Shown here: one piece after another, positions 1 to 55,701 of the stretch | How the letters are laid out: every line of letters begins with the position of its first letter | Numbering within the stretch: the first letter of the stretch is position 1 | From: a virus | Strand: one strand, 5' to 3' | Virus record (IMG/VR): IMGVR_UViG_3300031740_000002 | Coordinates: 1 to 55,701 of that record | Length of the DNA: 55,701 nt | Position numbers and translations under genes: made by a program | Notes under the pieces: model-generated | The model's input: the letters and a program-made list of their open reading frames with translations, nothing else | What the model was told of the DNA's origin: nothing | Databases searched by the model: none

Positions 1-2015
1 TTGATCGTAATGCCCCCGACGTTGGTTGAGTTGGTCGTGTTCGATCCCATGGCAGCCGGCACGATGCCGCCGATGGCCGAGCGCAGGGCGGCCATGCCGT
101 CGGTGACGCCGGTGGCTGCGCCGGCTGTGATCTGGCGTCCCACCTCATCGCGAGCCACCGTCGAAGGCGAGTGGATGCCCAGAATGTTCTGCGCCGCCCC
201 GATGGTGTTGTTGTAGATGAAATTCTTGACGCGCTCGTAAAGCCAACCGGCCAGGGACGAGATGCCGTTCCAGACACCGAAAACCATGTCACGCCCGGCG
301 CTGTAGAACTTACCGATGACCCCGCTGGCCCACTCACCGACCTTGCCGGCCAGGTCCGCGATGGCCGAGATCACCCGCCCGGGCAGGCCCATCATGTCAC
401 TGACGAAGCCGGCGACGCTGCGGTTCACCGACTCCACGGCGGTGTCGAACCAGATCAGGATCTGGTTCCAGATGCCGCCCCAGTCGGTGTTGAGCAGGAA
501 GCTGGCGAGCACCATGAGCAGATCGGTGAAGAACTGGATGGCCGCGATGATCGGTTCGAAGTTGGCGTTGCTGGCGTAGAGCTGAATCAGCCAGCCGATG
601 AATGACGCGATGGGGACCAGCAGCTTGACCACGGCCAGCAGTAGCTGACCCAGCGGGTGGATCAGCGGAATCAGCGAGATCAACAGTTGGGTCAGCGGCG
701 GCACGAGCTCGGCAAGCACCGGCGCCAGTTCCGCGATGGCCGGCGCCAACTCGACGAGCACCTCAGCGAGCACCTCACCCAGGATCGGCACCAGCGGCAG
801 CAGAGCCGTCAGTACCTGCGTGAAGGCCGCCCCGAGCGGCTCCAGTGCCGGCGTCAGTTGGTCCATGACCACGCCGAGGGTGTCCAGCAGGGGTACCAGT
901 ATCGGCGTGACGAACTCGACGAGCTTGCCGAGTAGGGGTAGCAGTCGTGCGAGCAGGCCGCCCAGGGCGGGGGCGATCTTGCCCAGCGATTCGCCCAGGA
1001 CCGGCGTCAGTTCGGTCAGCGACTCTTTGATCTGAGGTATGACCGGCTGGAACGCCTTTGTGAGCTCTATCGACAGCGTGTCCTTAAACGTGGAGAACAC
1101 ACCGAGCAGGGTCTGGGACTGCTTCTCCATGGCGCCCGCGGCGCCGGGGAACTTGGCCATCCCGGTCAGGAGCGCGTTGATGCCGGTGGTGGCGTCGACC
1201 TCGCCAGCGGTGATGGCCTCCATCGACTCGCCGACCGACAGGCCCAGCGCCGCGGCGATGGCCGCGTTCGCGTTGAAGCCGGGCAGCGCCTCGGCGAGCT
1301 GGAGCAGTTCCTCCTGACTGATCTTGCCCTTGCTGGCCATCTGGCCGAACGCACGGACAACGGAGTCGACGCTCTCCTGGGTGCCGCCCAGGACACTGAC
1401 AAGGTTGCCGATGGTGGTGATGGTCGGGATGACCTCATCGCGGGCAATCCCGACGCTGGTACCGAATGCCAGGATGCGCCGCGACGCGTCGGCCACGCCG
1501 GCGAACTCGAAGGGCGTTTTGGCCGCGAACTCCTGAATCTCCTCCAGGAAGCCGCGCGCCTCGCTGGCCGAGCCCAGCATGGCCTCGAGGCCGATCTGCA
1601 CCTGCTCGATGTTGGCCGCGGCCTTCAGGCCGAAGCCGGCGATTGCCGCCAGGCCCGCGCCGGCAGCCACGCCAAGGCTGAGCAGGCCGGCCTTGACCAG
1701 AGCCAGAGCGCCGCCCAGGCGGGCGCTCATGGCGCCGGCAGCGGCGCTGGAGCTGGCCGACACCTGGGCCATGCTGACCTGGGCCTGGTTGCCCACGCCG
1801 CGCAGGGAGCTTTCCGCGATGGCGCCGCCGCGGCGGAAGTCTGTCGCGAGTTCGCGGGAGGCCCCGGCGAACTCGCGTTCTACGCGGTCCATGGCGACGG
1901 CGACGGTCTGCTGGACCTGACGCATCGCGGAGTCGATCGCCGACTTGAGCAGGCGTTCGAACTGCGACACGTCAGGTACGAGCAGCACCGACGCTTCGTC
2001 GATCGGCTGACCCAT
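1..2015 (-). CDS. Tape measure protein, all but the C-terminal end (cut by window edge)
   Basis: The frame is open from ATG 2015 to the left edge (about 671 codons). Residues about 80-270 match the tape-measure N-terminal domain: a coil, an Ala/Gly-rich hydrophobic helix, then the stretch with FAAKTPFEFAG. The middle is long hydrophobic helices. Near the left edge comes LGIHSPSTVARDEVG, a hallmark of tape-measure C-termini, so little is missing. The last 45 codons sit at the right window edge (55562-55701). It sets tail length and is threaded through the tail tube. GTG 2021 is an alternative start. The leader reads CACGGGGGTGGCG before ATG, a G-rich Shine-Dalgarno also seen before the portal, protease and lysis genes. 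Confidence 0.95.
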   Translation of the reverse strand, partial: MGQPIDEASVLLVPDVSQFERLLKSAIDSAMRQVQQTVAVAMDRVEREFAGASRELATDFRRGGAIAESSLRGVGNQAQVSMAQVSASSSAAAGAMSARLGGALALVKAGLLSLGVAAGAGLAAIAGFGLKAAANIEQVQIGLEAMLGSASEARGFLEEIQEFAAKTPFEFAGVADASRRILAFGTSVGIARDEVIPTITTIGNLVSVLGGTQESVDSVVRAFGQMASKGKISQEELLQLAEALPGFNANAAIAAALGLSVGESMEAITAGEVDATTGINALLTGMAKFPGAAGAMEKQSQTLLGVFSTFKDTLSIELTKAFQPVIPQIKESLTELTPVLGESLGKIAPALGGLLARLLPLLGKLVEFVTPILVPLLDTLGVVMDQLTPALEPLGAAFTQVLTALLPLVPILGEVLAEVLVELAPAIAELAPVLAELVPPLTQLLISLIPLIHPLGQLLLAVVKLLVPIASFIGWLIQLYASNANFEPIIAAIQFFTDLLMVLASFLLNTDWGGIWNQILIWFDTAVESVNRSVAGFVSDMMGLPGRVISAIADLAGKVGEWASGVIGKFYSAGRDMVFGVWNGISSLAGWLYERVKNFIYNNTIGAAQNILGIHSPSTVARDEVGRQITAGAATGVTDGMAALRSAIGGIVPAAMGSNTTNSTNVGGITI

Positions 2016-2047
2016 CGCCACCCCCGTGACTTATGGTCCTGGTCTGG

Positions 2048-2404
2048 CTAGGTCTGTTGTTGTACGCGGGCCGCGGCCATGCGTTCGATCTCGGCTGGCT
2101 TAATGGTCGCCCATGGTGGCATCCGTGGGTAGAGCCTGTCCGCTGCGCTCGGTGCCGGCCGCTCCGGTCGCAGGTTGATCCAGGTGCCCAGCGGGCCGGT
2201 CAGCCCTCGTATCACGGCGAGGCGGTTGTCTTCAGCCACGTTCATGAGCACGTAGTGCATGACCAGATCCAGCCAGTCGGCGAGGTTTAGATGGCGGTGA
2301 CCTCCGGCTGTGGCGATGGCCCATCCGTTGAAGAGGTGCCATCGTTCCGGGTGGCCGTCGGCTGCTCCGTCGATCCAGTTGGCAAGCTGGATGACGGCGT
2401 CGTA
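2048..2404 (-). CDS. Tail assembly chaperone, T-type extension made by -1 frameshift
   Basis: This frame has no good start of its own but reads as real protein from about 2404: YDAVIQLANWID, then helices to the stop at 2048 (118 aa). The first ATG in frame is only at 2260 and would discard a clearly coding part. It lies in the -1 frame of the upstream G-type gene and overlaps its low-complexity tail, the usual lambda G/GT layout directly upstream of the tape measure. The best slip point is the CCT proline codon at 2406-2404 inside CCCT. After the slip the sequence reads LRP then YDAV. The fused product would be about 258 aa. The exact slip site is inferred. Confidence 0.75.
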   Translation of the reverse strand, partial: YDAVIQLANWIDGAADGHPERWHLFNGWAIATAGGHRHLNLADWLDLVMHYVLMNVAEDNRLAVIRGLTGPLGTWINLRPERPAPSAADRLYPRMPPWATIKPAEIERMAAARVQQQT

Positions 2405-2823
2405 GGGCGCAGGCCGAACTTCTCCAGAAGCAGATACAGCGTCGGCATGACCTCGGTCTGCAGGTCCACCGGGTCATCTTCGTCGTAGAGCCGCTCGCGC
2501 AGGCGCCCCCCTTCGGTGCCGCCGACCATGAGCGCCATGCAGTCAGCCGCAGCCTTCAGGGTGGCCGTCAGATTGCCCTTGGACGATTCGAGCGCCGCGA
2601 GCATTCCCGTCAGACGTTCGATCTTGCCGAAGCCGAGCTTGGCCGGCGCGGTGAACACATTGGCGTCGCCGTCGCCGAGGCGGAACCGGAAGGGTGCCTT
2701 GTTGCGGTTGGTCATGTCGATGACGCCGTCGGCACCGACCATGGGAGTGGGGACGGCCAACCTGCTCAGCACCTCATCGAGAGGCATTTCAGCCGACAGG
2801 TCCGCGGGGGAGGCTTGTGTCAT
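2287..2823 (-). CDS. Tail assembly chaperone, G-type
   Basis: 178 aa. It sits just before the tape measure, where the tail chaperone always lies in long-tailed phages. The first 140 residues are ordinary protein with FRFRLGDGDANVF and helical segments. The last 38 are low-complexity Ser/Thr/Pro, as expected when the main coding information has moved to the other frame. Its ATG is preceded at 6 nt by TAGACT (2830-2835), a possible -10 for a leaderless mRNA, and operator copy 2868-2884 lies upstream. It chaperones the tape measure during tail assembly. Confidence 0.8.
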   Translation of the reverse strand: MTQASPADLSAEMPLDEVLSRLAVPTPMVGADGVIDMTNRNKAPFRFRLGDGDANVFTAPAKLGFGKIERLTGMLAALESSKGNLTATLKAAADCMALMVGGTEGGRLRERLYDEDDPVDLQTEVMPTLYLLLEKFGLRPTTPSSSLPTGSTEQPTATRNDGTSSTDGPSPQPEVTAI

Positions 2824-2829
2824 GCAGGC

Positions 2830-2884
2830 AGTCTAGATCGTTGTCACCTGTCGCCCATAGTGCACCGCCTGACATGTCACTTAG
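2830..2884 (-). promoter_or_regulatory. Operator copy and possible leaderless promoter before the G chaperone
   Basis: CCTGACATGTCACTTAG (2868-2884) matches the dispersed operator and holds the perfect palindrome TGACATGTCA. The stop codon of the upstream 78-aa gene lies inside it. TAGACT (complement of 2830-2835) stands 6 nt before ATG 2823. No good -35 sits 17-18 nt upstream of that box, so promoter activity is less certain than operator identity. Confidence 0.5.
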
Positions 2885-3117
2885 TCACGGGAAACCGGAT
2901 AACCGCCGCGGTTGACCCGAATAGCCGGGATGGCCCACGGCTCTTCCCAGACGTCGATTTCGCCAACGGCCATCATCTCGGCCAGCCAGTCGAGATCCTC
3001 AGCGGTCAGACCGGCGGGCCACACCTGCGGCATGACACCCGTCCTAATCGTGACGAAGTCCCAGGCCGCCGAGCTGGGCGCGCACCAACCACCGCTCGCA
3101 CTGATAACGCTGTCCAT
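2881..3117 (-). CDS. Small structural-region protein with capsid-like GGWCAPS motif
   Basis: 78 aa from ATG 3117; GTG 3126 would give 81. I prefer 3117 because TATCGT lies 7 nt upstream with GTGACA 18 bp before it, a leaderless promoter like others here. The protein opens with SASGGWCAPS and ends with NRGGYPVSRD. Both pieces recur in the same order in the major capsid protein (AAGGWCAPS and ERGGINFPVS). It lies between a gp10-like neck protein and the tail chaperone. Function unknown; a head-tail joining or capsid-contacting role is inference from the shared motif and position. Confidence 0.75.
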   Translation of the reverse strand: MDSVISASGGWCAPSSAAWDFVTIRTGVMPQVWPAGLTAEDLDWLAEMMAVGEIDVWEEPWAIPAIRVNRGGYPVSRD

Positions 3118-3124
3118 GTCAGTC

Positions 3125-3158
3125 ACGATAACGCGTCACCACTTGACATGTCACTCAG
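3125..3158 (-). promoter_or_regulatory. Operator with leaderless promoter for the GGWCAPS small protein
   Basis: Operator CCACTTGACATGTCACTCAG at 3139-3158. On the minus strand it gives GTGACA (3154-3149), an 18-bp spacer, TATCGT (3130-3125), then 7 nt to ATG 3117. The upstream gene's TGA stop overlaps the operator. Confidence 0.6.
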
Positions 3159-3589
3159 TCTCGCGCCGCAGGTAGCGCGTTGCGTAGGAACGGGTTGGCG
3201 ACCATACCCTGGACACGGCGCGCGTAGACGTAGCGGCCGCGGTGGTGCGGCCGGAAGCGCAGGAACTTGCGACTGCGCGGAGTGATCCAGCGATGGCGCG
3301 GCCCGTGCAGACCGGTGCCGTCGTGCACGTAGCGCGCGTAGACGACATTCGAGCCGATGATGCAGACCGGCAGCCCACGGCGCATCACGATCTGCGTCGT
3401 GATCGAGGCACGCAGGCGCCCGGTGTCGACGCGCTTGGGCCCTCCCACGCCGCCCAGGTTGCGCTTGGCCTGCGTCTCGACCTTCAGGCCGCGTCGTAGC
3501 AGATCCTGGGCCAGCGGGCCGCGTGAGCTGTTGATGAGGGCGCGCAGAGCCTGCGGGTTGAGCCGGTGGGTGACCACGACGCGCGCCAT
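3155..3589 (-). CDS. HK97 gp10-like head-tail connector / tail completion protein
   Basis: 144 aa, very basic. It has the layout of the gp10-like family: an N-terminal helix, the ETQAKRN helix, then the strand region DTGRLRASI and YARYVHDGTGLHG, and a C-terminal NPFLRNAL helix. These proteins form the neck or tail-completion ring joining head and tail. It starts 3 nt after the stop of the upstream Cys-rich connector gene and ends against the operator at 3139-3158. Confidence 0.8.
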   Translation of the reverse strand: MARVVVTHRLNPQALRALINSSRGPLAQDLLRRGLKVETQAKRNLGGVGGPKRVDTGRLRASITTQIVMRRGLPVCIIGSNVVYARYVHDGTGLHGPRHRWITPRSRKFLRFRPHHRGRYVYARRVQGMVANPFLRNALPAARD

Positions 3590-3592
3590 AGC

Positions 3593-4165
3593 TCAGCCTG
3601 GACACAGACAGGTCGTCACGGCGAACGAGAATGGTATTTCTATCCCACCGCAGCCGCCGGACTCCGGATAGGTCACGGCCGGCTCGATCAGCCAGGCGCC
3701 GATGGTGAAAGCGCTGGCCAGGTCGCTCAGACAGCAGGCCATCCCCTGCAGCGCCGCAGTGCGGTCGTTTTCCAGCGTGATGGCCGCGGCGAGCAGATCA
3801 TCACAGTCCGGCGGCGCGCCGTCCTGGTCCAGTGCGGGCAGGCAGCGAGTGATCGACGCGACGGCGCGGGCGACCATGAAGCGCGGTCCGCATTTGCTCC
3901 AGGTCACGCCGTTGGCCGGCTGCGGGAAGCTGTTCGACCCGTAGACGCTGGTGATAGCCAGAGCGACCTGACCGGGCGCGCCGCAGTCGCCGTCGGTGTC
4001 GCACGGGCCGCAGTTGTCCCAGGCGATGAGGCTGGTGGGTACGAGCAGGCACTGCCGGCACGGGGCACCGGCCGGCGTCTGCTCCAGAGCCTCGACAATG
4101 CAGGCGCCTATGCCGGTGACGATGCCGGCCAGGTTCGGCGAGGTCAGGTTGACATGGACGGTCAT
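3593..4165 (-). CDS. Cys-rich head-tail connector / tail terminator candidate
   Basis: 190 aa. No family recognised with confidence. It has about 14 cysteines, many in pairs (PCRQC, CGPC), and an alternating helix/strand layout like tail-terminator or stopper proteins. It overlaps the upstream adaptor gene by 4 nt (ATGA) and is followed at once by the gp10-like gene, so a connector role is inferred from order. Confidence 0.7.
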   Translation of the reverse strand: MTVHVNLTSPNLAGIVTGIGACIVEALEQTPAGAPCRQCLLVPTSLIAWDNCGPCDTDGDCGAPGQVALAITSVYGSNSFPQPANGVTWSKCGPRFMVARAVASITRCLPALDQDGAPPDCDDLLAAAITLENDRTAALQGMACCLSDLASAFTIGAWLIEPAVTYPESGGCGGIEIPFSFAVTTCLCPG

Positions 4166-5001
4166 GTTCCTACCCGGCGGTAACTGCCCCCTGGCTCATC
4201 GACGTCGAAGACCATGGGCACCGACTGCAGGCCCTCGGGGTTGTAGGCCGCGATGAACATGTCGCACCAGCGCAGCCCGAGCCGGCGATCCCGCAGCATC
4301 TCGCTGTAGGTCGGGAAATCGATCGTGATGCCCTGGCGCGTGACGGTGGTGGCGTTCTTGGGGATGGCGCAGGGCGCCCCGGTGCAGGCCTTGATGATCT
4401 CACAGGCCAACTCGCCGACGGCCAGCTTGCCGATTTGCGGGACGGCCTGGCCCACCTGAACGCTGACACTCCAGGTGTCGAGCTCGGTGTCGGCCAGCGT
4501 CATGTCCTGGCAGATCGGCCAGGTCTGGCCACCCAGGCGCACGAGCTCGCGGAAGTTGTCGACGCGATAGCCCGAGGCCGGCAGCGTCTCGCCATTCAGC
4601 TTGACCGACACCACCGCGGCGACCGGGGAGGGCAGCAGGGCTACGGACAACTCGGTGCACGAGCAGGAGCCGCGGCAGCCGCCGCAGGTGAGATTGAACC
4701 AGGCGCCGCCGATCAGCGCCGGGCGTGGCCAGGAGCTTCCCCACTCCCACCACGATCCGCCGCCCTGGCCGAGGCCGCCGAAGCCGCCGCCCCACCACCA
4801 GCCGTCGGCGCAGTCCTGCCGGCAGGGGCGCAGGTCGTCGAACTGGCAGATGCCGAACTGCTGGGCGGAGAGCTGGTAGAGCACCTCGGTTGCGGCCAGC
4901 AGCGCCGAACCGGTGATGGCGGGCGACGCGGTGGACAGGTCACAGCACCAGACCGGTTCCCACGGTTCGCACGGACCGCGGGTGGGTGTCGGGCTGCTCA
5001 T
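4162..5001 (-). CDS. Head-to-tail adaptor candidate, Cys/Gly/Trp-rich
   Basis: 279 aa. The N-terminal third is helical, followed by a glycine and tryptophan-rich linker (ADGWWWGGGFGG) and a CGGCRGSCSC cysteine cluster. The C-terminal part resembles actinophage adaptor proteins (VVSVKLNGETLPASGYRVDN, then an RLGLRWCDMF-type end). It lies between the major tail protein gene and other connector genes. Adaptor identity is inferred from layout and position. A hairpin lies in its leader. Confidence 0.65.
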   Translation of the reverse strand: MSSPTPTRGPCEPWEPVWCCDLSTASPAITGSALLAATEVLYQLSAQQFGICQFDDLRPCRQDCADGWWWGGGFGGLGQGGGSWWEWGSSWPRPALIGGAWFNLTCGGCRGSCSCTELSVALLPSPVAAVVSVKLNGETLPASGYRVDNFRELVRLGGQTWPICQDMTLADTELDTWSVSVQVGQAVPQIGKLAVGELACEIIKACTGAPCAIPKNATTVTRQGITIDFPTYSEMLRDRRLGLRWCDMFIAAYNPEGLQSVPMVFDVDEPGGSYRRVGT

Positions 5002-5032
5002 GGCCTACCACCTGCCTCCCGCCGTTGACAGT

Positions 5033-5065
5033 GCCGGTCGGTGCCCCCGTGGTACACCGACCGGC
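5033..5065 (-). terminator. Hairpin after the major tail protein gene
   Basis: Perfect 11-bp inverted repeat: GCCGGTCGGTG (5033-5043) and CACCGACCGGC (5055-5065), with an 11-nt loop. It lies in the 122-bp gap after the tail protein stop. No U-run follows on the minus strand, so it may be a partial terminator or an mRNA 3'-end stabiliser for an abundant transcript. Confidence 0.55.
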
Positions 5066-5123
5066 GCCGCCCTCGCGTGGCAGGCCTCGACTCGTGCCAC
5101 ACGATCAACGACACCGTACCCGA

Positions 5124-5786
5124 CTACGGGTAGGCGTTGATAGCGCAGGCCGAAGGTGGCGGCGTGGTGCTCTGCAGGTTGTAGAGATAGTGGTCCCCTG
5201 CGACCACCTGGCCCGAGCCCAGATAGCTGTTGCCGACCGTCCACAGCGGCGACGCGTCGTACGAGTTGGCCTTCAGCTGCAGCATCGACGCGTCCGGCCC
5301 GAAGGTCGTATCGCCGCGCTTGCCGTCGGACAGGTGCGGCCACGCGTGATACGGGTAGTAGGCCGTGCCGGTGCCGTCGCACGAACTGGCCGGCACCTGC
5401 CACAGCTCGAGGCTGAAGTGCTTGGGCGTCGCGTTGGACCATGTTCCGTGGGCGAAGCCGGTACCGGTCGGCGAGGCGGTGGCGGTGAGCAGCCGGGCGT
5501 TGATGATGCCGACCGGCAGTCCGACGTTCCAGCCGCACAAGTCGATCGTGACTTCGTCGTTGGTGTACTGGTCCGGGAACTTGAAGTTGACGCACAGCGT
5601 CCCGTCGGCCTTGCGGGTGATGACGCGGTTGCCGTTGTCGTACTGCGGCGACGTCTGCACCTGCGTGAAGCCGTCCCAGACCACCTGGGCCGATGACGAG
5701 CCGGTGACCGGCACGCCGCAGGCGTTGAGCGAAACCACGCGGATAACCAGACCCTGGATCGGCGAGGCACACAGAAGGTTGGTCAT
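5124..5786 (-). CDS. Major tail tube protein (candidate)
   Basis: 220 aa from ATG 5786, chosen for GTAGGAGATCAC just before it. The longer frame lacks a ribosome site. The layout matches actinophage major tail proteins: an N-terminal strand with VIRVVSLNACGVPV, then WDGFTQVQTS, then VTIDLCGWNVGLP and a later FSLELWQVP. It would polymerise into the tail tube. Odd point: it lies before the connector genes rather than after them. No other tail-tube candidate is seen between the connectors and the chaperones. Confidence 0.7.
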   Translation of the reverse strand: MTNLLCASPIQGLVIRVVSLNACGVPVTGSSSAQVVWDGFTQVQTSPQYDNGNRVITRKADGTLCVNFKFPDQYTNDEVTIDLCGWNVGLPVGIINARLLTATASPTGTGFAHGTWSNATPKHFSLELWQVPASSCDGTGTAYYPYHAWPHLSDGKRGDTTFGPDASMLQLKANSYDASPLWTVGNSYLGSGQVVAGDHYLYNLQSTTPPPSACAINAYP

Positions 5787-5794
5787 GTGATCTC

Positions 5795-6727
5795 CTACGT
5801 TGCCGACAGAGGCGTACCGGTGATGTCGCCACCCAGGCTGATCGCTGCCGCAGGTGTGCAGCAGCACGAGTAGCCGAACAGCCAGGTCTGCTCAACCAGG
5901 GAACGCAGCGTGTTCGTTTCGCGGTCGAACATCTCGGAGAAGCGCCAGGTGTCCGGAGCGCCGCGGTAGCCGAAGATCGGCCCCGACATGTAGATCCAGG
6001 CGACGTTGGCTGTGAGCACGCCGGCCGGTGAGGTGCCTGGGTAGCCACCACCCAGCACGACCAGATTGCCCGACTGGGTCCTGAGTTGAGCGCCGTCGGT
6101 CTTCACCAGATTCCACTGCCACAGCGACGGGCCGAGCGAGGCCGGAACGTGCAGGATGCCCTGGCCGTTGGTCGGTGAGCAGGCCGCCCAGGCAGCCTCG
6201 ACGCGCTGCACGCCCTCGACGATGTCCAGCACCACCCCGGTTACCGGGGTGGCCGCACAGCCGAGCAGGCCCGGCGAGATGCCGGTGTCGACGGTGGCCG
6301 TGTTGTTGGCCAGATGCGGCCAGACCACGTTGGCATCCCCGCCGGCCGAGCCGGTCCAGAACGCCTGCTCAACCTGAAACGGCGTGACCCGCTGCAGGGC
6401 ATCGCGCGCCATGGACTGCCGCTCGGTCTCGCTGTAGCCGACCGGCGAGCAGTCCCACTGCGCGTAGACGGTGAACGCGGTGGCGGCAAACAGGGTCAGG
6501 TCGACGTTGCCGGCCTTGTCGGCAGGTGCGGGCGAGCCCTCGCAGTTGGCCTGGTAGAACGTCGCGATCGCGGCAGGATCGGCGCACCAGTCCTGCCAGG
6601 TGACACCGCCGCGCCAGTGCGGGTCGCCCGCTTCGTCGCGCATGTTAACCGCGGACAGCAGTCCGAAGTTGCGCGGCGTGTACGGAGGGGGCGCCACGAT
6701 CTGGCGCGGTCCGCCGATGGCTACCAT
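5795..6727 (-). CDS. Virion structural protein downstream of capsid (actinophage family)
   Basis: 310 aa with a strong GGAGGGGGTGA ribosome site. Features include VTPFQVEQAFWTG, a central ILHVPASL strand, LVVLGGGYPGTSPAG and a C-terminal helix. From memory, proteins of this layout follow the capsid gene in several actinophages; I cannot verify that here. A cysteine-rich tail (SCCCTPA) echoes the Cys-rich neighbours. It could be a second HK97-like or a head-completion protein. Function is not established from sequence. Confidence 0.65.
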   Translation of the reverse strand: MVAIGGPRQIVAPPPYTPRNFGLLSAVNMRDEAGDPHWRGGVTWQDWCADPAAIATFYQANCEGSPAPADKAGNVDLTLFAATAFTVYAQWDCSPVGYSETERQSMARDALQRVTPFQVEQAFWTGSAGGDANVVWPHLANNTATVDTGISPGLLGCAATPVTGVVLDIVEGVQRVEAAWAACSPTNGQGILHVPASLGPSLWQWNLVKTDGAQLRTQSGNLVVLGGGYPGTSPAGVLTANVAWIYMSGPIFGYRGAPDTWRFSEMFDRETNTLRSLVEQTWLFGYSCCCTPAAAISLGGDITGTPLSAT

Positions 6728-6791
6728 CTCGTGTCACCCCCTCCGGTGCGTCGGGCCTAGCGTCTTTCGGGCGGTGTCGCTCACCCGACGG

Positions 6792-8684
6792 TTACGGGCA
6801 GCAGGACGTCAGGTCGGCTGCGCCGGTGGTGCCGTCCGGGCAGACGTTCATCGTGTACTCGCGCACCTCGTGACCGAACCGGGCGATGAGGTGGCACTCC
6901 TCGAGCCACGCCGCGGTGAAGTCGTTGGTCTCATTCAGCGTCGAGTCACGCACCACGCCGAGGTTGAGCGCCATGCCGTTGCCGCGGGCCACGGTGCCGG
7001 CCGCGTACATGAGGCCCTTCAGAGTCGACGGATACTGGGTGATCGCGGTGGCCGCGCCGGGCTGGCCGGACGCGCGGACCTGATAATCCTGCACGAACTG
7101 CACGCGGATGCCGCGCACGTCGAACCAGCGCGCGATCTCCGAGTTCGGCACGGCCATGAAGTCGGACACGCCGGTGCGCTTGGCCAGGTCGGCACGGACC
7201 AGGCCGAGCGACCATTCCGGCAGCACCCACTCGATCACGTCCGTGTCGCACATGCCGAACTTGGCCCGGTAGTCGATCGCGGACAGCTCGGCGGTGTTGA
7301 GCACCGGAGCCGCCGCGCCGGTGCCGGTGGCCGAACATCCGGCGACCGCGGTGGACAGGTTGGCGATGCTCGCGATGTAGCGGGCGTTGCTGGCGTGGTA
7401 GTGCGCGGACATGAGCAGGCGCAGGAAGTTGCGGGTCGACTCGGGCCATGCGTTGTCGGCCAGGTTGCCAGCAGTCATGCAGATGCCGTAGCACTCCAGG
7501 CGCACGTCGCTCATGGTCGAGCAGGGCACCCGGATGCACGGCTTCGTCGGCGAACCGGTGGCGGCCAGGATGTCCGAATGCTCGGTCCACAGCCACGGCA
7601 CGGTGGCGTTGCTGAACGCCGTGTACCAGGGCAGTGCCGGACTGAACGTGTCGGCCAGGCTCGGGCTGACCGGGAAGTTGATGCCGCCGCGCTCCACGCC
7701 GAAGGTCGGCAGGTCGATCATGCCGCACTCGCCGGCGATGTTGAAGAAGTCGTAGCGGATCTGGCTCGGTGCACACCAGCCGCCCGCGGCCACCATCGTC
7801 TCGAAGGCGGAGCCGCTGGCCTTCGAGCGCAACCCCTCGATGTAGGCGTCCACCGCGTCACGCGGAGTCGTCTCATTGAAGCGGTTGGCGCCGAAGTCGT
7901 GCGCGATCGAGGCGACCTGCACGCCGCCGTAGGGCTTCTGGTGGTCGGCATCCCCGCGCAGGCGGTGGTAGGCCGCGGCACCGTCGCGGACCTGGCGACG
8001 ACTGAAGCCGTTCTGGTCGGCCATGTTGCGGGCGCGGTCCTCGACCAGATCGGTGAGCTGACGCATCTGGGAGATGCGGCCACCCATCTCGACCTGTCCG
8101 GGAAGGCCCACGCTTGCGGTCAGTGCGAGCGGCGCGGCGCCTGGATCGCTGGACAGCGCGGGCTGTGCGGTGCGCATGCTCGACAGCGACGGGTTGAGGC
8201 TGCGCCTGGGGCCGCCCACGCCGCCGGTGTCGCGCGAGCCGGTCTGGGCGCCGCCGGTCGGGCGCGCCGATGATGCGGCGATGGCCTGCGGTGTGGGCGC
8301 CGCCACGGCGGGCTGGGCAGGCTCGGCGCCGCCCGGCACAGCGTCAGCCGCGTTGCCGTCGTCGCCGGTCGTGTCGCCTTCGTCGCCTGGCTCGGTGGCC
8401 TCGGGCGGGCGCACGTCGTTGATGAGCGCCTCGAATTCGGCGTCCGTCTCGGCGATCTCGTCGGCGATCGCCTTCTCACGGCCCTTGATCGCCTTGATGG
8501 CCTTCCCGAGCCGCTGCGCCTCGGGCAGGTTCTCCGGCGTGCGGTTCTCCAGAACCACGTCCAGTTCGGCGTCGGCCTGGGTCCGCAGCTCGGCCAGCTG
8601 TTCGACGGTCAGACTCGTCAGATCAGCGGGAAGTTGGAAGGGGGCGCCCGCGTCGCCAGCGCCGCCCGTGGTGGTCTTCGGCAT
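6792..8684 (-). CDS. Major capsid protein with N-terminal scaffold arm
   Basis: 630 aa from ATG 8684, preceded by ACGGGGG. Residues 1-110 are a charged coiled-coil scaffold (TVEQLAELRTQADAEL, AIKAIKGREKAIADE). Residues 110-200 form an Ala/Pro-rich linker. The rest is an HK97-type capsid domain with VAAGGWCAPSQIRYDFF and ERGGINFPVS, near-universal in actinophage capsid N-arms, and a later NLGVVRDS/NETNDFTAAWLEE region. The protease encoded upstream probably removes the scaffold. The C-terminus has a CCP cysteine pair, suggesting disulfide links. Confidence 0.92.
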   Translation of the reverse strand: MPKTTTGGAGDAGAPFQLPADLTSLTVEQLAELRTQADAELDVVLENRTPENLPEAQRLGKAIKAIKGREKAIADEIAETDAEFEALINDVRPPEATEPGDEGDTTGDDGNAADAVPGGAEPAQPAVAAPTPQAIAASSARPTGGAQTGSRDTGGVGGPRRSLNPSLSSMRTAQPALSSDPGAAPLALTASVGLPGQVEMGGRISQMRQLTDLVEDRARNMADQNGFSRRQVRDGAAAYHRLRGDADHQKPYGGVQVASIAHDFGANRFNETTPRDAVDAYIEGLRSKASGSAFETMVAAGGWCAPSQIRYDFFNIAGECGMIDLPTFGVERGGINFPVSPSLADTFSPALPWYTAFSNATVPWLWTEHSDILAATGSPTKPCIRVPCSTMSDVRLECYGICMTAGNLADNAWPESTRNFLRLLMSAHYHASNARYIASIANLSTAVAGCSATGTGAAAPVLNTAELSAIDYRAKFGMCDTDVIEWVLPEWSLGLVRADLAKRTGVSDFMAVPNSEIARWFDVRGIRVQFVQDYQVRASGQPGAATAITQYPSTLKGLMYAAGTVARGNGMALNLGVVRDSTLNETNDFTAAWLEECHLIARFGHEVREYTMNVCPDGTTGAADLTSCCP

Positions 8685-8797
8685 GGATGCCCCCGTGGTA
8701 AGAGATGAATTCGATTCACCTTCAGCCGGTGGCACCCAGCCCAATTACGTCTTTGCGCGCCATCATAGGGTGTGGTGATCAGATTACGCCATAGACC

Positions 8798-8887
8798 CTA
8801 CTGCGCCGCACCTGATTCGCCGGAGCCGGTGGTGGGCGGTGGCGTCTGCGGCTGGGGCGGTGTCGTCCCCTTTCCACATGAACACAT
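8798..8887 (-). CDS. 29-aa Cys/Pro-rich protein between protease and capsid
   Basis: MCSCGKGTT start, then a proline-rich linker and SGAAQ end. It has an ideal GGGGAGGTGATCACC leader, which makes translation likely despite its size. It shares the tail pattern PPP-TTG-x(3-4)-SGAAQ with the 42-aa gene just upstream, and both have a CxC/CxxC head, so the two look like diverged tandem duplicates. Function unknown. Confidence 0.7.
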   Translation of the reverse strand: MCSCGKGTTPPQPQTPPPTTGSGESGAAQ

Positions 8888-8901
8888 GGTGATCACCTCC
8901 C

Positions 8902-9030
8902 CTACTGGGCTGCGCCGGAGTCTTCGGTACCGGTGGTTTCCGGTGGCGGCACGCTCGGATCACGGTGCGGCTCGTGACGCTGCCCGCACTGCTGGCACAT
9001 CGGCCATACGACGTCCTGAGCCTCAGCCAT
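8902..9030 (-). CDS. 42-aa protein with CxxC and PPP...SGAAQ tail
   Basis: The sequence opens MAEAQDVVWPMCQQCGQRH and ends PPPETTGTEDSGAAQ. Its ATG overlaps the protease stop by 8 nt, so it is probably translationally coupled. CQQCGQRH could bind zinc. It is a paralogue of the 29-aa gene that follows. Role unknown. Confidence 0.7.
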   Translation of the reverse strand: MAEAQDVVWPMCQQCGQRHEPHRDPSVPPPETTGTEDSGAAQ

Positions 9031-10963
9031 CGCGGCCTGCCGCCACCAGCACCTCGGCCCAGCGCACCTGCTGGGTACGCCCGGCAGCGTCGGCGATCAT
9101 GTCGAACAGATCGTCATAATCGGGCTCGGCGACGGGCTCGGGCTCCAGGAACACGATAGGCACCGATGATGCCACGATGGCATCCTCACGCACGCGCACG
9201 CTGGAGCGCACCGGAGTCGGGAAGCCCTCGGACGGCACAAGCAGGGCCGCCTTCAGCTTGCCGCCCTGCCAGTCGCCGGACAGCGCGCAGGCCATCATCC
9301 GCTCCACCGCGTCCGAGCTGATGCCGTGCAGCAGGCCGCCCGCGACCCAGGTGCCGAACTGGTTTTCACCGACGCGCACCCTGGCCGCGATGGAGCACGA
9401 GTTGTCGTAGTGCTGCACCGCCCAGGACGGATCGGCGCGGCGCGGATCGACCGGCGAGGCGTGCCCGCAGTCGAAGGTGATGTTGCCGGCGTTGATCCGG
9501 TACACGCCGCCGTCGGCGCCGGCGACCAGGCACGCCTTGTTCTGGAACTCGGAGTAGTCGATATTGCGCGGCGCGGTGGGCGCACGCAGCTGACTGCGGA
9601 AGGCCCGATGCGTCACGCCGGCCGGCGCGAGCAACCCATAGACGCGTCCATCGGCGGTGATGTTGAGCGCGCCGATCGGCGGCAGTTCGGTCGGCTCGTT
9701 GAACCAGGACTCGGGCCACACCTCGGGAATGGTGATGGTGTAGCCGGCCGCTACGACCGCAGCTGTCGGCTCCTCATCGCCACCGAGCGGGGGCGGCTCC
9801 AGGCCTGCGTCGCGCAGGTGTCCGGCGAGATGTTCGTAGACGCCGGACGCGTCGCCGGCCGGGATGGTGGTTCCGCCGCGGCCACCGTTGAGCACGCCGA
9901 TGCCGGACTGGCACGCCTTGATGTTGGCAGCGCCGGGCGTGCCATCCTCGCCGACCTCATGGTGTCCGAAGCGTCCGCCCGACTTGGGGATCTGGCCGTC
10001 GACCACCTGGGCGTCGTCGATCCAGGCGTAGAAGGCGCGGGCGGTGGCGACCGGCATGGGTGATGCGAGGCGCTTCTCCGCGGCCGGGCCGTCCCACGCT
10101 GTGTCCGTGGTGGGTGTGTCATGCGGACCGACCGCCGCGGCGACCATGCCCAGATCGATCGGCGGCGCGGCGGTGATGGGCGGCATGAACGGCGACTCGC
10201 CCAGGCAGGCGGTGGCCTCGACGAAGGCCGGCTCTGGCAGCAAGGTCAGCGAGCGCACCCGCCCACTGTGATAGACGATCTCGATGGGCTCTGCCATGTC
10301 CATGCTGGCGTCAGCCACCATGACAGAGTTACGCCGCTCGTATGGGCGTCGCCGCGCAGTGCCGGGCGGGCGGCTGCGGTCGTAGGTCGGGCCGCCACGC
10401 TTGCCGTGATCCTTCTGGTTGTGCTTGCCGGCCAGGTGGAAGTCTTCATCGTCGACCGACCCGTCGGGTCCTGCTTCGATGATCTCGTCGCCGAGCAGTT
10501 CCGGCTCTGCATAGATCAGTTCGATGTCGGTCTGGTCCATGTCGTCGGCGAGGATCGAATTGCCGCGCAGGAAGTTGCCGGCCATGAGCCGCTGCGCCTC
10601 GGCGCCGGCGGCGCCTGCGGAGTCCATGGTGCCGACCCAGCGGATCAGCGCGCCGTCGCGCCACATGGCGTCCACGCTACCGACGATGACCGCGCCGGCG
10701 TGACCCTCGGCCTCGGCGGGCTGCCACTTGAGCGCGAACGGAGTGGGTGCGAACTTCAGCGCGCCGACCTCCCAGCGCCGCCGCGGCATGCTGCCGTCCG
10801 TCACGCCCTCGATGCAGGCCACGCCGTAGCAGGGGGCGCCGGCACCGTCGGGCACGAGCACGGCAGCCATGACGCCGTCGGCGTCGTACTCGTCGTCACC
10901 GGTCAGTGCGAACTCGTCTTCGAGCACCTGCGGGTCGTCACTGGGTGGCGTTGTCGGCTGCAC
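9023..10963 (-). CDS. Prohead (capsid maturation) protease, extended
   Basis: 646 aa from GTG 10963, which follows GACGGGGGTGATCAT. The first 200 residues fit actinophage maturation proteases: the YGVACIEGVTDGSM strand, WEVGALKF, VGSVDAMWRDG and an RLMAGNFLRGNSI helix. A GKHNQKDHGKRGG insert follows, a motif often seen in phage head proteins. Next is a PSGGRF-to-AGDASGVYEHLAGHLRDAG region typical of capsid-protease fusions, then a C-terminal domain with ADGRVYGLLAPAGVTHRAF. It lies directly upstream of the capsid gene and should cleave its scaffold arm. Confidence 0.85.
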   Translation of the reverse strand: MQPTTPPSDDPQVLEDEFALTGDDEYDADGVMAAVLVPDGAGAPCYGVACIEGVTDGSMPRRRWEVGALKFAPTPFALKWQPAEAEGHAGAVIVGSVDAMWRDGALIRWVGTMDSAGAAGAEAQRLMAGNFLRGNSILADDMDQTDIELIYAEPELLGDEIIEAGPDGSVDDEDFHLAGKHNQKDHGKRGGPTYDRSRPPGTARRRPYERRNSVMVADASMDMAEPIEIVYHSGRVRSLTLLPEPAFVEATACLGESPFMPPITAAPPIDLGMVAAAVGPHDTPTTDTAWDGPAAEKRLASPMPVATARAFYAWIDDAQVVDGQIPKSGGRFGHHEVGEDGTPGAANIKACQSGIGVLNGGRGGTTIPAGDASGVYEHLAGHLRDAGLEPPPLGGDEEPTAAVVAAGYTITIPEVWPESWFNEPTELPPIGALNITADGRVYGLLAPAGVTHRAFRSQLRAPTAPRNIDYSEFQNKACLVAGADGGVYRINAGNITFDCGHASPVDPRRADPSWAVQHYDNSCSIAARVRVGENQFGTWVAGGLLHGISSDAVERMMACALSGDWQGGKLKAALLVPSEGFPTPVRSSVRVREDAIVASSVPIVFLEPEPVAEPDYDDLFDMIADAAGRTQQVRWAEVLVAAGRDG

Positions 10964-11005
10964 ATGATCACCCCCGTCAGGCCAGATCATACGCCGCCGG
11001 GTACG

Positions 11006-11045
11006 CGACAGCCGAGACCGTGAGTGGAAACAGTCTCGGCTGTCG
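11006..11045 (-). terminator. Strong hairpin upstream of the protease gene
   Basis: Perfect 13-bp stem: CGACAGCCGAGAC (11006-11018) and GTCTCGGCTGTCG (11033-11045), with a 14-nt loop. It lies between the 2H gene and the protease gene. No U-run follows, so it could attenuate transcription, mark RNA processing or stabilise the downstream protease/capsid mRNA. Confidence 0.55.
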
Positions 11046-11082
11046 ACGGTGGCCGATCCGGGCGCGGATGGACCGGCACAGT

Positions 11083-11853
11083 CTAGCGCGGCTCGCCGGC
11101 CATGCGCATTATGCAGATCTCGCCGGGCAGGTGCGCCTCCGGCGAACCGCATCTGATGCAGCCGTCTGACGGCTCGCGCAGGTCGTACTCAAAAAGGGTC
11201 GGCGACGGGGCGCAGAAGCCGCCCGCCGCGGTAGCGACGTCATCCACCGGCAACTCGTCAAGCTCTGGCGTTGCCCCTGCGTCCGACTCGGGCTCTGCAT
11301 CCGGCTCCGGCGCGGTATCGGACTGGACCGGCATGCCCAGCGGGATATCGGTGACTTCGCCAGCAAAGGCGAAGCGGAGCCGGTCGAAACGCACCGGCCC
11401 GACGCGCTGCGCCACGCTGGCGAACTGTTCGGGGACAGCCACGGACGCCTCGGCCTGGCCGACGTAGGCGAGCGTGATGTGCGGGATGAAGGGCTCGTGT
11501 TGCTCAGGCCACGCCACCAGATCAGCGCAGCCGGCCTGGACGTCGGCATGCACCTCGGCGATCTCCGGACTGTTCAGGATCAACGCCACACACGGCTCGT
11601 CACCGACCGGGTTGACCAGCGCCGCGGCGAAGGCTTCGCCCTCGACAGCCTCCCACGCTGCGGCGTACTCACGCCCCCAGGCGACCAGTGCGGCCCGTTC
11701 GTCCGACTCGATAGCCTCGCCGTCGCCGAGGTACAGCAGCGTCAGGTGCAGATCGCCGACAAGTTCGGCGCCTTCGTCGCCCAGCGCCAGGAAGTCGGCA
11801 GAGTCGGAGTCAGGGAGCAGTGCGATCATCGCTCCGGTGTGTTCGTCGGCCAT
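11083..11853 (-). CDS. 2H phosphoesterase (RNA ligase/LigT-like) with capsid-like tail motif
   Basis: 256 aa. It has two HxT motifs: HLTLLYLG near residue 36 and HITLAYVG near residue 127. Their spacing and strand context match the 2H superfamily (LigT, 2'-5' RNA ligase, cyclic phosphodiesterase). An acidic linker (TAPEPDAEPESDAG) leads to a C-terminal module with AAGGFCAPS, nearly identical to the capsid GGWCAPS motif, then CIRCG and a later Cys that may bind zinc. It starts inside the TGA of the upstream gene. It may act on RNA ends or cyclic nucleotides; its place among head genes suggests packaging with the virion, which is inference. Confidence 0.8.
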   Translation of the reverse strand: MADEHTGAMIALLPDSDSADFLALGDEGAELVGDLHLTLLYLGDGEAIESDERAALVAWGREYAAAWEAVEGEAFAAALVNPVGDEPCVALILNSPEIAEVHADVQAGCADLVAWPEQHEPFIPHITLAYVGQAEASVAVPEQFASVAQRVGPVRFDRLRFAFAGEVTDIPLGMPVQSDTAPEPDAEPESDAGATPELDELPVDDVATAAGGFCAPSPTLFEYDLREPSDGCIRCGSPEAHLPGEICIMRMAGEPR

Positions 11854-12083
11854 CAACCGCTCCGGATCTTCGTCACGTCTGCCTGATATGCCTTACGGCG
11901 CAGATGTGCAGCCAGATGGCGACGCGCCATCTTCTCGGCACGCCTGCGCCCACCGAGTACGAATCGAGAATCGTATTCAAACATGCCCTCATGCACAGTA
12001 AGCAGATAGGACCAGCGCCCGGTGCGCGCAACCGTGACGTATGGGTCAAGGTACCCGTCGTCGGCCATGAAAGCGTCAGTCAC
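11853..12083 (-). CDS. Small basic protein in head operon
   Basis: 76 aa from GTG 12083, which overlaps the stop of the upstream gene (GTGACTGA); ATG 12068 is a shorter option. One alpha/beta region (GRWSYLLTVHEGMFEYDSRF) leads to a basic helical tail (RRRAEKMARRHLAAHLRRK). No family recognised. Overlaps at both ends indicate coupled translation. Confidence 0.7.
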   Translation of the reverse strand: MTDAFMADDGYLDPYVTVARTGRWSYLLTVHEGMFEYDSRFVLGGRRRAEKMARRHLAAHLRRKAYQADVTKIRSG

Positions 12084-12303
12084 CCTCTATCACGACCCCC
12101 TCGATCACGTCAGAAGCGGCAGCCTCGATCTCGGCCTGCGCTGCGTTCTCAACTGCCTGACCGGATGGCGCGAGCAGGTACATGAACGCTGAGGCCACCA
12201 TGGCGTCGCGCGACGGCGCCGGGCCGGTCAGCCTGCCGGCCCACTGCGCCCGAGGGTCGTCCGACGTGCCGTCGAACATATTGATGCTGACCTGCTCAGC
12301 CAT
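12076..12303 (-). CDS. Small hypothetical protein in head operon
   Basis: 75 aa from ATG 12303, overlapping the upstream gene by 8 nt. Acidic C-terminal half with an Ala-rich helix (QAVENAAQAEIEAAASDV). No family recognised. Confidence 0.65.
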   Translation of the reverse strand: MAEQVSINMFDGTSDDPRAQWAGRLTGPAPSRDAMVASAFMYLLAPSGQAVENAAQAEIEAAASDVIEGVVIEGD

Positions 12304-12601
12304 CTGCGCGCACCTTCGCCTCCGGCGCCATCGCGTACTCAGGGAATTGTGCCCCGTCGTAGCGCGGTGTCCAGGTCAGACCGTTGTCCGTCGTAGAGCC
12401 GTCCGGAGCGGTGTAGGGCTGACGGTGATCGTAGCGGTTGTGCCAGATCTCGGCCGGAATGCCGAGCGGGAAGGCCTCACAGCTCGGACCCCTCATACCG
12501 ACCGCCTGCGCCGCCGAGGACAGGAACGAGCGGTAGCGCCCGCAGGACGGGGCGCACTGCGACTGCGCTCCGTCACTGATCGGCTCGGCTACCTGCGTCA
12601 T
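12296..12601 (-). CDS. Conserved small phage protein with CEAFPxGIP motif
   Basis: 101 aa. It contains QCAPSCGRYR and SCEAFPLGIPAEIW followed by YDHRQPY. This C-x-x-C-R-Y...CEAFPxGIPxxIW...DHRxPY signature is, to my memory, a recurrent small phage protein whose paired cysteines suggest metal binding. TATCAT lies 7 nt before the ATG and operator copy 12610-12624 overlaps it. Exact function unknown. Confidence 0.75.
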   Translation of the reverse strand: MTQVAEPISDGAQSQCAPSCGRYRSFLSSAAQAVGMRGPSCEAFPLGIPAEIWHNRYDHRQPYTAPDGSTTDNGLTWTPRYDGAQFPEYAMAPEAKVRADG

Positions 12602-12608
12602 AGACCTG

Positions 12609-12624
12609 ATGATACGTCACTAGG
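12609..12624 (-). promoter_or_regulatory. Weak operator copy with -10 box before the CEAFP gene
   Basis: TGATACGTCACTAGG (12610-12624) is a diverged copy of the operator. On the minus strand TATCAT (12614-12609) lies 7 nt before ATG 12601, the leaderless spacing found elsewhere. No clear -35 is present. Confidence 0.45.
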
Positions 12625-12628
12625 TCGA

Positions 12629-12766
12629 CTACGTGCGCCCACGGTTTTCGAGATCTTCCAGCAGATCGCGAGGGCCAGCCGGCAGATCGTCTGCATCGCG
12701 CACCGATCTGGGGAGGGCTGCCCGCAGTAGCTGCTCACGCTCATCGGGCGTAGCCGCACCGGCCAT
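12629..12766 (-). CDS. 45-aa helical protein after the MuF gene
   Basis: Short frame starting MAGAATPDEREQLLRAALP and ending ENRGRT, 28 bp after the stop of the large MuF gene. Charged amphipathic helices throughout. No family recognised; supported by coding-like composition, position and lack of any competing gene. Its stop abuts the operator copy that precedes the next gene. Confidence 0.6.
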   Translation of the reverse strand: MAGAATPDEREQLLRAALPRSVRDADDLPAGPRDLLEDLENRGRT

Positions 12767-12794
12767 ACAGGCGCGACCGAGACGCCTGGACAGG

Positions 12795-15700
12795 TCAGGC
12801 GTCATAGCGTCGGCTCGCCTTCTCGAATATCAGCACACTGCGGTTAAAAATGATGTATTGCGGCGGTTCGTCGTTATTGTGCACACCCGGCGGGTATTCT
12901 GCGCCATCGTTGTGCATCGGCCCGTGAATCCTGATCCCATCGTAGCCGCGCATGGCGGCATAGAAGCTGCTGTCATATAGGGAGCGCCCATATGCCGTAT
13001 TCCTAATGCCGGTACTTCCCAGGCCGCTGAATCCAAGCGACCTCAGAAATTCGACGTGCTCAGCCTTAAGATCCTCGTAGTCGACGATCCTCGCCCTCGG
13101 GTCCAGGGCCATGCGCATCAAGCCGCCACGACCATGATCCTGCACGTCGAATCCAGGCAGCCATTCATAATTAGGAGCCGACCCCCACGGTTCGCCTTTG
13201 AAGAAGTTCGTCGACGCGAAATCACTGTCACGGTAAATCTCGGCAGTAGTCCGGCGAACGGTGGTATATACGCCATTGCCGTAGATCCCCGTGGTCATGT
13301 CCCAGTCACCGGTTCGCGTAGCCTCGGCGATCTTGCGAGCGGAGATCTGGGGAACCGAACCGGACCACTGCTGAACGCCACGCCACATCTCGGTCCAACC
13401 GGCGCGGATCGCCTTGTCAAGCTCAACCTTCGTCACGACCCGCCCGGGGGTCGACCAGCCCGGCTGCTGCCTCACCATCTCGGTCAGTACACGATCCTGT
13501 GGATCGTTGATGCTCTGAGCCAATTCGGCGCGCCGAATCCATGGCGCATCATCCTTCGTCTGTTTGGTCAGATCTGTACCCGAACTCCGCACACTGGGTG
13601 GCCCGACATCCACCCGCGTGACGCGGGCCTTGATCAGCGGGATGACCTCGCCGTCCGGCATCTGCACCGTCGCGCCACGCGTGACGATCTGCACTTGCGC
13701 CCCGGCAGGAATGTCGATGTCGCCAAAGCCTTCCATCGTGTCCGGATCAAACTTGACCTTCGCGCCGGCCTTCCCGATCGGCTTGATGCCCGCTTTCGTG
13801 CTGGCGCGCGTGATCGCGCTGCGCAGCTTCGCCGCGTCCCCGGTCGCGAACGCCTTCGCCAGGATGTCCACCACGGACTCGTCGACACCGGCGTAGAACT
13901 CGCCGGACCGGCGCAGGGCGGGCGAGAACACCTGACTGATGGTCTGACGGGTGGCGCCCTTGGCGATGATCTCGTCGAGCTCGGCGATCAGCCTGGCGTT
14001 GGCCGCAGCCGTCTCGATCTGGCGGTTGCGCTCGCGCTGAGCGGTGCGGCTCAAGCGCCTGCGGTAGTCGGTGGCCTCATCGGATGTAAGCGACTCGACC
14101 ACGTTCTTACTGATCAAGCGCGGCTGGCCACCCACGATCGTCTCGTAGCCGGGGCGCACCACGCGCACGAGCTGACCGGACGCCAGACGCTCGCCGGCGA
14201 TACCCTGCGCCAGTTTCGAGTCGTAGCCGGCCACATCGCCGGCCGTACCGAGCTCGCGCAACCCGGCAGCCTTCGCACGCTTACCCAGCGCCTCGCCGAG
14301 CTTGCCCGGACCGCCGGTGCGGATGGCCCGGATCAGCGCATCGCGCTGGGCGTTGGTCACATCGTAGCGGGCAGCGTTGGACCGGATCACCGCAGCGATG
14401 GCGTCGCGGTCGCCCTCGGTGTCGACCACGGCCTGGATGACGCGCGCGTTGAAGTCTGCGATCTTGCGTCGCTCGTCGATGATCGCCTGGTCTATGCGGC
14501 CCTCGATCAGGTCGACGTCAGCGCCGGGCGAGTCGCCGATCAAGCGTACGAGATCATTCTTCGTGGCGCGTGGCGGCACCTCGATGCCACGCTGACGCGC
14601 GATGGTGCGCAACTCTGCGACAGGACGAGCAGCCAGCGCGCCAATCGGATTGGCCCGCGCCGGCGAGACAGTGCTGGTCGGCGTGAGCCGCAGCCTGAAC
14701 CCGGCAGCGCGGTATTCGGCCTCGAGCAGATCGTAGATCTCGTGCGAGATCGCCGAGGCGCGGTCGCCGCGCAGCATCACATCGGCGAAGGCCTCGGCTA
14801 CGAGCTCATGCGCGTCCGAGCCGGCGTAGGTGCTGATGTCACGCGCCACCAGCGTATCGGCGTCGATGCCCTCCAAGGTGGCGCGCCGGTTGACCGCGGT
14901 CAGCGCCCGCGATTCGATGCGCGCACCCAGGTTGTCGATGTCGAGGATGTGGCCGAACTCGTGCAACCCGACGGCCATCGGCTGCCCGCCCTCGCGGGTG
15001 AACCAGCCGGAGCGGCCCTGCTCCCAACCCTTGTTATCCGAGCGCAGCCGGCGCAGCAGCGCACCGCGCTGGTCCTGGGTAGCCCAGGACGCGTTGAAGC
15101 GGATAGCCAGGCCGCCCGCGTTGGCGTAGTCACCGCCGGGTACGCGGAACCAGCCGATCTCGTAGACGCGCACCTCGGGGAAGCGCTCGAAACCGCGCAG
15201 TACGCCCTCGGCGTACTCGCGCCAGGTGACCAGCGAGCCGTCATCGGGGATCACCACCATGACGTCGCGGCCGGTGATGCGCCGGTACTCCTGGCGCACC
15301 GCGGCCTGCAGACCCTTGGTCGTCTTGGCGCGCAGCAGCACGGCGCGGATCGGATTGGCCACCCGCGCGCCGCGGGCCAACAGCGACAGGTCAGGGCTGG
15401 GCTCGGCCAGCGGGTCAGGGCCTGGGGCAGCGGCGGAGCGGCCGGGCACGGTTGGTGGTGCGCCGAAGCGGCCGGTGTTGGGTCGCAGTACTTCGCCAGG
15501 GACGCCAGGACCGATATCGCGCGCCTGCCCCTGGGCGCGGTCTATCTCGTCGTCGTCGATGACGTAGCCGATGGTGCAGCGGCACCGGTAGCGCTCGGAC
15601 GGTGGAAGACTGGAGTCGCCGGGCACGTCGGCCGAATAGCCGCCGACGGTGAATTGATCGACAAGATCGACGCGCTGGCCATCCGCCGCGAGGTGGGTCG

Positions 15701-16388
15701 GGCGCGTCCGCGGATCCATGGTGGCGATCCACTCTTTGAGCATGGACAGCCCGGACGCCCGCGCGGTCTGGATCGAGCCGACGTTGGATGCCTCGATGAC
15801 CTGGGTGCGGGCCAGCAGCACGGCGGATTTCGCCGTCATGTCGGCGGAGTCGCGCAGGCGCTGGGTCAACTGCGGCACCGACTCGCCACGCTCGAAGCCG
15901 TCGAGCAGTTCGTTACGTGCCGTCTCCCAGAGGTCGTTGCCCACCTCGACGAAGGTGTTGCGGGCCTGAGCCATGAACTGCTCGGCCGCGATACTGCCGA
16001 CGCTGGGCAGCCCGGTCACGCCGGTGGCCGTGATCATCTGCGAGTAGGTGGTGCCGGTCGAGTCGCCCCAGACCTGGGCCACCACGGGCATCAGCTGCGT
16101 ATCGACGGCGCCGGTCCACAGCGGCGTAATACCGGCCAGGTCGTCGGGTGAGACGAACGGCTGACCGGGCATGAGGCCGTCCCCGCCCGGTACCGATGAG
16201 GCGGGCGGCTGCTCGGCCGCCACCATGGCCATGGCCGGCTCTGGCGCGAACGCTGCGGCCGGCGCCGCTTCCTCGATGCGGCGCGCGATGATGTCCATGA
16301 CGTGGTTCAGGGCGGCGCGCATGGCGGCCTCGGCCTGCTCCTCGTAGGTCGTCAGCGCCGCGTCGCTCAGACCGGTGATGCGCCGCAC
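12795..16388 (-). CDS. Giant MuF head protein with metallopeptidase-like and ADP-ribosyltransferase-like domains
   Basis: 1197 aa, far longer than a plain MuF protein (about 250-400). Residues about 120-275 are the MuF head-morphogenesis domain: LARTQVIEASNVG, then MDPRTRPTHLAADGQ and the RYRCRCTIGYV end. Residues about 400-560 contain GLHEFGHILDID (HExxH zinc site near 476) and, downstream, HELVAEAFADVML, a zincin-like layout. Near residues 596-620 is a SAP/Rho-N-like helix pair (ELRTIARQRGIEVPP). Residues about 1000-1180 fit an ADP-ribosyltransferase fold: MWRGV, GIYGNGVYTT, then PPQYIIFN at the end. The expected final acidic residue reads Q, so activity is uncertain. DNA for the last domain is visibly richer in A/T, suggesting transfer. 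It follows the portal gene by 6 bp. It is probably a virion protein injected with DNA. Confidence 0.85.
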   Translation of the reverse strand: MRRITGLSDAALTTYEEQAEAAMRAALNHVMDIIARRIEEAAPAAAFAPEPAMAMVAAEQPPASSVPGGDGLMPGQPFVSPDDLAGITPLWTGAVDTQLMPVVAQVWGDSTGTTYSQMITATGVTGLPSVGSIAAEQFMAQARNTFVEVGNDLWETARNELLDGFERGESVPQLTQRLRDSADMTAKSAVLLARTQVIEASNVGSIQTARASGLSMLKEWIATMDPRTRPTHLAADGQRVDLVDQFTVGGYSADVPGDSSLPPSERYRCRCTIGYVIDDDEIDRAQGQARDIGPGVPGEVLRPNTGRFGAPPTVPGRSAAAPGPDPLAEPSPDLSLLARGARVANPIRAVLLRAKTTKGLQAAVRQEYRRITGRDVMVVIPDDGSLVTWREYAEGVLRGFERFPEVRVYEIGWFRVPGGDYANAGGLAIRFNASWATQDQRGALLRRLRSDNKGWEQGRSGWFTREGGQPMAVGLHEFGHILDIDNLGARIESRALTAVNRRATLEGIDADTLVARDISTYAGSDAHELVAEAFADVMLRGDRASAISHEIYDLLEAEYRAAGFRLRLTPTSTVSPARANPIGALAARPVAELRTIARQRGIEVPPRATKNDLVRLIGDSPGADVDLIEGRIDQAIIDERRKIADFNARVIQAVVDTEGDRDAIAAVIRSNAARYDVTNAQRDALIRAIRTGGPGKLGEALGKRAKAAGLRELGTAGDVAGYDSKLAQGIAGERLASGQLVRVVRPGYETIVGGQPRLISKNVVESLTSDEATDYRRRLSRTAQRERNRQIETAAANARLIAELDEIIAKGATRQTISQVFSPALRRSGEFYAGVDESVVDILAKAFATGDAAKLRSAITRASTKAGIKPIGKAGAKVKFDPDTMEGFGDIDIPAGAQVQIVTRGATVQMPDGEVIPLIKARVTRVDVGPPSVRSSGTDLTKQTKDDAPWIRRAELAQSINDPQDRVLTEMVRQQPGWSTPGRVVTKVELDKAIRAGWTEMWRGVQQWSGSVPQISARKIAEATRTGDWDMTTGIYGNGVYTTVRRTTAEIYRDSDFASTNFFKGEPWGSAPNYEWLPGFDVQDHGRGGLMRMALDPRARIVDYEDLKAEHVEFLRSLGFSGLGSTGIRNTAYGRSLYDSSFYAAMRGYDGIRIHGPMHNDGAEYPPGVHNNDEPPQYIIFNRSVLIFEKASRRYDA

Positions 16389-16394
16389 GGGCGG

Positions 16395-17975
16395 CTACCG
16401 GTGCGTCGAACCGTTGACGTGCCCGTTGCCGACACGGCTGAGCGCACGTCCCAGCGCCCCGGCCGATGCGACCAGTGCGGGCGGCGCAGGCCGCGGCGGC
16501 GTACCGCCCGGCTGTGGCGGTGGTTCGGCGCGGGTGTCCGGCATGGTGCGTGGGCTACCGACGGAGGGTGCCGGAGCGTCCGGTGCCACGGTCGGACCGG
16601 CACCCTCCGTCGGAGTCATGGCGGGCTGCCCGGTCAGCTCGGAGATCGCAGCAGGGATGAGCTCGGCAACGCCCTTGACGATGATCCGCTTGTTGGCCCA
16701 GGTCTCGATCTCGTCGGGATCGGTGAGCGCGTCGGACTCGTCGAAGCCGGCCTCGCGACGGTAGGCGGTTTCGTTGATCACGCCGTCGGCGTACATGGCG
16801 CCGGCGCGCTCGGCCATGTCCGGCTTCGCGCTCAACTCGGTGGTGTCGTACCAGGCGATCAGTCGACCGCCCTGCGCGCCGACCAGCGGTAGGCCTTCCT
16901 GGCGCAGGGCACGCACGAGGTAGGCCTTTGTGACCGCGCCGCAGATGACCTCGGCGAGCGGCGCGAAGCACAGCCGGATCTCCTCCTCGGAGATCTGCCA
17001 GGCGTTCCAGTGATTCTGCTCGCCCATGCCGCCAGTGACCCGGTTGCGGTCGATGCCCAGCGTGTCGCCCAGGCGCCCCAACTCGTCGAGACGCTCTTTG
17101 AGCAGCCACTCGTCCAGCGGGTCGTCGGGCTTGAGCAGCTTCCACTTCTCGATCAGCTTCTCGGTGAAGCGGATCGGGATGGGGAAGCCGGCGCTGGCCA
17201 GGCCGGGGTTCTTGATGTTGCGTGACCCGATGTCCATGAGCATCGCGATGAACGGGTCCGGCGCCTGCTTGTACTGGTCGGGCACGCCGATGGTGCCCTC
17301 TGCGGGGATGAGCAGAAAGCCGTTCATGACCAGGCGGCTGACCATCATGGCCACGATGCGCGAGTCGATCAGGAAGATACGGCGCATGATCGGGATGGCG
17401 GCCTGCGCGTTACTGGTGGCAAGCCACGGCCATTGCGGGTCGGGCTGATAGATGCGGATAGGCAGGTTGTCCGGAGCCAGGTCGCGCCAGGTCGCCTCAC
17501 CGACGCGCACCTTGTACGTGTAGCCGACCGGCCAGATGCAGTTGGTCGAGTAGACGCCCCAGTCGGCCTGAGAGAGCGGAATGCGCGGGTCGTCGCGTTC
17601 GGCGATCAGCCAGCCGTCGCCGGGGATGGTGAGCTGCGGCGTGATGGCGCGAAGAAACGCGGAGTGTCCGGGCGGCCCACCGCAGAACTCCTGCATCAGC
17701 TCGGCTGCCGGACCGTCGGTGAGCATCTCAGGCTCGTCGGCGCCGGGCACCACCTCGGCCGCGCCGAGCCTGATCCGCGACATGGCGCGAGCCTGCCAGT
17801 CGGTGGCCTCGAAGAACTCGCCGAGCGTGCGCCGGAAGGCCCAAGCCTCATCCTGCCAGGGCTGGTAGCCGAAGATCTGGGCGTTCTGGAACTGCTGCGG
17901 CGTGTAGGTGGCGCTGGCCGCTACGAGCGGTCGCTGTGCCACGGCCAACGAACGGGACGGCAGGCTGTCCGGCAT
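16395..17975 (-). CDS. Portal protein
   Basis: 526 aa from ATG 17975, preceded by CACGGGGGTGAG. Typical siphovirus portal: an N-terminal AQIFGYQPWQDEAWAF segment, WQARAMSRIRLGAAEVVPG, wing and stem with VAMMVSRLVMNGFLLIP, a KERLDELGRLGDTLGIDRN helix, and a Pro-rich C-terminal tail. It forms the dodecameric DNA channel at the head vertex. Its place between terminase and MuF genes agrees. Confidence 0.92.
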   Translation of the reverse strand: MPDSLPSRSLAVAQRPLVAASATYTPQQFQNAQIFGYQPWQDEAWAFRRTLGEFFEATDWQARAMSRIRLGAAEVVPGADEPEMLTDGPAAELMQEFCGGPPGHSAFLRAITPQLTIPGDGWLIAERDDPRIPLSQADWGVYSTNCIWPVGYTYKVRVGEATWRDLAPDNLPIRIYQPDPQWPWLATSNAQAAIPIMRRIFLIDSRIVAMMVSRLVMNGFLLIPAEGTIGVPDQYKQAPDPFIAMLMDIGSRNIKNPGLASAGFPIPIRFTEKLIEKWKLLKPDDPLDEWLLKERLDELGRLGDTLGIDRNRVTGGMGEQNHWNAWQISEEEIRLCFAPLAEVICGAVTKAYLVRALRQEGLPLVGAQGGRLIAWYDTTELSAKPDMAERAGAMYADGVINETAYRREAGFDESDALTDPDEIETWANKRIIVKGVAELIPAAISELTGQPAMTPTEGAGPTVAPDAPAPSVGSPRTMPDTRAEPPPQPGGTPPRPAPPALVASAGALGRALSRVGNGHVNGSTHR

Positions 17976-18038
17976 GCTCACCCCCGTGATCGGCCGTTGT
18001 CGCCATGGTAGACCGTGATCGACCAAAGGGGCAGACAG

Positions 18039-18082
18039 GCAGAGCGCCGCGCCTCCGGGGAAGGTCAGGCGCGACGCTCTGC
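18039..18082 (-). terminator. Large hairpin upstream of the portal gene
   Basis: GCAGAGCGCCGCGCCT (18039-18054) pairs with AGGCGCGACGCTCTGC (18067-18082) with one mismatch and a 12-nt loop. It sits in the 174-bp gap between the 222-aa gene and the portal gene. No U-run follows. It may be an intrinsic terminator of the actinobacterial type, or an mRNA stability or processing element. I see nothing else in this gap. Confidence 0.55.
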
Positions 18083-18149
18083 GTTGTGGGCGCTGCGGTC
18101 TTGCAGGGGGTCGTGTGCGCGCGCCCAGGGGAAATCCTTACGATCCCGG

Positions 18150-18509
18150 CTACGGCTCCGGCGTGACGGGAGGCTCCTGCGGGAACACCTGCGGCTCGCC
18201 GACCTTCAGGATGGCGACCTCGCCGGTCTGGATGTTGGCGGCCAGGCCAATAACGATCAACGGAGTGGTGTCAGGCACGGTCACGGTGATGAGCACCGGG
18301 CCGGCCACTCCACCGTCGGCGGCCTTGATGGGGGTCGCCTGCAGCCGGTAGTTGGCGTGCGTGTCGTCGCGCGGCAGGATCGTCGCGGTGACGACGTTAT
18401 CCGCAGACAGGGTCACGTCGAAGGTGGTGTCGACGTTGAAGCCGCGGTTGTCCTCAGGGTCGAGATCCCACTGGACGAAGTCGTCGGTGTTCAGAACTGC
18501 GTCGGCCAT
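18150..18509 (-). CDS. Probable short form: beta-sandwich protein from internal start
   Basis: 119 aa beginning MADAVLNTDDFVQWDL, the same frame as the 222-aa gene. Its ribosome site (CCAGGAGGAAACGGC) is stronger than that of the long form (GGTAGG). If it is the main product, the upstream 100 codons are an extension or a separate fused gene. Confidence 0.5.
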   Translation of the reverse strand: MADAVLNTDDFVQWDLDPEDNRGFNVDTTFDVTLSADNVVTATILPRDDTHANYRLQATPIKAADGGVAGPVLITVTVPDTTPLIVIGLAANIQTGEVAILKVGEPQVFPQEPPVTPEP

Positions 18510-18818
18510 GCCGTTTCCTCCTGGATCGATGATGCAGATCACGCGGCCAGTGTCCTGATCGTAGATGACGGCCGGTCCGACCTTCAGCTTAGCGGGACGC
18601 CGCAGCCAGCGCACGAAGTCCTCAGCCAGGGCGGTGACGGCATTGCTGACCACCTTGGGGCCGCAGATGGCCACGGCGGTCAGGTTCGCGCTGTGCCCGA
18701 GCATCGGGCCGAGCGCTGTGGCCGCGGCCTGCAGCGACAGCACATAGTCGTCACTCGGACCGGTGTAGACGGCCATGTCGGCTGACGCGACGTCAAGATC
18801 AGAAACTTCGAAGCCCAT
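18150..18818 (-). CDS. Hypothetical protein, two-domain, with an internal start
   Basis: 222 aa. Residues 1-100 are an alpha/beta region with no recognised family. Residues 104-222 look like a beta-sandwich: FNVDTTFDVTLSADNVV, NYRLQATPIKAADGGVAGP, and a Pro-rich end. Right at the domain border is an in-frame ATG (18509) with a near-perfect AGGAGGAAACGGC leader, so the C-terminal domain is probably also made alone. The beta domain could be an Ig-like or capsid-decoration protein; this is inference from its place next to the portal. Confidence 0.65.
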   Translation of the reverse strand: MGFEVSDLDVASADMAVYTGPSDDYVLSLQAAATALGPMLGHSANLTAVAICGPKVVSNAVTALAEDFVRWLRRPAKLKVGPAVIYDQDTGRVICIIDPGGNGMADAVLNTDDFVQWDLDPEDNRGFNVDTTFDVTLSADNVVTATILPRDDTHANYRLQATPIKAADGGVAGPVLITVTVPDTTPLIVIGLAANIQTGEVAILKVGEPQVFPQEPPVTPEP

Positions 18819-18827
18819 GCCGTCAGC

Positions 18828-19223
18828 CTACCGATCCCGCTCAGCAGCGCGCTGGTTGCGCTCGTAGATCTGCTCGTAGAGGCTCTCGACCTGGCCTGCC
18901 ACACCGGCGACCAGCGAACCGGCGGCGATGACGAACCACGGGTAGGGCACGGACAGGTGGGCCGGCCAGACGCTCAGGCCCCAGACGGCCAGACCGACCC
19001 AGACCGACATGCACCACGGGCAGGTCCACACGTAGGCCAGCGACCAGCCGAGCATGCCCCAGCCGGGCTTGCCGCCCAGGATCGTGCCGTCAATGTTCGT
19101 CTCGGCGAAGGTGGTGATGAACCAGCGCCGCATGGCCGCGACGGGCGGCAGGGCATCGCTGACCAGCAGTCGCGTCACGCGCCAGATCGCCAACACCATG
19201 CCGATGATGAGCCACGCGGTCAT
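18828..19223 (-). CDS. DUF1360-like integral membrane protein
   Basis: 131 aa from ATG 19223, which overlaps the TGA of the 35-aa gene before it. Pattern WRVTRLLVSD, then WTCPWCMSVWVGL, matches DUF1360, whose members are small multi-pass membrane proteins with a CxxC-S-W signature. About three membrane helices are visible. It belongs to a short operon driven by the minus side of the divergent promoter at 19335-19374. Such proteins occur in many actinophages; function unknown. Confidence 0.8.
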   Translation of the reverse strand: MTAWLIIGMVLAIWRVTRLLVSDALPPVAAMRRWFITTFAETNIDGTILGGKPGWGMLGWSLAYVWTCPWCMSVWVGLAVWGLSVWPAHLSVPYPWFVIAAGSLVAGVAGQVESLYEQIYERNQRAAERDR

Positions 19224-19327
19224 GAAGCTAGCCACTTGATCGCGCCAGCTATCGCGAAAACGACGGTGACCACCGAAGCGACTATTGCACCCAGCACCAC
19301 CAGGGCGTCGCGGATCTTCGCATCCAT
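19220..19327 (-). CDS. 35-aa single-pass membrane protein
   Basis: Short frame opening MDAKIRDALVVLGAIVASVV, with one hydrophobic helix and a KWLAS end. Its ATG lies 7 nt after the -10 TAGTGT of a strong promoter (TTGACG, 18 bp, TAGTGT), so it would be read from a leaderless mRNA. TCATGA overlap couples it to the DUF1360 gene. Confidence 0.7.
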   Translation of the reverse strand: MDAKIRDALVVLGAIVASVVTVVFAIAGAIKWLAS

Positions 19328-19334
19328 GACGCGA

Positions 19335-19374
19335 ACACTACGGCTAGACCTAGTGACACGTCAAGTGGTAGCGT
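19335..19374. promoter_or_regulatory. Divergent leaderless promoter pair sharing one operator
   Basis: Operator at 19349-19368. Minus strand: TTGACG (19364-19359), 18 bp, TAGTGT (19340-19335), 7 nt, ATG 19327. Plus strand: weak TAGACC, 18 bp, TAGCGT (19369-19374), 7 nt, ATG 19382. Both start codons fall where RNA would begin. Confidence 0.75.
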
Positions 19375-19381
19375 CGCGGCC

Positions 19382-19969
19382 ATGAACGTATTCACACGCG
19401 TAGCAACTGCGATCCTCGCCGGCATGCTCGCGCTGGCCCTGATGGGCGCGCAGGGATGCCGCGCTCCGGTCGTCACGCCGTCGCCGTCCAGCTCGCAGAT
19501 CGCGGCGCCAGGCGCACCCACCGACGCGCCGACGCAGATCATCGAGCTGCCCCCGCTGGCTGTCGCGGTGCCGCCAGACTTCCCGCACGCGGCCAGCCCG
19601 CCGCTGCCCGGCCACCGACTGCTCACCATCCTGATCCAGACCCGCGACGCCCAGAGAGCGGTGAACCGGGCACGGGTCGGCGTGCGCATCGTCGGCTACT
19701 CCGATGACGGCTCGCCGGTGCTGGCCGACGCTCAGCCGTTCTACATCGATGAAGAGCAGAGCACGCCGTGCATCTACGACATCGACGTGGGCGCCGGCGT
19801 GGTGCTGGTGGACGTGACGGTGGCGCTGTTCGGCTGGCGCGGCGAGCAGGTGCTGATCACCGCCGAGGAGTACGGCGCACCTACCGGCCTGAGTGGTGGT
19901 GGCGCCATCGACCCGATCATGGGTGAGCGTGGCGTCATCATCGCCAGCCTGCCCATCTCGATGCTGTGA
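19382..19969 (+). CDS. Exported protein, possible lipoprotein
   Basis: 195 aa. Signal peptide with RVATAILAGMLALALMGAQGC, where the Cys at residue 26 fits a weak lipobox, then a Pro/Ser-rich linker and a beta-rich domain (RLLTILIQTRDAQR, VVLVDVTVALFGWRG). It is the only plus-strand gene of any length within the minus-strand head region, has its own promoter and terminator, and so behaves like a moron. Surface lipoproteins of this kind can block superinfection; that role is inference. Confidence 0.75.
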   Translation: MNVFTRVATAILAGMLALALMGAQGCRAPVVTPSPSSSQIAAPGAPTDAPTQIIELPPLAVAVPPDFPHAASPPLPGHRLLTILIQTRDAQRAVNRARVGVRIVGYSDDGSPVLADAQPFYIDEEQSTPCIYDIDVGAGVVLVDVTVALFGWRGEQVLITAEEYGAPTGLSGGGAIDPIMGERGVIIASLPISML

Positions 19970-19975
19970 CATGAC

Positions 19976-20009
19976 GAGAGCGCCCCGCGCTGGCCTGCAG
20001 GGCGCTCTC
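19976..20009 (+). terminator. Hairpin terminator after the lipoprotein gene
   Basis: Perfect 10-bp stem: GAGAGCGCCC (19976-19985) and GGGCGCTCTC (20000-20009), 7 nt after the stop. No U-run, but position at the end of a single-gene unit facing a convergent gene supports termination. Confidence 0.65.
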
Positions 20010-20143
20010 ACTCAGCCAGTCTTCCCTCCGGCTGGCGTCATGCTAGCGCAGAGCGGTATTTCATCGAAGGCAACTCACGGAAAACCCCTGTCCTGGGATC
20101 TCCCCAGGCACCATGCCGCCCTGCGCCGGCCATGCTACCAACC

Positions 20144-20566
20144 TCAGGCGACATACCAGAACGAGCTGGCGCGTGGCTGATTACAGAAGCCGTTCCAGGG
20201 CATGTAGGTGTCGGTGCAGTTGGCCAGTCGGTTGGTCGCGCCACCCAGCGTGGTCACTGTCGTGATCAGCGGTCCGCTGCATCCGGCGTTCTCGTAGAAC
20301 GCGGCCGAGGTGCCAGCGGTGATCTTCACCGAACGGGCCACGTCGTTGATCGGCGCGTTCATCGGGATGCACTGGTTGCTCAGCGGCGCCGTCCAGTGAT
20401 AGGTCGGCGTGCCGGTCAGGCTGGAGTTGTTCCACATGCAGATGTTGATCGACCCGCAGGACTCGCCGGCTGCAGCGGCGGGGGAGGCCACGACCAGTGA
20501 CGCGCCGGCGAGGATCAGCAGCGCCACCACCAACGACGCAGCGCGGCGCAGAATAGTAATCAGCAT
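20144..20566 (-). CDS. Secreted Cys-containing protein, peptidase-inhibitor-I36-like
   Basis: 140 aa from ATG 20566. Clear signal peptide (LRRAASLVVALLILAGASLV, cleavage near SPAAAAG). The mature part opens ESCGSINICMWNNSSLTG and continues with YENAGCSG and aromatic residues, a pattern of secreted actinobacterial I36/beta-gamma-crystallin-like proteins. TACGGT lies 7 nt before the ATG. It is a likely moron modifying the infected cell surface or blocking host proteases; this is inference. Confidence 0.7.
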   Translation of the reverse strand: MLITILRRAASLVVALLILAGASLVVASPAAAAGESCGSINICMWNNSSLTGTPTYHWTAPLSNQCIPMNAPINDVARSVKITAGTSAAFYENAGCSGPLITTVTTLGGATNRLANCTDTYMPWNGFCNQPRASSFWYVA

Positions 20567-20598
20567 GCGACACACCGTAGCAGGATGGGAGTACGAGA

Positions 20599-20739
20599 AT
20601 GGGCAAGAATGACGAGCCGCGCTCCGGCCCGGTAGGCAACCAGGACCCGAGCAAGCGCGGCCTGGGCCGCGCCCAGGAGGAGTACCGCAAAGACGCCGAG
20701 CGCGACCAGAAGCAGCAGGGCAAGCCTGACAAGCGCTAG
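20599..20739 (+). CDS. 46-aa highly charged protein
   Basis: Starts MGKNDEPRSGPVGNQD and ends QGKPDKR; Lys, Arg, Glu, Gln-rich and probably disordered. GGGAG lies upstream of the ATG. It is on the plus strand, divergent from the secreted protein gene, and its stop overlaps the end of the next minus gene by 4 nt. No family recognised; existence rests on composition and ribosome site. Confidence 0.5.
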   Translation: MGKNDEPRSGPVGNQDPSKRGLGRAQEEYRKDAERDQKQQGKPDKR

Positions 20740-20966
20740 CGCGAGCGGCGACGCTTGCGAGTCTTGCTCGGATCACGCGCCGAAATGCCGTGCGTGCTGA
20801 TGGTCCAGCCCTCCAGGCGACGGCGGTGTCCGGGCACGCCGCGATCGTCGTCGCGTCGATACCAGTCGCCACGGGCAGCGCGGCCGGGCCGCTCGGTCAC
20901 ACGTAGCGGATAGCTGCGCGACGGCGTCACAAGACGTGGTGGCGAACTCGCATCCCTGAGACTCAC
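20736..20966 (-). CDS. Small basic protein from a leaderless GTG
   Basis: 76 aa, strongly basic (KTRKRRRSR end). The GTG start lies 7 nt after TAGGTT, which is 18 bp after TTGACG: a full operator-type promoter that fixes the start. Likely nucleic-acid binding by charge only; no family seen. Confidence 0.7.
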   Translation of the reverse strand: MSLRDASSPPRLVTPSRSYPLRVTERPGRAARGDWYRRDDDRGVPGHRRRLEGWTISTHGISARDPSKTRKRRRSR

Positions 20967-20973
20967 GGCCGCG

Positions 20974-21007
20974 AACCTACCGGTCGACCTAGTGACACGT
21001 CAAGCGG
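20974..21007 (-). promoter_or_regulatory. Operator with leaderless promoter for the 76-aa basic protein
   Basis: Operator CCGCTTGACGTGTCACTAGG (complement of 20988-21007). TTGACG (21003-20998), 18 bp, TAGGTT (20979-20974), 7 nt, GTG 20966. Confidence 0.75.
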
Positions 21008-21106
21008 TCAATCCTTACCACCGCCGCGCATCATGGCCGTGGACAGCAGGAACAGGATCACCGCAGCCACAATAACGATATAGACGACGGTTTCGGTGTC
21101 ATTCAT
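21008..21106 (-). CDS. 32-aa single-pass membrane protein
   Basis: MNDTETVVYIVIVAAVILFL-type sequence: a short acidic head, one membrane helix and a GGGKD tail. Its ATG directly follows the terminase stop TAG with no gap, so it is translated in the same operon. Its stop abuts the operator of the next promoter. Confidence 0.65.
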   Translation of the reverse strand: MNDTETVVYIVIVAAVILFLLSTAMMRGGGKD

Positions 21107-22621
21107 CTAGCGCCCCCACGGCAACATACTCATCTCGGACAGAGCCAGTGCGCCGGCCGAAGACGTCGAACCGGTCGACGGCACGGGCAGCAGTTCGTAG
21201 GCCAAGTGCACGCTGGCGTCGATGCGGCCGGGCGAGTCCCCGCCCGGCGTCCAGGTCGACCACTCCGACTCCAGGTCGGGCAGGTAGGCCGAGGTGCCGC
21301 AGCGGTCCTCTATCCACTGCTGGCCGATCGGCTCGGCGCGCAGGTACTTACCGCGACGACTGTGCACGCTGATGATGCGCGGACACAGGTCGCCGAAGCG
21401 CGCCGGGTCCTCAGCGTGCAGGCGGTCCCAACTCGTGCGGATGACGTACTCAGCCTGATCGCCGCCGTAGTTGGCCTCGAAAACGATGAAGTCGGCGCCG
21501 ATGTCCGCGGCGAGCTCGCAGGCCGCACGCCCCCAAGCGTCAGCCGACATGACGCCGGAGCGGTCATGGCTGAACATGAGCCGGCCATCCTCGCCCAGGT
21601 AGCCGCCGATGATGCCCGCCGTGTCGCGGCCACCGCCGGAAGGGTCGACAGCCACCCCCACGCGTGACGGAGGCGAGCAGGTGCCGCGCTGGTGGCAGCG
21701 CCGCTCGCGCAGCAGGTCGGCCTTGACGAGCACACCCTCAGGCGCCTTCGGGTCGCACTGGTACAGGGCGCGCCAGTCGCGCACGCTGACGGTGGAGCGC
21801 ATCAACTCCCAGTGCCGGATCAGCGCCGAGACGTTGCCGGCCGGCACGGCAGGGTGCGGGATGGGATCGCCGGCGTTGCGCCCGAGCGGATCGGTGGCAG
21901 GGTTTTCGCAGAGCGCGGCCATGATGCACACGCGCCAACGCCCGCCGTTCTCAACCAGGCCCTGCTCGTTGACCACGCGGGCGCGCAGGTCGTCCGGATG
22001 CCAGGGCGTTTGGATCAACAGAACGGACGTGCCCGGCACCGAACGGGTCATCAGGTCGCCGGACCACCAGTCATAGATGGCGTCCCGGCGAGCCACCGAC
22101 TCAGCCTCGGCGCGAGACTTGGTCGGGTCGTCAACCACGATCAGGTCGCCGTCGTGGCCGGTGATACCCGACCCGACGCCGACGGCGCGCACGCCGCCCC
22201 CGGTGGTCAGCGACCAGTCCTTTTTGGTGCCGGCGCCGCGCTCGAGCACCAGCCCGTAGGCGGCGCCGTAGGTCTGCACGAGCTTGCGGATGTGCACGCC
22301 GGCGCGGGTGGCCAGGTCGTCGCCGTAGCAGCCGATGATGACGCGGTGGGTGGGATGGCGGATCAGCCACCAGAAGACGAACCACTCAACGGCGGTGCGG
22401 GTCTTGCCCACGCGCGGCGGCGTGTTGACCATCAGCCGGTCGAACTCCGCGCGCTCCAGCGCGGCGAGCTCGGCGCCGATGACCTCGAGGTGCGCTCGGA
22501 CCTCGTAGCGCGGATCGAGCTTGGCGGCCAGGGTGACCGGGTTTTCCAGCTCCGGTCGCTCGTCGCCGCGTGTCGCGTCAGGGTCGATCAGGTCGGCGAC
22601 GGCGCTATACAGGCCGGACAT
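21107..22621 (-). CDS. terL: Terminase large subunit
   Basis: 504 aa from ATG 22621. ATPase: Walker A-like NTPPRVGKT near residue 70, Walker B GDLIVVDDP near 160. Nuclease: GVAVDPSGGGRD near 310 and a second acidic site in FIVFEANYGGDQ. It cuts and pumps DNA into the head through the portal. It overlaps the upstream membrane-protein gene, and a 32-aa gene follows at once. Confidence 0.95.
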   Translation of the reverse strand: MSGLYSAVADLIDPDATRGDERPELENPVTLAAKLDPRYEVRAHLEVIGAELAALERAEFDRLMVNTPPRVGKTRTAVEWFVFWWLIRHPTHRVIIGCYGDDLATRAGVHIRKLVQTYGAAYGLVLERGAGTKKDWSLTTGGGVRAVGVGSGITGHDGDLIVVDDPTKSRAEAESVARRDAIYDWWSGDLMTRSVPGTSVLLIQTPWHPDDLRARVVNEQGLVENGGRWRVCIMAALCENPATDPLGRNAGDPIPHPAVPAGNVSALIRHWELMRSTVSVRDWRALYQCDPKAPEGVLVKADLLRERRCHQRGTCSPPSRVGVAVDPSGGGRDTAGIIGGYLGEDGRLMFSHDRSGVMSADAWGRAACELAADIGADFIVFEANYGGDQAEYVIRTSWDRLHAEDPARFGDLCPRIISVHSRRGKYLRAEPIGQQWIEDRCGTSAYLPDLESEWSTWTPGGDSPGRIDASVHLAYELLPVPSTGSTSSAGALALSEMSMLPWGR

Positions 22622-22832
22622 GGCTTTCCGCCGGATGGCCCTCCGGATCATCCTCCCTACCGACGAGACGCCCGCTCTCGTCGAACACGTAGGGATGGCG
22701 CCGACGGCGCGGCTGTGGCGCGCGAGGCTCAGCGGTGACCCAGGCGATGTAGCCGATCACGGCCAGCATCAGACCGACCGACAACCAGGAGCATGCCAGC
22801 ACGGTAGCCAGATCCCAGATCGTCGGCGTCAC
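22605..22832 (-). CDS. Small membrane protein between the terminase genes
   Basis: 75 aa: one N-terminal membrane helix (VGLMLAVIGYIAWV) and a basic cytoplasmic tail (PQPRRRRHPY). It overlaps the small terminase stop by 4 nt and runs into the large terminase start. No family recognised. Confidence 0.7.
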   Translation of the reverse strand: MTPTIWDLATVLACSWLSVGLMLAVIGYIAWVTAEPRAPQPRRRRHPYVFDESGRLVGREDDPEGHPAESHVRPV

Positions 22833-23527
22833 GCCGGAACCCCCTCGATCGCCTCCGGCACAGGCATCGCGATGGACGACGCACCCGACGTAACCACGTC
22901 CAGCGCGCGCAGCTTGCGAGCCACCGCCCGGCGTTGATCCTCGCTGAGCGCCACCTCGGCGTCCAGGAGCACCGTCACGAGCGCGGCCACCTGCGACTGT
23001 TCAAAGGTGAGCCGGCGCGAGTCCAGATCGAGGCGCAGCAGGGCCTCGCCGAGCTTGGCGAAGCGGTCGCGTTCCTCGTTGAGCAGCTTGACCCAGATGT
23101 TGATGCCCGGTCCTGACTTGACCTTGCGTTCGGGCGGCGTGAGCGACTCCCCGCCGTCGCTGGCCGCGGCAGGCTGCGACTCCTCGACCGACGTGGTCCC
23201 CCAGACGACCTCGCGTGGCAGGAGTTGCACGCACATCGCTTCGTAGGCGTCGATCAGCCCGGCGGTGCGCCAGTACTCCTCCAGCAGCCCGTCGATCGGG
23301 TTGATCTCGCGCGGCACGCCGAACAGTCGCGCCGTCTCGCGTGCCGAGGCCAGCGCTGCGGCCTTGACGTGGCTCTCTGTGTTCCCGCCGTGCAGGAAGC
23401 AGGAGCCGTAGCCCAGGTGCCCGGTGCCGTGCCCAGCGGAGCGTCGACAGGTCCGCCCGCTGCCGTCCTTCACCATGGCTCCGCAGAACACGCGGCTGCG
23501 TATAGGGGGAATCTGGACAGTTGTCAT
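22829..23527 (-). CDS. terS: Terminase small subunit (candidate)
   Basis: 232 aa. An N-terminal Cys/His region (VFCGAMV, RTCRRSAGHGTGHLGYGSCFLHGG) precedes helical segments, a common actinophage small terminase layout. A long helical C-terminus (FEQSQVAALVTVLLDAEVAL) fits the oligomerisation part. It recognises phage DNA for packaging. A GGGAGGA site lies 13 nt upstream of ATG 23527, with a 4-codon frame (MSGL) ending in the ATGA overlap. Confidence 0.75.
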   Translation of the reverse strand: MTTVQIPPIRSRVFCGAMVKDGSGRTCRRSAGHGTGHLGYGSCFLHGGNTESHVKAAALASARETARLFGVPREINPIDGLLEEYWRTAGLIDAYEAMCVQLLPREVVWGTTSVEESQPAAASDGGESLTPPERKVKSGPGINIWVKLLNEERDRFAKLGEALLRLDLDSRRLTFEQSQVAALVTVLLDAEVALSEDQRRAVARKLRALDVVTSGASSIAMPVPEAIEGVPA

Positions 23528-23545
23528 AGCCCTGACATTTCCTCC

Positions 23546-24208
23546 CTATCTGCCAATACCGCCCGGACCACTTGACGTGTCACGCGATAACTGTATGCCC
23601 TCGATCGCGTCCAGTACACCGCGGCGAGGTGGCGGCACCGGCGCCGACGTGATGCCCAACTCGCGCGCCATCTCGACCAGATCGTCCCGCCGCGCGCCAG
23701 CTCTGATCTTGCCGCCACGCTCCCGGATCAGTGCGCCGAGCACCTTGACCGTAAGTTGCTGCACCGGTGCCGGTCCGGGCATGACGTCAGGCAGTCGCGC
23801 CCAACCCAGCGCCTCGATCGACGACACCGCCGAGAAATACCAGCCGTGCTGGAAGTCGCCGTGCCACCAGCCGCACCAGAGCCGCTCGTCGTGGCGGGAC
23901 GCGCGGATCGTGGCCACCCGGACCAGGCCCTTGGCCGCCACGATCGCGATGGAGCGGTAGGCCGACGCCTGCCACCCGTGGGCGCGAGCGGTGCGCAGCA
24001 CTGCCGCGGCGTTGGTCGGCAGGTCGTCCAGACGTGAATCGGATACACGTTCGCTGACCAGCACCACCGGCGCAGGCGCAGGTGGTGAATCCGATTCATG
24101 TTGAGCCGCGTTCTGCGCCGCGATGCGCTGCGCGATGCGCACGCGCTCGGCGGCCATCGCCGCGGCGCCCGGTCGCCCGAACTCGACGAGCCAGGCCTGC
24201 GCGTTCAC
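23546..24208 (-). CDS. Hypothetical protein with SAP-like C-terminus; carries the operator in its 3' end
   Basis: 220 aa from GTG 24208, overlapping the upstream stop (GTGA). The N-terminus is an Ala/Arg-rich helix, the middle is aromatic (LWCGWWHGDFQHGWYF), and the C-terminus has a helix pair (RDDLVEMARELGI) like SAP or Rho-N domains. The operator copy at 23568-23586 is translated as RDTSSG near the end. It lies before the small terminase; function unknown. Confidence 0.65.
   Translation of the reverse strand: MNAQAWLVEFGRPGAAAMAAERVRIAQRIAAQNAAQHESDSPPAPAPVVLVSERVSDSRLDDLPTNAAAVLRTARAHGWQASAYRSIAIVAAKGLVRVATIRASRHDERLWCGWWHGDFQHGWYFSAVSSIEALGWARLPDVMPGPAPVQQLTVKVLGALIRERGGKIRAGARRDDLVEMARELGITSAPVPPPRRGVLDAIEGIQLSRDTSSGPGGIGR
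23568..23586 (-). promoter_or_regulatory. Operator copy inside a gene end, upstream of the small terminase
   Basis: CCACTTGACGTGTCACGCG on the plus strand, 41 bp upstream of the terminase start. In the transcription direction it is reversed relative to the promoter copies and no -10 box follows at 18 bp, so it looks like a stoperator or repressor site rather than a promoter. Confidence 0.5.
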
Positions 24209-24468
24209 TGCTCGCTGCCCCGCGCCCAGTCGGGCACAACCGTGATCTCGGCCACCTCGAAGGGTGGGCACGGAACCGGCGTACACGCCTTCGGCTCCGA
24301 GGGAGTCCACACCAGTTCGACCGCGTGCGATCCGCAGCCGGCGTAGTCGAGCCGCGCCGTGTACGGGATGCCCTCCTCCTCCATCAGGTCGAGCACGTCA
24401 CCGACGCTCGGTCCCCGCCCGGTTTGATCGAACGGCAACTCGCGCCGTCGCTCCTCAGTCGCCCCCAT
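24205..24468 (-). CDS. Small hypothetical protein
   Basis: 87 aa from ATG 24468, overlapping the RusA-like gene by 14 nt and the next gene by 4 nt. It contains VGDVLDLMEEEGIPYTARLDY followed by a hydrophobic strand and CTPVPCPP. No family recognised. Confidence 0.65.
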   Translation of the reverse strand: MGATEERRRELPFDQTGRGPSVGDVLDLMEEEGIPYTARLDYAGCGSHAVELVWTPSEPKACTPVPCPPFEVAEITVVPDWARGSEQ

Positions 24469-25042
24469 CGGCCATACCCTCTCGGTTTTGAAACTGAGGC
24501 ACGCCGCCCCAGATCTGATTGAATTTGCGCTCCCACTCCGCGGGAGTCACCGGCAGTCGGATCTCGGGCTCGCTGCCCCAGAGTTGGATGCGCACGCCCG
24601 GACCCATGGCGTCCACGACGCGCCGCTTCTCGGTCCAGCAGGTCACCACCTGCACATCGTCACCGTAGACGTGCGCATCCTGCAATGCATCGAAAACATT
24701 GCGCTCCAGCTTGTCGCTGTCGCCAGCGCCATTATCGGTCACATTGGGCACGGCCAGCGAGAAGATAAGCCACATCCGCACGTCCCATGTGCGCGGAATC
24801 CAGGGCGTTTCTTCCGTGAATTCGCGGCCCGGATCGCCCGCCTTCAAATGCTGCTCGGCGGCGTAGGCGACGATCTTCCGCCAGCGTTTGGACGACTCGC
24901 TGTCACGCAACTGCGGCATGCGCGCATAGCCCTTGCACTTGGGGCAACAATGGCACTTCGGGGCGCGCGGCTCCAGCGACCCCTTAGTGGTCGGATGGCC
25001 AGGAACCCACAGGTCCAGATGCAGCGCAGGCACGTCAGTCAC
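24455..25042 (-). CDS. RusA-like Holliday junction resolvase
   Basis: 195 aa. RusA signature near the middle: DSDKLERNVFDALQDAHVY followed by GDDVQVV, with the acidic residues that bind Mg2+ and cut Holliday junctions. An N-terminal CHCCPKCKG cluster may bind zinc. GTG 25042 overlaps the upstream stop (GTGA). It probably resolves recombination intermediates before packaging. Local G+C is visibly lower than in neighbours. Confidence 0.85.
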   Translation of the reverse strand: MTDVPALHLDLWVPGHPTTKGSLEPRAPKCHCCPKCKGYARMPQLRDSESSKRWRKIVAYAAEQHLKAGDPGREFTEETPWIPRTWDVRMWLIFSLAVPNVTDNGAGDSDKLERNVFDALQDAHVYGDDVQVVTCWTEKRRVVDAMGPGVRIQLWGSEPEIRLPVTPAEWERKFNQIWGGVPQFQNREGMADGGD

Positions 25043-25272
25043 GACTCCGCACCCTCAAAACGCACCGCGGCTGCGGCGTAATGCGCCTGAGCCATCGTCG
25101 CCAAAGCAAGACAGGCGGCAGCGCCAGCGGCCACAATCTCAACTGGCTGCTCTGTTGCAAGCTTTTTGAGGTTCACGTGAGCTAGACGCAACGCATCGTC
25201 ACCATTACGGAGATGCTCCATCCGCCATGCCCACGTCAGGAAGACCTGCGAATCATCGGTCCCTTTGTCCAT
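25039..25272 (-). CDS. Small helical hypothetical protein
   Basis: 77 aa from ATG 25272, with a GGGGAA ribosome site that overlaps the helicase stop. Helical, with an Ala-rich C-terminal half (EIVAAGAAACLALATMAQ). No family recognised. It belongs to the helicase-RusA operon. Confidence 0.7.
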   Translation of the reverse strand: MDKGTDDSQVFLTWAWRMEHLRNGDDALRLAHVNLKKLATEQPVEIVAAGAAACLALATMAQAHYAAAAVRFEGAES

Positions 25273-25274
25273 CG

Positions 25275-26972
25275 TCAATTCCCCTTCATCCAGGCCGGCA
25301 GATGCGGATCGATCCGACTCGACGCCAGCACCAACGAAATGGCCGCGGACACCTCGCCCGAGCGTGCGCCCGGATCGACGTGCACACCCAGTCGTGCCGC
25401 CAGGGCCTGCATCTTCTGACTGGGCGGCGCGGCCCGCCAACTGCGTTTCTTGGTGGCTGTGGTCCGCTCAGCCGCGCTGACCTCGCCCTCAGCCCAGGCC
25501 ATCGCGTAGGGCAGGTCCGGCACGGCCTGCACGATCCAGCGGCCGGTATGGCGCTGGGTGCGGTGCATCGCGGTCACGTCGTAGCCACCCATGGCGCCGG
25601 GCACGATCGCTATGTAGCGCTCGCCGGCCTCGATGTAGAACACGCCAGCGCGGGTACGGTGCCACTGCATCGGCGACGCGGCGAACAGATCCACCTCATC
25701 GGCGACCAGCGGACCGCCGTTCCAGTCGCCGAGCAGGGCGCGGCGCGCGTCCATCTGGCCCGGCGCCAACTCGTCAGGATCTTCGTCGCCGAGTAGAAGC
25801 TGATCCTTTTCGGTCAGCTTGCGTGGCGACCGGTCGGTGTCGTCACCGAACAGGCTGATGCCCGACACCAGCGAGTGGTGCCGCGTCACACCGACCACGT
25901 CCAACAACAGCGCGTCGGTCTTGCCGGGGTAGGGGCGGATCACCCGGCCGGCGATCTGCTTGTAGAGCACCGGCGAGCGGGTCGGGCGGGCGATCAGCGC
26001 GCAGTCGGCGGACGGATCGTCGAAGCCCTCCGTCAGGATCATGCAGTTGAGCATGATCTTGGTTCTACCGGCCCTGAAATCGTCCAGGACGGCCTTTCGC
26101 TCCCCGGCGGGCATTCCGCCATGCACGAGCCCTACGGCGTGCCCAGCGTCGCGCAGGGCGTCCGCAATGAGCGCCGCAGACGCCACGGTGGGCGCGAACG
26201 CGATGATCCTGCGGTCGGCGGCATGCTCAGCCACCGCCTTGACGATCGCCTCCGGCGCCATGGAGCGCATGAGCGCGTCACCGAGATCCTCGGCCCGGTA
26301 GTCCCCGCCACTGCTGCGCACCGCGCTCAGGTCAAGATCGTCGACCTGGACGTGGATGCCGCGGGGGCGTACCAGCCAGCCCGCGGCGATCGCGTCAGCG
26401 ATCGACATCGAGTGCACGACGTCCTGCCACACCTGGCCCAGGGCGAGCTCGTCGCCGCGCTCCATGGTGGCGGTGAAACCGACGGCCACGGCGGTGCCGG
26501 GCGTGCCGATCGGCGCGTTCGCGGCCTCCCCGAGCGCGCCGAAATGGGTGAGCACGTCGAGGTACGTGCGTGCCGGCGCGTGATGGCACTCGTCGATGAT
26601 CAACAGTCCGACGTTGCGCAGCATGTCGCGCCGGTTGCCGCGCGAGAGCGTCTGCACCGAGGCGCACACCAGCCGGGCCAGCGTCTCGTTCCAGTGCGCC
26701 TGCACCCGCCCGACCCGAAGGCCCGGCGCCACCGAGCGGAACTTGTCGGTCATCTGGTCGAGCAGCTCGCCGGTGTGGGCGATGCCGACCGCCCGCCCAC
26801 CTGGGTTGGCCTCCAGCCAGTTCACCGCGAGGCGGGCGAAGCCGACGGTCTTGCCTGCGCCGGTCGGCCACACCACGGCAGGGCGGCGCAGGCCTCGCGC
26901 CCACGCCGCCTCGACCGCAGCCACACCCTCGAGCTGGTAGGGACGAAGGGCCAGCATCTGCCCCGTCGTCAT
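25275..26972 (-). CDS. SF2 DEAD/DEAH-box helicase
   Basis: 565 aa from ATG 26972, overlapping the upstream stop (ATGA). Motif I WPTGAGKT near residue 38, motif II DECH near 130, motif III GFTATM, motif VI QIAGRVIRPYPGK. This is the RecG/type I restriction-like phage helicase group that remodels branched DNA. The C-terminal 150 residues are a variable extension. Confidence 0.92.
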   Translation of the reverse strand: MTTGQMLALRPYQLEGVAAVEAAWARGLRRPAVVWPTGAGKTVGFARLAVNWLEANPGGRAVGIAHTGELLDQMTDKFRSVAPGLRVGRVQAHWNETLARLVCASVQTLSRGNRRDMLRNVGLLIIDECHHAPARTYLDVLTHFGALGEAANAPIGTPGTAVAVGFTATMERGDELALGQVWQDVVHSMSIADAIAAGWLVRPRGIHVQVDDLDLSAVRSSGGDYRAEDLGDALMRSMAPEAIVKAVAEHAADRRIIAFAPTVASAALIADALRDAGHAVGLVHGGMPAGERKAVLDDFRAGRTKIMLNCMILTEGFDDPSADCALIARPTRSPVLYKQIAGRVIRPYPGKTDALLLDVVGVTRHHSLVSGISLFGDDTDRSPRKLTEKDQLLLGDEDPDELAPGQMDARRALLGDWNGGPLVADEVDLFAASPMQWHRTRAGVFYIEAGERYIAIVPGAMGGYDVTAMHRTQRHTGRWIVQAVPDLPYAMAWAEGEVSAAERTTATKKRSWRAAPPSQKMQALAARLGVHVDPGARSGEVSAAISLVLASSRIDPHLPAWMKGN

Positions 26973-27175
26973 GACCCGTACAGGAGTACGCCGGCGCGCA
27001 ATACCCGAGACTGCGACTGCCACCAACGGAACTCGCGCGCCGCCTCGGCGACCCGGTGCGCCAGGTCGCGATCCACCGACCCGAACACTCGACGGTCCTG
27101 CACCACCACGGCCACTGCAGCGAGATAGCGCCGCTGCGCCCGTTCCAGATCCGGTGACCACGCCCGATCAGTCAT
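26969..27175 (-). CDS. Small hypothetical protein from leaderless promoter
   Basis: 68 aa. The start at 27175 is set by TTGACA, 19 bp, TAGAGT and 7 nt before the ATG. Helical, with Trp pair FRWWQ. First gene of the helicase-RusA-terminase operon. No family recognised. Confidence 0.75.
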   Translation of the reverse strand: MTDRAWSPDLERAQRRYLAAVAVVVQDRRVFGSVDRDLAHRVAEAAREFRWWQSQSRVLRAGVLLYGS

Positions 27176-27182
27176 GGGCGGA

Positions 27183-27217
27183 ACTCTACCCGCCAGACCT
27201 AGTGACGTGTCAAGTGG
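27183..27217 (-). promoter_or_regulatory. Operator with leaderless promoter for the helicase operon
   Basis: Operator CCACTTGACACGTCACTAGG (complement of 27198-27217). TTGACA (27213-27208), 19 bp, TAGAGT (27188-27183), 7 nt, ATG 27175. The last five codons and stop of the upstream Cys-rich gene are written in this same operator. Confidence 0.75.
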
Positions 27218-27402
27218 TAGCGGCGTGCGCAGCAGTGCGGCGGTAGGCCGGCGTGCAGGTCGGTGCGCCCCCAGCACGGGCATCCCCAGGGTGTCGACTT
27301 GCCGCAGTCGCGCGGGGACTCCCAGCACCGGCACGGGTACGCCTCGCCGGCACCCACGCCGCGCCCGAGCATCCCCGACGCGGCCAGCCACACGCCCCTC
27401 AC
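27199..27402 (-). CDS. Cys-rich zinc-ribbon-like small protein
   Basis: 67 aa from GTG 27402, which overlaps the TGA before it. It has seven cysteines in CRC, DCG, CPC and HCC groupings and several Trp, so it probably binds zinc. It ends YHLTRH, which is the operator sequence read as codons. Function unknown. Confidence 0.65.
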   Translation of the reverse strand: MRGVWLAASGMLGRGVGAGEAYPCRCWESPRDCGKSTPWGCPCWGRTDLHAGLPPHCCARRYHLTRH

Positions 27403-27686
27403 GGCGCGCTGCGCCGGTACCAGGCGACGAGCAGACCGCTGCCGCGCCCCTGCTCCGACGTCCGCCTGGACGCCTTCTCGATCAGCCCGTGCTTCGCCGC
27501 GGCGTGCAGCAGGTTCGCCACCGTAGTGATCTTGAGTCCGCACGCTGCGGCGACCACTCGAGCCAGGGCCATCCCGCGCAGCCACTGCCCGCAGCCGAGC
27601 AGAGCCCAGGCCATCCGCCAGGCCGGCCCGACGCGTACGCCACAGTTCGGGTACCGACCCCAGAAGTTCGGAGCTTCCTCATCCAT
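27399..27686 (-). CDS. Small protein with a winged-helix-like region
   Basis: 95 aa from ATG 27686. TATAGT lies 6 nt upstream, an ideal -10 for a leaderless mRNA. GLKITTVANLLHAAAKHGLIE, broken by a turn, looks like a helix-turn-helix. Its place between the candidate origin and the helicase operon fits a DNA-binding role; this is inference. Confidence 0.65.
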   Translation of the reverse strand: MDEEAPNFWGRYPNCGVRVGPAWRMAWALLGCGQWLRGMALARVVAAACGLKITTVANLLHAAAKHGLIEKASRRTSEQGRGSGLLVAWYRRSAP

Positions 27687-27719
27687 AGCCGCACTATAGC
27701 GCAACAACGGAAATGAGTT

Positions 27720-27935
27720 GATCTTAGGTGTTGCGTTGCGCAGTGCTGCGCCGTTCTTGGGAGCACATGCCGTCAGGCTGGGTGGTGCTGTGTTCCCCGC
27801 CGTTCTTAGCGGGGAACACCACCAGCCATGTGCCCCAAGGCGCTGCTGCGGTTTTTAAATTTGCAGCACTGCCGCAGCACCTCAATGCAGCACATGGAAT
27901 TGCTCAGAATCAGATTTAGGATATCCGAGATGATG
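27720..27935. other. Non-coding structured, AT-tract region; candidate replication origin
   Basis: About 215 bp without a credible gene beside the helicase/PrimPol genes. It holds a long imperfect hairpin (27759-27836) with core TGTTCCCCGC/GCGGGGAACA and outer GCACATG/CATGTGC, then TGCTGCGG/CCGCAGCA flanking TTTTTAAATTT, and an AT-rich tail. Iteron-like structure plus an easily melted tract fits an origin. It could also be a terminator complex for the genes around it. Confidence 0.4.
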
Positions 27936-27936
27936 C

Positions 27937-29619
27937 TTAATTAGGCTTAGAACCCAGGTGATGATACTTAGTCCGGTTCGGCCCTATCTCGATCCAGACC
28001 ATCGACTGCTCGATCAGCCACTGCACGGCCGCCATGACACGCCTGGACGACCCGAGATCGCACCGTGTCTGGAGATCGTTCTGGGTGGCTGGGGAGGCCT
28101 CAGTCCAGTCCCGCAGCGCCGCCATGATGCGCGCCGCGTCGCGCTCCAGTCCTACCTCGCGGCGCCCACGACCGGGCTCGCCGATACTCATGGATCGGCT
28201 GTCCACGTCGAAGTAGAGCTGCGTCTCGGCGAGATCGACATTGCGGCCGGTGGCACGCAGAAACCTGACCTGATCGACGACGGACAGGTACCAGAGCGCG
28301 TCCGCCCAGTCCTCCAGGCGCCCCGCTCCACGCACTGTCTCTGCGCCGGACTCGACGTCGGTCTTGCTGGACGCGTGGGCCGGCATCACGATCTCGGACA
28401 CGCCTGCCTCAGCCTTGATCTCATCCAGCAGACCGGTGAGCCGGTTGGCCTGACCGTTGTCATTCTCGTTGTCGACCACGCCCTGGCCCACCCGCGCGTA
28501 CGGATCAGGTATCCATACCGACACGTTGCGCGAGGCCAGCCAGTCCACCACGAAAGCGCGCACCTGCGGCACGGCCAGCGACAGCGCCGACCCGCGCAGA
28601 TGCAGGACGTGCACTCGCGACGCTGCGGCGATGCCCAGTCCGCGCAGCCAGTCCCGCTGCGTACGTGGCGTGTTCTCATAGTTGAACAGGGCCACCGAGC
28701 CTTCAAGCGGCGTGACCGGGTAGCGGCCGAGGAATGCCACGCCGTCGACCAGGGCGCGGATCAGACAGCCCATCATGGTGGTCTTGCCGGCCTTGCGGGC
28801 GGCCACCACCACCGCGTTACCGCCGGCGGGCAGCAGGCCAGCCACCCGCCACGGCGGGGACTCCTCCGGCGTGGCCAGTTCGGCAGCCAGGTCGCCCAGG
28901 CTGACCGGCTCGCGCCACGACCGCAGGAACTCCGCATCGGACAATCGCGCCCGCGCCGTCTCGCGCACCACGATGCGAGCCATCTCGGTACGCACCGCAG
29001 TCTCGAACGGGTCCATGGCCACCGCGACCGCGACACTCGACACGGCGCCGTTACTGAGGGCGTGACCGCCGTGGCCGTTCACGCCAGGGTCGACGAAGGG
29101 CGACGATGAGCCGAGCGCCGGGCCATACCCGGCGTGGTCAAAATCGGACGGAGGCGCCGCCCAGTCGGTGGTCGTACCCAGAAAGTCGGCGACCGGCAGC
29201 ACGGCCGGCGTGCGCGCCTTTCGTTCGGCGTGCAGCCAGCACGACCACGCTTCTCCGTAGGGGAAGGCCTCGGCTGCGCCACCGTTGCCGCTGGCCGCCG
29301 CGGCGGCCACGAAATAGGCATCCTGGACCTCTGTGACGTCCAGGTGCGCCCAGTCGGCCAGGCACAGCTCTATGAGACGGCAGGCCACCCGGTAGGCGGT
29401 GGCGTTGCGCGAGCCGGGCATGGCCGCCCGGAGGCTGGCGAGCTCGCCGCGCACCGCGCTGACCGCGTAGGCGTGCCCGTCGCGGCCGCTGTAGTCGGCG
29501 TGGATGGAGCGGTCGGCGTCGGCGACGCGGGGGCGCAGGATGTCCAGCAGCCACGCGCCGGGGCGATCCGGCCCAGATGGTCCCGGCAGCGCCGCACGCG
29601 TGGGCACCGGCTCTGTCAT
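27937..29619 (-). CDS. RepA-like AAA helicase, partner of PrimPol
   Basis: 560 aa. The central RecA-like ATPase has Walker A VAARKAGKTT near residue 275, SVALFNYENT (second catalytic region) and WIPDPYARVGQG, as in phage/plasmid RepA (AAA_25) helicases. The C-terminal 70 residues form a winged helix. It overlaps the PrimPol gene by 4 nt (ATGA), so the usual single-chain PrimPol-helicase is split here into two coupled genes. Confidence 0.85.
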   Translation of the reverse strand: MTEPVPTRAALPGPSGPDRPGAWLLDILRPRVADADRSIHADYSGRDGHAYAVSAVRGELASLRAAMPGSRNATAYRVACRLIELCLADWAHLDVTEVQDAYFVAAAAASGNGGAAEAFPYGEAWSCWLHAERKARTPAVLPVADFLGTTTDWAAPPSDFDHAGYGPALGSSSPFVDPGVNGHGGHALSNGAVSSVAVAVAMDPFETAVRTEMARIVVRETARARLSDAEFLRSWREPVSLGDLAAELATPEESPPWRVAGLLPAGGNAVVVAARKAGKTTMMGCLIRALVDGVAFLGRYPVTPLEGSVALFNYENTPRTQRDWLRGLGIAAASRVHVLHLRGSALSLAVPQVRAFVVDWLASRNVSVWIPDPYARVGQGVVDNENDNGQANRLTGLLDEIKAEAGVSEIVMPAHASSKTDVESGAETVRGAGRLEDWADALWYLSVVDQVRFLRATGRNVDLAETQLYFDVDSRSMSIGEPGRGRREVGLERDAARIMAALRDWTEASPATQNDLQTRCDLGSSRRVMAAVQWLIEQSMVWIEIGPNRTKYHHLGSKPN

Positions 29620-30191
29620 GGCGTGGAGCCGACCGCGATAGCTGCCGCGTTCGGGTCGCCGAGCACCACGTAGGCGCCGCGGCCGGACACCGAGGGCGGC
29701 GCCACCACGAAGCCACCGCGCCCGCGCACGTCCAGCCCGACAGGCAGGGTGCCGCGGCGGTTGGTCAGGTCGAAGTCGACACCGGCGAGCGACCAGTACA
29801 GGTGCAGGCCGCCCGAGCCGGTGCGCACGGTGTAGGTGCGCGGCAGGGCGCCGTGCGCCAACTCCAGCGCGGCCAGGGCAGCGTCACCGCCGTGCAGGGG
29901 ATCGACGTCCAGGACCCAGATGCCCGAGGCCGGCCCGGTGACGATGCCGACGTTGGCCGCAGGGCGGGCGGCCCAGGCGGCGTAGACCTCGGGGACGCTA
30001 CCCAGGTGCAGATCCTGCCAGCGCTCCAGGACCGGGTGTTTGCCGGGCGATTTGCAGTACTGGGCATCGCGGCAGGAGCAGGCGCCGGTGGCGTAGTCGT
30101 GCAGTGCGATCACGCGCCAGCCGCGCATCACGTAGCCGGCCGCTGCGCCGGCCAGGGCCGCGGCTGCCGGTGCCAGCATAGGGGAGGCCAT
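29616..30191 (-). CDS. PrimPol-type primase/polymerase domain protein
   Basis: 191 aa, one bifunctional DNA primase/polymerase N-terminal domain: Ala-rich helix, RGWRVIALHDY, a Cys/Lys region with SPGKHP, IVTGPASGIWVLDVDP (metal-binding Asp pair near residue 95) and TVRTGSGGLHLYW (catalytic His). It makes primers for phage replication with the downstream helicase. Confidence 0.85.
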   Translation of the reverse strand: MASPMLAPAAAALAGAAAGYVMRGWRVIALHDYATGACSCRDAQYCKSPGKHPVLERWQDLHLGSVPEVYAAWAARPAANVGIVTGPASGIWVLDVDPLHGGDAALAALELAHGALPRTYTVRTGSGGLHLYWSLAGVDFDLTNRRGTLPVGLDVRGRGGFVVAPPSVSGRGAYVVLGDPNAAAIAVGSTP

Positions 30192-30273
30192 CGTTTGTCA
30201 CACTCCTGCTGCCCGGACCCGATGACGAATGCCCGACGCTACATCGCTACGGCGCCGGGTGTGCCACGATCGT

Positions 30274-30555
30274 TCAGGCCATCTGCTCCGGATCGATCGT
30301 GCCGTCGCGCAGGCCATCCTCGACGCAGGCCAGGCCGTGGTCGATGACGGCGCGCATGACGCGCGCCTGGCTCATCCGGTGCGTCCTGGTCAGCGCCACC
30401 ACGCGTTCCTTGCGGTCGGGCAGCACCAGTGCGACGAGCTGCGCGGTGAAGCGTGCCGTGGCGTTGGTGCCGCGGTAGCCGCCGATGTTGGGTGCCGGGT
30501 CAGCCACTACTACACCGCCGTCCAGGGCGTCGATCGGATTGGTTTGTCCAGCCAT
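30274..30555 (-). CDS. Small DNA-binding protein, ribbon-helix-helix-like
   Basis: 93 aa. A beta-strand-like piece (NATARFTAQLVALVLPDRKE) and two helices resemble ribbon-helix-helix proteins. Its ATG lies 6 nt after TAGTGT of a good promoter (TTGACC, 18 bp). It heads the PrimPol-helicase group, so it may regulate replication; no family match is certain. Confidence 0.7.
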   Translation of the reverse strand: MAGQTNPIDALDGGVVVADPAPNIGGYRGTNATARFTAQLVALVLPDRKERVVALTRTHRMSQARVMRAVIDHGLACVEDGLRDGTIDPEQMA

Positions 30556-30561
30556 GGCCAG

Positions 30562-30603
30562 ACACTACTTGACTTGTCACTAGGTGGTCAACAGCCGTAG
30601 CCT
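30562..30603. promoter_or_regulatory. Divergent leaderless promoters on one operator (replication genes / Dam)
   Basis: Operator TACTTGACTTGTCACTAGG at 30566-30584. Plus: TTGTCA (30574-30579), 18 bp, TAGCCT (30598-30603), 6 nt, ATG 30610. Minus: TTGACC (30591-30586), 18 bp, TAGTGT (30567-30562), 6 nt, ATG 30555. Confidence 0.75.
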
Positions 30604-30609
30604 GTGACC

Positions 30610-31122
30610 ATGCTCGTCGGATACCAGGCCAACAACCATCCTCAGCAGGTCGCCAGGCGCGGCGCCGCCGCGAAGGTCGACGACCGGGCCATCCATCCGG
30701 ACGATTTCGCCCCGTTGCATGCGCGGTTCCGATTCACGATCGATGCCGCGGCCTCGGCTGAGAATGCGCGCCTGCCGCGTTTCTGGACCGAGCAGGACGA
30801 CGCGCTGTCGCGGTCGTGGGCCGGTGAGCGGGTCTGGTGCAACCCGCCGTACTCCGACATCCGGCCATGGGTGCTCAAGGCTCACGACGAGCAGGCCAAC
30901 GGGGCCGAGCTGATCGTGATGCTGCTGCCCGCCAACCGCACCGAGCAGGCGTGGTGGCAGGACGAAGTTGAGCCGTTCCGCGATGATGACGGCAGTTTCA
31001 CGGTCACGTTTCTGCGCGGACGTATGCGGTTCATTCAGGCCGGGCGTACCGACGTCGGTCCGAACGAGCGACCACCGTTCGGCTGCTGCCTGCTCATCTG
31101 GACGCAGAGCCATGTCCAGTGA
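30610..31122 (+). CDS. Phage N6-adenine DNA methyltransferase (Dam-like)
   Basis: 170 aa from ATG 30610 (6 nt after the -10 box); GTG 30604 is less likely. Family layout of DNA N-6-adenine methyltransferases: FTIDAAASAENARLPRFWT, the catalytic VWCNPPYSDI, then LIVMLLPANRTEQAWWQ and an RMRFIQAG loop. It methylates adenine in phage DNA, probably against host restriction. Confidence 0.9.
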   Translation: MLVGYQANNHPQQVARRGAAAKVDDRAIHPDDFAPLHARFRFTIDAAASAENARLPRFWTEQDDALSRSWAGERVWCNPPYSDIRPWVLKAHDEQANGAELIVMLLPANRTEQAWWQDEVEPFRDDDGSFTVTFLRGRMRFIQAGRTDVGPNERPPFGCCLLIWTQSHVQ

Positions 31123-31306
31123 CGGTCCACGCACCGCGCAGGAATGGCTGGAGCACTTCGCAGCGCAGGAAGCCGCGGCGCATGCTCGTACCATGGCCGC
31201 GGCTCTGCTGGCGGTGTTCCTGGCCTTCCCCGCCTCGGAGGTGCTGACGTCGCCCGGTCGTCCTGGCCTAGTCGGCGATCAGCACCGAGCCGGTGGCCAG
31301 GGCTGA
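31112..31306 (+). CDS. Small putative membrane protein
   Basis: 64 aa whose ATG overlaps the end of the methylase gene. Helical N-terminus and one hydrophobic helix (MAAALLAVFLAFPASEVL). It overlaps the end of the convergent gene by 39 nt, which weakens the call. Confidence 0.45.
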   Translation: MSSDGPRTAQEWLEHFAAQEAAAHARTMAAALLAVFLAFPASEVLTSPGRPGLVGDQHRAGGQG

Positions 31307-32176
31307 GCGGATCGCGTCGACCACCACGAAGTAGGTGTCATTGCGGCTGGCCCAGCGGGCTTCGTCGCCGGCGAAGTTGTCGAACATGGCCATCCGGATG
31401 CCCTTCTCGAATTCGGCCTGGACGCCCTGGCCGCTGACGCAGTCATTCGTGATCGAGGTGGGCTCGGTGCCGGCGATGCTCTTGCCGTTGGCGTCGAGGT
31501 CGGCGATGACCGCGGCAAAGCCTGACGGCATGCCCGTGAGCGCGTTCAGGGCCGCGATGACGCGATCGCGCATCAGGATGTCCAGACCGCCGACGTGGAC
31601 CTTCATACCCACGCCTGGCGCGCCGTGCACGGCGACCACGCGCATCGCACGTCGGCCTGCCCAGCGGCAGATCGGCTCGTCGAAGTTGACCGAGGTGATG
31701 TGCAGTTGGGCGTTGCCGCCCGCGGGCATGACGCCCTTGAATTCGTAGAAATCCCACAGCGCTCCGGGCATCTCCACGCCGGCGATGCCCGCACCGATCG
31801 CCGCCGTGCCCAACTCGATGCCGCCGCTGTGCGGCGCCTCGACCAGCACGTCCGTGCCGGTGCGGTGCAGCGTGATGGTGAAGGCCCCAGTCGGGTGGGC
31901 CGCCTTCAGTGCGGCGAAGTTCGGGTAAACGTCAGACATGGCCTTTACAGCATCCTTAGCTAGTTGTTCGATCTTCTCGTCATAGCCGGAATCGTGGAAC
32001 TCCCAGCCGTCATTGGCCGCTTCGTCGTCAAGCCACTCCGCGTCAAGGCCGTATAGATCACCAAATTTACGCGCCGCATCGGTGACGATGCCCGGATCTC
32101 CGGGCACGCCTCCCGCGTAGTACCAGTACGGTCCATTTGCGGATGCAAACTCACTACTTGTCTGCCCACGCCCCAT
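31268..32176 (-). CDS. Poly-gamma-glutamate hydrolase family protein with extra N-terminal domain
   Basis: 302 aa from ATG 32176, sharing its A with the TAA before it. From residue about 80 it follows the gamma-PGA hydrolase (YjqB/PF05908) pattern: VYPNFAALKAAHPTG, EAPHSGGIELGT, FYEFKG, LHITSVNFDEP, VAVHGAPG, HVGGLD and a GQGVQAEFEKG end. The Zn-binding His and Glu are present. These enzymes cut capsular poly-gamma-glutamate. The first 80 residues (PYWYYAGGVPGD, EKIEQLAKDAVKA) are an added domain in DNA of lower G+C. ATG 31939 would give the bare enzyme domain. Confidence 0.85.
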   Translation of the reverse strand: MGRGQTSSEFASANGPYWYYAGGVPGDPGIVTDAARKFGDLYGLDAEWLDDEAANDGWEFHDSGYDEKIEQLAKDAVKAMSDVYPNFAALKAAHPTGAFTITLHRTGTDVLVEAPHSGGIELGTAAIGAGIAGVEMPGALWDFYEFKGVMPAGGNAQLHITSVNFDEPICRWAGRRAMRVVAVHGAPGVGMKVHVGGLDILMRDRVIAALNALTGMPSGFAAVIADLDANGKSIAGTEPTSITNDCVSGQGVQAEFEKGIRMAMFDNFAGDEARWASRNDTYFVVVDAIRSALATGSVLIAD

Positions 32177-32412
32177 TACGCGGCGCACCAGCACCGGTCG
32201 AACTCGTACACGCCGCCGGTCTGGACATCCTCGCAGTCGACCTGATCGTCCGGCCCGACCAGGACCGTGTCCTGGCGCGGCGCATCGCTCCTGAACTCCG
32301 CACGGTAGCTGCGGACCATGTCGCAGGCGGACATCGGTGCCACCTGCGTACCGGCGATGAGGCTGCCCAGAGCGATCCCCAGCGCAATGCCGGTCGGTAG
32401 TGGGCGCCTCAT
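32176..32412 (-). CDS. Small exported protein
   Basis: 78 aa. Signal peptide GIALGIALGSLIAGTQV, then a short mature part with five Cys, ending CWCAA. It overlaps its neighbours by 1-4 nt, so it is co-translated with the poly-gamma-glutamate hydrolase gene. No family recognised. Confidence 0.7.
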   Translation of the reverse strand: MRRPLPTGIALGIALGSLIAGTQVAPMSACDMVRSYRAEFRSDAPRQDTVLVGPDDQVDCEDVQTGGVYEFDRCWCAA

Positions 32413-32774
32413 GCTCGCACCATGAGCAGAGTTACTCGTCCGTCGGCACCCATGTCAATGGTGCTCGATCCTGCGAACAGCCATTCGCCGCTCAGACCGG
32501 GGATGGTGTAGCGGTAGCCCGCACTCATCGGGATCGGTGCCGCAGAACCGACGGGCTCAGACAACCCTGAGTCAGGGCTCATGTCGATTTCGCTGGGCTG
32601 CGGCCAGGTCACCGGAACGGTAGGAGGCAACACGCCGATACCGTCGATAGTGAGCGGCCAGAAGCCAGCAGGCAGTGCAGCGAGGAACGCCTGCGCGGCA
32701 CGACTGATCTGCGCTATCTCGGCCGGCGTCCAACCGCGGTCGATTGGCGCCGTGATGATCCAGCGATCGCTCAT
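32409..32774 (-). CDS. Hypothetical protein
   Basis: 121 aa from ATG 32774, overlapping the upstream TGA (ATGA). It starts MSDRWIITAPIDRGWTPAEI. The second half is a Pro-rich linker and strands (YRYTIPGLSGEWLFAG). No family recognised. Confidence 0.65.
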   Translation of the reverse strand: MSDRWIITAPIDRGWTPAEIAQISRAAQAFLAALPAGFWPLTIDGIGVLPPTVPVTWPQPSEIDMSPDSGLSEPVGSAAPIPMSAGYRYTIPGLSGEWLFAGSSTIDMGADGRVTLLMVRA

Positions 32775-32995
32775 GAGCACACCTCGGCATCTGCCCGGTC
32801 CAGGCGTACCCGGACATCCTCAGCGTTGCTCGGCGTCCAGCACTCGATGTGCGGCCCGGCACAACACTCGTCGTAGATCTGCAGGTCGTCTGGTGAACCG
32901 CCGTGCATCATGGCGTGCACATCCGGCTTTGGGCAAACCGGAGCTACGCCGGTCGGACCCTCGCTGTCGGTCAGGATCACGCGCCACTGGCTCAT
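32771..32995 (-). CDS. Small Cys/His protein
   Basis: 74 aa from ATG 32995, overlapping the upstream gene by 4 nt. Opens MSQWRVILTDSEGPTG. It has cysteines at VCPKP, YDECCAG and IECW with nearby His, possibly binding metal. No family recognised. Confidence 0.65.
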   Translation of the reverse strand: MSQWRVILTDSEGPTGVAPVCPKPDVHAMMHGGSPDDLQIYDECCAGPHIECWTPSNAEDVRVRLDRADAEVCS

Positions 32996-33738
32996 GACGC
33001 ATCCTCGACCTGACCGGCGTCCGCCGCGGCGTAGGACCAGTCGATGTCGCCCGCGGCGAGCAGCGCGGTCACGCTGCGCCGCATGCTGCGCAGGTCCGAC
33101 CCGAGCCATGCCAGCACCAGCGCGCGGCGCACCGGACCCAGGTGGGCGGTGCGGGCGATGGCCGCGAGTCGTGCGATGAACTCCCCGCCGGTGGCCGCCG
33201 ACGTCACGTCGGGCAGCACGTGCACCTTGCGTGCGTCACCGGCGTAGCCACGCGTGCGCAGGCCCTGGCGCAGGATCTGCGCCCAGCGCGCGTGCGGCGT
33301 GGTGACCGCGTGGGCCAGGTGGATCAGTCGGATGGCGCGGTCGATGCGCTCAGGATCGGACCAGTCGAGCTGTGCGGCCAGGTCGTCGGCGAGCTCGCGC
33401 GGCGCGCCGGGCTGCTCGGGCAGCGACAGGATCTGCGTCGGCGCGAACAGCGGGAAGTGCACATCTAGGATCATCTTCGCCGAGGCGAGCCGCTCCGGCT
33501 GGTACAGGTTCGGGTGCGCCGCCTCGGCCGTGGTCAGATCGGTGAACCACAGTCCGGTCCCGATCCCGACCCGCCCGCCTCCGCCATCGCCCAGGCGCGG
33601 CCAGTGCACGCGCACGCCGTACTCGTCGGGATCATCGACGGCCAGAAACGCGTGGCCGCCGCGGAGCTGGTTGGCCCGCTTGTGTCGTGGGTCGCGCTGA
33701 AGGTAGATGTGGAGCACTCTCGTGTCATCGTCGGTCAT
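32992..33738 (-). CDS. Hypothetical protein, first gene of the hydrolase operon
   Basis: 248 aa. ATG 33738 was chosen because TAGCGT lies 8 nt upstream; the longer frame would start inside the promoter. The first half is mixed (HIYLQRDPRHKRANQLRGG, HFPLFAPTQILSLPEQ), the second half helical. No family recognised. Confidence 0.7.
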   Translation of the reverse strand: MTDDDTRVLHIYLQRDPRHKRANQLRGGHAFLAVDDPDEYGVRVHWPRLGDGGGGRVGIGTGLWFTDLTTAEAAHPNLYQPERLASAKMILDVHFPLFAPTQILSLPEQPGAPRELADDLAAQLDWSDPERIDRAIRLIHLAHAVTTPHARWAQILRQGLRTRGYAGDARKVHVLPDVTSAATGGEFIARLAAIARTAHLGPVRRALVLAWLGSDLRSMRRSVTALLAAGDIDWSYAAADAGQVEDAS

Positions 33739-33746
33739 GGCTGCAC

Positions 33747-33792
33747 ACGCTATCACAACCACTTGACATGTCACTAGGTGCGTCGGTAGCGT
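33747..33792. promoter_or_regulatory. Divergent leaderless promoters on a consensus operator
   Basis: CCACTTGACATGTCACTAGG at 33759-33778. Plus: TTGACA (33763-33768), 18 bp, TAGCGT (33787-33792), 8 nt, ATG 33801. Minus: GTGACA-like box, 16 bp, TAGCGT (33752-33747), 8 nt, ATG 33738. Confidence 0.8.
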
Positions 33793-33800
33793 CCTCGGAC

Positions 33801-35423
33801 ATGATGACAGACACCGCGCCCACCTCGACCGACGCGGCGCGCACCACGGCCGGCGACGCCAAAGAGATCCGCGAGCGCAGTGCCGCGGCGCGCGAGCGCA
33901 TCCTCAATGCCGCCCTGGCCGCCTACGGGTTCACCGACACGGTCAGCGGCGCCCGACGCGAGGCCATCGGAGACGCCGTCGAGGCAGCTCTGCTCGAGGC
34001 CGCTCAGGTGCTGCGCGAGGAGGCCGACTGGTGGGAGGCCCAGCGTCGGCGTGGCTGGAAGACGACCGCCGAGCAGATCCGCCAGGCGGCGTCACGCATC
34101 GCTGGCCTGGGCCTGGGCGTCTCGATGATCGCTTCGACCGAGCCGTTCGTGCCCGCCGAGCCGACCATGCCAGAGCCCTCCGACGGCGAGCACGCAATCA
34201 TCGAGGAGACGGGTAACTGCGTCTGCGGCCAGCCGGCCGGGCACCTGGAACTGGAGGCGCAGCAGGCCGCTCAGCAGACCCAGATCGCTGCCGACACGGC
34301 TGCGCACTCGCAGCATCTGATGGACTACCTGACGGGAGCCAGCAACGTGTACGACCCTGTCCAGCCGCCACCGCCGGCTCCGGCTATCCCTGCGCCGCCC
34401 ATCCCGATCGTAGGCACGCCGTTCGTTGACCCGGTCGGTCCGGGCGCGAACGCTCCAGCGGCACGGTTGGCCTTTCGCGACCTGGACGGTCTGGTCAGCA
34501 CCCTGGCGATAACGACCACCTCGCCGTCGTCGCTGTCGCACAGTTCGGTGACCACGTATGAGGGCTGCGGCGTGCGTGCGCTGATGACCCGTGCGTCCCG
34601 CCATGGACTGATCGGCGTCGGTCGACCGCAGTGGTCGATGATCGGTGGCCGCGCCTTCCATCTGGCCGTGCAGCAGGTCGAGCAGTACGCGGCCACCGCA
34701 GTCCCAGGCGGTGCACCACCCGCACTCAGTGACAGCGACGTCACCGGCCTGTGGACCAACAGTCTGAACGCCACCATCGCGGAGGAGTCGGAGAAGGTCG
34801 CTAACAGTCCGTACTGGGACATGACGACCTGGCGCGCCTCGGCACAGGGCAAAGAGGGCTACGACTGGTGGCGCGTGGAGGGCCGGGCCATGCTGGCCCG
34901 CTACCTGGACGTGCACGACGCAGCCTGGCGTGCCGCACGCACGTTGCTGTCCGTGGCCGACCCTGCCGCCGTCAACTCGCTGACTCCGGTCCTGGAATGG
35001 TCCTATGAGTCCAGCATCAAAGGTGACGCCATCATCACCACCGGCGCCATCATGACCAGGGGCGTGATCGATTCGGCCTGGACGGTGATGGGCACCAAGG
35101 GCATCGAGTTGCCGACCATCGACATCATCGACCTGAAGTCAGGCTCACGCATGCCGCGCGACCACTTCCAGCTTGATGAGTACGCGGCCGCGCTGCGCTG
35201 CGTCCTGCCGCCGAACTTCGCCCTGCCGATCCGCGGCCTCTACTACAACGCGCGCAAGGGCACCTACAGCGAGCCGGTGGTGCTCAACGGAACAGGTGCC
35301 GCGGCGCAGGAGTACCGCTATGCGCAGGTGCACCGTGGCATGACGGCCGGCGTGTACGCGGCCAACCCGTCCGACTTCTGTGCGGCGTGCCCCTTCGCCG
35401 ACTACTGCCCGACGCAGCGTTGA
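33801..35423 (+). CDS. RecB/Cas4-like PD-(D/E)XK nuclease with Cys cluster
   Basis: 540 aa from ATG 33801, 8 nt after the -10. The N-terminal 180 residues are helical with CVCGQPAGH, then a Pro-rich linker. From residue about 230 the nuclease runs: SHSSVTTYEGCGVRALM, GRAFHLAVQQVEQ, the active site IDIIDLKSGSRMP (D, then E/D-x-K), QLDEYAAALR, and CAACPFADYC. The one upstream and three C-terminal Cys match the Fe-S site of Cas4/AddB-type exonucleases. It probably resects DNA ends for recombination. Confidence 0.85.
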   Translation: MMTDTAPTSTDAARTTAGDAKEIRERSAAARERILNAALAAYGFTDTVSGARREAIGDAVEAALLEAAQVLREEADWWEAQRRRGWKTTAEQIRQAASRIAGLGLGVSMIASTEPFVPAEPTMPEPSDGEHAIIEETGNCVCGQPAGHLELEAQQAAQQTQIAADTAAHSQHLMDYLTGASNVYDPVQPPPPAPAIPAPPIPIVGTPFVDPVGPGANAPAARLAFRDLDGLVSTLAITTTSPSSLSHSSVTTYEGCGVRALMTRASRHGLIGVGRPQWSMIGGRAFHLAVQQVEQYAATAVPGGAPPALSDSDVTGLWTNSLNATIAEESEKVANSPYWDMTTWRASAQGKEGYDWWRVEGRAMLARYLDVHDAAWRAARTLLSVADPAAVNSLTPVLEWSYESSIKGDAIITTGAIMTRGVIDSAWTVMGTKGIELPTIDIIDLKSGSRMPRDHFQLDEYAAALRCVLPPNFALPIRGLYYNARKGTYSEPVVLNGTGAAAQEYRYAQVHRGMTAGVYAANPSDFCAACPFADYCPTQR

Positions 35424-35545
35424 GCGACCTGCCACAAACACCGGTTGAACAGCGCGAGGCAGCATCGCCGGTTACCGATCAGTAATTGAGCAGGCAAGTT
35501 GCGCAACTTGCGCATGCAACGACCGCAACATCGGAGGGGAGCGCC

Positions 35546-35767
35546 ATGGACGAGCACGCGTCTGAGGTCGGCGAGCTCAACGAGCGGATCGGCGACCTCG
35601 AGACCGAGTTGCACGAGGCGACGGAAACACTCGACGCCCGCGCGGAGGCGCTCAAGACGTTCGCCGAGGCCATCGCCACATGGGACGACGGCGAGCGCGA
35701 TCACGGCAGTGACGTCGCGCTGCTCGTCGCCTGGGATGAGTACCGGTGCGCGGTGAGCCATGACTGA
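35546..35767 (+). CDS. Small coiled-coil protein
   Basis: 73 aa from ATG 35546, after GGAGGGGAGCGCC. ELNERIGDLETELHEATETL is a clear coiled coil; strongly acidic. It overlaps the next gene by 8 nt. Function unknown. Confidence 0.75.
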   Translation: MDEHASEVGELNERIGDLETELHEATETLDARAEALKTFAEAIATWDDGERDHGSDVALLVAWDEYRCAVSHD

Positions 35768-36257
35768 CATCGAACTGCCCGTAGAGCCTGCCGCTCCGTC
35801 CGTCGAGGATCAACTACGCGCCGCGCTCTACGGGGCGTGCACGTACCACCGGGCCACGCGCATCACGTCGGGGCATCGGGTCGGCTACATCGTCAGTGAG
35901 GCGATGTGGCAGCGTGCCGGCGGCGCAGGCTTCCCCGCGCCTTGCCCGGTTACCCGCCTCGACTGGGCATCACCGCCGCATGGGCCGAGGTGCACGCTGG
36001 ACGAAGGCCACGCCGGCTACCACGCCTGGGAGTACCAGGAAGTGCGCAAATGGCCCGAGCGACCTGAGTCTGCCGTGTCACGCGAGTCGCTGCTGGATCT
36101 CGGATCGGCGGTGGCCGTGCGAGACCGCCGCGCTCGCCGCTGGGTCCGCGACGCTCAGGGAGACTGGGTCCATCGCGGCGGACTGCTGACCTCCCGCCTT
36201 TCCTACGAAGCGCTGTCGCGCTGCTATGGGCCGCTTACCGCAGACCCTGGGGATTGA
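35760..36257 (+). CDS. Hypothetical protein with CTLDEGHAGYHAW motif
   Basis: 165 aa. RCTLDEGHAGYHAW matches a Cys-x(3-4)-GH-x-G-x-H-x-W pattern I know from other actinophage small proteins and may bind zinc with the nearby PCPV. Function unknown. Confidence 0.7.
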   Translation: MTDIELPVEPAAPSVEDQLRAALYGACTYHRATRITSGHRVGYIVSEAMWQRAGGAGFPAPCPVTRLDWASPPHGPRCTLDEGHAGYHAWEYQEVRKWPERPESAVSRESLLDLGSAVAVRDRRARRWVRDAQGDWVHRGGLLTSRLSYEALSRCYGPLTADPGD

Positions 36258-36311
36258 CAATGCTCCCTCGGTCGAGGTGGCCGGGGACGGTGCAACGGAA
36301 GGAACACGGCA

Positions 36312-37094
36312 ATGAACCTGATCCGTCACGGCAGAGCGCGCGCCAAGCGGGCCGAGGGTACGAGTAGACAGAACCAGCTCCGGCACGCCACGGCGCTCGC
36401 CCTCGCGGGCAGCCTGGTCGCGGTGCTTCTGCTCGCGCTGGCCTCCCCCGCCAGCGCCAAACCGGTCACGCCGCACAAGGGCGAAGGGCTCATCTCGATG
36501 ACCCAGCGCACCTGCGGTTCCGCGGCGACCTGGCAGGCTGAGGCCGCTCGCAACAAGGTGAGCTCGGCGAATGGGTACCGGATCTATCTGGGCTCCAGCT
36601 ACGACATCACCTGTGTCGGACGCGGCGACGAACCGCAGTTTGATGCCGGCAACGCGCGTCCGAAGCCGCCGCAGGCGTCACGCTCCGGTCGTAGCGACAA
36701 CTGGGTGCACCCGCTCGCCTCCGGCGTCAGGGCCAGCAACTGGAAGGCATGTCCGGGCGCGCCGCGCGACGGACACACCCACGTCGGCATCGACCTGTCC
36801 GCAGGCACCGGTAGTGCAGTGCGGGCGGTCTGGGGCGGCCAGGTGATCGTGTCGCACTACTCGGGCTCGGCCGGCTGGTACGTGAAGATCGCCCATGGCG
36901 GCGCGACGACGTCCACGTATATGCATCTGCGGTCGCGTGGCCTACCGGTCGGTACCGGTGTCGCGCCGGGCACGGTGATCGGTTACAGCGGAGCGACGGG
37001 CAACGCGAAGGGTCCGCATCTGCACTTCGAGGCGACCGGCGCAGGCAACACCGCGCAGACCGTGAAAGCCCATGGCCTGAATCTGGGCTGTTGA
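36312..37094 (+). CDS. Secreted M23 (LytM-like) peptidase
   Basis: 260 aa, with GGAAGGA upstream. A twin-basic N-terminus and signal peptide (ALAGSLVAVLLLALASPASA) precede a small Cys-linked domain (RTCGSAATWQAEAARNKVSS, LysM-like) and an M23 domain: THVGIDLSAGTG (HxxxD) and GPHLHFEATG (HxH), the Zn ligands of glycyl-glycine or D,D-endopeptidases. It is separate from the lysis genes and made with a signal peptide, so it may edit the host wall early in infection. Confidence 0.88.
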   Translation: MNLIRHGRARAKRAEGTSRQNQLRHATALALAGSLVAVLLLALASPASAKPVTPHKGEGLISMTQRTCGSAATWQAEAARNKVSSANGYRIYLGSSYDITCVGRGDEPQFDAGNARPKPPQASRSGRSDNWVHPLASGVRASNWKACPGAPRDGHTHVGIDLSAGTGSAVRAVWGGQVIVSHYSGSAGWYVKIAHGGATTSTYMHLRSRGLPVGTGVAPGTVIGYSGATGNAKGPHLHFEATGAGNTAQTVKAHGLNLGC

Positions 37095-37103
37095 TCCACA
37101 TAT

Positions 37104-37120
37104 AGAGCCGGGCCGGCTCT
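37104..37120 (+). terminator. Short hairpin after the M23 peptidase gene
   Basis: AGAGCCG (37104-37110) and CGGCTCT (37114-37120) form a tight GC hairpin 10 nt after the stop; a second GGGCCGG repeat follows. No U-run. Possible terminator. Confidence 0.45.
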
Positions 37121-37162
37121 GGTTATGACAGGGCCGGGCCGGCACCAAAACCGGGCGAGAAG

Positions 37163-37174
37163 ATGACGTGTCAT
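37163..37174 (+). promoter_or_regulatory. Partial operator at the FHA gene start
   Basis: ATGACGTGTCAT contains the operator core TGAC-N2-GTCA and ends on the ATG of the FHA gene. No promoter boxes at the usual spacing, so it is only a candidate binding site. Confidence 0.35.
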
Positions 37175-37484
37175 GCAGACAACCGAGATCGTCATGTACT
37201 GGACGGTAGGCACCGCGCCGGACTGCGAAGTGCGCATCACCGGCGACGAGTACGTGAGCGCGCGACACGCTGCGGTAGCGCTGCGCACCGATGGCGAGTA
37301 CTACGCGAGGGATCTGGGTTCGACAAACGGCACGTACATCGAGCGCCCGAATCGTGGTGATCCCGTGTTCGGTCGACGCGATCAGCCGCGCTCGCACACC
37401 ACGAAGGTCACCGCTTGGACGATCATCAAACCTGGCGACACGTTGATCATTGGACGCACCAGAATCCCGAGGGGGAAGTCGTGA
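37173..37484 (+). CDS. FHA-domain protein
   Basis: 103 aa, essentially one FHA domain: CEVRITGDEYVSARHAAV (Arg/Ser of the phosphothreonine pocket) and the diagnostic RDLGSTNGTY, ending in an IIKPGDTLIIGRTRI strand. FHA domains bind phosphothreonine, so it may attach to host Ser/Thr-kinase substrates. It is coupled to the following membrane protein by a GTGA overlap. Confidence 0.9.
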   Translation: MQTTEIVMYWTVGTAPDCEVRITGDEYVSARHAAVALRTDGEYYARDLGSTNGTYIERPNRGDPVFGRRDQPRSHTTKVTAWTIIKPGDTLIIGRTRIPRGKS

Positions 37485-37828
37485 ACTTCATGAGCGCACA
37501 GGTGCTGTTTCTGATCGGCGGCGCCGCGGCGGTGCTGGTCGGGCTGGCACTGCTCGCCTACGTGGTCCGCGACGCGCGCCGCCTGCGACGTGCTGAGCGT
37601 CGCGTAGTCGTCGCCGCCACGCGCTGGTACACCAACAGCGTGGCCGCGCCCTCGACGGTCGCGGGTGCCATGACCTTCGGCAATCCGGTCTACCAGCGTC
37701 AACTGGAGCTGGCGGTGCGGGCGTACCTCGACTGGCGCCAGAGTCCAGCACGTCGCACCGAGCCGATCCGCCGTGCCCAGCCCGTACGCGTGCGCACCCA
37801 TCGCGGCGGCGGGGGAGGCCACCGGTAA
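37481..37828 (+). CDS. Single-pass membrane protein coupled to FHA gene
   Basis: 115 aa from GTG 37481 after GAGGGGGAAGTC. One N-terminal membrane helix (VLFLIGGAAAVLVGLALLAYV), then a basic cytoplasmic region with Arg/His/Gly tail. It could anchor or partner the FHA protein at the membrane; inferred from coupling. Confidence 0.75.
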   Translation: MNFMSAQVLFLIGGAAAVLVGLALLAYVVRDARRLRRAERRVVVAATRWYTNSVAAPSTVAGAMTFGNPVYQRQLELAVRAYLDWRQSPARRTEPIRRAQPVRVRTHRGGGGGHR

Positions 37829-37929
37829 TGGAGCAGGATCGCGGCCCGCTGTGGCCGACACTGCTCATCGTCGCAGCGCTGATCGCGCTGGTCGTCTTCC
37901 TGGCGCTCTGCGCCGCCCCGAAAGGATGA
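37828..37929 (+). CDS. 33-aa membrane protein
   Basis: MEQDRGPLWPTLLIVAALI-type single helix, ending CAAPKG. Its ATG shares the A of the previous TAA (TAATG). Third of four small membrane or membrane-linked genes in a row. Confidence 0.7.
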   Translation: MEQDRGPLWPTLLIVAALIALVVFLALCAAPKG

Positions 37930-37932
37930 GTC

Positions 37933-38256
37933 ATGCGTAATCCCCCGTTGACCCAGCAGGCCTGGGCGTCGGCCTACCGCCGCGCTGGCTGGCGAGTGCT
38001 GATTGGTACAACTCTGCTGATCGTCGCGATCATGCTGCACTACGCCGCCTATCAGGACGGACCGGTCGCCATGGTCCTCTCCGTCGTGATCGCCGTCTGC
38101 ATGATCGTGGTGATGCAGGCCAGCGGTCTTCGCGACTGGCTGCGCGGCTACGCGGCCGTTCATCATGCCGACCGCGTAGCCGCCCGCGCCGAAACTGTCG
38201 CCATGCGTGCTAGTGCGGTCAACCCCTGGCGCGACCGAGAAGACGAAGACGCATGA
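37933..38256 (+). CDS. Two-helix membrane protein
   Basis: 107 aa. Two membrane helices (LIGTTLLIVAIMLHYA; VLSVVIAVCMIVVM) with a short loop, then a charged cytoplasmic tail. Function unknown; belongs to the FHA group. Confidence 0.75.
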   Translation: MRNPPLTQQAWASAYRRAGWRVLIGTTLLIVAIMLHYAAYQDGPVAMVLSVVIAVCMIVVMQASGLRDWLRGYAAVHHADRVAARAETVAMRASAVNPWRDREDEDA

Positions 38257-38291
38257 GCGCGACCGGACCGCATCCTGGGCATGATCGATGA
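38253..38291 (+). CDS. 12-aa coupling ORF
   Basis: MSATGPHPGHDR: its ATG overlaps the previous TGA and its own TGA overlaps the ATG at 38288. It would carry ribosomes from one gene to the next. Too short for certainty. Confidence 0.35.
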   Translation: MSATGPHPGHDR

Positions 38292-38467
38292 GACTGGAGA
38301 TTCATCGATTGCCGGGAATGCAGTGGTGGATAATCCAACTCCGGCGTCGCGGTCAGGGCGATGAGAACTACACATCTACTGCCGATGATCATTTTGACGG
38401 CGCATTGAAGATCCGCACCCGCGTGTGGTGGTGTCTCGCCGTGGACGTGATGTGGGTCAAGCGATAG
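38288..38467 (+). CDS. Small basic/aromatic protein
   Basis: 59 aa, starting MRLEIHRLPGMQWWIIQ and ending DVMWVKR, with YTSTADDHFDGALKIRTR in the middle. It overlaps the 12-aa frame by 4 nt. No family recognised. Confidence 0.55.
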   Translation: MRLEIHRLPGMQWWIIQLRRRGQGDENYTSTADDHFDGALKIRTRVWWCLAVDVMWVKR

Positions 38468-38490
38468 CTCGCCGAACACGTCCCGATCCA

Positions 38491-38524
38491 CCACTTGACC
38501 CGTCACTAGGTTTTCAAGTAGCGT
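38491..38524 (+). promoter_or_regulatory. Operator promoter for the 282-aa early gene
   Basis: CCACTTGACCCGTCACTAGG (38491-38510): TTGACC (38495-38500), 18 bp, TAGCGT (38519-38524). Here the leader is about 30 nt with a GAAGGGGA ribosome site, so this is one operator promoter that is not leaderless. Confidence 0.75.
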
Positions 38525-38559
38525 TGTGCCATCTCAGACCGTAGTCGAAGGGGAAGCCC

Positions 38560-39408
38560 ATGCAGCCAGGAATGACATTCGTAGATCCAGCCATGCCGGG
38601 CGGGGGTGGCAAGGCGCCGCGACCGCGTGACCTGGAAGGCTGCCTGGTCGCCTACGTTCCGCGCCAGTTCACTGCGGCCGGCGCGCCGGGCAACACCGAC
38701 GGATACAAGAAAAGCGAGCCACGCGACCGCGTTACCGCAGATCTGTACGTGCTGACCAACCCCGTCGACCTGGCCACCGGCCAGGCGCGGCGCATCCTGT
38801 TCGGTGGCTACCCCGAGGTGGACGCAGACCCGGTGGCGCATGATCGAATGGTGTCCGCGCCGGCGAAGTTCACCGGCGTCTGGGTGCAGAACTCCAACAT
38901 CGTTGTCGCGCTGGCGCCCAACGGTAAGCCCATCCAGGACGGCGTCGTGGTGGGCCGCGTCGAGCGCAGCACGGTCGGCAATCGCCCGTTCAATCTCGTC
39001 AAGATCTCCGGCACGCCCGAGATGAACGTGGCCATCGACATCTGGAACCGGCTGTCCGCTGGAGCGCTGGCCTACAACGCCCCGACCGACCTGCAGGGCA
39101 ACCCGCTGCCTGACGAGTCCCAGTCTGCCGGTCCGGCCGCCCAGGTCGTCTACCCGCATCAGGCCGCAGCGACACCGCCAGCAGCTCCTGCGCCCCCTGC
39201 GCCGCCAGCACCTCCGGTCACGGTGCCGCTCCCGCCTCCCCCGCCGGCACCCCCAGCACCTCCGGTCGCTGCGCCCATGCCGCCGGCCTTGACGCAGGCC
39301 GGCTGGACGCAGGCGAATTGGGACAGCCTTACCCCGACCCAGCAGGCGGCAGTACTGGCGCAGCTGGCCGGCACGCCGGCAGTGCCGTCGACACCCAATC
39401 CCTACTAG
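38560..39408 (+). CDS. Hypothetical early protein, possible ssDNA-binding
   Basis: 282 aa. The N-terminal 190 residues form an OB-like beta-rich domain (GCLVAYVPRQF, RVTADLYVLTNP, RPFNLVKISG), followed by a Pro/Ala linker of about 50 residues and a helical C-terminal tip (WDSLTPTQQAAVLAQLAG). The layout (fold, flexible linker, conserved tip) and its own operator promoter suggest an ssDNA-binding or recombination accessory role; inference only. Confidence 0.65.
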   Translation: MQPGMTFVDPAMPGGGGKAPRPRDLEGCLVAYVPRQFTAAGAPGNTDGYKKSEPRDRVTADLYVLTNPVDLATGQARRILFGGYPEVDADPVAHDRMVSAPAKFTGVWVQNSNIVVALAPNGKPIQDGVVVGRVERSTVGNRPFNLVKISGTPEMNVAIDIWNRLSAGALAYNAPTDLQGNPLPDESQSAGPAAQVVYPHQAAATPPAAPAPPAPPAPPVTVPLPPPPPAPPAPPVAAPMPPALTQAGWTQANWDSLTPTQQAAVLAQLAGTPAVPSTPNPY

Positions 39409-39485
39409 CCTCGAAGCACCTGGATGTCGCCGGCGCGTGGCGCCCCATGACCCACGCGCCGGCAGACCCAACGATGGGAGACGCC

Positions 39486-40079
39486 ATGCAGGCCACGCAC
39501 CGCCTACCCGCCAGTCTGGGCTCGCTGCCCTGCGAGATCATCGGCGAGCCGTTTCCAGGCTGGATGCGCGTCAAGCTGGTCGACGAGTCGAGGCAGGTGC
39601 TGGACGTGATGCGCACGGATCTCATCTCGGCGCTCCCGCCCGAGCCGGCAGACACGATGGTGGTGCTGGTCGTGCCGTACAACGGCGAGCCGGCCTACCC
39701 CGCGCAGCGCCAGGACAACGACCCGCAGAGCCACGACGAATACCACTGGTACAGCTCGGGCAGCGACGACGTGAACAGTTGGGCCGAGGTGCTGCGGATC
39801 GGCCCGGCCATCCCGATGGTGCCTCAGTCCGAGGTCGCGTTGCCGTGGACCGGCACTGCGACCGGACTCAAAATCAAGGTCTACGCCAGCCTTACTCAGG
39901 TGCAACTCACGACGGATAGGCCGATCGGCCTCGGCCTCCCCTTCACTCACGCCGAGGCGAGCGAAGTGGCCCAGGCGCTGACCAGTGCTGCAGCGAAGCT
40001 GCGCAGCACCCTGAACGCCGTTGCCGCCGCGACGGTCCGATCCGTCACGACTGACCTGCGCGCGAGCATCAGCCCATGA
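39486..40079 (+). CDS. Hypothetical protein
   Basis: 197 aa from ATG 39486 after GGGAGACGCC. Beta-rich with an acidic middle (DNDPQSHDEYHWYSSGSDDV) and an Ala-rich C-terminal helix. No family recognised; overlaps the MerR-type gene by 4 nt. Confidence 0.7.
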   Translation: MQATHRLPASLGSLPCEIIGEPFPGWMRVKLVDESRQVLDVMRTDLISALPPEPADTMVVLVVPYNGEPAYPAQRQDNDPQSHDEYHWYSSGSDDVNSWAEVLRIGPAIPMVPQSEVALPWTGTATGLKIKVYASLTQVQLTTDRPIGLGLPFTHAEASEVAQALTSAAAKLRSTLNAVAAATVRSVTTDLRASISP

Positions 40080-40396
40080 TCACCGTTGCGGACATGCAGC
40101 GCGAAACAGGGTTGACCTATCGTCAACTCGATCACTGGACACGCCGCGGCTGGCTGACGCCGGACAATGCTCACGCCGGCACCGGCACGTCCAGGCTCTG
40201 GAACCGCTCGGACCTGCTGGTTGGCCGACTGATGGCGCACCTGGGGGCGGCCGGCTTCGCCCCCGACATCGCCTATGACCATGCGCTGCGCCTGCTCGCT
40301 GCGCCGACGCGGCCAGCCCAGATCGAGTTGGCGCCGGGCCATCTCGGCGCCCAGGCGCACAAGCTGACTCTCGCGCTGCACTGGCCGCCGTCATGA
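40076..40396 (+). CDS. MerR-type helix-turn-helix regulator
   Basis: 106 aa. MITVADMQRETGLTYRQLDHW and TRRGWLTPDN are the recognition helix and first wing of MerR-family proteins. The C-terminus is short, with no effector domain. Candidate early regulator. Confidence 0.8.
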   Translation: MITVADMQRETGLTYRQLDHWTRRGWLTPDNAHAGTGTSRLWNRSDLLVGRLMAHLGAAGFAPDIAYDHALRLLAAPTRPAQIELAPGHLGAQAHKLTLALHWPPS

Positions 40397-40587
40397 GCGA
40401 TTGGAAGGACGCACGCATGGTGCAGCCGGAGGAAGTCGGCACGCTGGCAAAGTGCATGCACCCCGACTGCCTCAAGATGACGAGGATCACGTTCAAAACC
40501 GAGGTGCAGACCGACAACGGCTGGTCCGCCACCGTGGACCTGTCGTGTGGCCACCGCCAGACCTACAACATTCGCAGCCTGTCATGA
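40393..40587 (+). CDS. Small Cys/His protein
   Basis: 64 aa. CMHPDC and SCGHRQ could form a zinc site around a beta hairpin. It overlaps both neighbours by 4 nt. Confidence 0.65.
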   Translation: MSDWKDARMVQPEEVGTLAKCMHPDCLKMTRITFKTEVQTDNGWSATVDLSCGHRQTYNIRSLS

Positions 40588-40913
40588 GCGCCGCGGTGCT
40601 GCTGATCCTGACCGTGAGCCACCTCGCCGCGGCGCTCGCCGGTGGCTGGCTGGCCGCCGGCTACGTACGCGCCGGGCAACGCCAGCTCGAAGCCGAAGCA
40701 GAACTGCTGGATCTGCGTCGTCGCTTCGGTCCGCGTCCGCCGACGGTGACCGGCCGCGTGGTCATGCCACTGCCGAGCGTGGCGGGCATGACGGTGGCGC
40801 AGGCGCAGGTAAGCCTGGCGCTGCGTCGCGCACGCCACGCGGAGCGCAGTCTCGCCTTCCAGGCGTTGATGTGGAAGGCCAAGCACCGCGCCCCGGCGTA
40901 CGGCTCGCGCTAG
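40584..40913 (+). CDS. Single-pass membrane protein with basic tail
   Basis: 109 aa from ATG 40584 (ATGA overlap). Membrane helix VLLILTVSHLAAALAGGWLAA, then a charged coiled tail. Converges on the HTH gene, overlapping it by 4 nt. Confidence 0.7.
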   Translation: MSAAVLLILTVSHLAAALAGGWLAAGYVRAGQRQLEAEAELLDLRRRFGPRPPTVTGRVVMPLPSVAGMTVAQAQVSLALRRARHAERSLAFQALMWKAKHRAPAYGSR

Positions 40914-41143
40914 TCGTTGGCCTTCCAGGCCAACCCGCGCTCGATGCGGCGCACCACCTCACGCGTCACGCCGAGCAGCGCGGCCACCTCACCCTGCCCT
41001 GTGCCCGCGGCGCGCGCCGCGATGATGACCGGCACGAGCTCGCGGCGCAGCGCGGCCAGGTCGCTCTCCAGTTGTCGGTACCGGGCGGCCATGAATCGGA
41101 GCCGGTCCACTTCCGTCAGGGCGCGGCGCGTGTTCGTCGTCAT
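40910..41143 (-). CDS. Small HTH regulator, probable autorepressor of the plasmid-like module
   Basis: 77 aa from ATG 41143, 7 nt after the -10 CATAGT. N-terminal helix pair, then GQGEVAALLGVTREVVRRIERG, a clear helix-turn-helix. It faces the strong plus promoter at 41229-41257. Four copies of a TATGCCT/AGGCATA half-site fill the space between, which it probably binds. Confidence 0.8.
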   Translation of the reverse strand: MTTNTRRALTEVDRLRFMAARYRQLESDLAALRRELVPVIIAARAAGTGQGEVAALLGVTREVVRRIERGLAWKAND

Positions 41144-41150
41144 GCCTACG

Positions 41151-41180
41151 ACTATGGCCCACAAGCTATGCCTATGTCAA
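41151..41180 (-). promoter_or_regulatory. Leaderless promoter of the small HTH regulator
   Basis: TTGACA (41180-41175), 18 bp, CATAGT (41156-41151), 7 nt, ATG 41143. A TATGCCTA half-site overlaps the spacer. Confidence 0.75.
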
Positions 41181-41228
41181 ATGCCCATTCGGTGGGCATG
41201 ACTGACCGAAAGTATGACCCGTTCAGGC

Positions 41229-41272
41229 TTGACACGCCTACACTCTAGGCATACACTTAAGGCATAACTACA
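41229..41272 (+). promoter_or_regulatory. Strong sigma-A-like promoter with AGGCATA repeats
   Basis: TTGACA (41229-41234), 17 bp, TACACT (41252-41257). TAGGCATA overlaps the -10 and AAGGCATA lies just downstream, so a repressor there would block it. It should drive the leader RNA and genes to the terminator at 42881-42926. Confidence 0.8.
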
Positions 41273-41600
41273 GAGGAACCTCCCACACCAAGGGGACCGA
41301 AGGGCGCCGGAAGCGCCTCGCGGGAACCGGGCCGGGATCGCAGGGGAACCCGAACAGGGCAGGCAAGAGCGACCGGGAGACGTGACCAAAGGGATCAGCC
41401 ACTCACCAAATGCAACGACATGCACAACCGCCCTGGCGCAGCGCGACACCGCATCTGCGACCGCAGCAGCCCAGGGGCACGGACCGCGGGCCCGCAACGA
41501 CGGCAGCCTGAACGAACACCGAGGCGTAAGGCCTCGTGGCCAGGTTCGACTCCTGGCAGGTCCACTCCCGCCGCCATCCGGGCGGCCAGTCGGAGGGAGA
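41264..41600 (+). ncRNA. Long structured leader with tRNA-like 3' element
   Basis: About 340 nt from the promoter to the next clear gene. GGCGCCGGAAGCGCC hairpin near 41306, many GGGAAC/CCGGG repeats, then at about 41521-41563 CGAGG-loop-CCTCG followed by CCAGGTTCGACTCCTGG and CAGGTCC, which is a good T-arm and acceptor 3' strand of a tRNA. No matching 5' half or D-arm was found and U33 is missing, so it is not a normal tRNA. A frame beginning GTG 41382 exists but looks random. It could be a regulatory RNA or an att core. Confidence 0.4.
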
Positions 41601-41605
41601 CCGAC

Positions 41606-41743
41606 ATGGCAAGACAGCGACGTTACTACCACCGGCCGGAATGGCCCGCTGGTCTCCGGCTCTTCATCGGCGACCAGTGGACGCGGTGGCTGTTGCAGTA
41701 CCGGCTGAACTGCCGGGGCTACGTCGTCCGGGGCGTCCGGTAG
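41606..41743 (+). CDS. 45-aa basic aromatic protein
   Basis: Begins MARQRRYYHRPEWPAG and ends YVVRGVR, with GGAGGGAGACCGAC upstream. Rich in Arg, Tyr, Trp. First gene of the plasmid-like module. No family recognised. Confidence 0.6.
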   Translation: MARQRRYYHRPEWPAGLRLFIGDQWTRWLLQYRLNCRGYVVRGVR

Positions 41744-42231
41744 CCAAGCCGGCCGGGAGGGTGCGAGGCCCTCCCGCCCACGAAGGACCGGGACCTCCTA
41801 TGGCCCCAGCGGTTACGAACCCGGTCCGCACCAAGCACCCCAGGAGCCCGATCTGTAAACCGGGGGGCGACCTATGGCCGGGCCTGCTGACGCTAGCGGG
41901 GGCGGTTACGTCGCCCCGGTCCGGGACCTGGGAAGCCCATCCCGAGGGACCCGTCCATCCAGGGCGAACTGAGGGGTACGGGTACGCAGGCCGCGACCAC
42001 CATGACGGGCGCGGTATCGGTCGCGAGTCGCGGCCCAGTAACGGCCGGAGCGATCCCGGCCCCTCCCCGCGTCGAGCGCCCACCGTGCGCGCTCCGCGAA
42101 CCCCTGACGGGACCGCCATGAAAGTGGCCGAGGTCCGAAACCACCATGTGTGGCTGCCCGCTCGGGCGCCCGTGGTCGCGCCGGTGAGTACCGGCGCCTG
42201 ACGAGAGTCAGGGATGCCTGAGGAGGCACCC
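41744..42231 (+). other. Low-confidence coding or leader region with a repeated module
   Basis: 488 bp without a convincing gene. A frame from ATG 41800 to 42201 (133 aa) is open but of poor composition; its last 27 codons (from ATG 42118, MKVAEVRNHHVWLPAR) look more protein-like. Three 9-mers recur in the same order: CCTATGGCC, GCGGTTACG, CCCGGTCCG at 41797, 41809, 41820 and again at 41871, 41902, 41915. Confidence 0.4.
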
Positions 42232-42834
42232 ATGAGCATCAACCGCGTAACTGCGGCAAAGGTCGGAGCGTACGGAATCGCCACCGTCGCGGCAGTCGCC
42301 AGCTTCGGCCACCAGATCCACCTCCTCGAAGGGGCGGATCTGCCCCCACTGTTCGGTGTCGTGCCGTCCGAGTGGGTAACTCCTCTGACCGTTGACCTCC
42401 TGGCGATGGTCGCACTGGCGGTGCGTACCTCGGACACGGTCACCGAGGCAACCCGTAGGGCTGCCTTGATCCCGCTGGTTCTGGCTGGCGGGCTGAGCAT
42501 CGCGGCTAACGTCGCGGAGGCTCGAAACCCCATCCAGGTCGTCGTAGGCGTCTGGACGGTGGCGGCGTACATCCTGGCCGAGCTGTTCGTCCAGAAGATG
42601 GAGCGCAAGGCGGCGCCGGCCGCCAAGGCTGCGACCCGGTCCCGCCGCTGGGTTGTTACGCAGTCGGAGCAGGCAGCGCGCAAGCGTGCCGGCTACGACA
42701 AGCTGGACCGCGCGGCGAAAGCTGAGTGGACCAGGCAGTACCGCGAGCGGGTCTCGAAGCGGACCCCCACGTCGCCCGGCCGGCCGCCGGTGCACGCGCC
42801 TTCCGCCGAGGAGGTTGAGCAGCTCGCAGCGTGA
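42232..42834 (+). CDS. DUF2637-like membrane protein (plasmid/ICE type)
   Basis: 200 aa from ATG 42232 after GAGGAGGCACCC. Four membrane helices (YGIATVAAVASFGHQIHLLEG, PLTVDLLAMVALAV, AALIPLVLAGGLSIAANVAEA, VVGVWTVAAYILAELFV) match DUF2637, typical of actinobacterial plasmids and integrative elements. The basic C-terminal third faces the cytoplasm. Its role may be mating spread or copy control in those elements; role here unknown. Confidence 0.85.
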   Translation: MSINRVTAAKVGAYGIATVAAVASFGHQIHLLEGADLPPLFGVVPSEWVTPLTVDLLAMVALAVRTSDTVTEATRRAALIPLVLAGGLSIAANVAEARNPIQVVVGVWTVAAYILAELFVQKMERKAAPAAKAATRSRRWVVTQSEQAARKRAGYDKLDRAAKAEWTRQYRERVSKRTPTSPGRPPVHAPSAEEVEQLAA

Positions 42835-42880
42835 TCGGACCGTGCTGAGCGGTCCGGTTAGGCGCTCGGCACAATGAGAA

Positions 42881-42926
42881 GGGCGATACCCCCGGTTCTA
42901 ACCGGTCGGGGGTATCGCCCTTTTTT
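42881..42926 (+). terminator. Strong rho-independent terminator
   Basis: Stem GGGCGATACCCCC (42881-42893) and GGGGGTATCGCCC (42908-42920), with a nested GGTT/AACC in the loop, followed by TTTTTT (42921-42926). The only classical U-run terminator I see in the window; it closes the plasmid-like module. Confidence 0.92.
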
Positions 42927-42958
42927 ATTGCCCACGCCCAGGTCGTGCGAGCCGTGCT

Positions 42959-42973
42959 ACATTGACATGTCCG
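42959..42973 (+). promoter_or_regulatory. Operator half-site before the ArsR-type gene
   Basis: ACATTGACATGTCCG carries TTGACATGTC, the left two thirds of the operator with palindrome GACATGTC. No -10 box lies 17-18 bp later. It may be the autoregulatory site of the ArsR-type gene. Confidence 0.45.
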
Positions 42974-43004
42974 CACATCGAAATGACCGGAAGGATCTTC
43001 CCCC

Positions 43005-43349
43005 GTGCATACCGTCAACATCCTGCAGGTGCTGCCTCGCCGGGCGCTGTTCGCGCCCCGCTTCACCCGCACCGACGCCGAGCGACTCGCCGACGTCCTG
43101 AAGGCCCTGGCCGACCCGGCACGGCTGCAGATCGTCGCAGTGCTCTACGCCGCGCCGGAGCACGAGATGGCCGTCTCCCACGTCACGGCAGCCCTGGGCA
43201 CGCTCAAGCAGCCGACCGTGACGCATCACCTGCACATCCTCACCGAGGTCGGGCTGCTGGAGTACCGCAAGCAGGGTGTCTGGACGATGTTCAAACTGGT
43301 GCCCGACGCCATCGCCGCGGTCACCGCCTGCCTGGCGCCACCCGCCTAG
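43005..43349 (+). CDS. ArsR-family winged-helix regulator
   Basis: 114 aa from GTG 43005, with GGAAGGA 10 nt upstream. ADVLKALADPARLQIVAVLY, then GTLKQPTVTHHLHILTEVGLL and the wing YRKQGVWTMFKL: a textbook ArsR fold. No clear metal-binding Cys pair in the helix (the only Cys is near the C-terminus), so it may not sense metal. It is the only regulator gene here with an operator-like sequence in its own leader. Confidence 0.9.
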   Translation: MHTVNILQVLPRRALFAPRFTRTDAERLADVLKALADPARLQIVAVLYAAPEHEMAVSHVTAALGTLKQPTVTHHLHILTEVGLLEYRKQGVWTMFKLVPDAIAAVTACLAPPA

Positions 43350-43354
43350 CCGGA

Positions 43355-44200
43355 TCAGCTCGGCGCCATCCGCCGGTGCGTCTCGTCGGCGACCGCCACA
43401 GCGACACCGGTGGTCGCCGACGGCGTCAGCGCCACACCACCGGTGTTGATCTGCTTCGCGACCTCGGCCGCGATCGCCTCGATCTGGGCCGGCGTCAACT
43501 CTGCGGCCACCCGCGCCCAGTACGGGCGCATGTCGACCTCGGTGATGACGCCGGCCTCATCCATCGCGCCGGCAGTGTCCGAGCCGGCAGCCGCGGCGCC
43601 GGCGAAGCTCGCCGCGCGGAACAGCCAACTACGCTCCTGAGCGTCCATGTCGCCATCATCTCCATTGCCGAGCGCTGCGTTGACGGAATCGAAAAGGCGG
43701 TCCCAGGGATAGTTGGGACCAGGGTCGGTGTGGGTGGTGCCGCCCCAGGCCTGGCGCATGTCGTCGTGGCTGTAGAACGCCATCACCTGCGGGTTGGCCT
43801 TCATCTCGGCGACGCTGGCGCGGCGGACCTGGAAACCGGACAGCTCAGCTCTGATGACCGTGGCCAGCGCGTAGGCCTGCTGCGTCCAGTTGATGTTGTC
43901 CAGCCACTGCTGGCGCGTCCAAGAGTTGAGTCCGGTCTGCTCGAGGCAGTTGGCGTAGTTGTTGCCGTTGGACGATCCGGAGTGGTTGACCTTGTAGATG
44001 GTGTCGATCGACTGGATGACCTCGATGCGGTCGGTGTAGAGGTGCGAGCCGATGCTGTCGGTGCGCCGGGTGGCGTAGTCCGCTTCCTGGCGGGCGGTGG
44101 CCGTGCTGGCTGTGGCGTGCACGGCCCACCCGTAGTGCCGGCCGGCAGGGTTGGTGTAGTAGTTGCGGCCCTGGATGTATGCGATGCCGGGGATTCTCAC
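43355..44200 (-). CDS. Endolysin: N-acetylmuramoyl-L-alanine amidase (PGRP-like)
   Basis: 281 aa from GTG 44200. The amidase domain spans residues 1-175: AGRHYGWAVHATAST (first Zn His), EVIQSIDTIYKVNHSG, NYANCLEQTG, and THTDPGPNYPWDRLF (second Zn His). A linker and helical C-terminal part follow, perhaps wall-binding. It cuts the host peptidoglycan at lysis. It is next to two holin-like genes. Confidence 0.9.
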   Translation of the reverse strand: MRIPGIAYIQGRNYYTNPAGRHYGWAVHATASTATARQEADYATRRTDSIGSHLYTDRIEVIQSIDTIYKVNHSGSSNGNNYANCLEQTGLNSWTRQQWLDNINWTQQAYALATVIRAELSGFQVRRASVAEMKANPQVMAFYSHDDMRQAWGGTTHTDPGPNYPWDRLFDSVNAALGNGDDGDMDAQERSWLFRAASFAGAAAAGSDTAGAMDEAGVITEVDMRPYWARVAAELTPAQIEAIAAEVAKQINTGGVALTPSATTGVAVAVADETHRRMAPS

Positions 44201-44209
44201 GGCCGGCGC

Positions 44210-44566
44210 CTAGATCGGCGCTGGGTCGTAGACCGGAGTCGACTGGCTGCGCACGATCAACGCCACGATGCCGGCCACCCCTGCCGTCAGGGTCGCGATC
44301 TGGCTCTGCGCCAGGTGCAGCCCGAAGTAGGCCCCGAGCGGCGCCAGGGCGACGATCAGGCCGGACATGACGGTCGGGGCGACCGGGCGCACCAGCAGCG
44401 CCTGCCAGGTCGTCAGGGCCGCTGCGATGAGCGCCATGATGGCCGCGGCCACGCTGTCGGTCAGGCCGGGCAGACCCAGGCCGACCAGGATCACCAGCAG
44501 GCCCGACACGGCCTGCAGCCACAGTGCGGGATCGCGGCCGAACAGCCGCGGCGCCAGTTCGTTCAT
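44210..44566 (-). CDS. Holin-like membrane protein
   Basis: 118 aa from ATG 44566 after CCACGGGGGTGGACC. Three to four membrane helices (VSGLLVILVGLGLPGL, AAIMALIAAALTTW, MSGLIVALAPLGAYFGL, VAGIVALIV). It directly precedes the endolysin gene, which supports holin function. Confidence 0.8.
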   Translation of the reverse strand: MNELAPRLFGRDPALWLQAVSGLLVILVGLGLPGLTDSVAAAIMALIAAALTTWQALLVRPVAPTVMSGLIVALAPLGAYFGLHLAQSQIATLTAGVAGIVALIVRSQSTPVYDPAPI

Positions 44567-44588
44567 GGTCCACCCCCGTGGATGTTGG

Positions 44589-45035
44589 TTACACCGACAC
44601 CGGCGCCGGCTCGGCAGCCAGGTCGGTCTTGAACCCATTGTTACTCATGATCTCGCCGAAGTTGGCGAGGATCTGTGCGGCCTGCGGGACGTTGGCCACG
44701 ATCAGCCGCTTCATCTCGGCCAGGGTCACCTCGGCCGCGGTCGCGCGGTGCTCAGCGGAGGCCGCGCGTGCCTCGGCCGCGGTGGCGCGCAGGTTGGCCT
44801 CCCGCGCTTCCGCCTTCGCGCCGCGGGCCTCATCGCGGGCCATGGCGGCGTAGCCCTGGATCTCCTCGATGAGCTCGCCGTATGACTCGTAGATCTGGTG
44901 GTGGGCGGCTGCGGTCATCTGCACGGCGGTGGCATCCTCGCGCCTGCGGGAGTAGTAGCCCTGCACCAGCGCCGTAGTTACGCTGCCACCGCTGACGCCG
45001 AAGATTCCGGTGAGGATGATCGCCACCCAGTCCAT
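44589..45035 (-). CDS. Second lysis-cassette membrane protein with coiled coil
   Basis: 148 aa, with GCACGGGGGGCGCAC before the ATG. One N-terminal membrane helix, then an Ala/Glu/Arg coiled coil of about 60 residues. This shape is common in second holins or spanin-like partners in actinophages; precise role inferred. Confidence 0.7.
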   Translation of the reverse strand: MDWVAIILTGIFGVSGGSVTTALVQGYYSRRREDATAVQMTAAAHHQIYESYGELIEEIQGYAAMARDEARGAKAEAREANLRATAAEARAASAEHRATAAEVTLAEMKRLIVANVPQAAQILANFGEIMSNNGFKTDLAAEPAPVSV

Positions 45036-45050
45036 GTGCGCCCCCCGTGC

Positions 45051-46163
45051 TCAGCGACGTAGGTACGATGCCGTCCTGATCTTAACCTGTCGCTGGATCT
45101 TCACCGCGTCCGTCCAAGCCTCGATCCACCGCCAGGCGTTGCCCTCGACCGTGTAGTCCGCCGCGGCCTGCCGGCCGGCCTGCGTCTGCTCGGCGCGCAG
45201 GTCGTCGTCGTCGAGCAGAGTCTTGGCGCGCTGGTACCACTGCCGCGGGTTGTTGGCCAGGAACCCGACGCCGGTCGTCCGCGCCAGCTCCGCGTATTCG
45301 GCGCGCGGGGAGGCCACCCAGGGCACTCCGCAGGCCATCGCCTCCAGCGGCTTGAGCCACGACTTGGCTGTGTTGAAAACGGTGTCGGCCAGCGGCGCCA
45401 GGACGACACCCATGTTGGCGACCTTGCGCGGATAGTCGTCGAAGTCGGTATTGCCGGCGGTGTCCAGGTCGTCCTCATCAACGGTCATGCCGAAGGCCCG
45501 GTGAAGCATGCCGTCGCCGGGCGCATAACCGTAGTTCGGCCCGACGCCCCAGTACTTGTAGCCCTCCCGGATCAGCCTGGCCACGGCCGCCCCGAGCACC
45601 GGCAGATCGCTCGGGTGCGAGTGGATCGAGCCGGGCCAGCCGAAGGTCGCCCGGTCCACATGCTCGATACCCAGGTAGCCGCGCGGGACGGTGTTGCGCA
45701 CCACTACGCCGCGCCCATGCGGTGCGTAGGTCTTGAGCAGCGCCGGCGTGGAGACGGTAACCATGGTGGCGTCCAGACAGGCCTGGACAGCGTTCTCCCA
45801 GTTGTGCTGCACCACGCCCATGTCTTTGCGCATCGCGACCCAGGCCGGATTGGACGGGTCGATGCGGGCAAGATCGTCGTCCATGTCGACGATGACGGCC
45901 ACCCCCTGATCGCGCAGCAGGGGAATGCCCGAGGCCAGGTTGAGCATCGAGACACGCTGCAACACGATCGCCTCGGCGTCGGGCGGCACGAAGGCCGATA
46001 CGGCGCGGTTGGTGCGTAGGTCGATGTCCCCGCCGATGCCCTGCCGCGAACCGGGCATGACAATCTTGACGTCGTGGCCCTGCGCCGCGGCGGCCGCGGC
46101 CGGCCAGATCATCCGGTAGTGCCCGCAGCCGTACTTGTCGGCGGGGTAGACATAGATCGTCAC
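45051..46163 (-). CDS. Glycosyltransferase, GT-B (group 1) type
   Basis: 370 aa from GTG 46163, which overlaps the stop of the small membrane gene. GT-B layout: N-domain with GCGHYRMIWPA and VIVDMDDDLARI, C-domain with VVLAPLADTVFNTAKSWLK, then PLEAMACGVPWVAS (donor-binding E). It transfers sugars, perhaps to virion proteins or cell wall polymers. Confidence 0.85.
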   Translation of the reverse strand: MTIYVYPADKYGCGHYRMIWPAAAAAAQGHDVKIVMPGSRQGIGGDIDLRTNRAVSAFVPPDAEAIVLQRVSMLNLASGIPLLRDQGVAVIVDMDDDLARIDPSNPAWVAMRKDMGVVQHNWENAVQACLDATMVTVSTPALLKTYAPHGRGVVVRNTVPRGYLGIEHVDRATFGWPGSIHSHPSDLPVLGAAVARLIREGYKYWGVGPNYGYAPGDGMLHRAFGMTVDEDDLDTAGNTDFDDYPRKVANMGVVLAPLADTVFNTAKSWLKPLEAMACGVPWVASPRAEYAELARTTGVGFLANNPRQWYQRAKTLLDDDDLRAEQTQAGRQAAADYTVEGNAWRWIEAWTDAVKIQRQVKIRTASYLRR

Positions 46164-46294
46164 GAGCTACCGGCCCGGCGCTTCAGAGCTGCTCTCCGTC
46201 GCTGCGCGGGTCTGAGAATCAGGTAGTAGGCGGTGAGGACGCCGGCCATGAGGCCAGCGAATCCCCCACCGAGCACCGCGAGCGCGTATTTCAT
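46160..46294 (-). CDS. 44-aa single-pass membrane protein
   Basis: MKYALAVLGGGFAGLMAGVL-type helix with a basic tail (RRRAALKRRAGSS). It overlaps both glycosyltransferase genes by 4 nt and may anchor or regulate them; function unknown. Confidence 0.65.
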   Translation of the reverse strand: MKYALAVLGGGFAGLMAGVLTAYYLILRPAQRRRAALKRRAGSS

Positions 46295-46995
46295 GGTGTA
46301 GCCCTAGCCGTACTCGCGGCCTGGGCGATGAGGTGCTGGGCGTCCGGCGCGTCGTCGCCGCGGTCCGGCATGCCCGAGGTGTTGCCCGGCTTGCTGGTGC
46401 CGGGTAGCTGGTGGTGCGTCCAGAGCCAGGTCTTGCGTACGAGATGGCCGACCCTGGCGCCGGCCTTGACGCACTCCAGGGTGAAGTAGCGATCGTCGCC
46501 GGCATTCTCGCTGTGACCGCGGTCGAGGTTGACGAAGCCGACCTGTTGGGCCAACTCGGTGCGGACCAGGGTGGTGATCGTCGTTTCGATCGGATTCTCC
46601 GGATCGAACGGGTCGAGGTAGTGGCTCATCGGGAAGATCGGGTCATCGTCGAGTACGCGGGTCGTGCCGTTGCCGAGCTGTTGTACGACCTTGAACCACG
46701 AATAGACGTAGTCGACCTGCCTGTCGAGGGCGTACTTGAGTAGCAGTTCCAGGTGTCGCGGCAGGAACGCGTCGTCCGAGTCGAGGAAGGCCACCCAGTC
46801 CGTACGCGCCTGCATCAGCGCGTGCTGGCGGGTCGGAGCGCTGCCCTGCTTGTCGATGTCGATGGCGATGCAGATCGCGTCGGGCAGCAGGGTCTGGGCG
46901 TAGACGGAGCGGTGCGCGCGTTCCAGCATCCCCGAGGTGATGCGGGCCGGATGTGCTGGCGTGACCACCGAGATGGTCTGTCGAGGCTTCGGCAT
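46291..46995 (-). CDS. Glycosyltransferase family 2 (GT-A)
   Basis: 234 aa. ISVVTPAHPARITSGMLERA, then WVAFLDSDDAFLPRHLELL (DxD metal site) and WLWTHHQLPG near the end, as in GT2 enzymes. The ATG is 6 nt from a TAGCCT box, so the mRNA is leaderless and this gene starts a new unit for the lower sugar genes. Confidence 0.88.
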   Translation of the reverse strand: MPKPRQTISVVTPAHPARITSGMLERAHRSVYAQTLLPDAICIAIDIDKQGSAPTRQHALMQARTDWVAFLDSDDAFLPRHLELLLKYALDRQVDYVYSWFKVVQQLGNGTTRVLDDDPIFPMSHYLDPFDPENPIETTITTLVRTELAQQVGFVNLDRGHSENAGDDRYFTLECVKAGARVGHLVRKTWLWTHHQLPGTSKPGNTSGMPDRGDDAPDAQHLIAQAASTARATP

Positions 46996-47001
46996 GTCCA
47001 G

Positions 47002-47035
47002 AGGCTACGTGACAAGCTGGTGACGGATCAAGCGG
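47002..47035 (-). promoter_or_regulatory. Operator-like leaderless promoter before the GT2 gene
   Basis: CCGCTTGATCCGTCACCAGC (complement of 47016-47035): TTGATC (47031-47026), 18 bp, TAGCCT (47007-47002), 6 nt, ATG 46995. A diverged operator but exact promoter spacing. Confidence 0.65.
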
Positions 47036-47815
47036 TCATGAGCCGTGCGCGCGCAGCTCCCACCATTTCGACCAGGGCAGGTCGTAGTTGATGCGTAGCG
47101 GCTTGAGCATGGCGCCGTTGCCGTTGGTCGCCCACGGCTCGGCTGCTGCGTGCATCAGCACGGGCAGGCTGACCTGATCCTGGTGCGACCACGTCAGGTT
47201 GTGATGCCACCACTCAGCACCCAGGGCGAACGTGGCCACGCTGTGGCGGCGTACGCAGTGCCCGGTGGCCATGAGGCCCCAATGCTCCGGATGCTTCCAC
47301 TCGTCGCGGTAGTGGGCGACCTGACGCAGCAGGGCGGCGCGGTCGTAGCGCGGCAAAGTCGAGGAGTACACACCTTCGTCCAGCGCGCAGTCACGCCACG
47401 GGTGGCGCACCATGGACCAGTCGTCCCCGCCCAGAGCGTCGAGGTTGCGCTTGACGAACTGGCCGACCGTGACGCTCATGTTGGCGTCGAGCCAGATGCT
47501 GGCGACGTCGTAGCGCGCGGAGTGCCGCACGCCGGCGAAGTAGGCGGCCATGTTCGGGTGGCACTTCCACCACTTGTGTCTAAGCATCGGCAGCGTGATG
47601 AGCGGGTCACCGTTGGCAGGGTTGGGCTGGATGTGATCGTCAGGCTCGGCCAGGATGACCTGCCAGCCGCGGCCAACCTGCAGATCGACGTCATCGGTGA
47701 ACACGAAGGCCGGCGCATCGATGTCGCCGGGCAGGTCGGTCACCCGCGCCTCGTAGCCGCCGTAGACGGCGGTGTAGATCATGACCTTCTCGATGGGCAG
47801 CGCCGGCCACTTCAT
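47036..47815 (-). CDS. DUF616-like glycosyltransferase
   Basis: 259 aa. KVMIYTAVYGGYEA, FVFTDDVDLQ, then MLRHKWWKCHPN and SIWLDANMSV match the DUF616 (TOD1/MUCI70-like) layout. It overlaps the epimerase gene by 4 nt. Confidence 0.75.
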   Translation of the reverse strand: MKWPALPIEKVMIYTAVYGGYEARVTDLPGDIDAPAFVFTDDVDLQVGRGWQVILAEPDDHIQPNPANGDPLITLPMLRHKWWKCHPNMAAYFAGVRHSARYDVASIWLDANMSVTVGQFVKRNLDALGGDDWSMVRHPWRDCALDEGVYSSTLPRYDRAALLRQVAHYRDEWKHPEHWGLMATGHCVRRHSVATFALGAEWWHHNLTWSHQDQVSLPVLMHAAAEPWATNGNGAMLKPLRINYDLPWSKWWELRAHGS

Positions 47816-48678
47816 CCCAGAGCCAACGACTCGTAGGACCGGGCAGCCTCGGCGATCAGGCCGGCGTCAAACTGTGGGCGCCAGCCCAGCAGCGCCCAGC
47901 CCTCGCCGTCGGCGCAGACGGTGGACTCGACCTCGCCGTCGCGCATCGGCAGATAGTCGATGTCGGGCTGGAACCAACCGGTCGCCTTCGCCACCAGATG
48001 GGCCACGTGGAGCACGCTCACGGCCTGACCTGTGCCGCCGTCGAAAACCAGATTGGCCCTCGCGCCGGCCTTGACGTTGTCCGGCGTTATCCAACCGCGG
48101 GCGTGCGGGATCGCGTCGATGAGCATGCGCGCGATGTCGTCGACATGGATCATGTCGACGGTCTGGTAGCCGGTGCCCCAGATCGGCAGCGGCTGACGGC
48201 GCCAGGCGTGCACGGCGAAGGTCGGCAGGATCTTCTGGGGATGCCCGACGCCGAAGCGCTGGCCCGGACCGTAGGCGTTGAAGGCGCGTACGTGGGCCAT
48301 CCGCAGCCCGCGCGAGTGGTGCAGCGCGTCGGCCAGCCGCTTGGCCGCGATCTTCGTCGCGGTGTAGATCGACGGGAACACGTCGGGCATCAGGATGCCG
48401 ATGTAGACCGCGTCGTTTCGCACGCACCACTGCATGACGTTGAGCGCGCCCAGGACGTTGACCTCGACGGCCTTCATTGCGTCGTCGAACAGTTCGGCCG
48501 TACCGAGCACGCCGGCCAGATGGATGACGGCGTCGGCGCCCTTCAGACCGGACAGATCGCCCATGATGTTGCCGCCGGTGTCGCGGTCCACCGACCAGGC
48601 GGTGTGTCCGCGGGCCTGCGCCGCGGCGATGGTGGCCGCACCGATGAAGCCCGCGCCGCCCGTGACTGCGATATGCAT
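47812..48678 (-). CDS. NAD-dependent epimerase/dehydratase (extended SDR)
   Basis: 288 aa. The Rossmann start VTGGAGFIGAA binds NAD(P). IYTATKIAAKRLAD gives the catalytic Tyr-x3-Lys. AFNAYGPGQRFG and later DMIHVDDIARM are family hallmarks (GDP/UDP-sugar epimerase group). It supplies or edits the nucleotide sugar used by the neighbouring transferases. Confidence 0.9.
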   Translation of the reverse strand: MHIAVTGGAGFIGAATIAAAQARGHTAWSVDRDTGGNIMGDLSGLKGADAVIHLAGVLGTAELFDDAMKAVEVNVLGALNVMQWCVRNDAVYIGILMPDVFPSIYTATKIAAKRLADALHHSRGLRMAHVRAFNAYGPGQRFGVGHPQKILPTFAVHAWRRQPLPIWGTGYQTVDMIHVDDIARMLIDAIPHARGWITPDNVKAGARANLVFDGGTGQAVSVLHVAHLVAKATGWFQPDIDYLPMRDGEVESTVCADGEGWALLGWRPQFDAGLIAEAARSYESLALG

Positions 48679-48687
48679 GCCCGCTCC

Positions 48688-49347
48688 CTACTTGCCGGCG
48701 ATGTAGTCGAGGAATGACTCAGCGCTGTGGACCCTCAGTGCGCCGCCGCGTGTGATCACATCATCGGGCACCCGTGTGACCGTCGTCCACCTCTCGATGA
48801 TCTCTGCGACCGACACCGGCGTGTCGAAGATCCAGCCGCCGGTCGGCGAAAAGCCTGTGACGACGAGCAGGCCGGTAGCGGACGCGTCGACCAGCATGCA
48901 GTCGAGATCAGGCCGGTGCTCGGCCAGAATGTAGATCAGTTTCCAGACGTCGCCGGTCCAGTCGCCGGGCGGCTGCACGCGCTCGGCGATGGCCTGGCCG
49001 TAGGGCAGCACGTCATCGAAGACAACCACGGTATCGGGGTGCGACTGCATTTCGATGTGGATGAAGTCCCACAGCGCATCCTCGAAAAGGTGCGACCCGT
49101 CGATGAACGCCAGATCGATCTTCGGTCGCTCGCACTGGACGCAGTCGAAGTAATCGACACCGTAGAGCTTCTGGTTGGGGCGGGCGTTGCGGGAGTCGAA
49201 CCAGCGCAGGTCGGGCTCTACCCCGATGGCCATCCCCGCCTTCTCGGCGAGCGCCAGGGATGCACCGGTCTGGACTCCGACCTCGAGATAGACCTCCGGG
49301 CGCAGAATGGCGTGCAGTTCGGCCAGGACCTGGTGACGCGTCAGCAT
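48688..49347 (-). CDS. Class I SAM-dependent methyltransferase
   Basis: 219 aa. YLEVGVQTGASLALAEKAG (motif I) and IDLAFIDGSHLFEDALWDF with VVFDDVLPYGQ match the CmcI/macrocin O-methyltransferase-like group. Likely methylates a sugar in the same pathway. CATAGT lies 6 nt before the ATG inside a diverged operator (CCACCTGACATAGTGACA), hinting at its own leaderless promoter. Confidence 0.85.
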   Translation of the reverse strand: MLTRHQVLAELHAILRPEVYLEVGVQTGASLALAEKAGMAIGVEPDLRWFDSRNARPNQKLYGVDYFDCVQCERPKIDLAFIDGSHLFEDALWDFIHIEMQSHPDTVVVFDDVLPYGQAIAERVQPPGDWTGDVWKLIYILAEHRPDLDCMLVDASATGLLVVTGFSPTGGWIFDTPVSVAEIIERWTTVTRVPDDVITRGGALRVHSAESFLDYIAGK

Positions 49348-49390
49348 GTTGTCACTATGTCAGGTGGCGCGCCGACGCGCCAGATCCGGC

Positions 49391-50110
49391 TCACCACGGC
49401 GCCGGCTGCACCCACTTCTCCTCGAAGGCGAGGCGGTCCAGGCCGCACCGCGCGCCCAGCTCAGGCTTGACCGCGGTCCAATGGTCCGGCTCGCGGTTGG
49501 GTACGGTATGCGTGCCTACCAGCACCATGCCGCCGTGCTGGCGTGCCTGCCAGTCGATGTCGGTGTCCCCCCACCACCACTGGAAGCGCTCATCCGGCAG
49601 GACCGGCGAGCGACCGTCCAGGATGAACGCCCAGCCCGGCATGCGCCCCATGAGGTCACGGTCAGGCGTGGTCTTGATCCTGGGAGGGCCACCGAACGGC
49701 CAGGGCGACGTGGCGCCGGCCACCGCGCCAGTCGACACCATGGCCTCGACCACGACGTCGAACCAGCCCGGCGGTGGTGGCGCGTCGTCGCACAGGAAGG
49801 CCACCCAGAACGGCGGAAGCACGTCAGCAACTACGGGTTCCCGGATCGCCTTCAGACGGTTGGCCTCCGACCAGTCCGGCAGGCACCTGGCCATCCCGGC
49901 ACGCCACAGCTCGGACAGGTTGGGCGGCTGGGTGAGCACACGCAGCACGACCGCTTTCCGGTCGCCAGCCGGCAGCGCGTCCAGGCGCACGGCTGGATCC
50001 GAGGCGTTGTCGATGACCACGACCATGTCCACCTGTGGCCCGATCGCGGCCACCGTCTCGGCCAGCAGTGCCGGCCGGTTGTGCGTCAGGATCACTGCGA
50101 ATCGGTGCAC
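49391..50110 (-). CDS. Glycosyltransferase, GT2-like
   Basis: 239 aa from GTG 50110, 7 nt after the tail gene stop, with AGGGCG upstream. FAVILTHNRPALLAETVAAI, MVVVIDNASDPAVR, VAFLCDDAPPPPGW and a C-terminal WWWGDTDIDWQAR loop with acidic residues are GT2 features. It is the first sugar gene after the tail genes. Confidence 0.85.
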   Translation of the reverse strand: MHRFAVILTHNRPALLAETVAAIGPQVDMVVVIDNASDPAVRLDALPAGDRKAVVLRVLTQPPNLSELWRAGMARCLPDWSEANRLKAIREPVVADVLPPFWVAFLCDDAPPPPGWFDVVVEAMVSTGAVAGATSPWPFGGPPRIKTTPDRDLMGRMPGWAFILDGRSPVLPDERFQWWWGDTDIDWQARQHGGMVLVGTHTVPNREPDHWTAVKPELGARCGLDRLAFEEKWVQPAPW

Positions 50111-50117
50111 CGCGCCC

Positions 50118-50807
50118 TCAGATCTGTACTGCGTTGGTGTAGCGGGATGCCGGTCCGACGTAGCGGACCTCCATGTAACGGATGCGGGTGGCGTTGGCGT
50201 TACTGACCACGGTGCCGGTGCTGGCCGCAAGAGTGCAGACGATCGCGCTGACGACCTCGACGGCGGTCGCGTTGCGTACGATGATCCTATCCAGAGTCGT
50301 AGTGCCCTGGCCTGCCGTGAGGTGGTTCTGGTTGGCCGTCACGTCGGACAGGTCGGTACCGACCAGGGTGCCCTTTCGCACGCGGCGCTGGGCGGTGTTG
50401 CTGGCTACGCTGCCGGTGATGGCCGGGTGGAAGACGATCACCTCGTAGGCGCACCCGGCCTGCCAGCGGATCGAGTTGCTGGTGAGCGCGACGGCCTCGG
50501 CGCCGATCGCCGCGGTCGCGGTGACCGAACTGACGTAGTCGACGAGCTCGCCAGAGGCGGGCTGGACGGAACCGACGATGAAGTTCGCAGCCGGAGGAAC
50601 CTTGTCGACGTAGACGCGCTGATTGGTGAGCAGTGGTCCGATCATCGGCACGGCGTTGACCGGCACGCTGTCGCCGTCGATGGTCACGGTGGGGGCGTTC
50701 GGGTCCTCCACGGTGGCCAGGACACGCTCCCAGGTCAGCCCGAGCCGGCGCGCGTTGTCGACAATGGCGCGGGCTATGTCGATCGATCGCTGGTCAGGAT
50801 GGGTCAT
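50118..50807 (-). CDS. Tail-module protein
   Basis: 229 aa. The N-terminal helix is followed by a proline-rich beta domain (TVTIDGDSVPVNAVPMIGPL) and a long beta-rich part with VRNATAVEVVSAIVC and a YMEVRYVGPAS end. It may be a tail tip or fibre component. It overlaps the preceding minor tail gene by 14 nt. Confidence 0.7.
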   Translation of the reverse strand: MTHPDQRSIDIARAIVDNARRLGLTWERVLATVEDPNAPTVTIDGDSVPVNAVPMIGPLLTNQRVYVDKVPPAANFIVGSVQPASGELVDYVSSVTATAAIGAEAVALTSNSIRWQAGCAYEVIVFHPAITGSVASNTAQRRVRKGTLVGTDLSDVTANQNHLTAGQGTTTLDRIIVRNATAVEVVSAIVCTLAASTGTVVSNANATRIRYMEVRYVGPASRYTNAVQI

Positions 50808-51894
50808 AGGATTTCCGCATCACATGGGCCATGGGCTCGCCCTCCAGCAGGGTCAGCGACCAGGCGATCTCGAGCCAGTTCGCGCCGTCCCAGCGGATCA
50901 CGTTGTACGAGTCGTGACGTGGGTCCGGCGGCGTGTTGAGCGTGACCGTCTCGGCAATGGTCTGACGTTGCGCCAGGCCCTGCGCCACGGCGGTGGCCTG
51001 GTTGCCGTCGGCGAGCTGCAGGGTCCGCACGTCGGGGATGGCGAAGCCTCTGTTGACCACCGAGTTGGGCGCGGAGTTGGGCACTGCGGCCCTCCCGACT
51101 ACCGGCTGGTTCGGGTCGTTGGCCGCATTTGACGTGATGATGAAGACGTTGGGCGCGGTGAGCAGATCGCTGCTGTGCATGATCGAGTCACGCTCCACGC
51201 GCGGCCACCGGTCCAGGTCGATGTCGGGCACGCGCAGCGCCGGATCGAACGTGCGCTGGAAGCGCAGCACGCCGGTGTTGTCCAGCCACGGTGACCAGAA
51301 GTCGCCGGTAACCGACAGCGCCTCCAGAACCTGGCTGCCCCGGTGCGCCCCGATCGCCCAGGACTCGACGGAGCTGTACGGGCTGGCCTCGACCTCAATA
51401 TGTACGTCGATGCCGGCCATGGCCGCGGCGATGACGGCCACGGTGGGCCGGCCAGCGCCGGTCAGGCCCTGCTCGATCTGCTGGTCGATGCGGAACATCT
51501 CGTCATACAGACGCTCGGTGCCCAGGTCGCCCGAGGTGAACTTCTGCCGCGAGTCGTCGGCGAACATGTAGCGCCCGAGCGGGTAGGCGTTGTTACCGAT
51601 CAGCATGAACGGGCTCACCCGGTCACGCACCGGGTCGATCGCCGCGGTGTCGGCGCGGCCAAGGGAGAAGCTGAGCTCGCGCTTGATGACGCGACTGGTG
51701 TCGTGGGTGAGTTGGGCGGGCCGGATGGGTGCGAGGTCGCCGAGGATCTCGCCGGTAATGCCGTCGGTCAGGGCGAAGGCATAGGTGGCCACCCGCTGGC
51801 CGACGGCTTCGTTCAGGTCGAACTGGGGGTTGTAGGGCGACGTGACCAGGGCGCCCAGGCCCGGCCACGCTGCGCCTACGCTGGGCGCCGTCAT
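50794..51894 (-). CDS. Minor tail protein
   Basis: 366 aa from ATG 51894, overlapping the big tail gene stop (ATGA). Typical actinophage tail-hub layout: RVIKRELSFSLGRAD, FMLIGNNAYPLGRYMFAD, RFQRTFDP and an NVIRWDGANWLEIAW end. Probably part of the baseplate or tail hub. Confidence 0.8.
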   Translation of the reverse strand: MTAPSVGAAWPGLGALVTSPYNPQFDLNEAVGQRVATYAFALTDGITGEILGDLAPIRPAQLTHDTSRVIKRELSFSLGRADTAAIDPVRDRVSPFMLIGNNAYPLGRYMFADDSRQKFTSGDLGTERLYDEMFRIDQQIEQGLTGAGRPTVAVIAAAMAGIDVHIEVEASPYSSVESWAIGAHRGSQVLEALSVTGDFWSPWLDNTGVLRFQRTFDPALRVPDIDLDRWPRVERDSIMHSSDLLTAPNVFIITSNAANDPNQPVVGRAAVPNSAPNSVVNRGFAIPDVRTLQLADGNQATAVAQGLAQRQTIAETVTLNTPPDPRHDSYNVIRWDGANWLEIAWSLTLLEGEPMAHVMRKSYDPS

Positions 51895-54800
51895 GGGTTG
51901 ACCGGGTAGGGCGAGACGTTGGTTTCCACGATCTCGATGCGCGCCAGGTAGGTGGTGCGCACGTTGCGCACGTTGACGTTGGGGACGCGCACGCTGGAGT
52001 ACCAGCGGTCGCCGATGTCGTCGCGCACGCACACGTAGGGCAGATCGTCCCAGGCCAGATCGCGGATCGTCTTCGCGTCGGCGAGGCGGACCGGCGAGAT
52101 GGCCGCGGCCTGCAGCTGCACGACGCGGGTGAAGGTTTCCAGGCCGCGCTCTGTGCCGTGGAAGGCGATGGAGCCGTCCCGGCCGTAGACAGGCTGGTAG
52201 CGCACCATGTCCGCCTCGGGCAGTCCGAACGCCTCTACCGGCTCGTTGTCCCAGGCCATCAGGTAGGCCGCATTGTTCGCGCCGGTCTGGTCCGCGTTGG
52301 ACGTGAAGATCAACGATCCGGTCATGGCGCACCCGCCACCACCGCTGACGCCCGGCGCCACAGGCGCGCCGGACACCATGGCCGACCACGGACCGGCGAA
52401 ATTCAGGATGTTGAGCATGCGTATGCGGTAGACCGACGTGATGCCCACGCGGGCCTCGAAGTCTTTGAAGCTGGTCACGCCGGCCGAGGTCGCAAGCATG
52501 ATCGTCTCAAAGTCGTCGCCGACCATGGTGGTGTCCCAGCGCTGCATCTCGTACGCGCCGAAGTTCCAGGTCGACGGCGTGACGGTGAAATCGTCGTAGG
52601 ACATGACCGCGTCGGAGTTGGTGTTGCCGGTGGTGCGGATGGAGCGCAGGCCGAAACCGCCGGTGCTCCACACCGCCGGCGCGTCGGCCTGGTAGCCGGC
52701 CGGCTCCGGGTTGTTCACCGGCCACGCCTTCGCCCGGACCGTCGTGCCGTTGAAATCGACGTCCAGGTACCACTCGTCGTTGGCCGCGATCGCGCCGACG
52801 TTGATGTTCGTGAGGCTGGTCTGAGTGCCGCCGGTGAAGCTGCCGATGACGATTTCCAGGGTGCCGCTGGTGGCGAAACGGAAGTCGACGAGATCGTAGT
52901 TGCTGGTGTCGACGAAGTGACCGATGATGGTGGCCCGGATCGAGGCCCCGGCGGTGACCACGTTCAGGGACGCCTTCACCCGGATGTGCAGGTCGGTGTA
53001 GGCCACGCCGCTGATGACGGATCTTCGGCTGACGTTGGCGCTGGTGAGCACGTGGGTGCCCTTGGTGCCGGTGGTGATGTAGTCGCCCTCGACGGTGCCG
53101 CCGACGTCCAGCCAGGCGGGTCCGCTGTCGGGTGTGCCCCAACCGGTGGCGGCGCGGCTGAACGTGTCCAGGAAGGTGGTTCCGCCGGCCGGCGGGCTCC
53201 AGGACAGCGCGTTGTAGCCGATGCCGGAGGGGATGCAGCAGTCCAGCCCGTTACAGCCCAGACCTATCCCGGTGACGCTCTGGGTTGCCTGGGACAGGCT
53301 GACGCCGGTGATGGTGGCAGGGTCCTGGCTGAAGATCAGGACGGCGTCGCTGGACTGGTCGATACTGGCGCCCGTCACCCACGCAGAACCCACCCCCTGT
53401 GGCATCCAGGACAGGTAGACGCCGGTGCCAGTGGGCGGCTGGTACGTGGCCGTGCCGAGAGCGTTCGGGCTGGCCACGTAGTTGAGCATGTTGCCGATAG
53501 CGGGCGACCCTGAGATGGCCGGAGCCGAGGCGCCGAGGATCTCCCAGCGGTTGCCCGCGGTCTCGTTCGCCGACGACCAGACCCAGGCGGGCAGGCCGGA
53601 GATCGCGCCCATGGCGGGCGGCGTGGCGAAACGCAGGGTGATCTCTTTCCAGCCGTCGATGATCTCCTGGTAGTCATCCCATTCGGCCGGCGTGATGGTC
53701 ACGCTCGAGCCGGACAGGCTGCCCGCGCCGGTCAGGGTCAGCGGCATGGTGGTGTCGCCGAAGCGGCGGGTGTAGAAACGCACCCACGGGTAGGACGCGG
53801 ACACGCCGCTGATGTCGTCGTAGATCACCTGCGTGGCGGTCTGGCTTCCCCACACCTGCGCGGCGACCTGGCGCCCGTAGACGTGCGGCTCGGTCAGCGT
53901 TCCGCCAGAGGCGTGCACCGAGATCTGCGGCAGCACCATGACCGGCTCAGAGGTGAACGTGTCGCCTACCGCATCCTCGATCGGGAACGGGATGTTGACC
54001 TGCACGCCGGGATGGGGCGGGATCTCGTAGAGCTGGCGCAGCGCGTTCAGGTTGGGCGAGATCGCCGCGTTGGCGATGGTGCTCACGATCGGGCTGGACA
54101 GGGTCAGCAGGTAGTTGCCGGCTGGCAGCACGGGGTTGATCGTGTGCGGGTAGTACGGCGAGCGGAATTCGGGCAGTACGTTCGTTGCCATCTGGTAGGG
54201 CAGAAGTATGGTGGAGCCGCCGACGCGATAGGCGGTGACGGCGAGCCGCTGCTCTTCGCAGTAGAACACCTGCAACGCCACGTAGTTCAGCGACAGGTTG
54301 CCGGTCGTGGTGGTAACGGCGATGCTGCCCAGATTGACTGCGGCGCGACTGGCTGAGCTGGCCTCGAGCTTGCGCAGAGCGTCCCACGTCCAGGGCATCA
54401 ACTGCTTGACGCCGCCACTGGAGAACGCAGCGCTCAACCACCACGGACTGACGCCGCCCATGCTGAGCCTGTTGATCGTCGGTCCGGCGATGTCGCTCAG
54501 GAAGATGTTCTGAACGTTCCCTCCGGGAACGGCGTTGGTGCTGAGCAGATTGCCGTAGAGCTGGCTCTGGGTGGCCGTGTCGTTCTGTATCTGTATCCGG
54601 AAGCTGGGCAGCGTCGGGTCCATGGTCGGAGTCGAGGATGTGTCTGCCGACAGCGCGTAGAGCAGGTGAACGGCGACGATGCGCTTGTTGCTGAGCTGTG
54701 GGTAGCGGTTCACATCGAAGTAACACGAGATGGTCTGCGTTGCTGTGACGTCGAAGGTGAAGGCTGATCCGTCGCCGGGTGACCAGAGCGTGCTCGGGCT

Positions 54801-55109
54801 GGCCGTGCCGGTGGCGCCGGTGGCCGTGACGGAGTTGACCGGAATGATGACACTCTCGATCGGGCCGCTCTGGTCCTCATAGCCGCGCGGGTAGATGGCC
54901 GCCATGTAGTTCTGATTGGAAACCGCTTCGCCCTCGGGCCAGGAGTTGATGTAGAACCTGGCGTTGTCCGGGATGCGCGAGGTGGCCAGCGTGAAACCGT
55001 GGCCCACCTCGACCTCGTTGACCTCGGCCGTGAAGATCAGATTTTCGTCACGGATCGGCACCCACTCCTCGCCGAGGATGTAGGGGGCGCGCGGGTTGTA
55101 GGAGCCCAT
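51891..55109 (-). CDS. Large minor tail protein (tail tip / receptor-binding candidate)
   Basis: 1072 aa. An N-terminal domain with NLIFTAEVNEVEVGHG and VIIPVNSVTATGATGT is followed by repeated Ig/FN3-like beta domains, a lectin/jelly-roll-like domain near residues 640-820 (SGVAYTDLHIRVKASLN, DLVDFRFATSGTLEIVIGSF) and a C-terminal distal-tail-like part (SLIFTSNADQTGA, YQPVYGRDGSIAFHG). Its place after the tape measure makes it a tail tip protein; the sugar-binding-like fold suggests receptor contact. Confidence 0.8.
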   Translation of the reverse strand: MGSYNPRAPYILGEEWVPIRDENLIFTAEVNEVEVGHGFTLATSRIPDNARFYINSWPEGEAVSNQNYMAAIYPRGYEDQSGPIESVIIPVNSVTATGATGTASPSTLWSPGDGSAFTFDVTATQTISCYFDVNRYPQLSNKRIVAVHLLYALSADTSSTPTMDPTLPSFRIQIQNDTATQSQLYGNLLSTNAVPGGNVQNIFLSDIAGPTINRLSMGGVSPWWLSAAFSSGGVKQLMPWTWDALRKLEASSASRAAVNLGSIAVTTTTGNLSLNYVALQVFYCEEQRLAVTAYRVGGSTILLPYQMATNVLPEFRSPYYPHTINPVLPAGNYLLTLSSPIVSTIANAAISPNLNALRQLYEIPPHPGVQVNIPFPIEDAVGDTFTSEPVMVLPQISVHASGGTLTEPHVYGRQVAAQVWGSQTATQVIYDDISGVSASYPWVRFYTRRFGDTTMPLTLTGAGSLSGSSVTITPAEWDDYQEIIDGWKEITLRFATPPAMGAISGLPAWVWSSANETAGNRWEILGASAPAISGSPAIGNMLNYVASPNALGTATYQPPTGTGVYLSWMPQGVGSAWVTGASIDQSSDAVLIFSQDPATITGVSLSQATQSVTGIGLGCNGLDCCIPSGIGYNALSWSPPAGGTTFLDTFSRAATGWGTPDSGPAWLDVGGTVEGDYITTGTKGTHVLTSANVSRRSVISGVAYTDLHIRVKASLNVVTAGASIRATIIGHFVDTSNYDLVDFRFATSGTLEIVIGSFTGGTQTSLTNINVGAIAANDEWYLDVDFNGTTVRAKAWPVNNPEPAGYQADAPAVWSTGGFGLRSIRTTGNTNSDAVMSYDDFTVTPSTWNFGAYEMQRWDTTMVGDDFETIMLATSAGVTSFKDFEARVGITSVYRIRMLNILNFAGPWSAMVSGAPVAPGVSGGGGCAMTGSLIFTSNADQTGANNAAYLMAWDNEPVEAFGLPEADMVRYQPVYGRDGSIAFHGTERGLETFTRVVQLQAAAISPVRLADAKTIRDLAWDDLPYVCVRDDIGDRWYSSVRVPNVNVRNVRTTYLARIEIVETNVSPYPVNP

Positions 55110-55110
55110 G

Positions 55111-55560
55111 TCAGCCGGTCCTCAGGGCACGTCGATGTCCGGCCCGAGCGCATGTCCTACAAGTTCGACAGCCACGGTAAAGTCGCGTGTTTTCCTTCGT
55201 GTACTCGTGTCCGCGCGGACAGTGAGTCTTGACCGCGTTAATTTTGCCGCTACCGCTACGCCCCCGCTGTTCGCGGTCTTGGATGTTCTGCCACTGAGAT
55301 CCAATATAGAGATGAGCCGGATTGCAGCATGGCGGATAATCACATTTATGGCATACGACCTCCCTTGAGTCGAGGTGTCCGCCTGCAAGCATGCGCATCA
55401 CCCATCGATGAGCGCCCTGCTGTCGACCATTGAGCATTACGAACTGACCGTGCCCGCTATGCCATCTGGCACCCATCCATGGCCAGCACTGATCAGGACC
55501 GCCCGTAGCGTCCACCCGCGGCCAGAACTTCGCAGCCTCATGCTGTGCCGGCGTCGCCAT
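55111..55560 (-). CDS. HNH endonuclease-like protein between tape measure and tail tip genes
   Basis: 149 aa from ATG 55560 after GCGGGAGGCTGAG. HNH_3-type: AHRWVMRMLAGG, VVCHKCDYPPCCNPAHLYIGS (His, Cys pair, NPxH), then a second Cys/His cluster (CPRGH, CRTCRTC) that binds zinc or DNA. The start is 1 nt after the tape measure stop and its stop 1 nt before the tail gene ATG. Lower G+C than neighbours suggests a transferred homing-type gene or a packaging HNH. Confidence 0.85.
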   Translation of the reverse strand: MATPAQHEAAKFWPRVDATGGPDQCWPWMGARWHSGHGQFVMLNGRQQGAHRWVMRMLAGGHLDSREVVCHKCDYPPCCNPAHLYIGSQWQNIQDREQRGRSGSGKINAVKTHCPRGHEYTKENTRLYRGCRTCRTCARAGHRRALRTG

Positions 55561-55561
55561 C

Positions 55562-55701
55562 TCAGCCTCCCGCGCTCGCGCCGACGGTGCGCACACCGAA
55601 GCTGATACCGCGTCGCGCCAGGGTGCTCGCCACTCCGGCGCCGACGGCCGCCCCGGTACGCCTGGCCTCAGCCTCGGTGGGTGTGGCACCGGAGAACATG
55701 A
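55562..55701 (-). CDS. Tape measure protein, last 45 codons (cut by window edge)
   Basis: MFSGATPTEAEARRTGAAVG and ARRGISFGVRTVG are typical of tape measure C-termini. The left-edge fragment ends in NVGGITI plus two bases (AA), and this fragment begins with two bases (TC) before ATG TTC. Joining with two lost bases would read ITI-N-V-M-FSGATPT. Confidence 0.8.
   Translation of the reverse strand, partial: MFSGATPTEAEARRTGAAVGAGVASTLARRGISFGVRTVGASAGG

What the first reader, a model, noticed from the sequence alone, without database searches (positions are those of the whole stretch)
12795..16388. MuF protein carrying metallopeptidase-like and ADP-ribosyltransferase-like domains
A 1197-aa head protein combines a MuF domain, HEFGH...HELVAEAF zincin-like region, a SAP-like helix pair and a C-terminal ART-like fold with MWRGV and GNGVYTT. 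MuF proteins with C-terminal toxin domains are known as a polymorphic toxin class. A protease plus ART in one virion protein would be an injected effector with its own processing enzyme. The ART part is in A/T-richer DNA, as if acquired.
Basis: partly seen in the sequence, partly recalled or inferred. Interest (0 to 1): 0.78.

Follow-up and report, generated by a model that had tools for sequence, protein, structure and literature searches.

The report
Phage head protein with interchangeable effectors
A virus of bacteria carries in its head a long multi-tool protein, with a protease-like domain, two copies of a domain related to the chaperone cofactor GrpE, and a swappable enzyme-like tail (here an ADP-ribosyltransferase fold), which is probably injected with the DNA and suggests that phages may recruit host chaperones for their injected weapons.

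Summary
The zincin keeps His476, Glu477, His480, Tyr521 and Glu528 in 14/14 relatives; its model resembles PPEP-3 and lethal-factor-type peptidases. The C-terminus folds as an ART of a family absent from Pfam: Arg1003 27/27, Y-x10-[YF] in 26/27, but the usual catalytic Glu is Gln here (Gln 10, Glu 6 of 27). Elsewhere this ART is fused to portal, MuF or minor-capsid proteins, which argues for head delivery. Its DNA has the lowest G+C of the window.

The missed repeats are GrpE-like (hhalign 96%, E 1e-9; best of 40 column-shuffle controls 0.07). In 16 related proteins from uncultured phages a GrpE-like copy always precedes the last effector, while that effector varies among seven types on a syntenic backbone. 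MuF toxins, MuF-ART fusions and zincin processing were already proposed; a GrpE-like domain in such a protein I did not find reported. Likely an injected, self-processed polyvalent effector; DnaK recruitment, cleavage and ADP-ribosylation are unproven.

The parts
12795..16388 (-). MuF polyvalent head protein, 1197 aa, GTG start at 16388
15540..16148 (-). MuF domain and N-terminal flank (residues 81-283)
   Evidence: Pfam PF04233 E 7.4e-18 over residues 158-273; PHROG head morphogenesis E 2.8e-36; family HMM
14688..15353 (-). gluzincin (PPEP/lethal-factor-like) domain, residues 346-567
   Evidence: conserved family A3/A7; model pLDDT 86.5; Foldseek PPEP-3 prob 1.00 and lethal-factor-type peptidases
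14949..14963 (-). HEFGH (His476, Glu477, His480)
   Evidence: invariant in 14/14 aligned proteins
14787..14828 (-). YAGSDAHELVAEAF: Tyr521 and Glu528, spacing Y-x6-E
   Evidence: Tyr and Glu invariant in 14/14; spacing as in PPEP-1 and lethal factor (own knowledge)
14529..14642 (-). SAP/HeH DNA-binding-like domain, residues 583-620
   Evidence: HeH E 0.05 / Rho_N E 0.03 in the window protein; E 1e-13 in L002; found in 16/16 proteins of the family
14082..14501 (-). GrpE-like module 1, residues 630-769
   Evidence: repeat homologous to module 2; model
13611..14063 (-). GrpE-like module 2, residues 776-926
   Evidence: hhalign vs GrpE prob 96.4, E 1e-9; profile hits canonical GrpE genes; Foldseek GrpE hits
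12810..13511 (-). C-terminal ADP-ribosyltransferase-fold domain, residues 960-1193
   Evidence: model pLDDT 81, pTM 0.83; Foldseek ART-fold hits; family of 27
13374..13388 (-). MWRGV with Arg1003
   Evidence: Arg 27/27
13227..13280 (-). GNGVYTTVRRTTAEIYRD: Y-x10-Y (Tyr1041, Tyr1052)
   Evidence: Tyr1041 26/27, aromatic at 1052 27/27
12840..12860 (-). QYIIFNR: Gln1177 at the ART glutamate position; Asn1182-Arg1183 invariant
16395..18026 (-). portal protein gene directly upstream
   Evidence: phrog_776 E 4.7e-89
12296..12601 (-). 101-aa downstream gene conserved in 14 of 15 module-bearing relatives whatever their effector
11083..11856 (-). 2H phosphoesterase (LigT-like), same gene block
   Evidence: PF02834 E 8.3e-8
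6792..8744 (-). major capsid protein, same gene block
   Evidence: phrog_777 E 1e-118

Best explanation
This is a polyvalent MuF-type virion protein. The MuF domain places a few copies inside the head at the portal (established for the family, inferred here). On infection the chain is threaded out with the DNA into the host (inferred). The GrpE-like modules, which sit beside the effector domains, engage the host DnaK system so that the unfolded chain is caught and refolds (inferred). The built-in gluzincin cuts the chain itself or host proteins (inferred), the SAP/HeH domain keeps it on phage DNA (inferred), and the terminal effector acts on the host (inferred). In this phage that effector is an ART-fold domain acquired recently; sister phages carry other effectors on the same backbone (shown by alignment).
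For: Architecture and repeats. Zincin: residues invariant 14/14, structural neighbours PPEP-3 (prob 1.00) and lethal-factor-type peptidases. ART fold; a profile built from 27 phage sequences matched only two PDB sequences, both ADP-ribosylating toxins (E 0.012 and 0.39). Head delivery: ART relatives fused to MuF (L087, L099), Phage_min_cap2 (L089) and portal proteins (L088, L092, L093, L094, L101). GrpE homology: hhalign prob 96.4, E 1e-9, score 63 against at most 16.9 in 40 column shuffles; actinobacterial GrpE genes found with the module profile; GrpE structures among Foldseek hits. Module swapping: seven effector classes after the last GrpE-like copy in 16 proteins, with terminase, portal and capsid genes 58-69% identical in the MuF-type relatives. 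Acquisition: lowest G+C.
Against: No experiment. Position 1177 is Gln and not conserved in the family, so transferase activity is uncertain. The GrpE-like modules do not reach the Pfam GrpE cut-off (one copy E 0.084), lack the long GrpE coiled coil, and DnaK contact residues were not tested. One copy also matches a structural head protein family, XM1 gp53 (E 3.4e-4), so a purely structural role is possible. Foldseek E-values against the PDB are weak (none below 1e-3).
Confidence: 0.55

Rival explanations
1. Same injected protease-plus-ART protein, but the GrpE-like repeats are only structural spacers or head-packing domains and never touch DnaK.
For: Helical bundle plus beta domain repeated 1-3 times; one copy matches XM1 gp53 minor capsid (E 3.4e-4); GrpE-like wing domains also occur in other actinobacterial proteins of unknown role (L148-L155).
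Against: The homology signal is specific to GrpE and a copy directly precedes the last effector in 16/16 proteins.
Confidence: 0.35
2. The C-terminal domain is an ART fold without transferase activity: it binds NAD+ or a related nucleotide, or only binds a target.
For: The ART glutamate position is Gln in the window and Q, E, H, W, R, S and others elsewhere; other residues (Arg1003, GYD, Asn1182-Arg1183) are the invariant ones.
Against: Arg and Y-x10-Y are kept; the HY-[EDQ] clade of ARTs tolerates Gln (PMC9503650).
Confidence: 0.3
3. A polymorphic toxin for competition between bacteria, carried by lysogens with an immunity gene (the MuF-toxin model of PMC5576092).
For: Variable C-terminal effectors on a constant N-terminus.
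Against: No tyrosine integrase or serine recombinase in the window (which may be a fragment); the downstream gene is conserved whatever the effector, so it is not an effector-specific immunity gene; the module had no relative in the genome-contig scan.
Confidence: 0.06

Closest known systems
MuF polymorphic toxins of temperate phages (Jamet et al. 2017, PMC5576092)
   Same: MuF domain with variable C-terminal toxin; about 20% of the putative MuF toxins there carry a metallopeptidase and 14% are putative ARTs
   Different: Here several effectors in one chain, tandem GrpE-like modules, no integrase and no effector-specific downstream gene found
Polyvalent proteins (Iyer et al. 2017, PMC5512222)
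   Same: Injected multidomain proteins with lethal-factor-like zincins proposed to process the chain, ARTs, Rho-N/SAP HEH and kinase domains
   Different: GrpE is not mentioned in that paper's main text; this protein is anchored by MuF and its C-terminal effector is swapped behind a GrpE-like repeat
MuF-VIP2 fusions of Microbacterium phages (PMC7302621) and MuF-Alt/VIP2 or N4-ART fusions (PMC9503650)
   Same: ART fused to a MuF head protein
   Different: Different ART family: no match to PF03496; Arg and Y-x10-Y pattern with variable Glu/Gln. VIP2-like ARTs occur as separate modules in sister proteins. Relation to the N4-ART family was not tested
PPEP / anthrax lethal-factor-type gluzincins
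   Same: Fold neighbourhood, HExxH, catalytic Tyr seven residues before the Glu ligand
   Different: No Pfam family match; inside a phage head protein
GrpE nucleotide exchange factor
   Same: Last helices plus beta-wing domain with the FDPxxxE...G...V pattern; homologous by profile comparison
   Different: No long N-terminal coiled coil; below the PF01025 cut-off; tandem copies inside a virion protein

Membership tests
MuF domain proteins (PF04233) | Sequence match above the curated cut-off | tested here: met
   65.8 bits against cut-off 29.6
MuF domain proteins (PF04233) | Gene next to portal in the head operon | tested here: met
   portal gene ends 6 nt upstream; synteny in relatives
MuF domain proteins (PF04233) | Present in the virion | not testable with these tools
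   needs virion proteomics
MuF polymorphic toxins | Constant N-terminus with interchangeable C-terminal effectors | tested here: met
   seven C-terminal classes in 16 proteins
MuF polymorphic toxins | Temperate phage / prophage context | tested here: inconclusive
   no PF00589 or PF00239 match in a possibly incomplete record; module not found in genome contigs
MuF polymorphic toxins | Effector-specific immunity gene | tested here: inconclusive
   the downstream 101-aa gene is conserved whatever the effector; two further small ORFs (12076-12303, 11853-12083) have no match in the loci compared
ADP-ribosyltransferase superfamily | ART fold | tested here: met
   model pTM 0.83; neighbours PARP1/2, tankyrase, ParT, MbcT; BFVD ART-PolyVal E 5.5e-4
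ADP-ribosyltransferase superfamily | R-S-E or H-Y-[EDQ] catalytic signature | tested here: inconclusive
   Arg1003 27/27, Tyr1041 26/27, third position Gln 10, Glu 6, other 11 of 27
VIP2/Alt ARTs (PF03496) | Match to the family model | tested here: not met
   no hit for the window protein, while L002 and L004 hit with other modules
PPEP / lethal-factor-like gluzincins | HExxH, third ligand Glu and Tyr at -7 | tested here: met
   invariant 14/14; Foldseek PPEP-3 prob 1.00
PPEP / lethal-factor-like gluzincins | Zinc-dependent proteolysis | not testable with these tools
   needs an enzyme assay
GrpE (PF01025) | Match above the Pfam cut-off | tested here: not met
   no match in the window at E <= 10; best single copy E 0.084
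GrpE (PF01025) | Homology of the C-terminal half (helices plus beta wing) | tested here: met
   hhalign prob 96.4, E 1e-9, with shuffle, reversed and unrelated controls negative; GrpE genes hit by profile
GrpE (PF01025) | DnaK binding and nucleotide exchange | not testable with these tools
   needs biochemistry
Polyvalent proteins (PMC5512222) | Several injected-effector domains with a zincin in one chain encoded among head genes | tested here: met

The most novel reading that the evidence does not exclude
Phage heads carry their own DnaK nucleotide-exchange (GrpE-like) modules, fused next to the effectors, which recruit the host Hsp70 system at the moment of injection to pull in and refold an unfolded multi-effector chain; the same backbone accepts interchangeable effector cassettes.
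Probability: 0.3. Interest if true: 0.82.

Novelty: new variant of a known kind. Interest (0 to 1): 0.62.

Why it matters
How large folded proteins in phage heads get through a narrow tail and become active in the host is an open question. A conserved GrpE-like module placed beside every swappable effector makes a direct, testable proposal: host DnaK does the refolding and the phage brings the cofactor. The family also shows a head-borne effector system with cassette exchange on an otherwise stable backbone, and an ART family that is fused to portal and MuF proteins across many phages.

Tried and rejected
Alignment of mixed zincin and module fragments (A6) misaligned the domains and was dropped for colinear rows (A7). 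Single-sequence searches of PDB, Pfam and cultured phages with the C-terminus found nothing. The weak Pfam hits of the modules to NfeD, EAD1 and others were judged chance because GrpE alone survives profile-profile controls. Profile searches of the modules against PDB sequences gave only unrelated weak hits, so the GrpE link rests on profile-profile comparison, genome searches and fold comparison. The genome-contig scan with the module found no relative. The immunity-gene reading of the downstream ORF was rejected. 'Kinase', 'GNAT', 'papain-like' and 'DUF3626-like' labels of sister C-termini: only the kinase label has a significant Pfam match (PF00454); papain (PF15644 E 0.007) and DUF3626 (E 0.042) are weak, and GNAT is a reading of the sequence only.

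Full report
What is there. The window is an uncultured IMG/VR virus record with a head-gene block on the minus strand: terminase, portal (16395-18026), the MuF gene (16388-12795), a 101-aa gene, a 2H phosphoesterase, a 709-aa head protein and the major capsid protein. The finding's gene is real but on the minus strand; it encodes 1197 aa from a GTG six bases after the portal gene.

Domains. MuF is significant (PF04233 E 7e-18). Residues 346-567 form a zincin domain shared with many uncultured phages. In the 14 colinear proteins aligned, His476, Glu477, His480, Tyr521 and Glu528 never vary. The spacing Tyr-x6-Glu is that of PPEP-1 (Tyr178/Glu185) and lethal factor (Tyr728/Glu735; own knowledge). 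The model (pLDDT 86.5) has PPEP-3 as best PDB neighbour (probability 1.00), followed by lethal-factor-type peptidases. The SAP/HeH pair is weak in the window protein but strong in relatives.

C-terminal ART. A first search found no relatives in cultured phages, but relatives in L061, L073 and L065 led to a family of 26 viral loci and four bacterial loci, one of them in an Actinoplanes genome between portal-like and MuF-like genes. The model of residues 958-1197 has pTM 0.83. The best 50 PDB matches are almost all ART folds (PARP1/2, tankyrase, ParT, MbcT); the top one is a cyanophage A4 pre-ejectosome protein; none is below E 1e-3. Against predicted viral proteins 27 matches are below 1e-3, including ART-PolyVal. 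The family profile matches just two PDB sequences, both ADP-ribosylating toxins (E 0.012 and 0.39). Arg1003, Tyr1041 (26/27), an aromatic residue at 1052, Gly1148, Asp1150, Asn1182 and Arg1183 are conserved; the classical Glu position is Gln here and Gln 10, Glu 6, other 11 of 27. The literature describes an HY-[EDQ] clade (PMC9503650), so Gln does not exclude activity, but activity is unproven. Proteins that end in this ART begin with MuF (L087, L099), Phage_min_cap2 (L089) or portal domains (L088, L092, L093, L094, L101), which is good evidence that it travels in the head.

Residues 630-769 and 776-926 are two copies of a repeat of helices plus a beta domain. The repeat is homologous to the C-terminal half of GrpE: hhalign of 29 phage copies against 12 GrpE sequences gives probability 96.4 and E 1e-9, score 63, against at most 16.9 in 40 column-shuffled controls, 11.5 reversed and about 15 for unrelated alignments (also 100-102). 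A profile of the repeat, run over 395 actinobacterial genomes, picks out canonical grpE genes among its best matches, and the model's Foldseek list contains human GrpEL1, Thermus GrpE and M. tuberculosis GrpE. The repeat is still below the Pfam GrpE cut-off, so it is called GrpE-like, not GrpE.

Modular family. Sixteen proteins share the order MuF or VG15 - zincin (15 of 16 by the HMM) - SAP - variable modules - GrpE-like - effector. A GrpE-like copy is always the last domain before the C-terminal effector, which is kinase-like (5), GNAT-like (3), papain-like (2), a second zincin (2), DUF3626-like (2), VIP2 ART (1) or the new ART (1, the window). Not all of these labels are significant matches. 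Homology of the window protein to L002, L003 and L005 stops near residue 926-944, while terminase, portal and capsid of the MuF-type relatives are 58-69% identical. The ART DNA has the lowest G+C of the window (0.576). Together this is cassette exchange at the C-terminus. The gene downstream is conserved whatever the effector, so it is not an effector-specific immunity gene, and no integrase was found, although the record may be incomplete.

How it probably works. MuF proteins sit in the head at the portal and may be ejected with DNA (literature). A 1197-aa chain would have to unfold to pass a tail. GrpE-like modules beside each effector would let it use host DnaK on arrival; the zincin would separate the parts, as proposed for polyvalent proteins (PMC5512222); the SAP/HeH domain would hold it near DNA; the terminal effector would modify the host. 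Shown here: domains, conservation, homology, swapping, fusion partners. Inferred: packaging, ejection, DnaK recruitment, cleavage, enzyme activity.

Known or new. MuF toxins with peptidase or ART domains (PMC5576092), MuF-VIP2 fusions (PMC7302621), MuF-ART and 2H-MuF fusions (PMC9503650) and zincin processing (PMC5512222) are known. A GrpE-like domain in a MuF or polyvalent protein was not mentioned in PMC5512222 or PMC9503650 nor found by paper searches; the library is open-access only. I rate it a new variant of a known kind.

Noticed in passing
window 12296-12601 (-): 101-aa gene directly after the MuF gene, conserved (38-55% identity) in 14 of 15 module-bearing relatives regardless of effector; possible functional partner of the GrpE-like MuF proteins.
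   Followed up: partly
L063, L072, L075: Tandem or neighbouring arrays of the same zincin domain (up to four in one 962-aa frame), an expansion of the zincin in related phages.
   Followed up: partly
L066:41-6064: Intein-like insertion inside the MuF/VG15-type head gene (PF14890 E 0.0017, below cut-off).
   Followed up: no
window 9023-11152 (-); L065, L073: Motif of the type HPGHxQKSHGRKGG / KHNQKDHGKRGG occurs before solo ART and zincin proteins of relatives and in a head protein of the window; perhaps a packaging or cleavage signal.
   Followed up: no
L088, L092, L093, L094, L101: The same ART family fused to the C-terminal side of portal proteins of several types.
   Followed up: partly
PDB 9k3a chain B (cyanophage A4 pre-ejectosome), hit of window residues 958-1197: Best structural match of the window's ART domain; an ejection protein with an ART-like region may be present there.
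   Followed up: no
window 31268-32194, 45051-46163, 47812-48678 (-): Poly-gamma-glutamate hydrolase-like, glycosyltransferase and nucleotide-sugar epimerase genes.
   Followed up: no
L148-L155 (actinobacterial genomes): Proteins ending in a GrpE-wing-like domain behind other domains, in a context unrelated to phage heads; role unknown.
   Followed up: no
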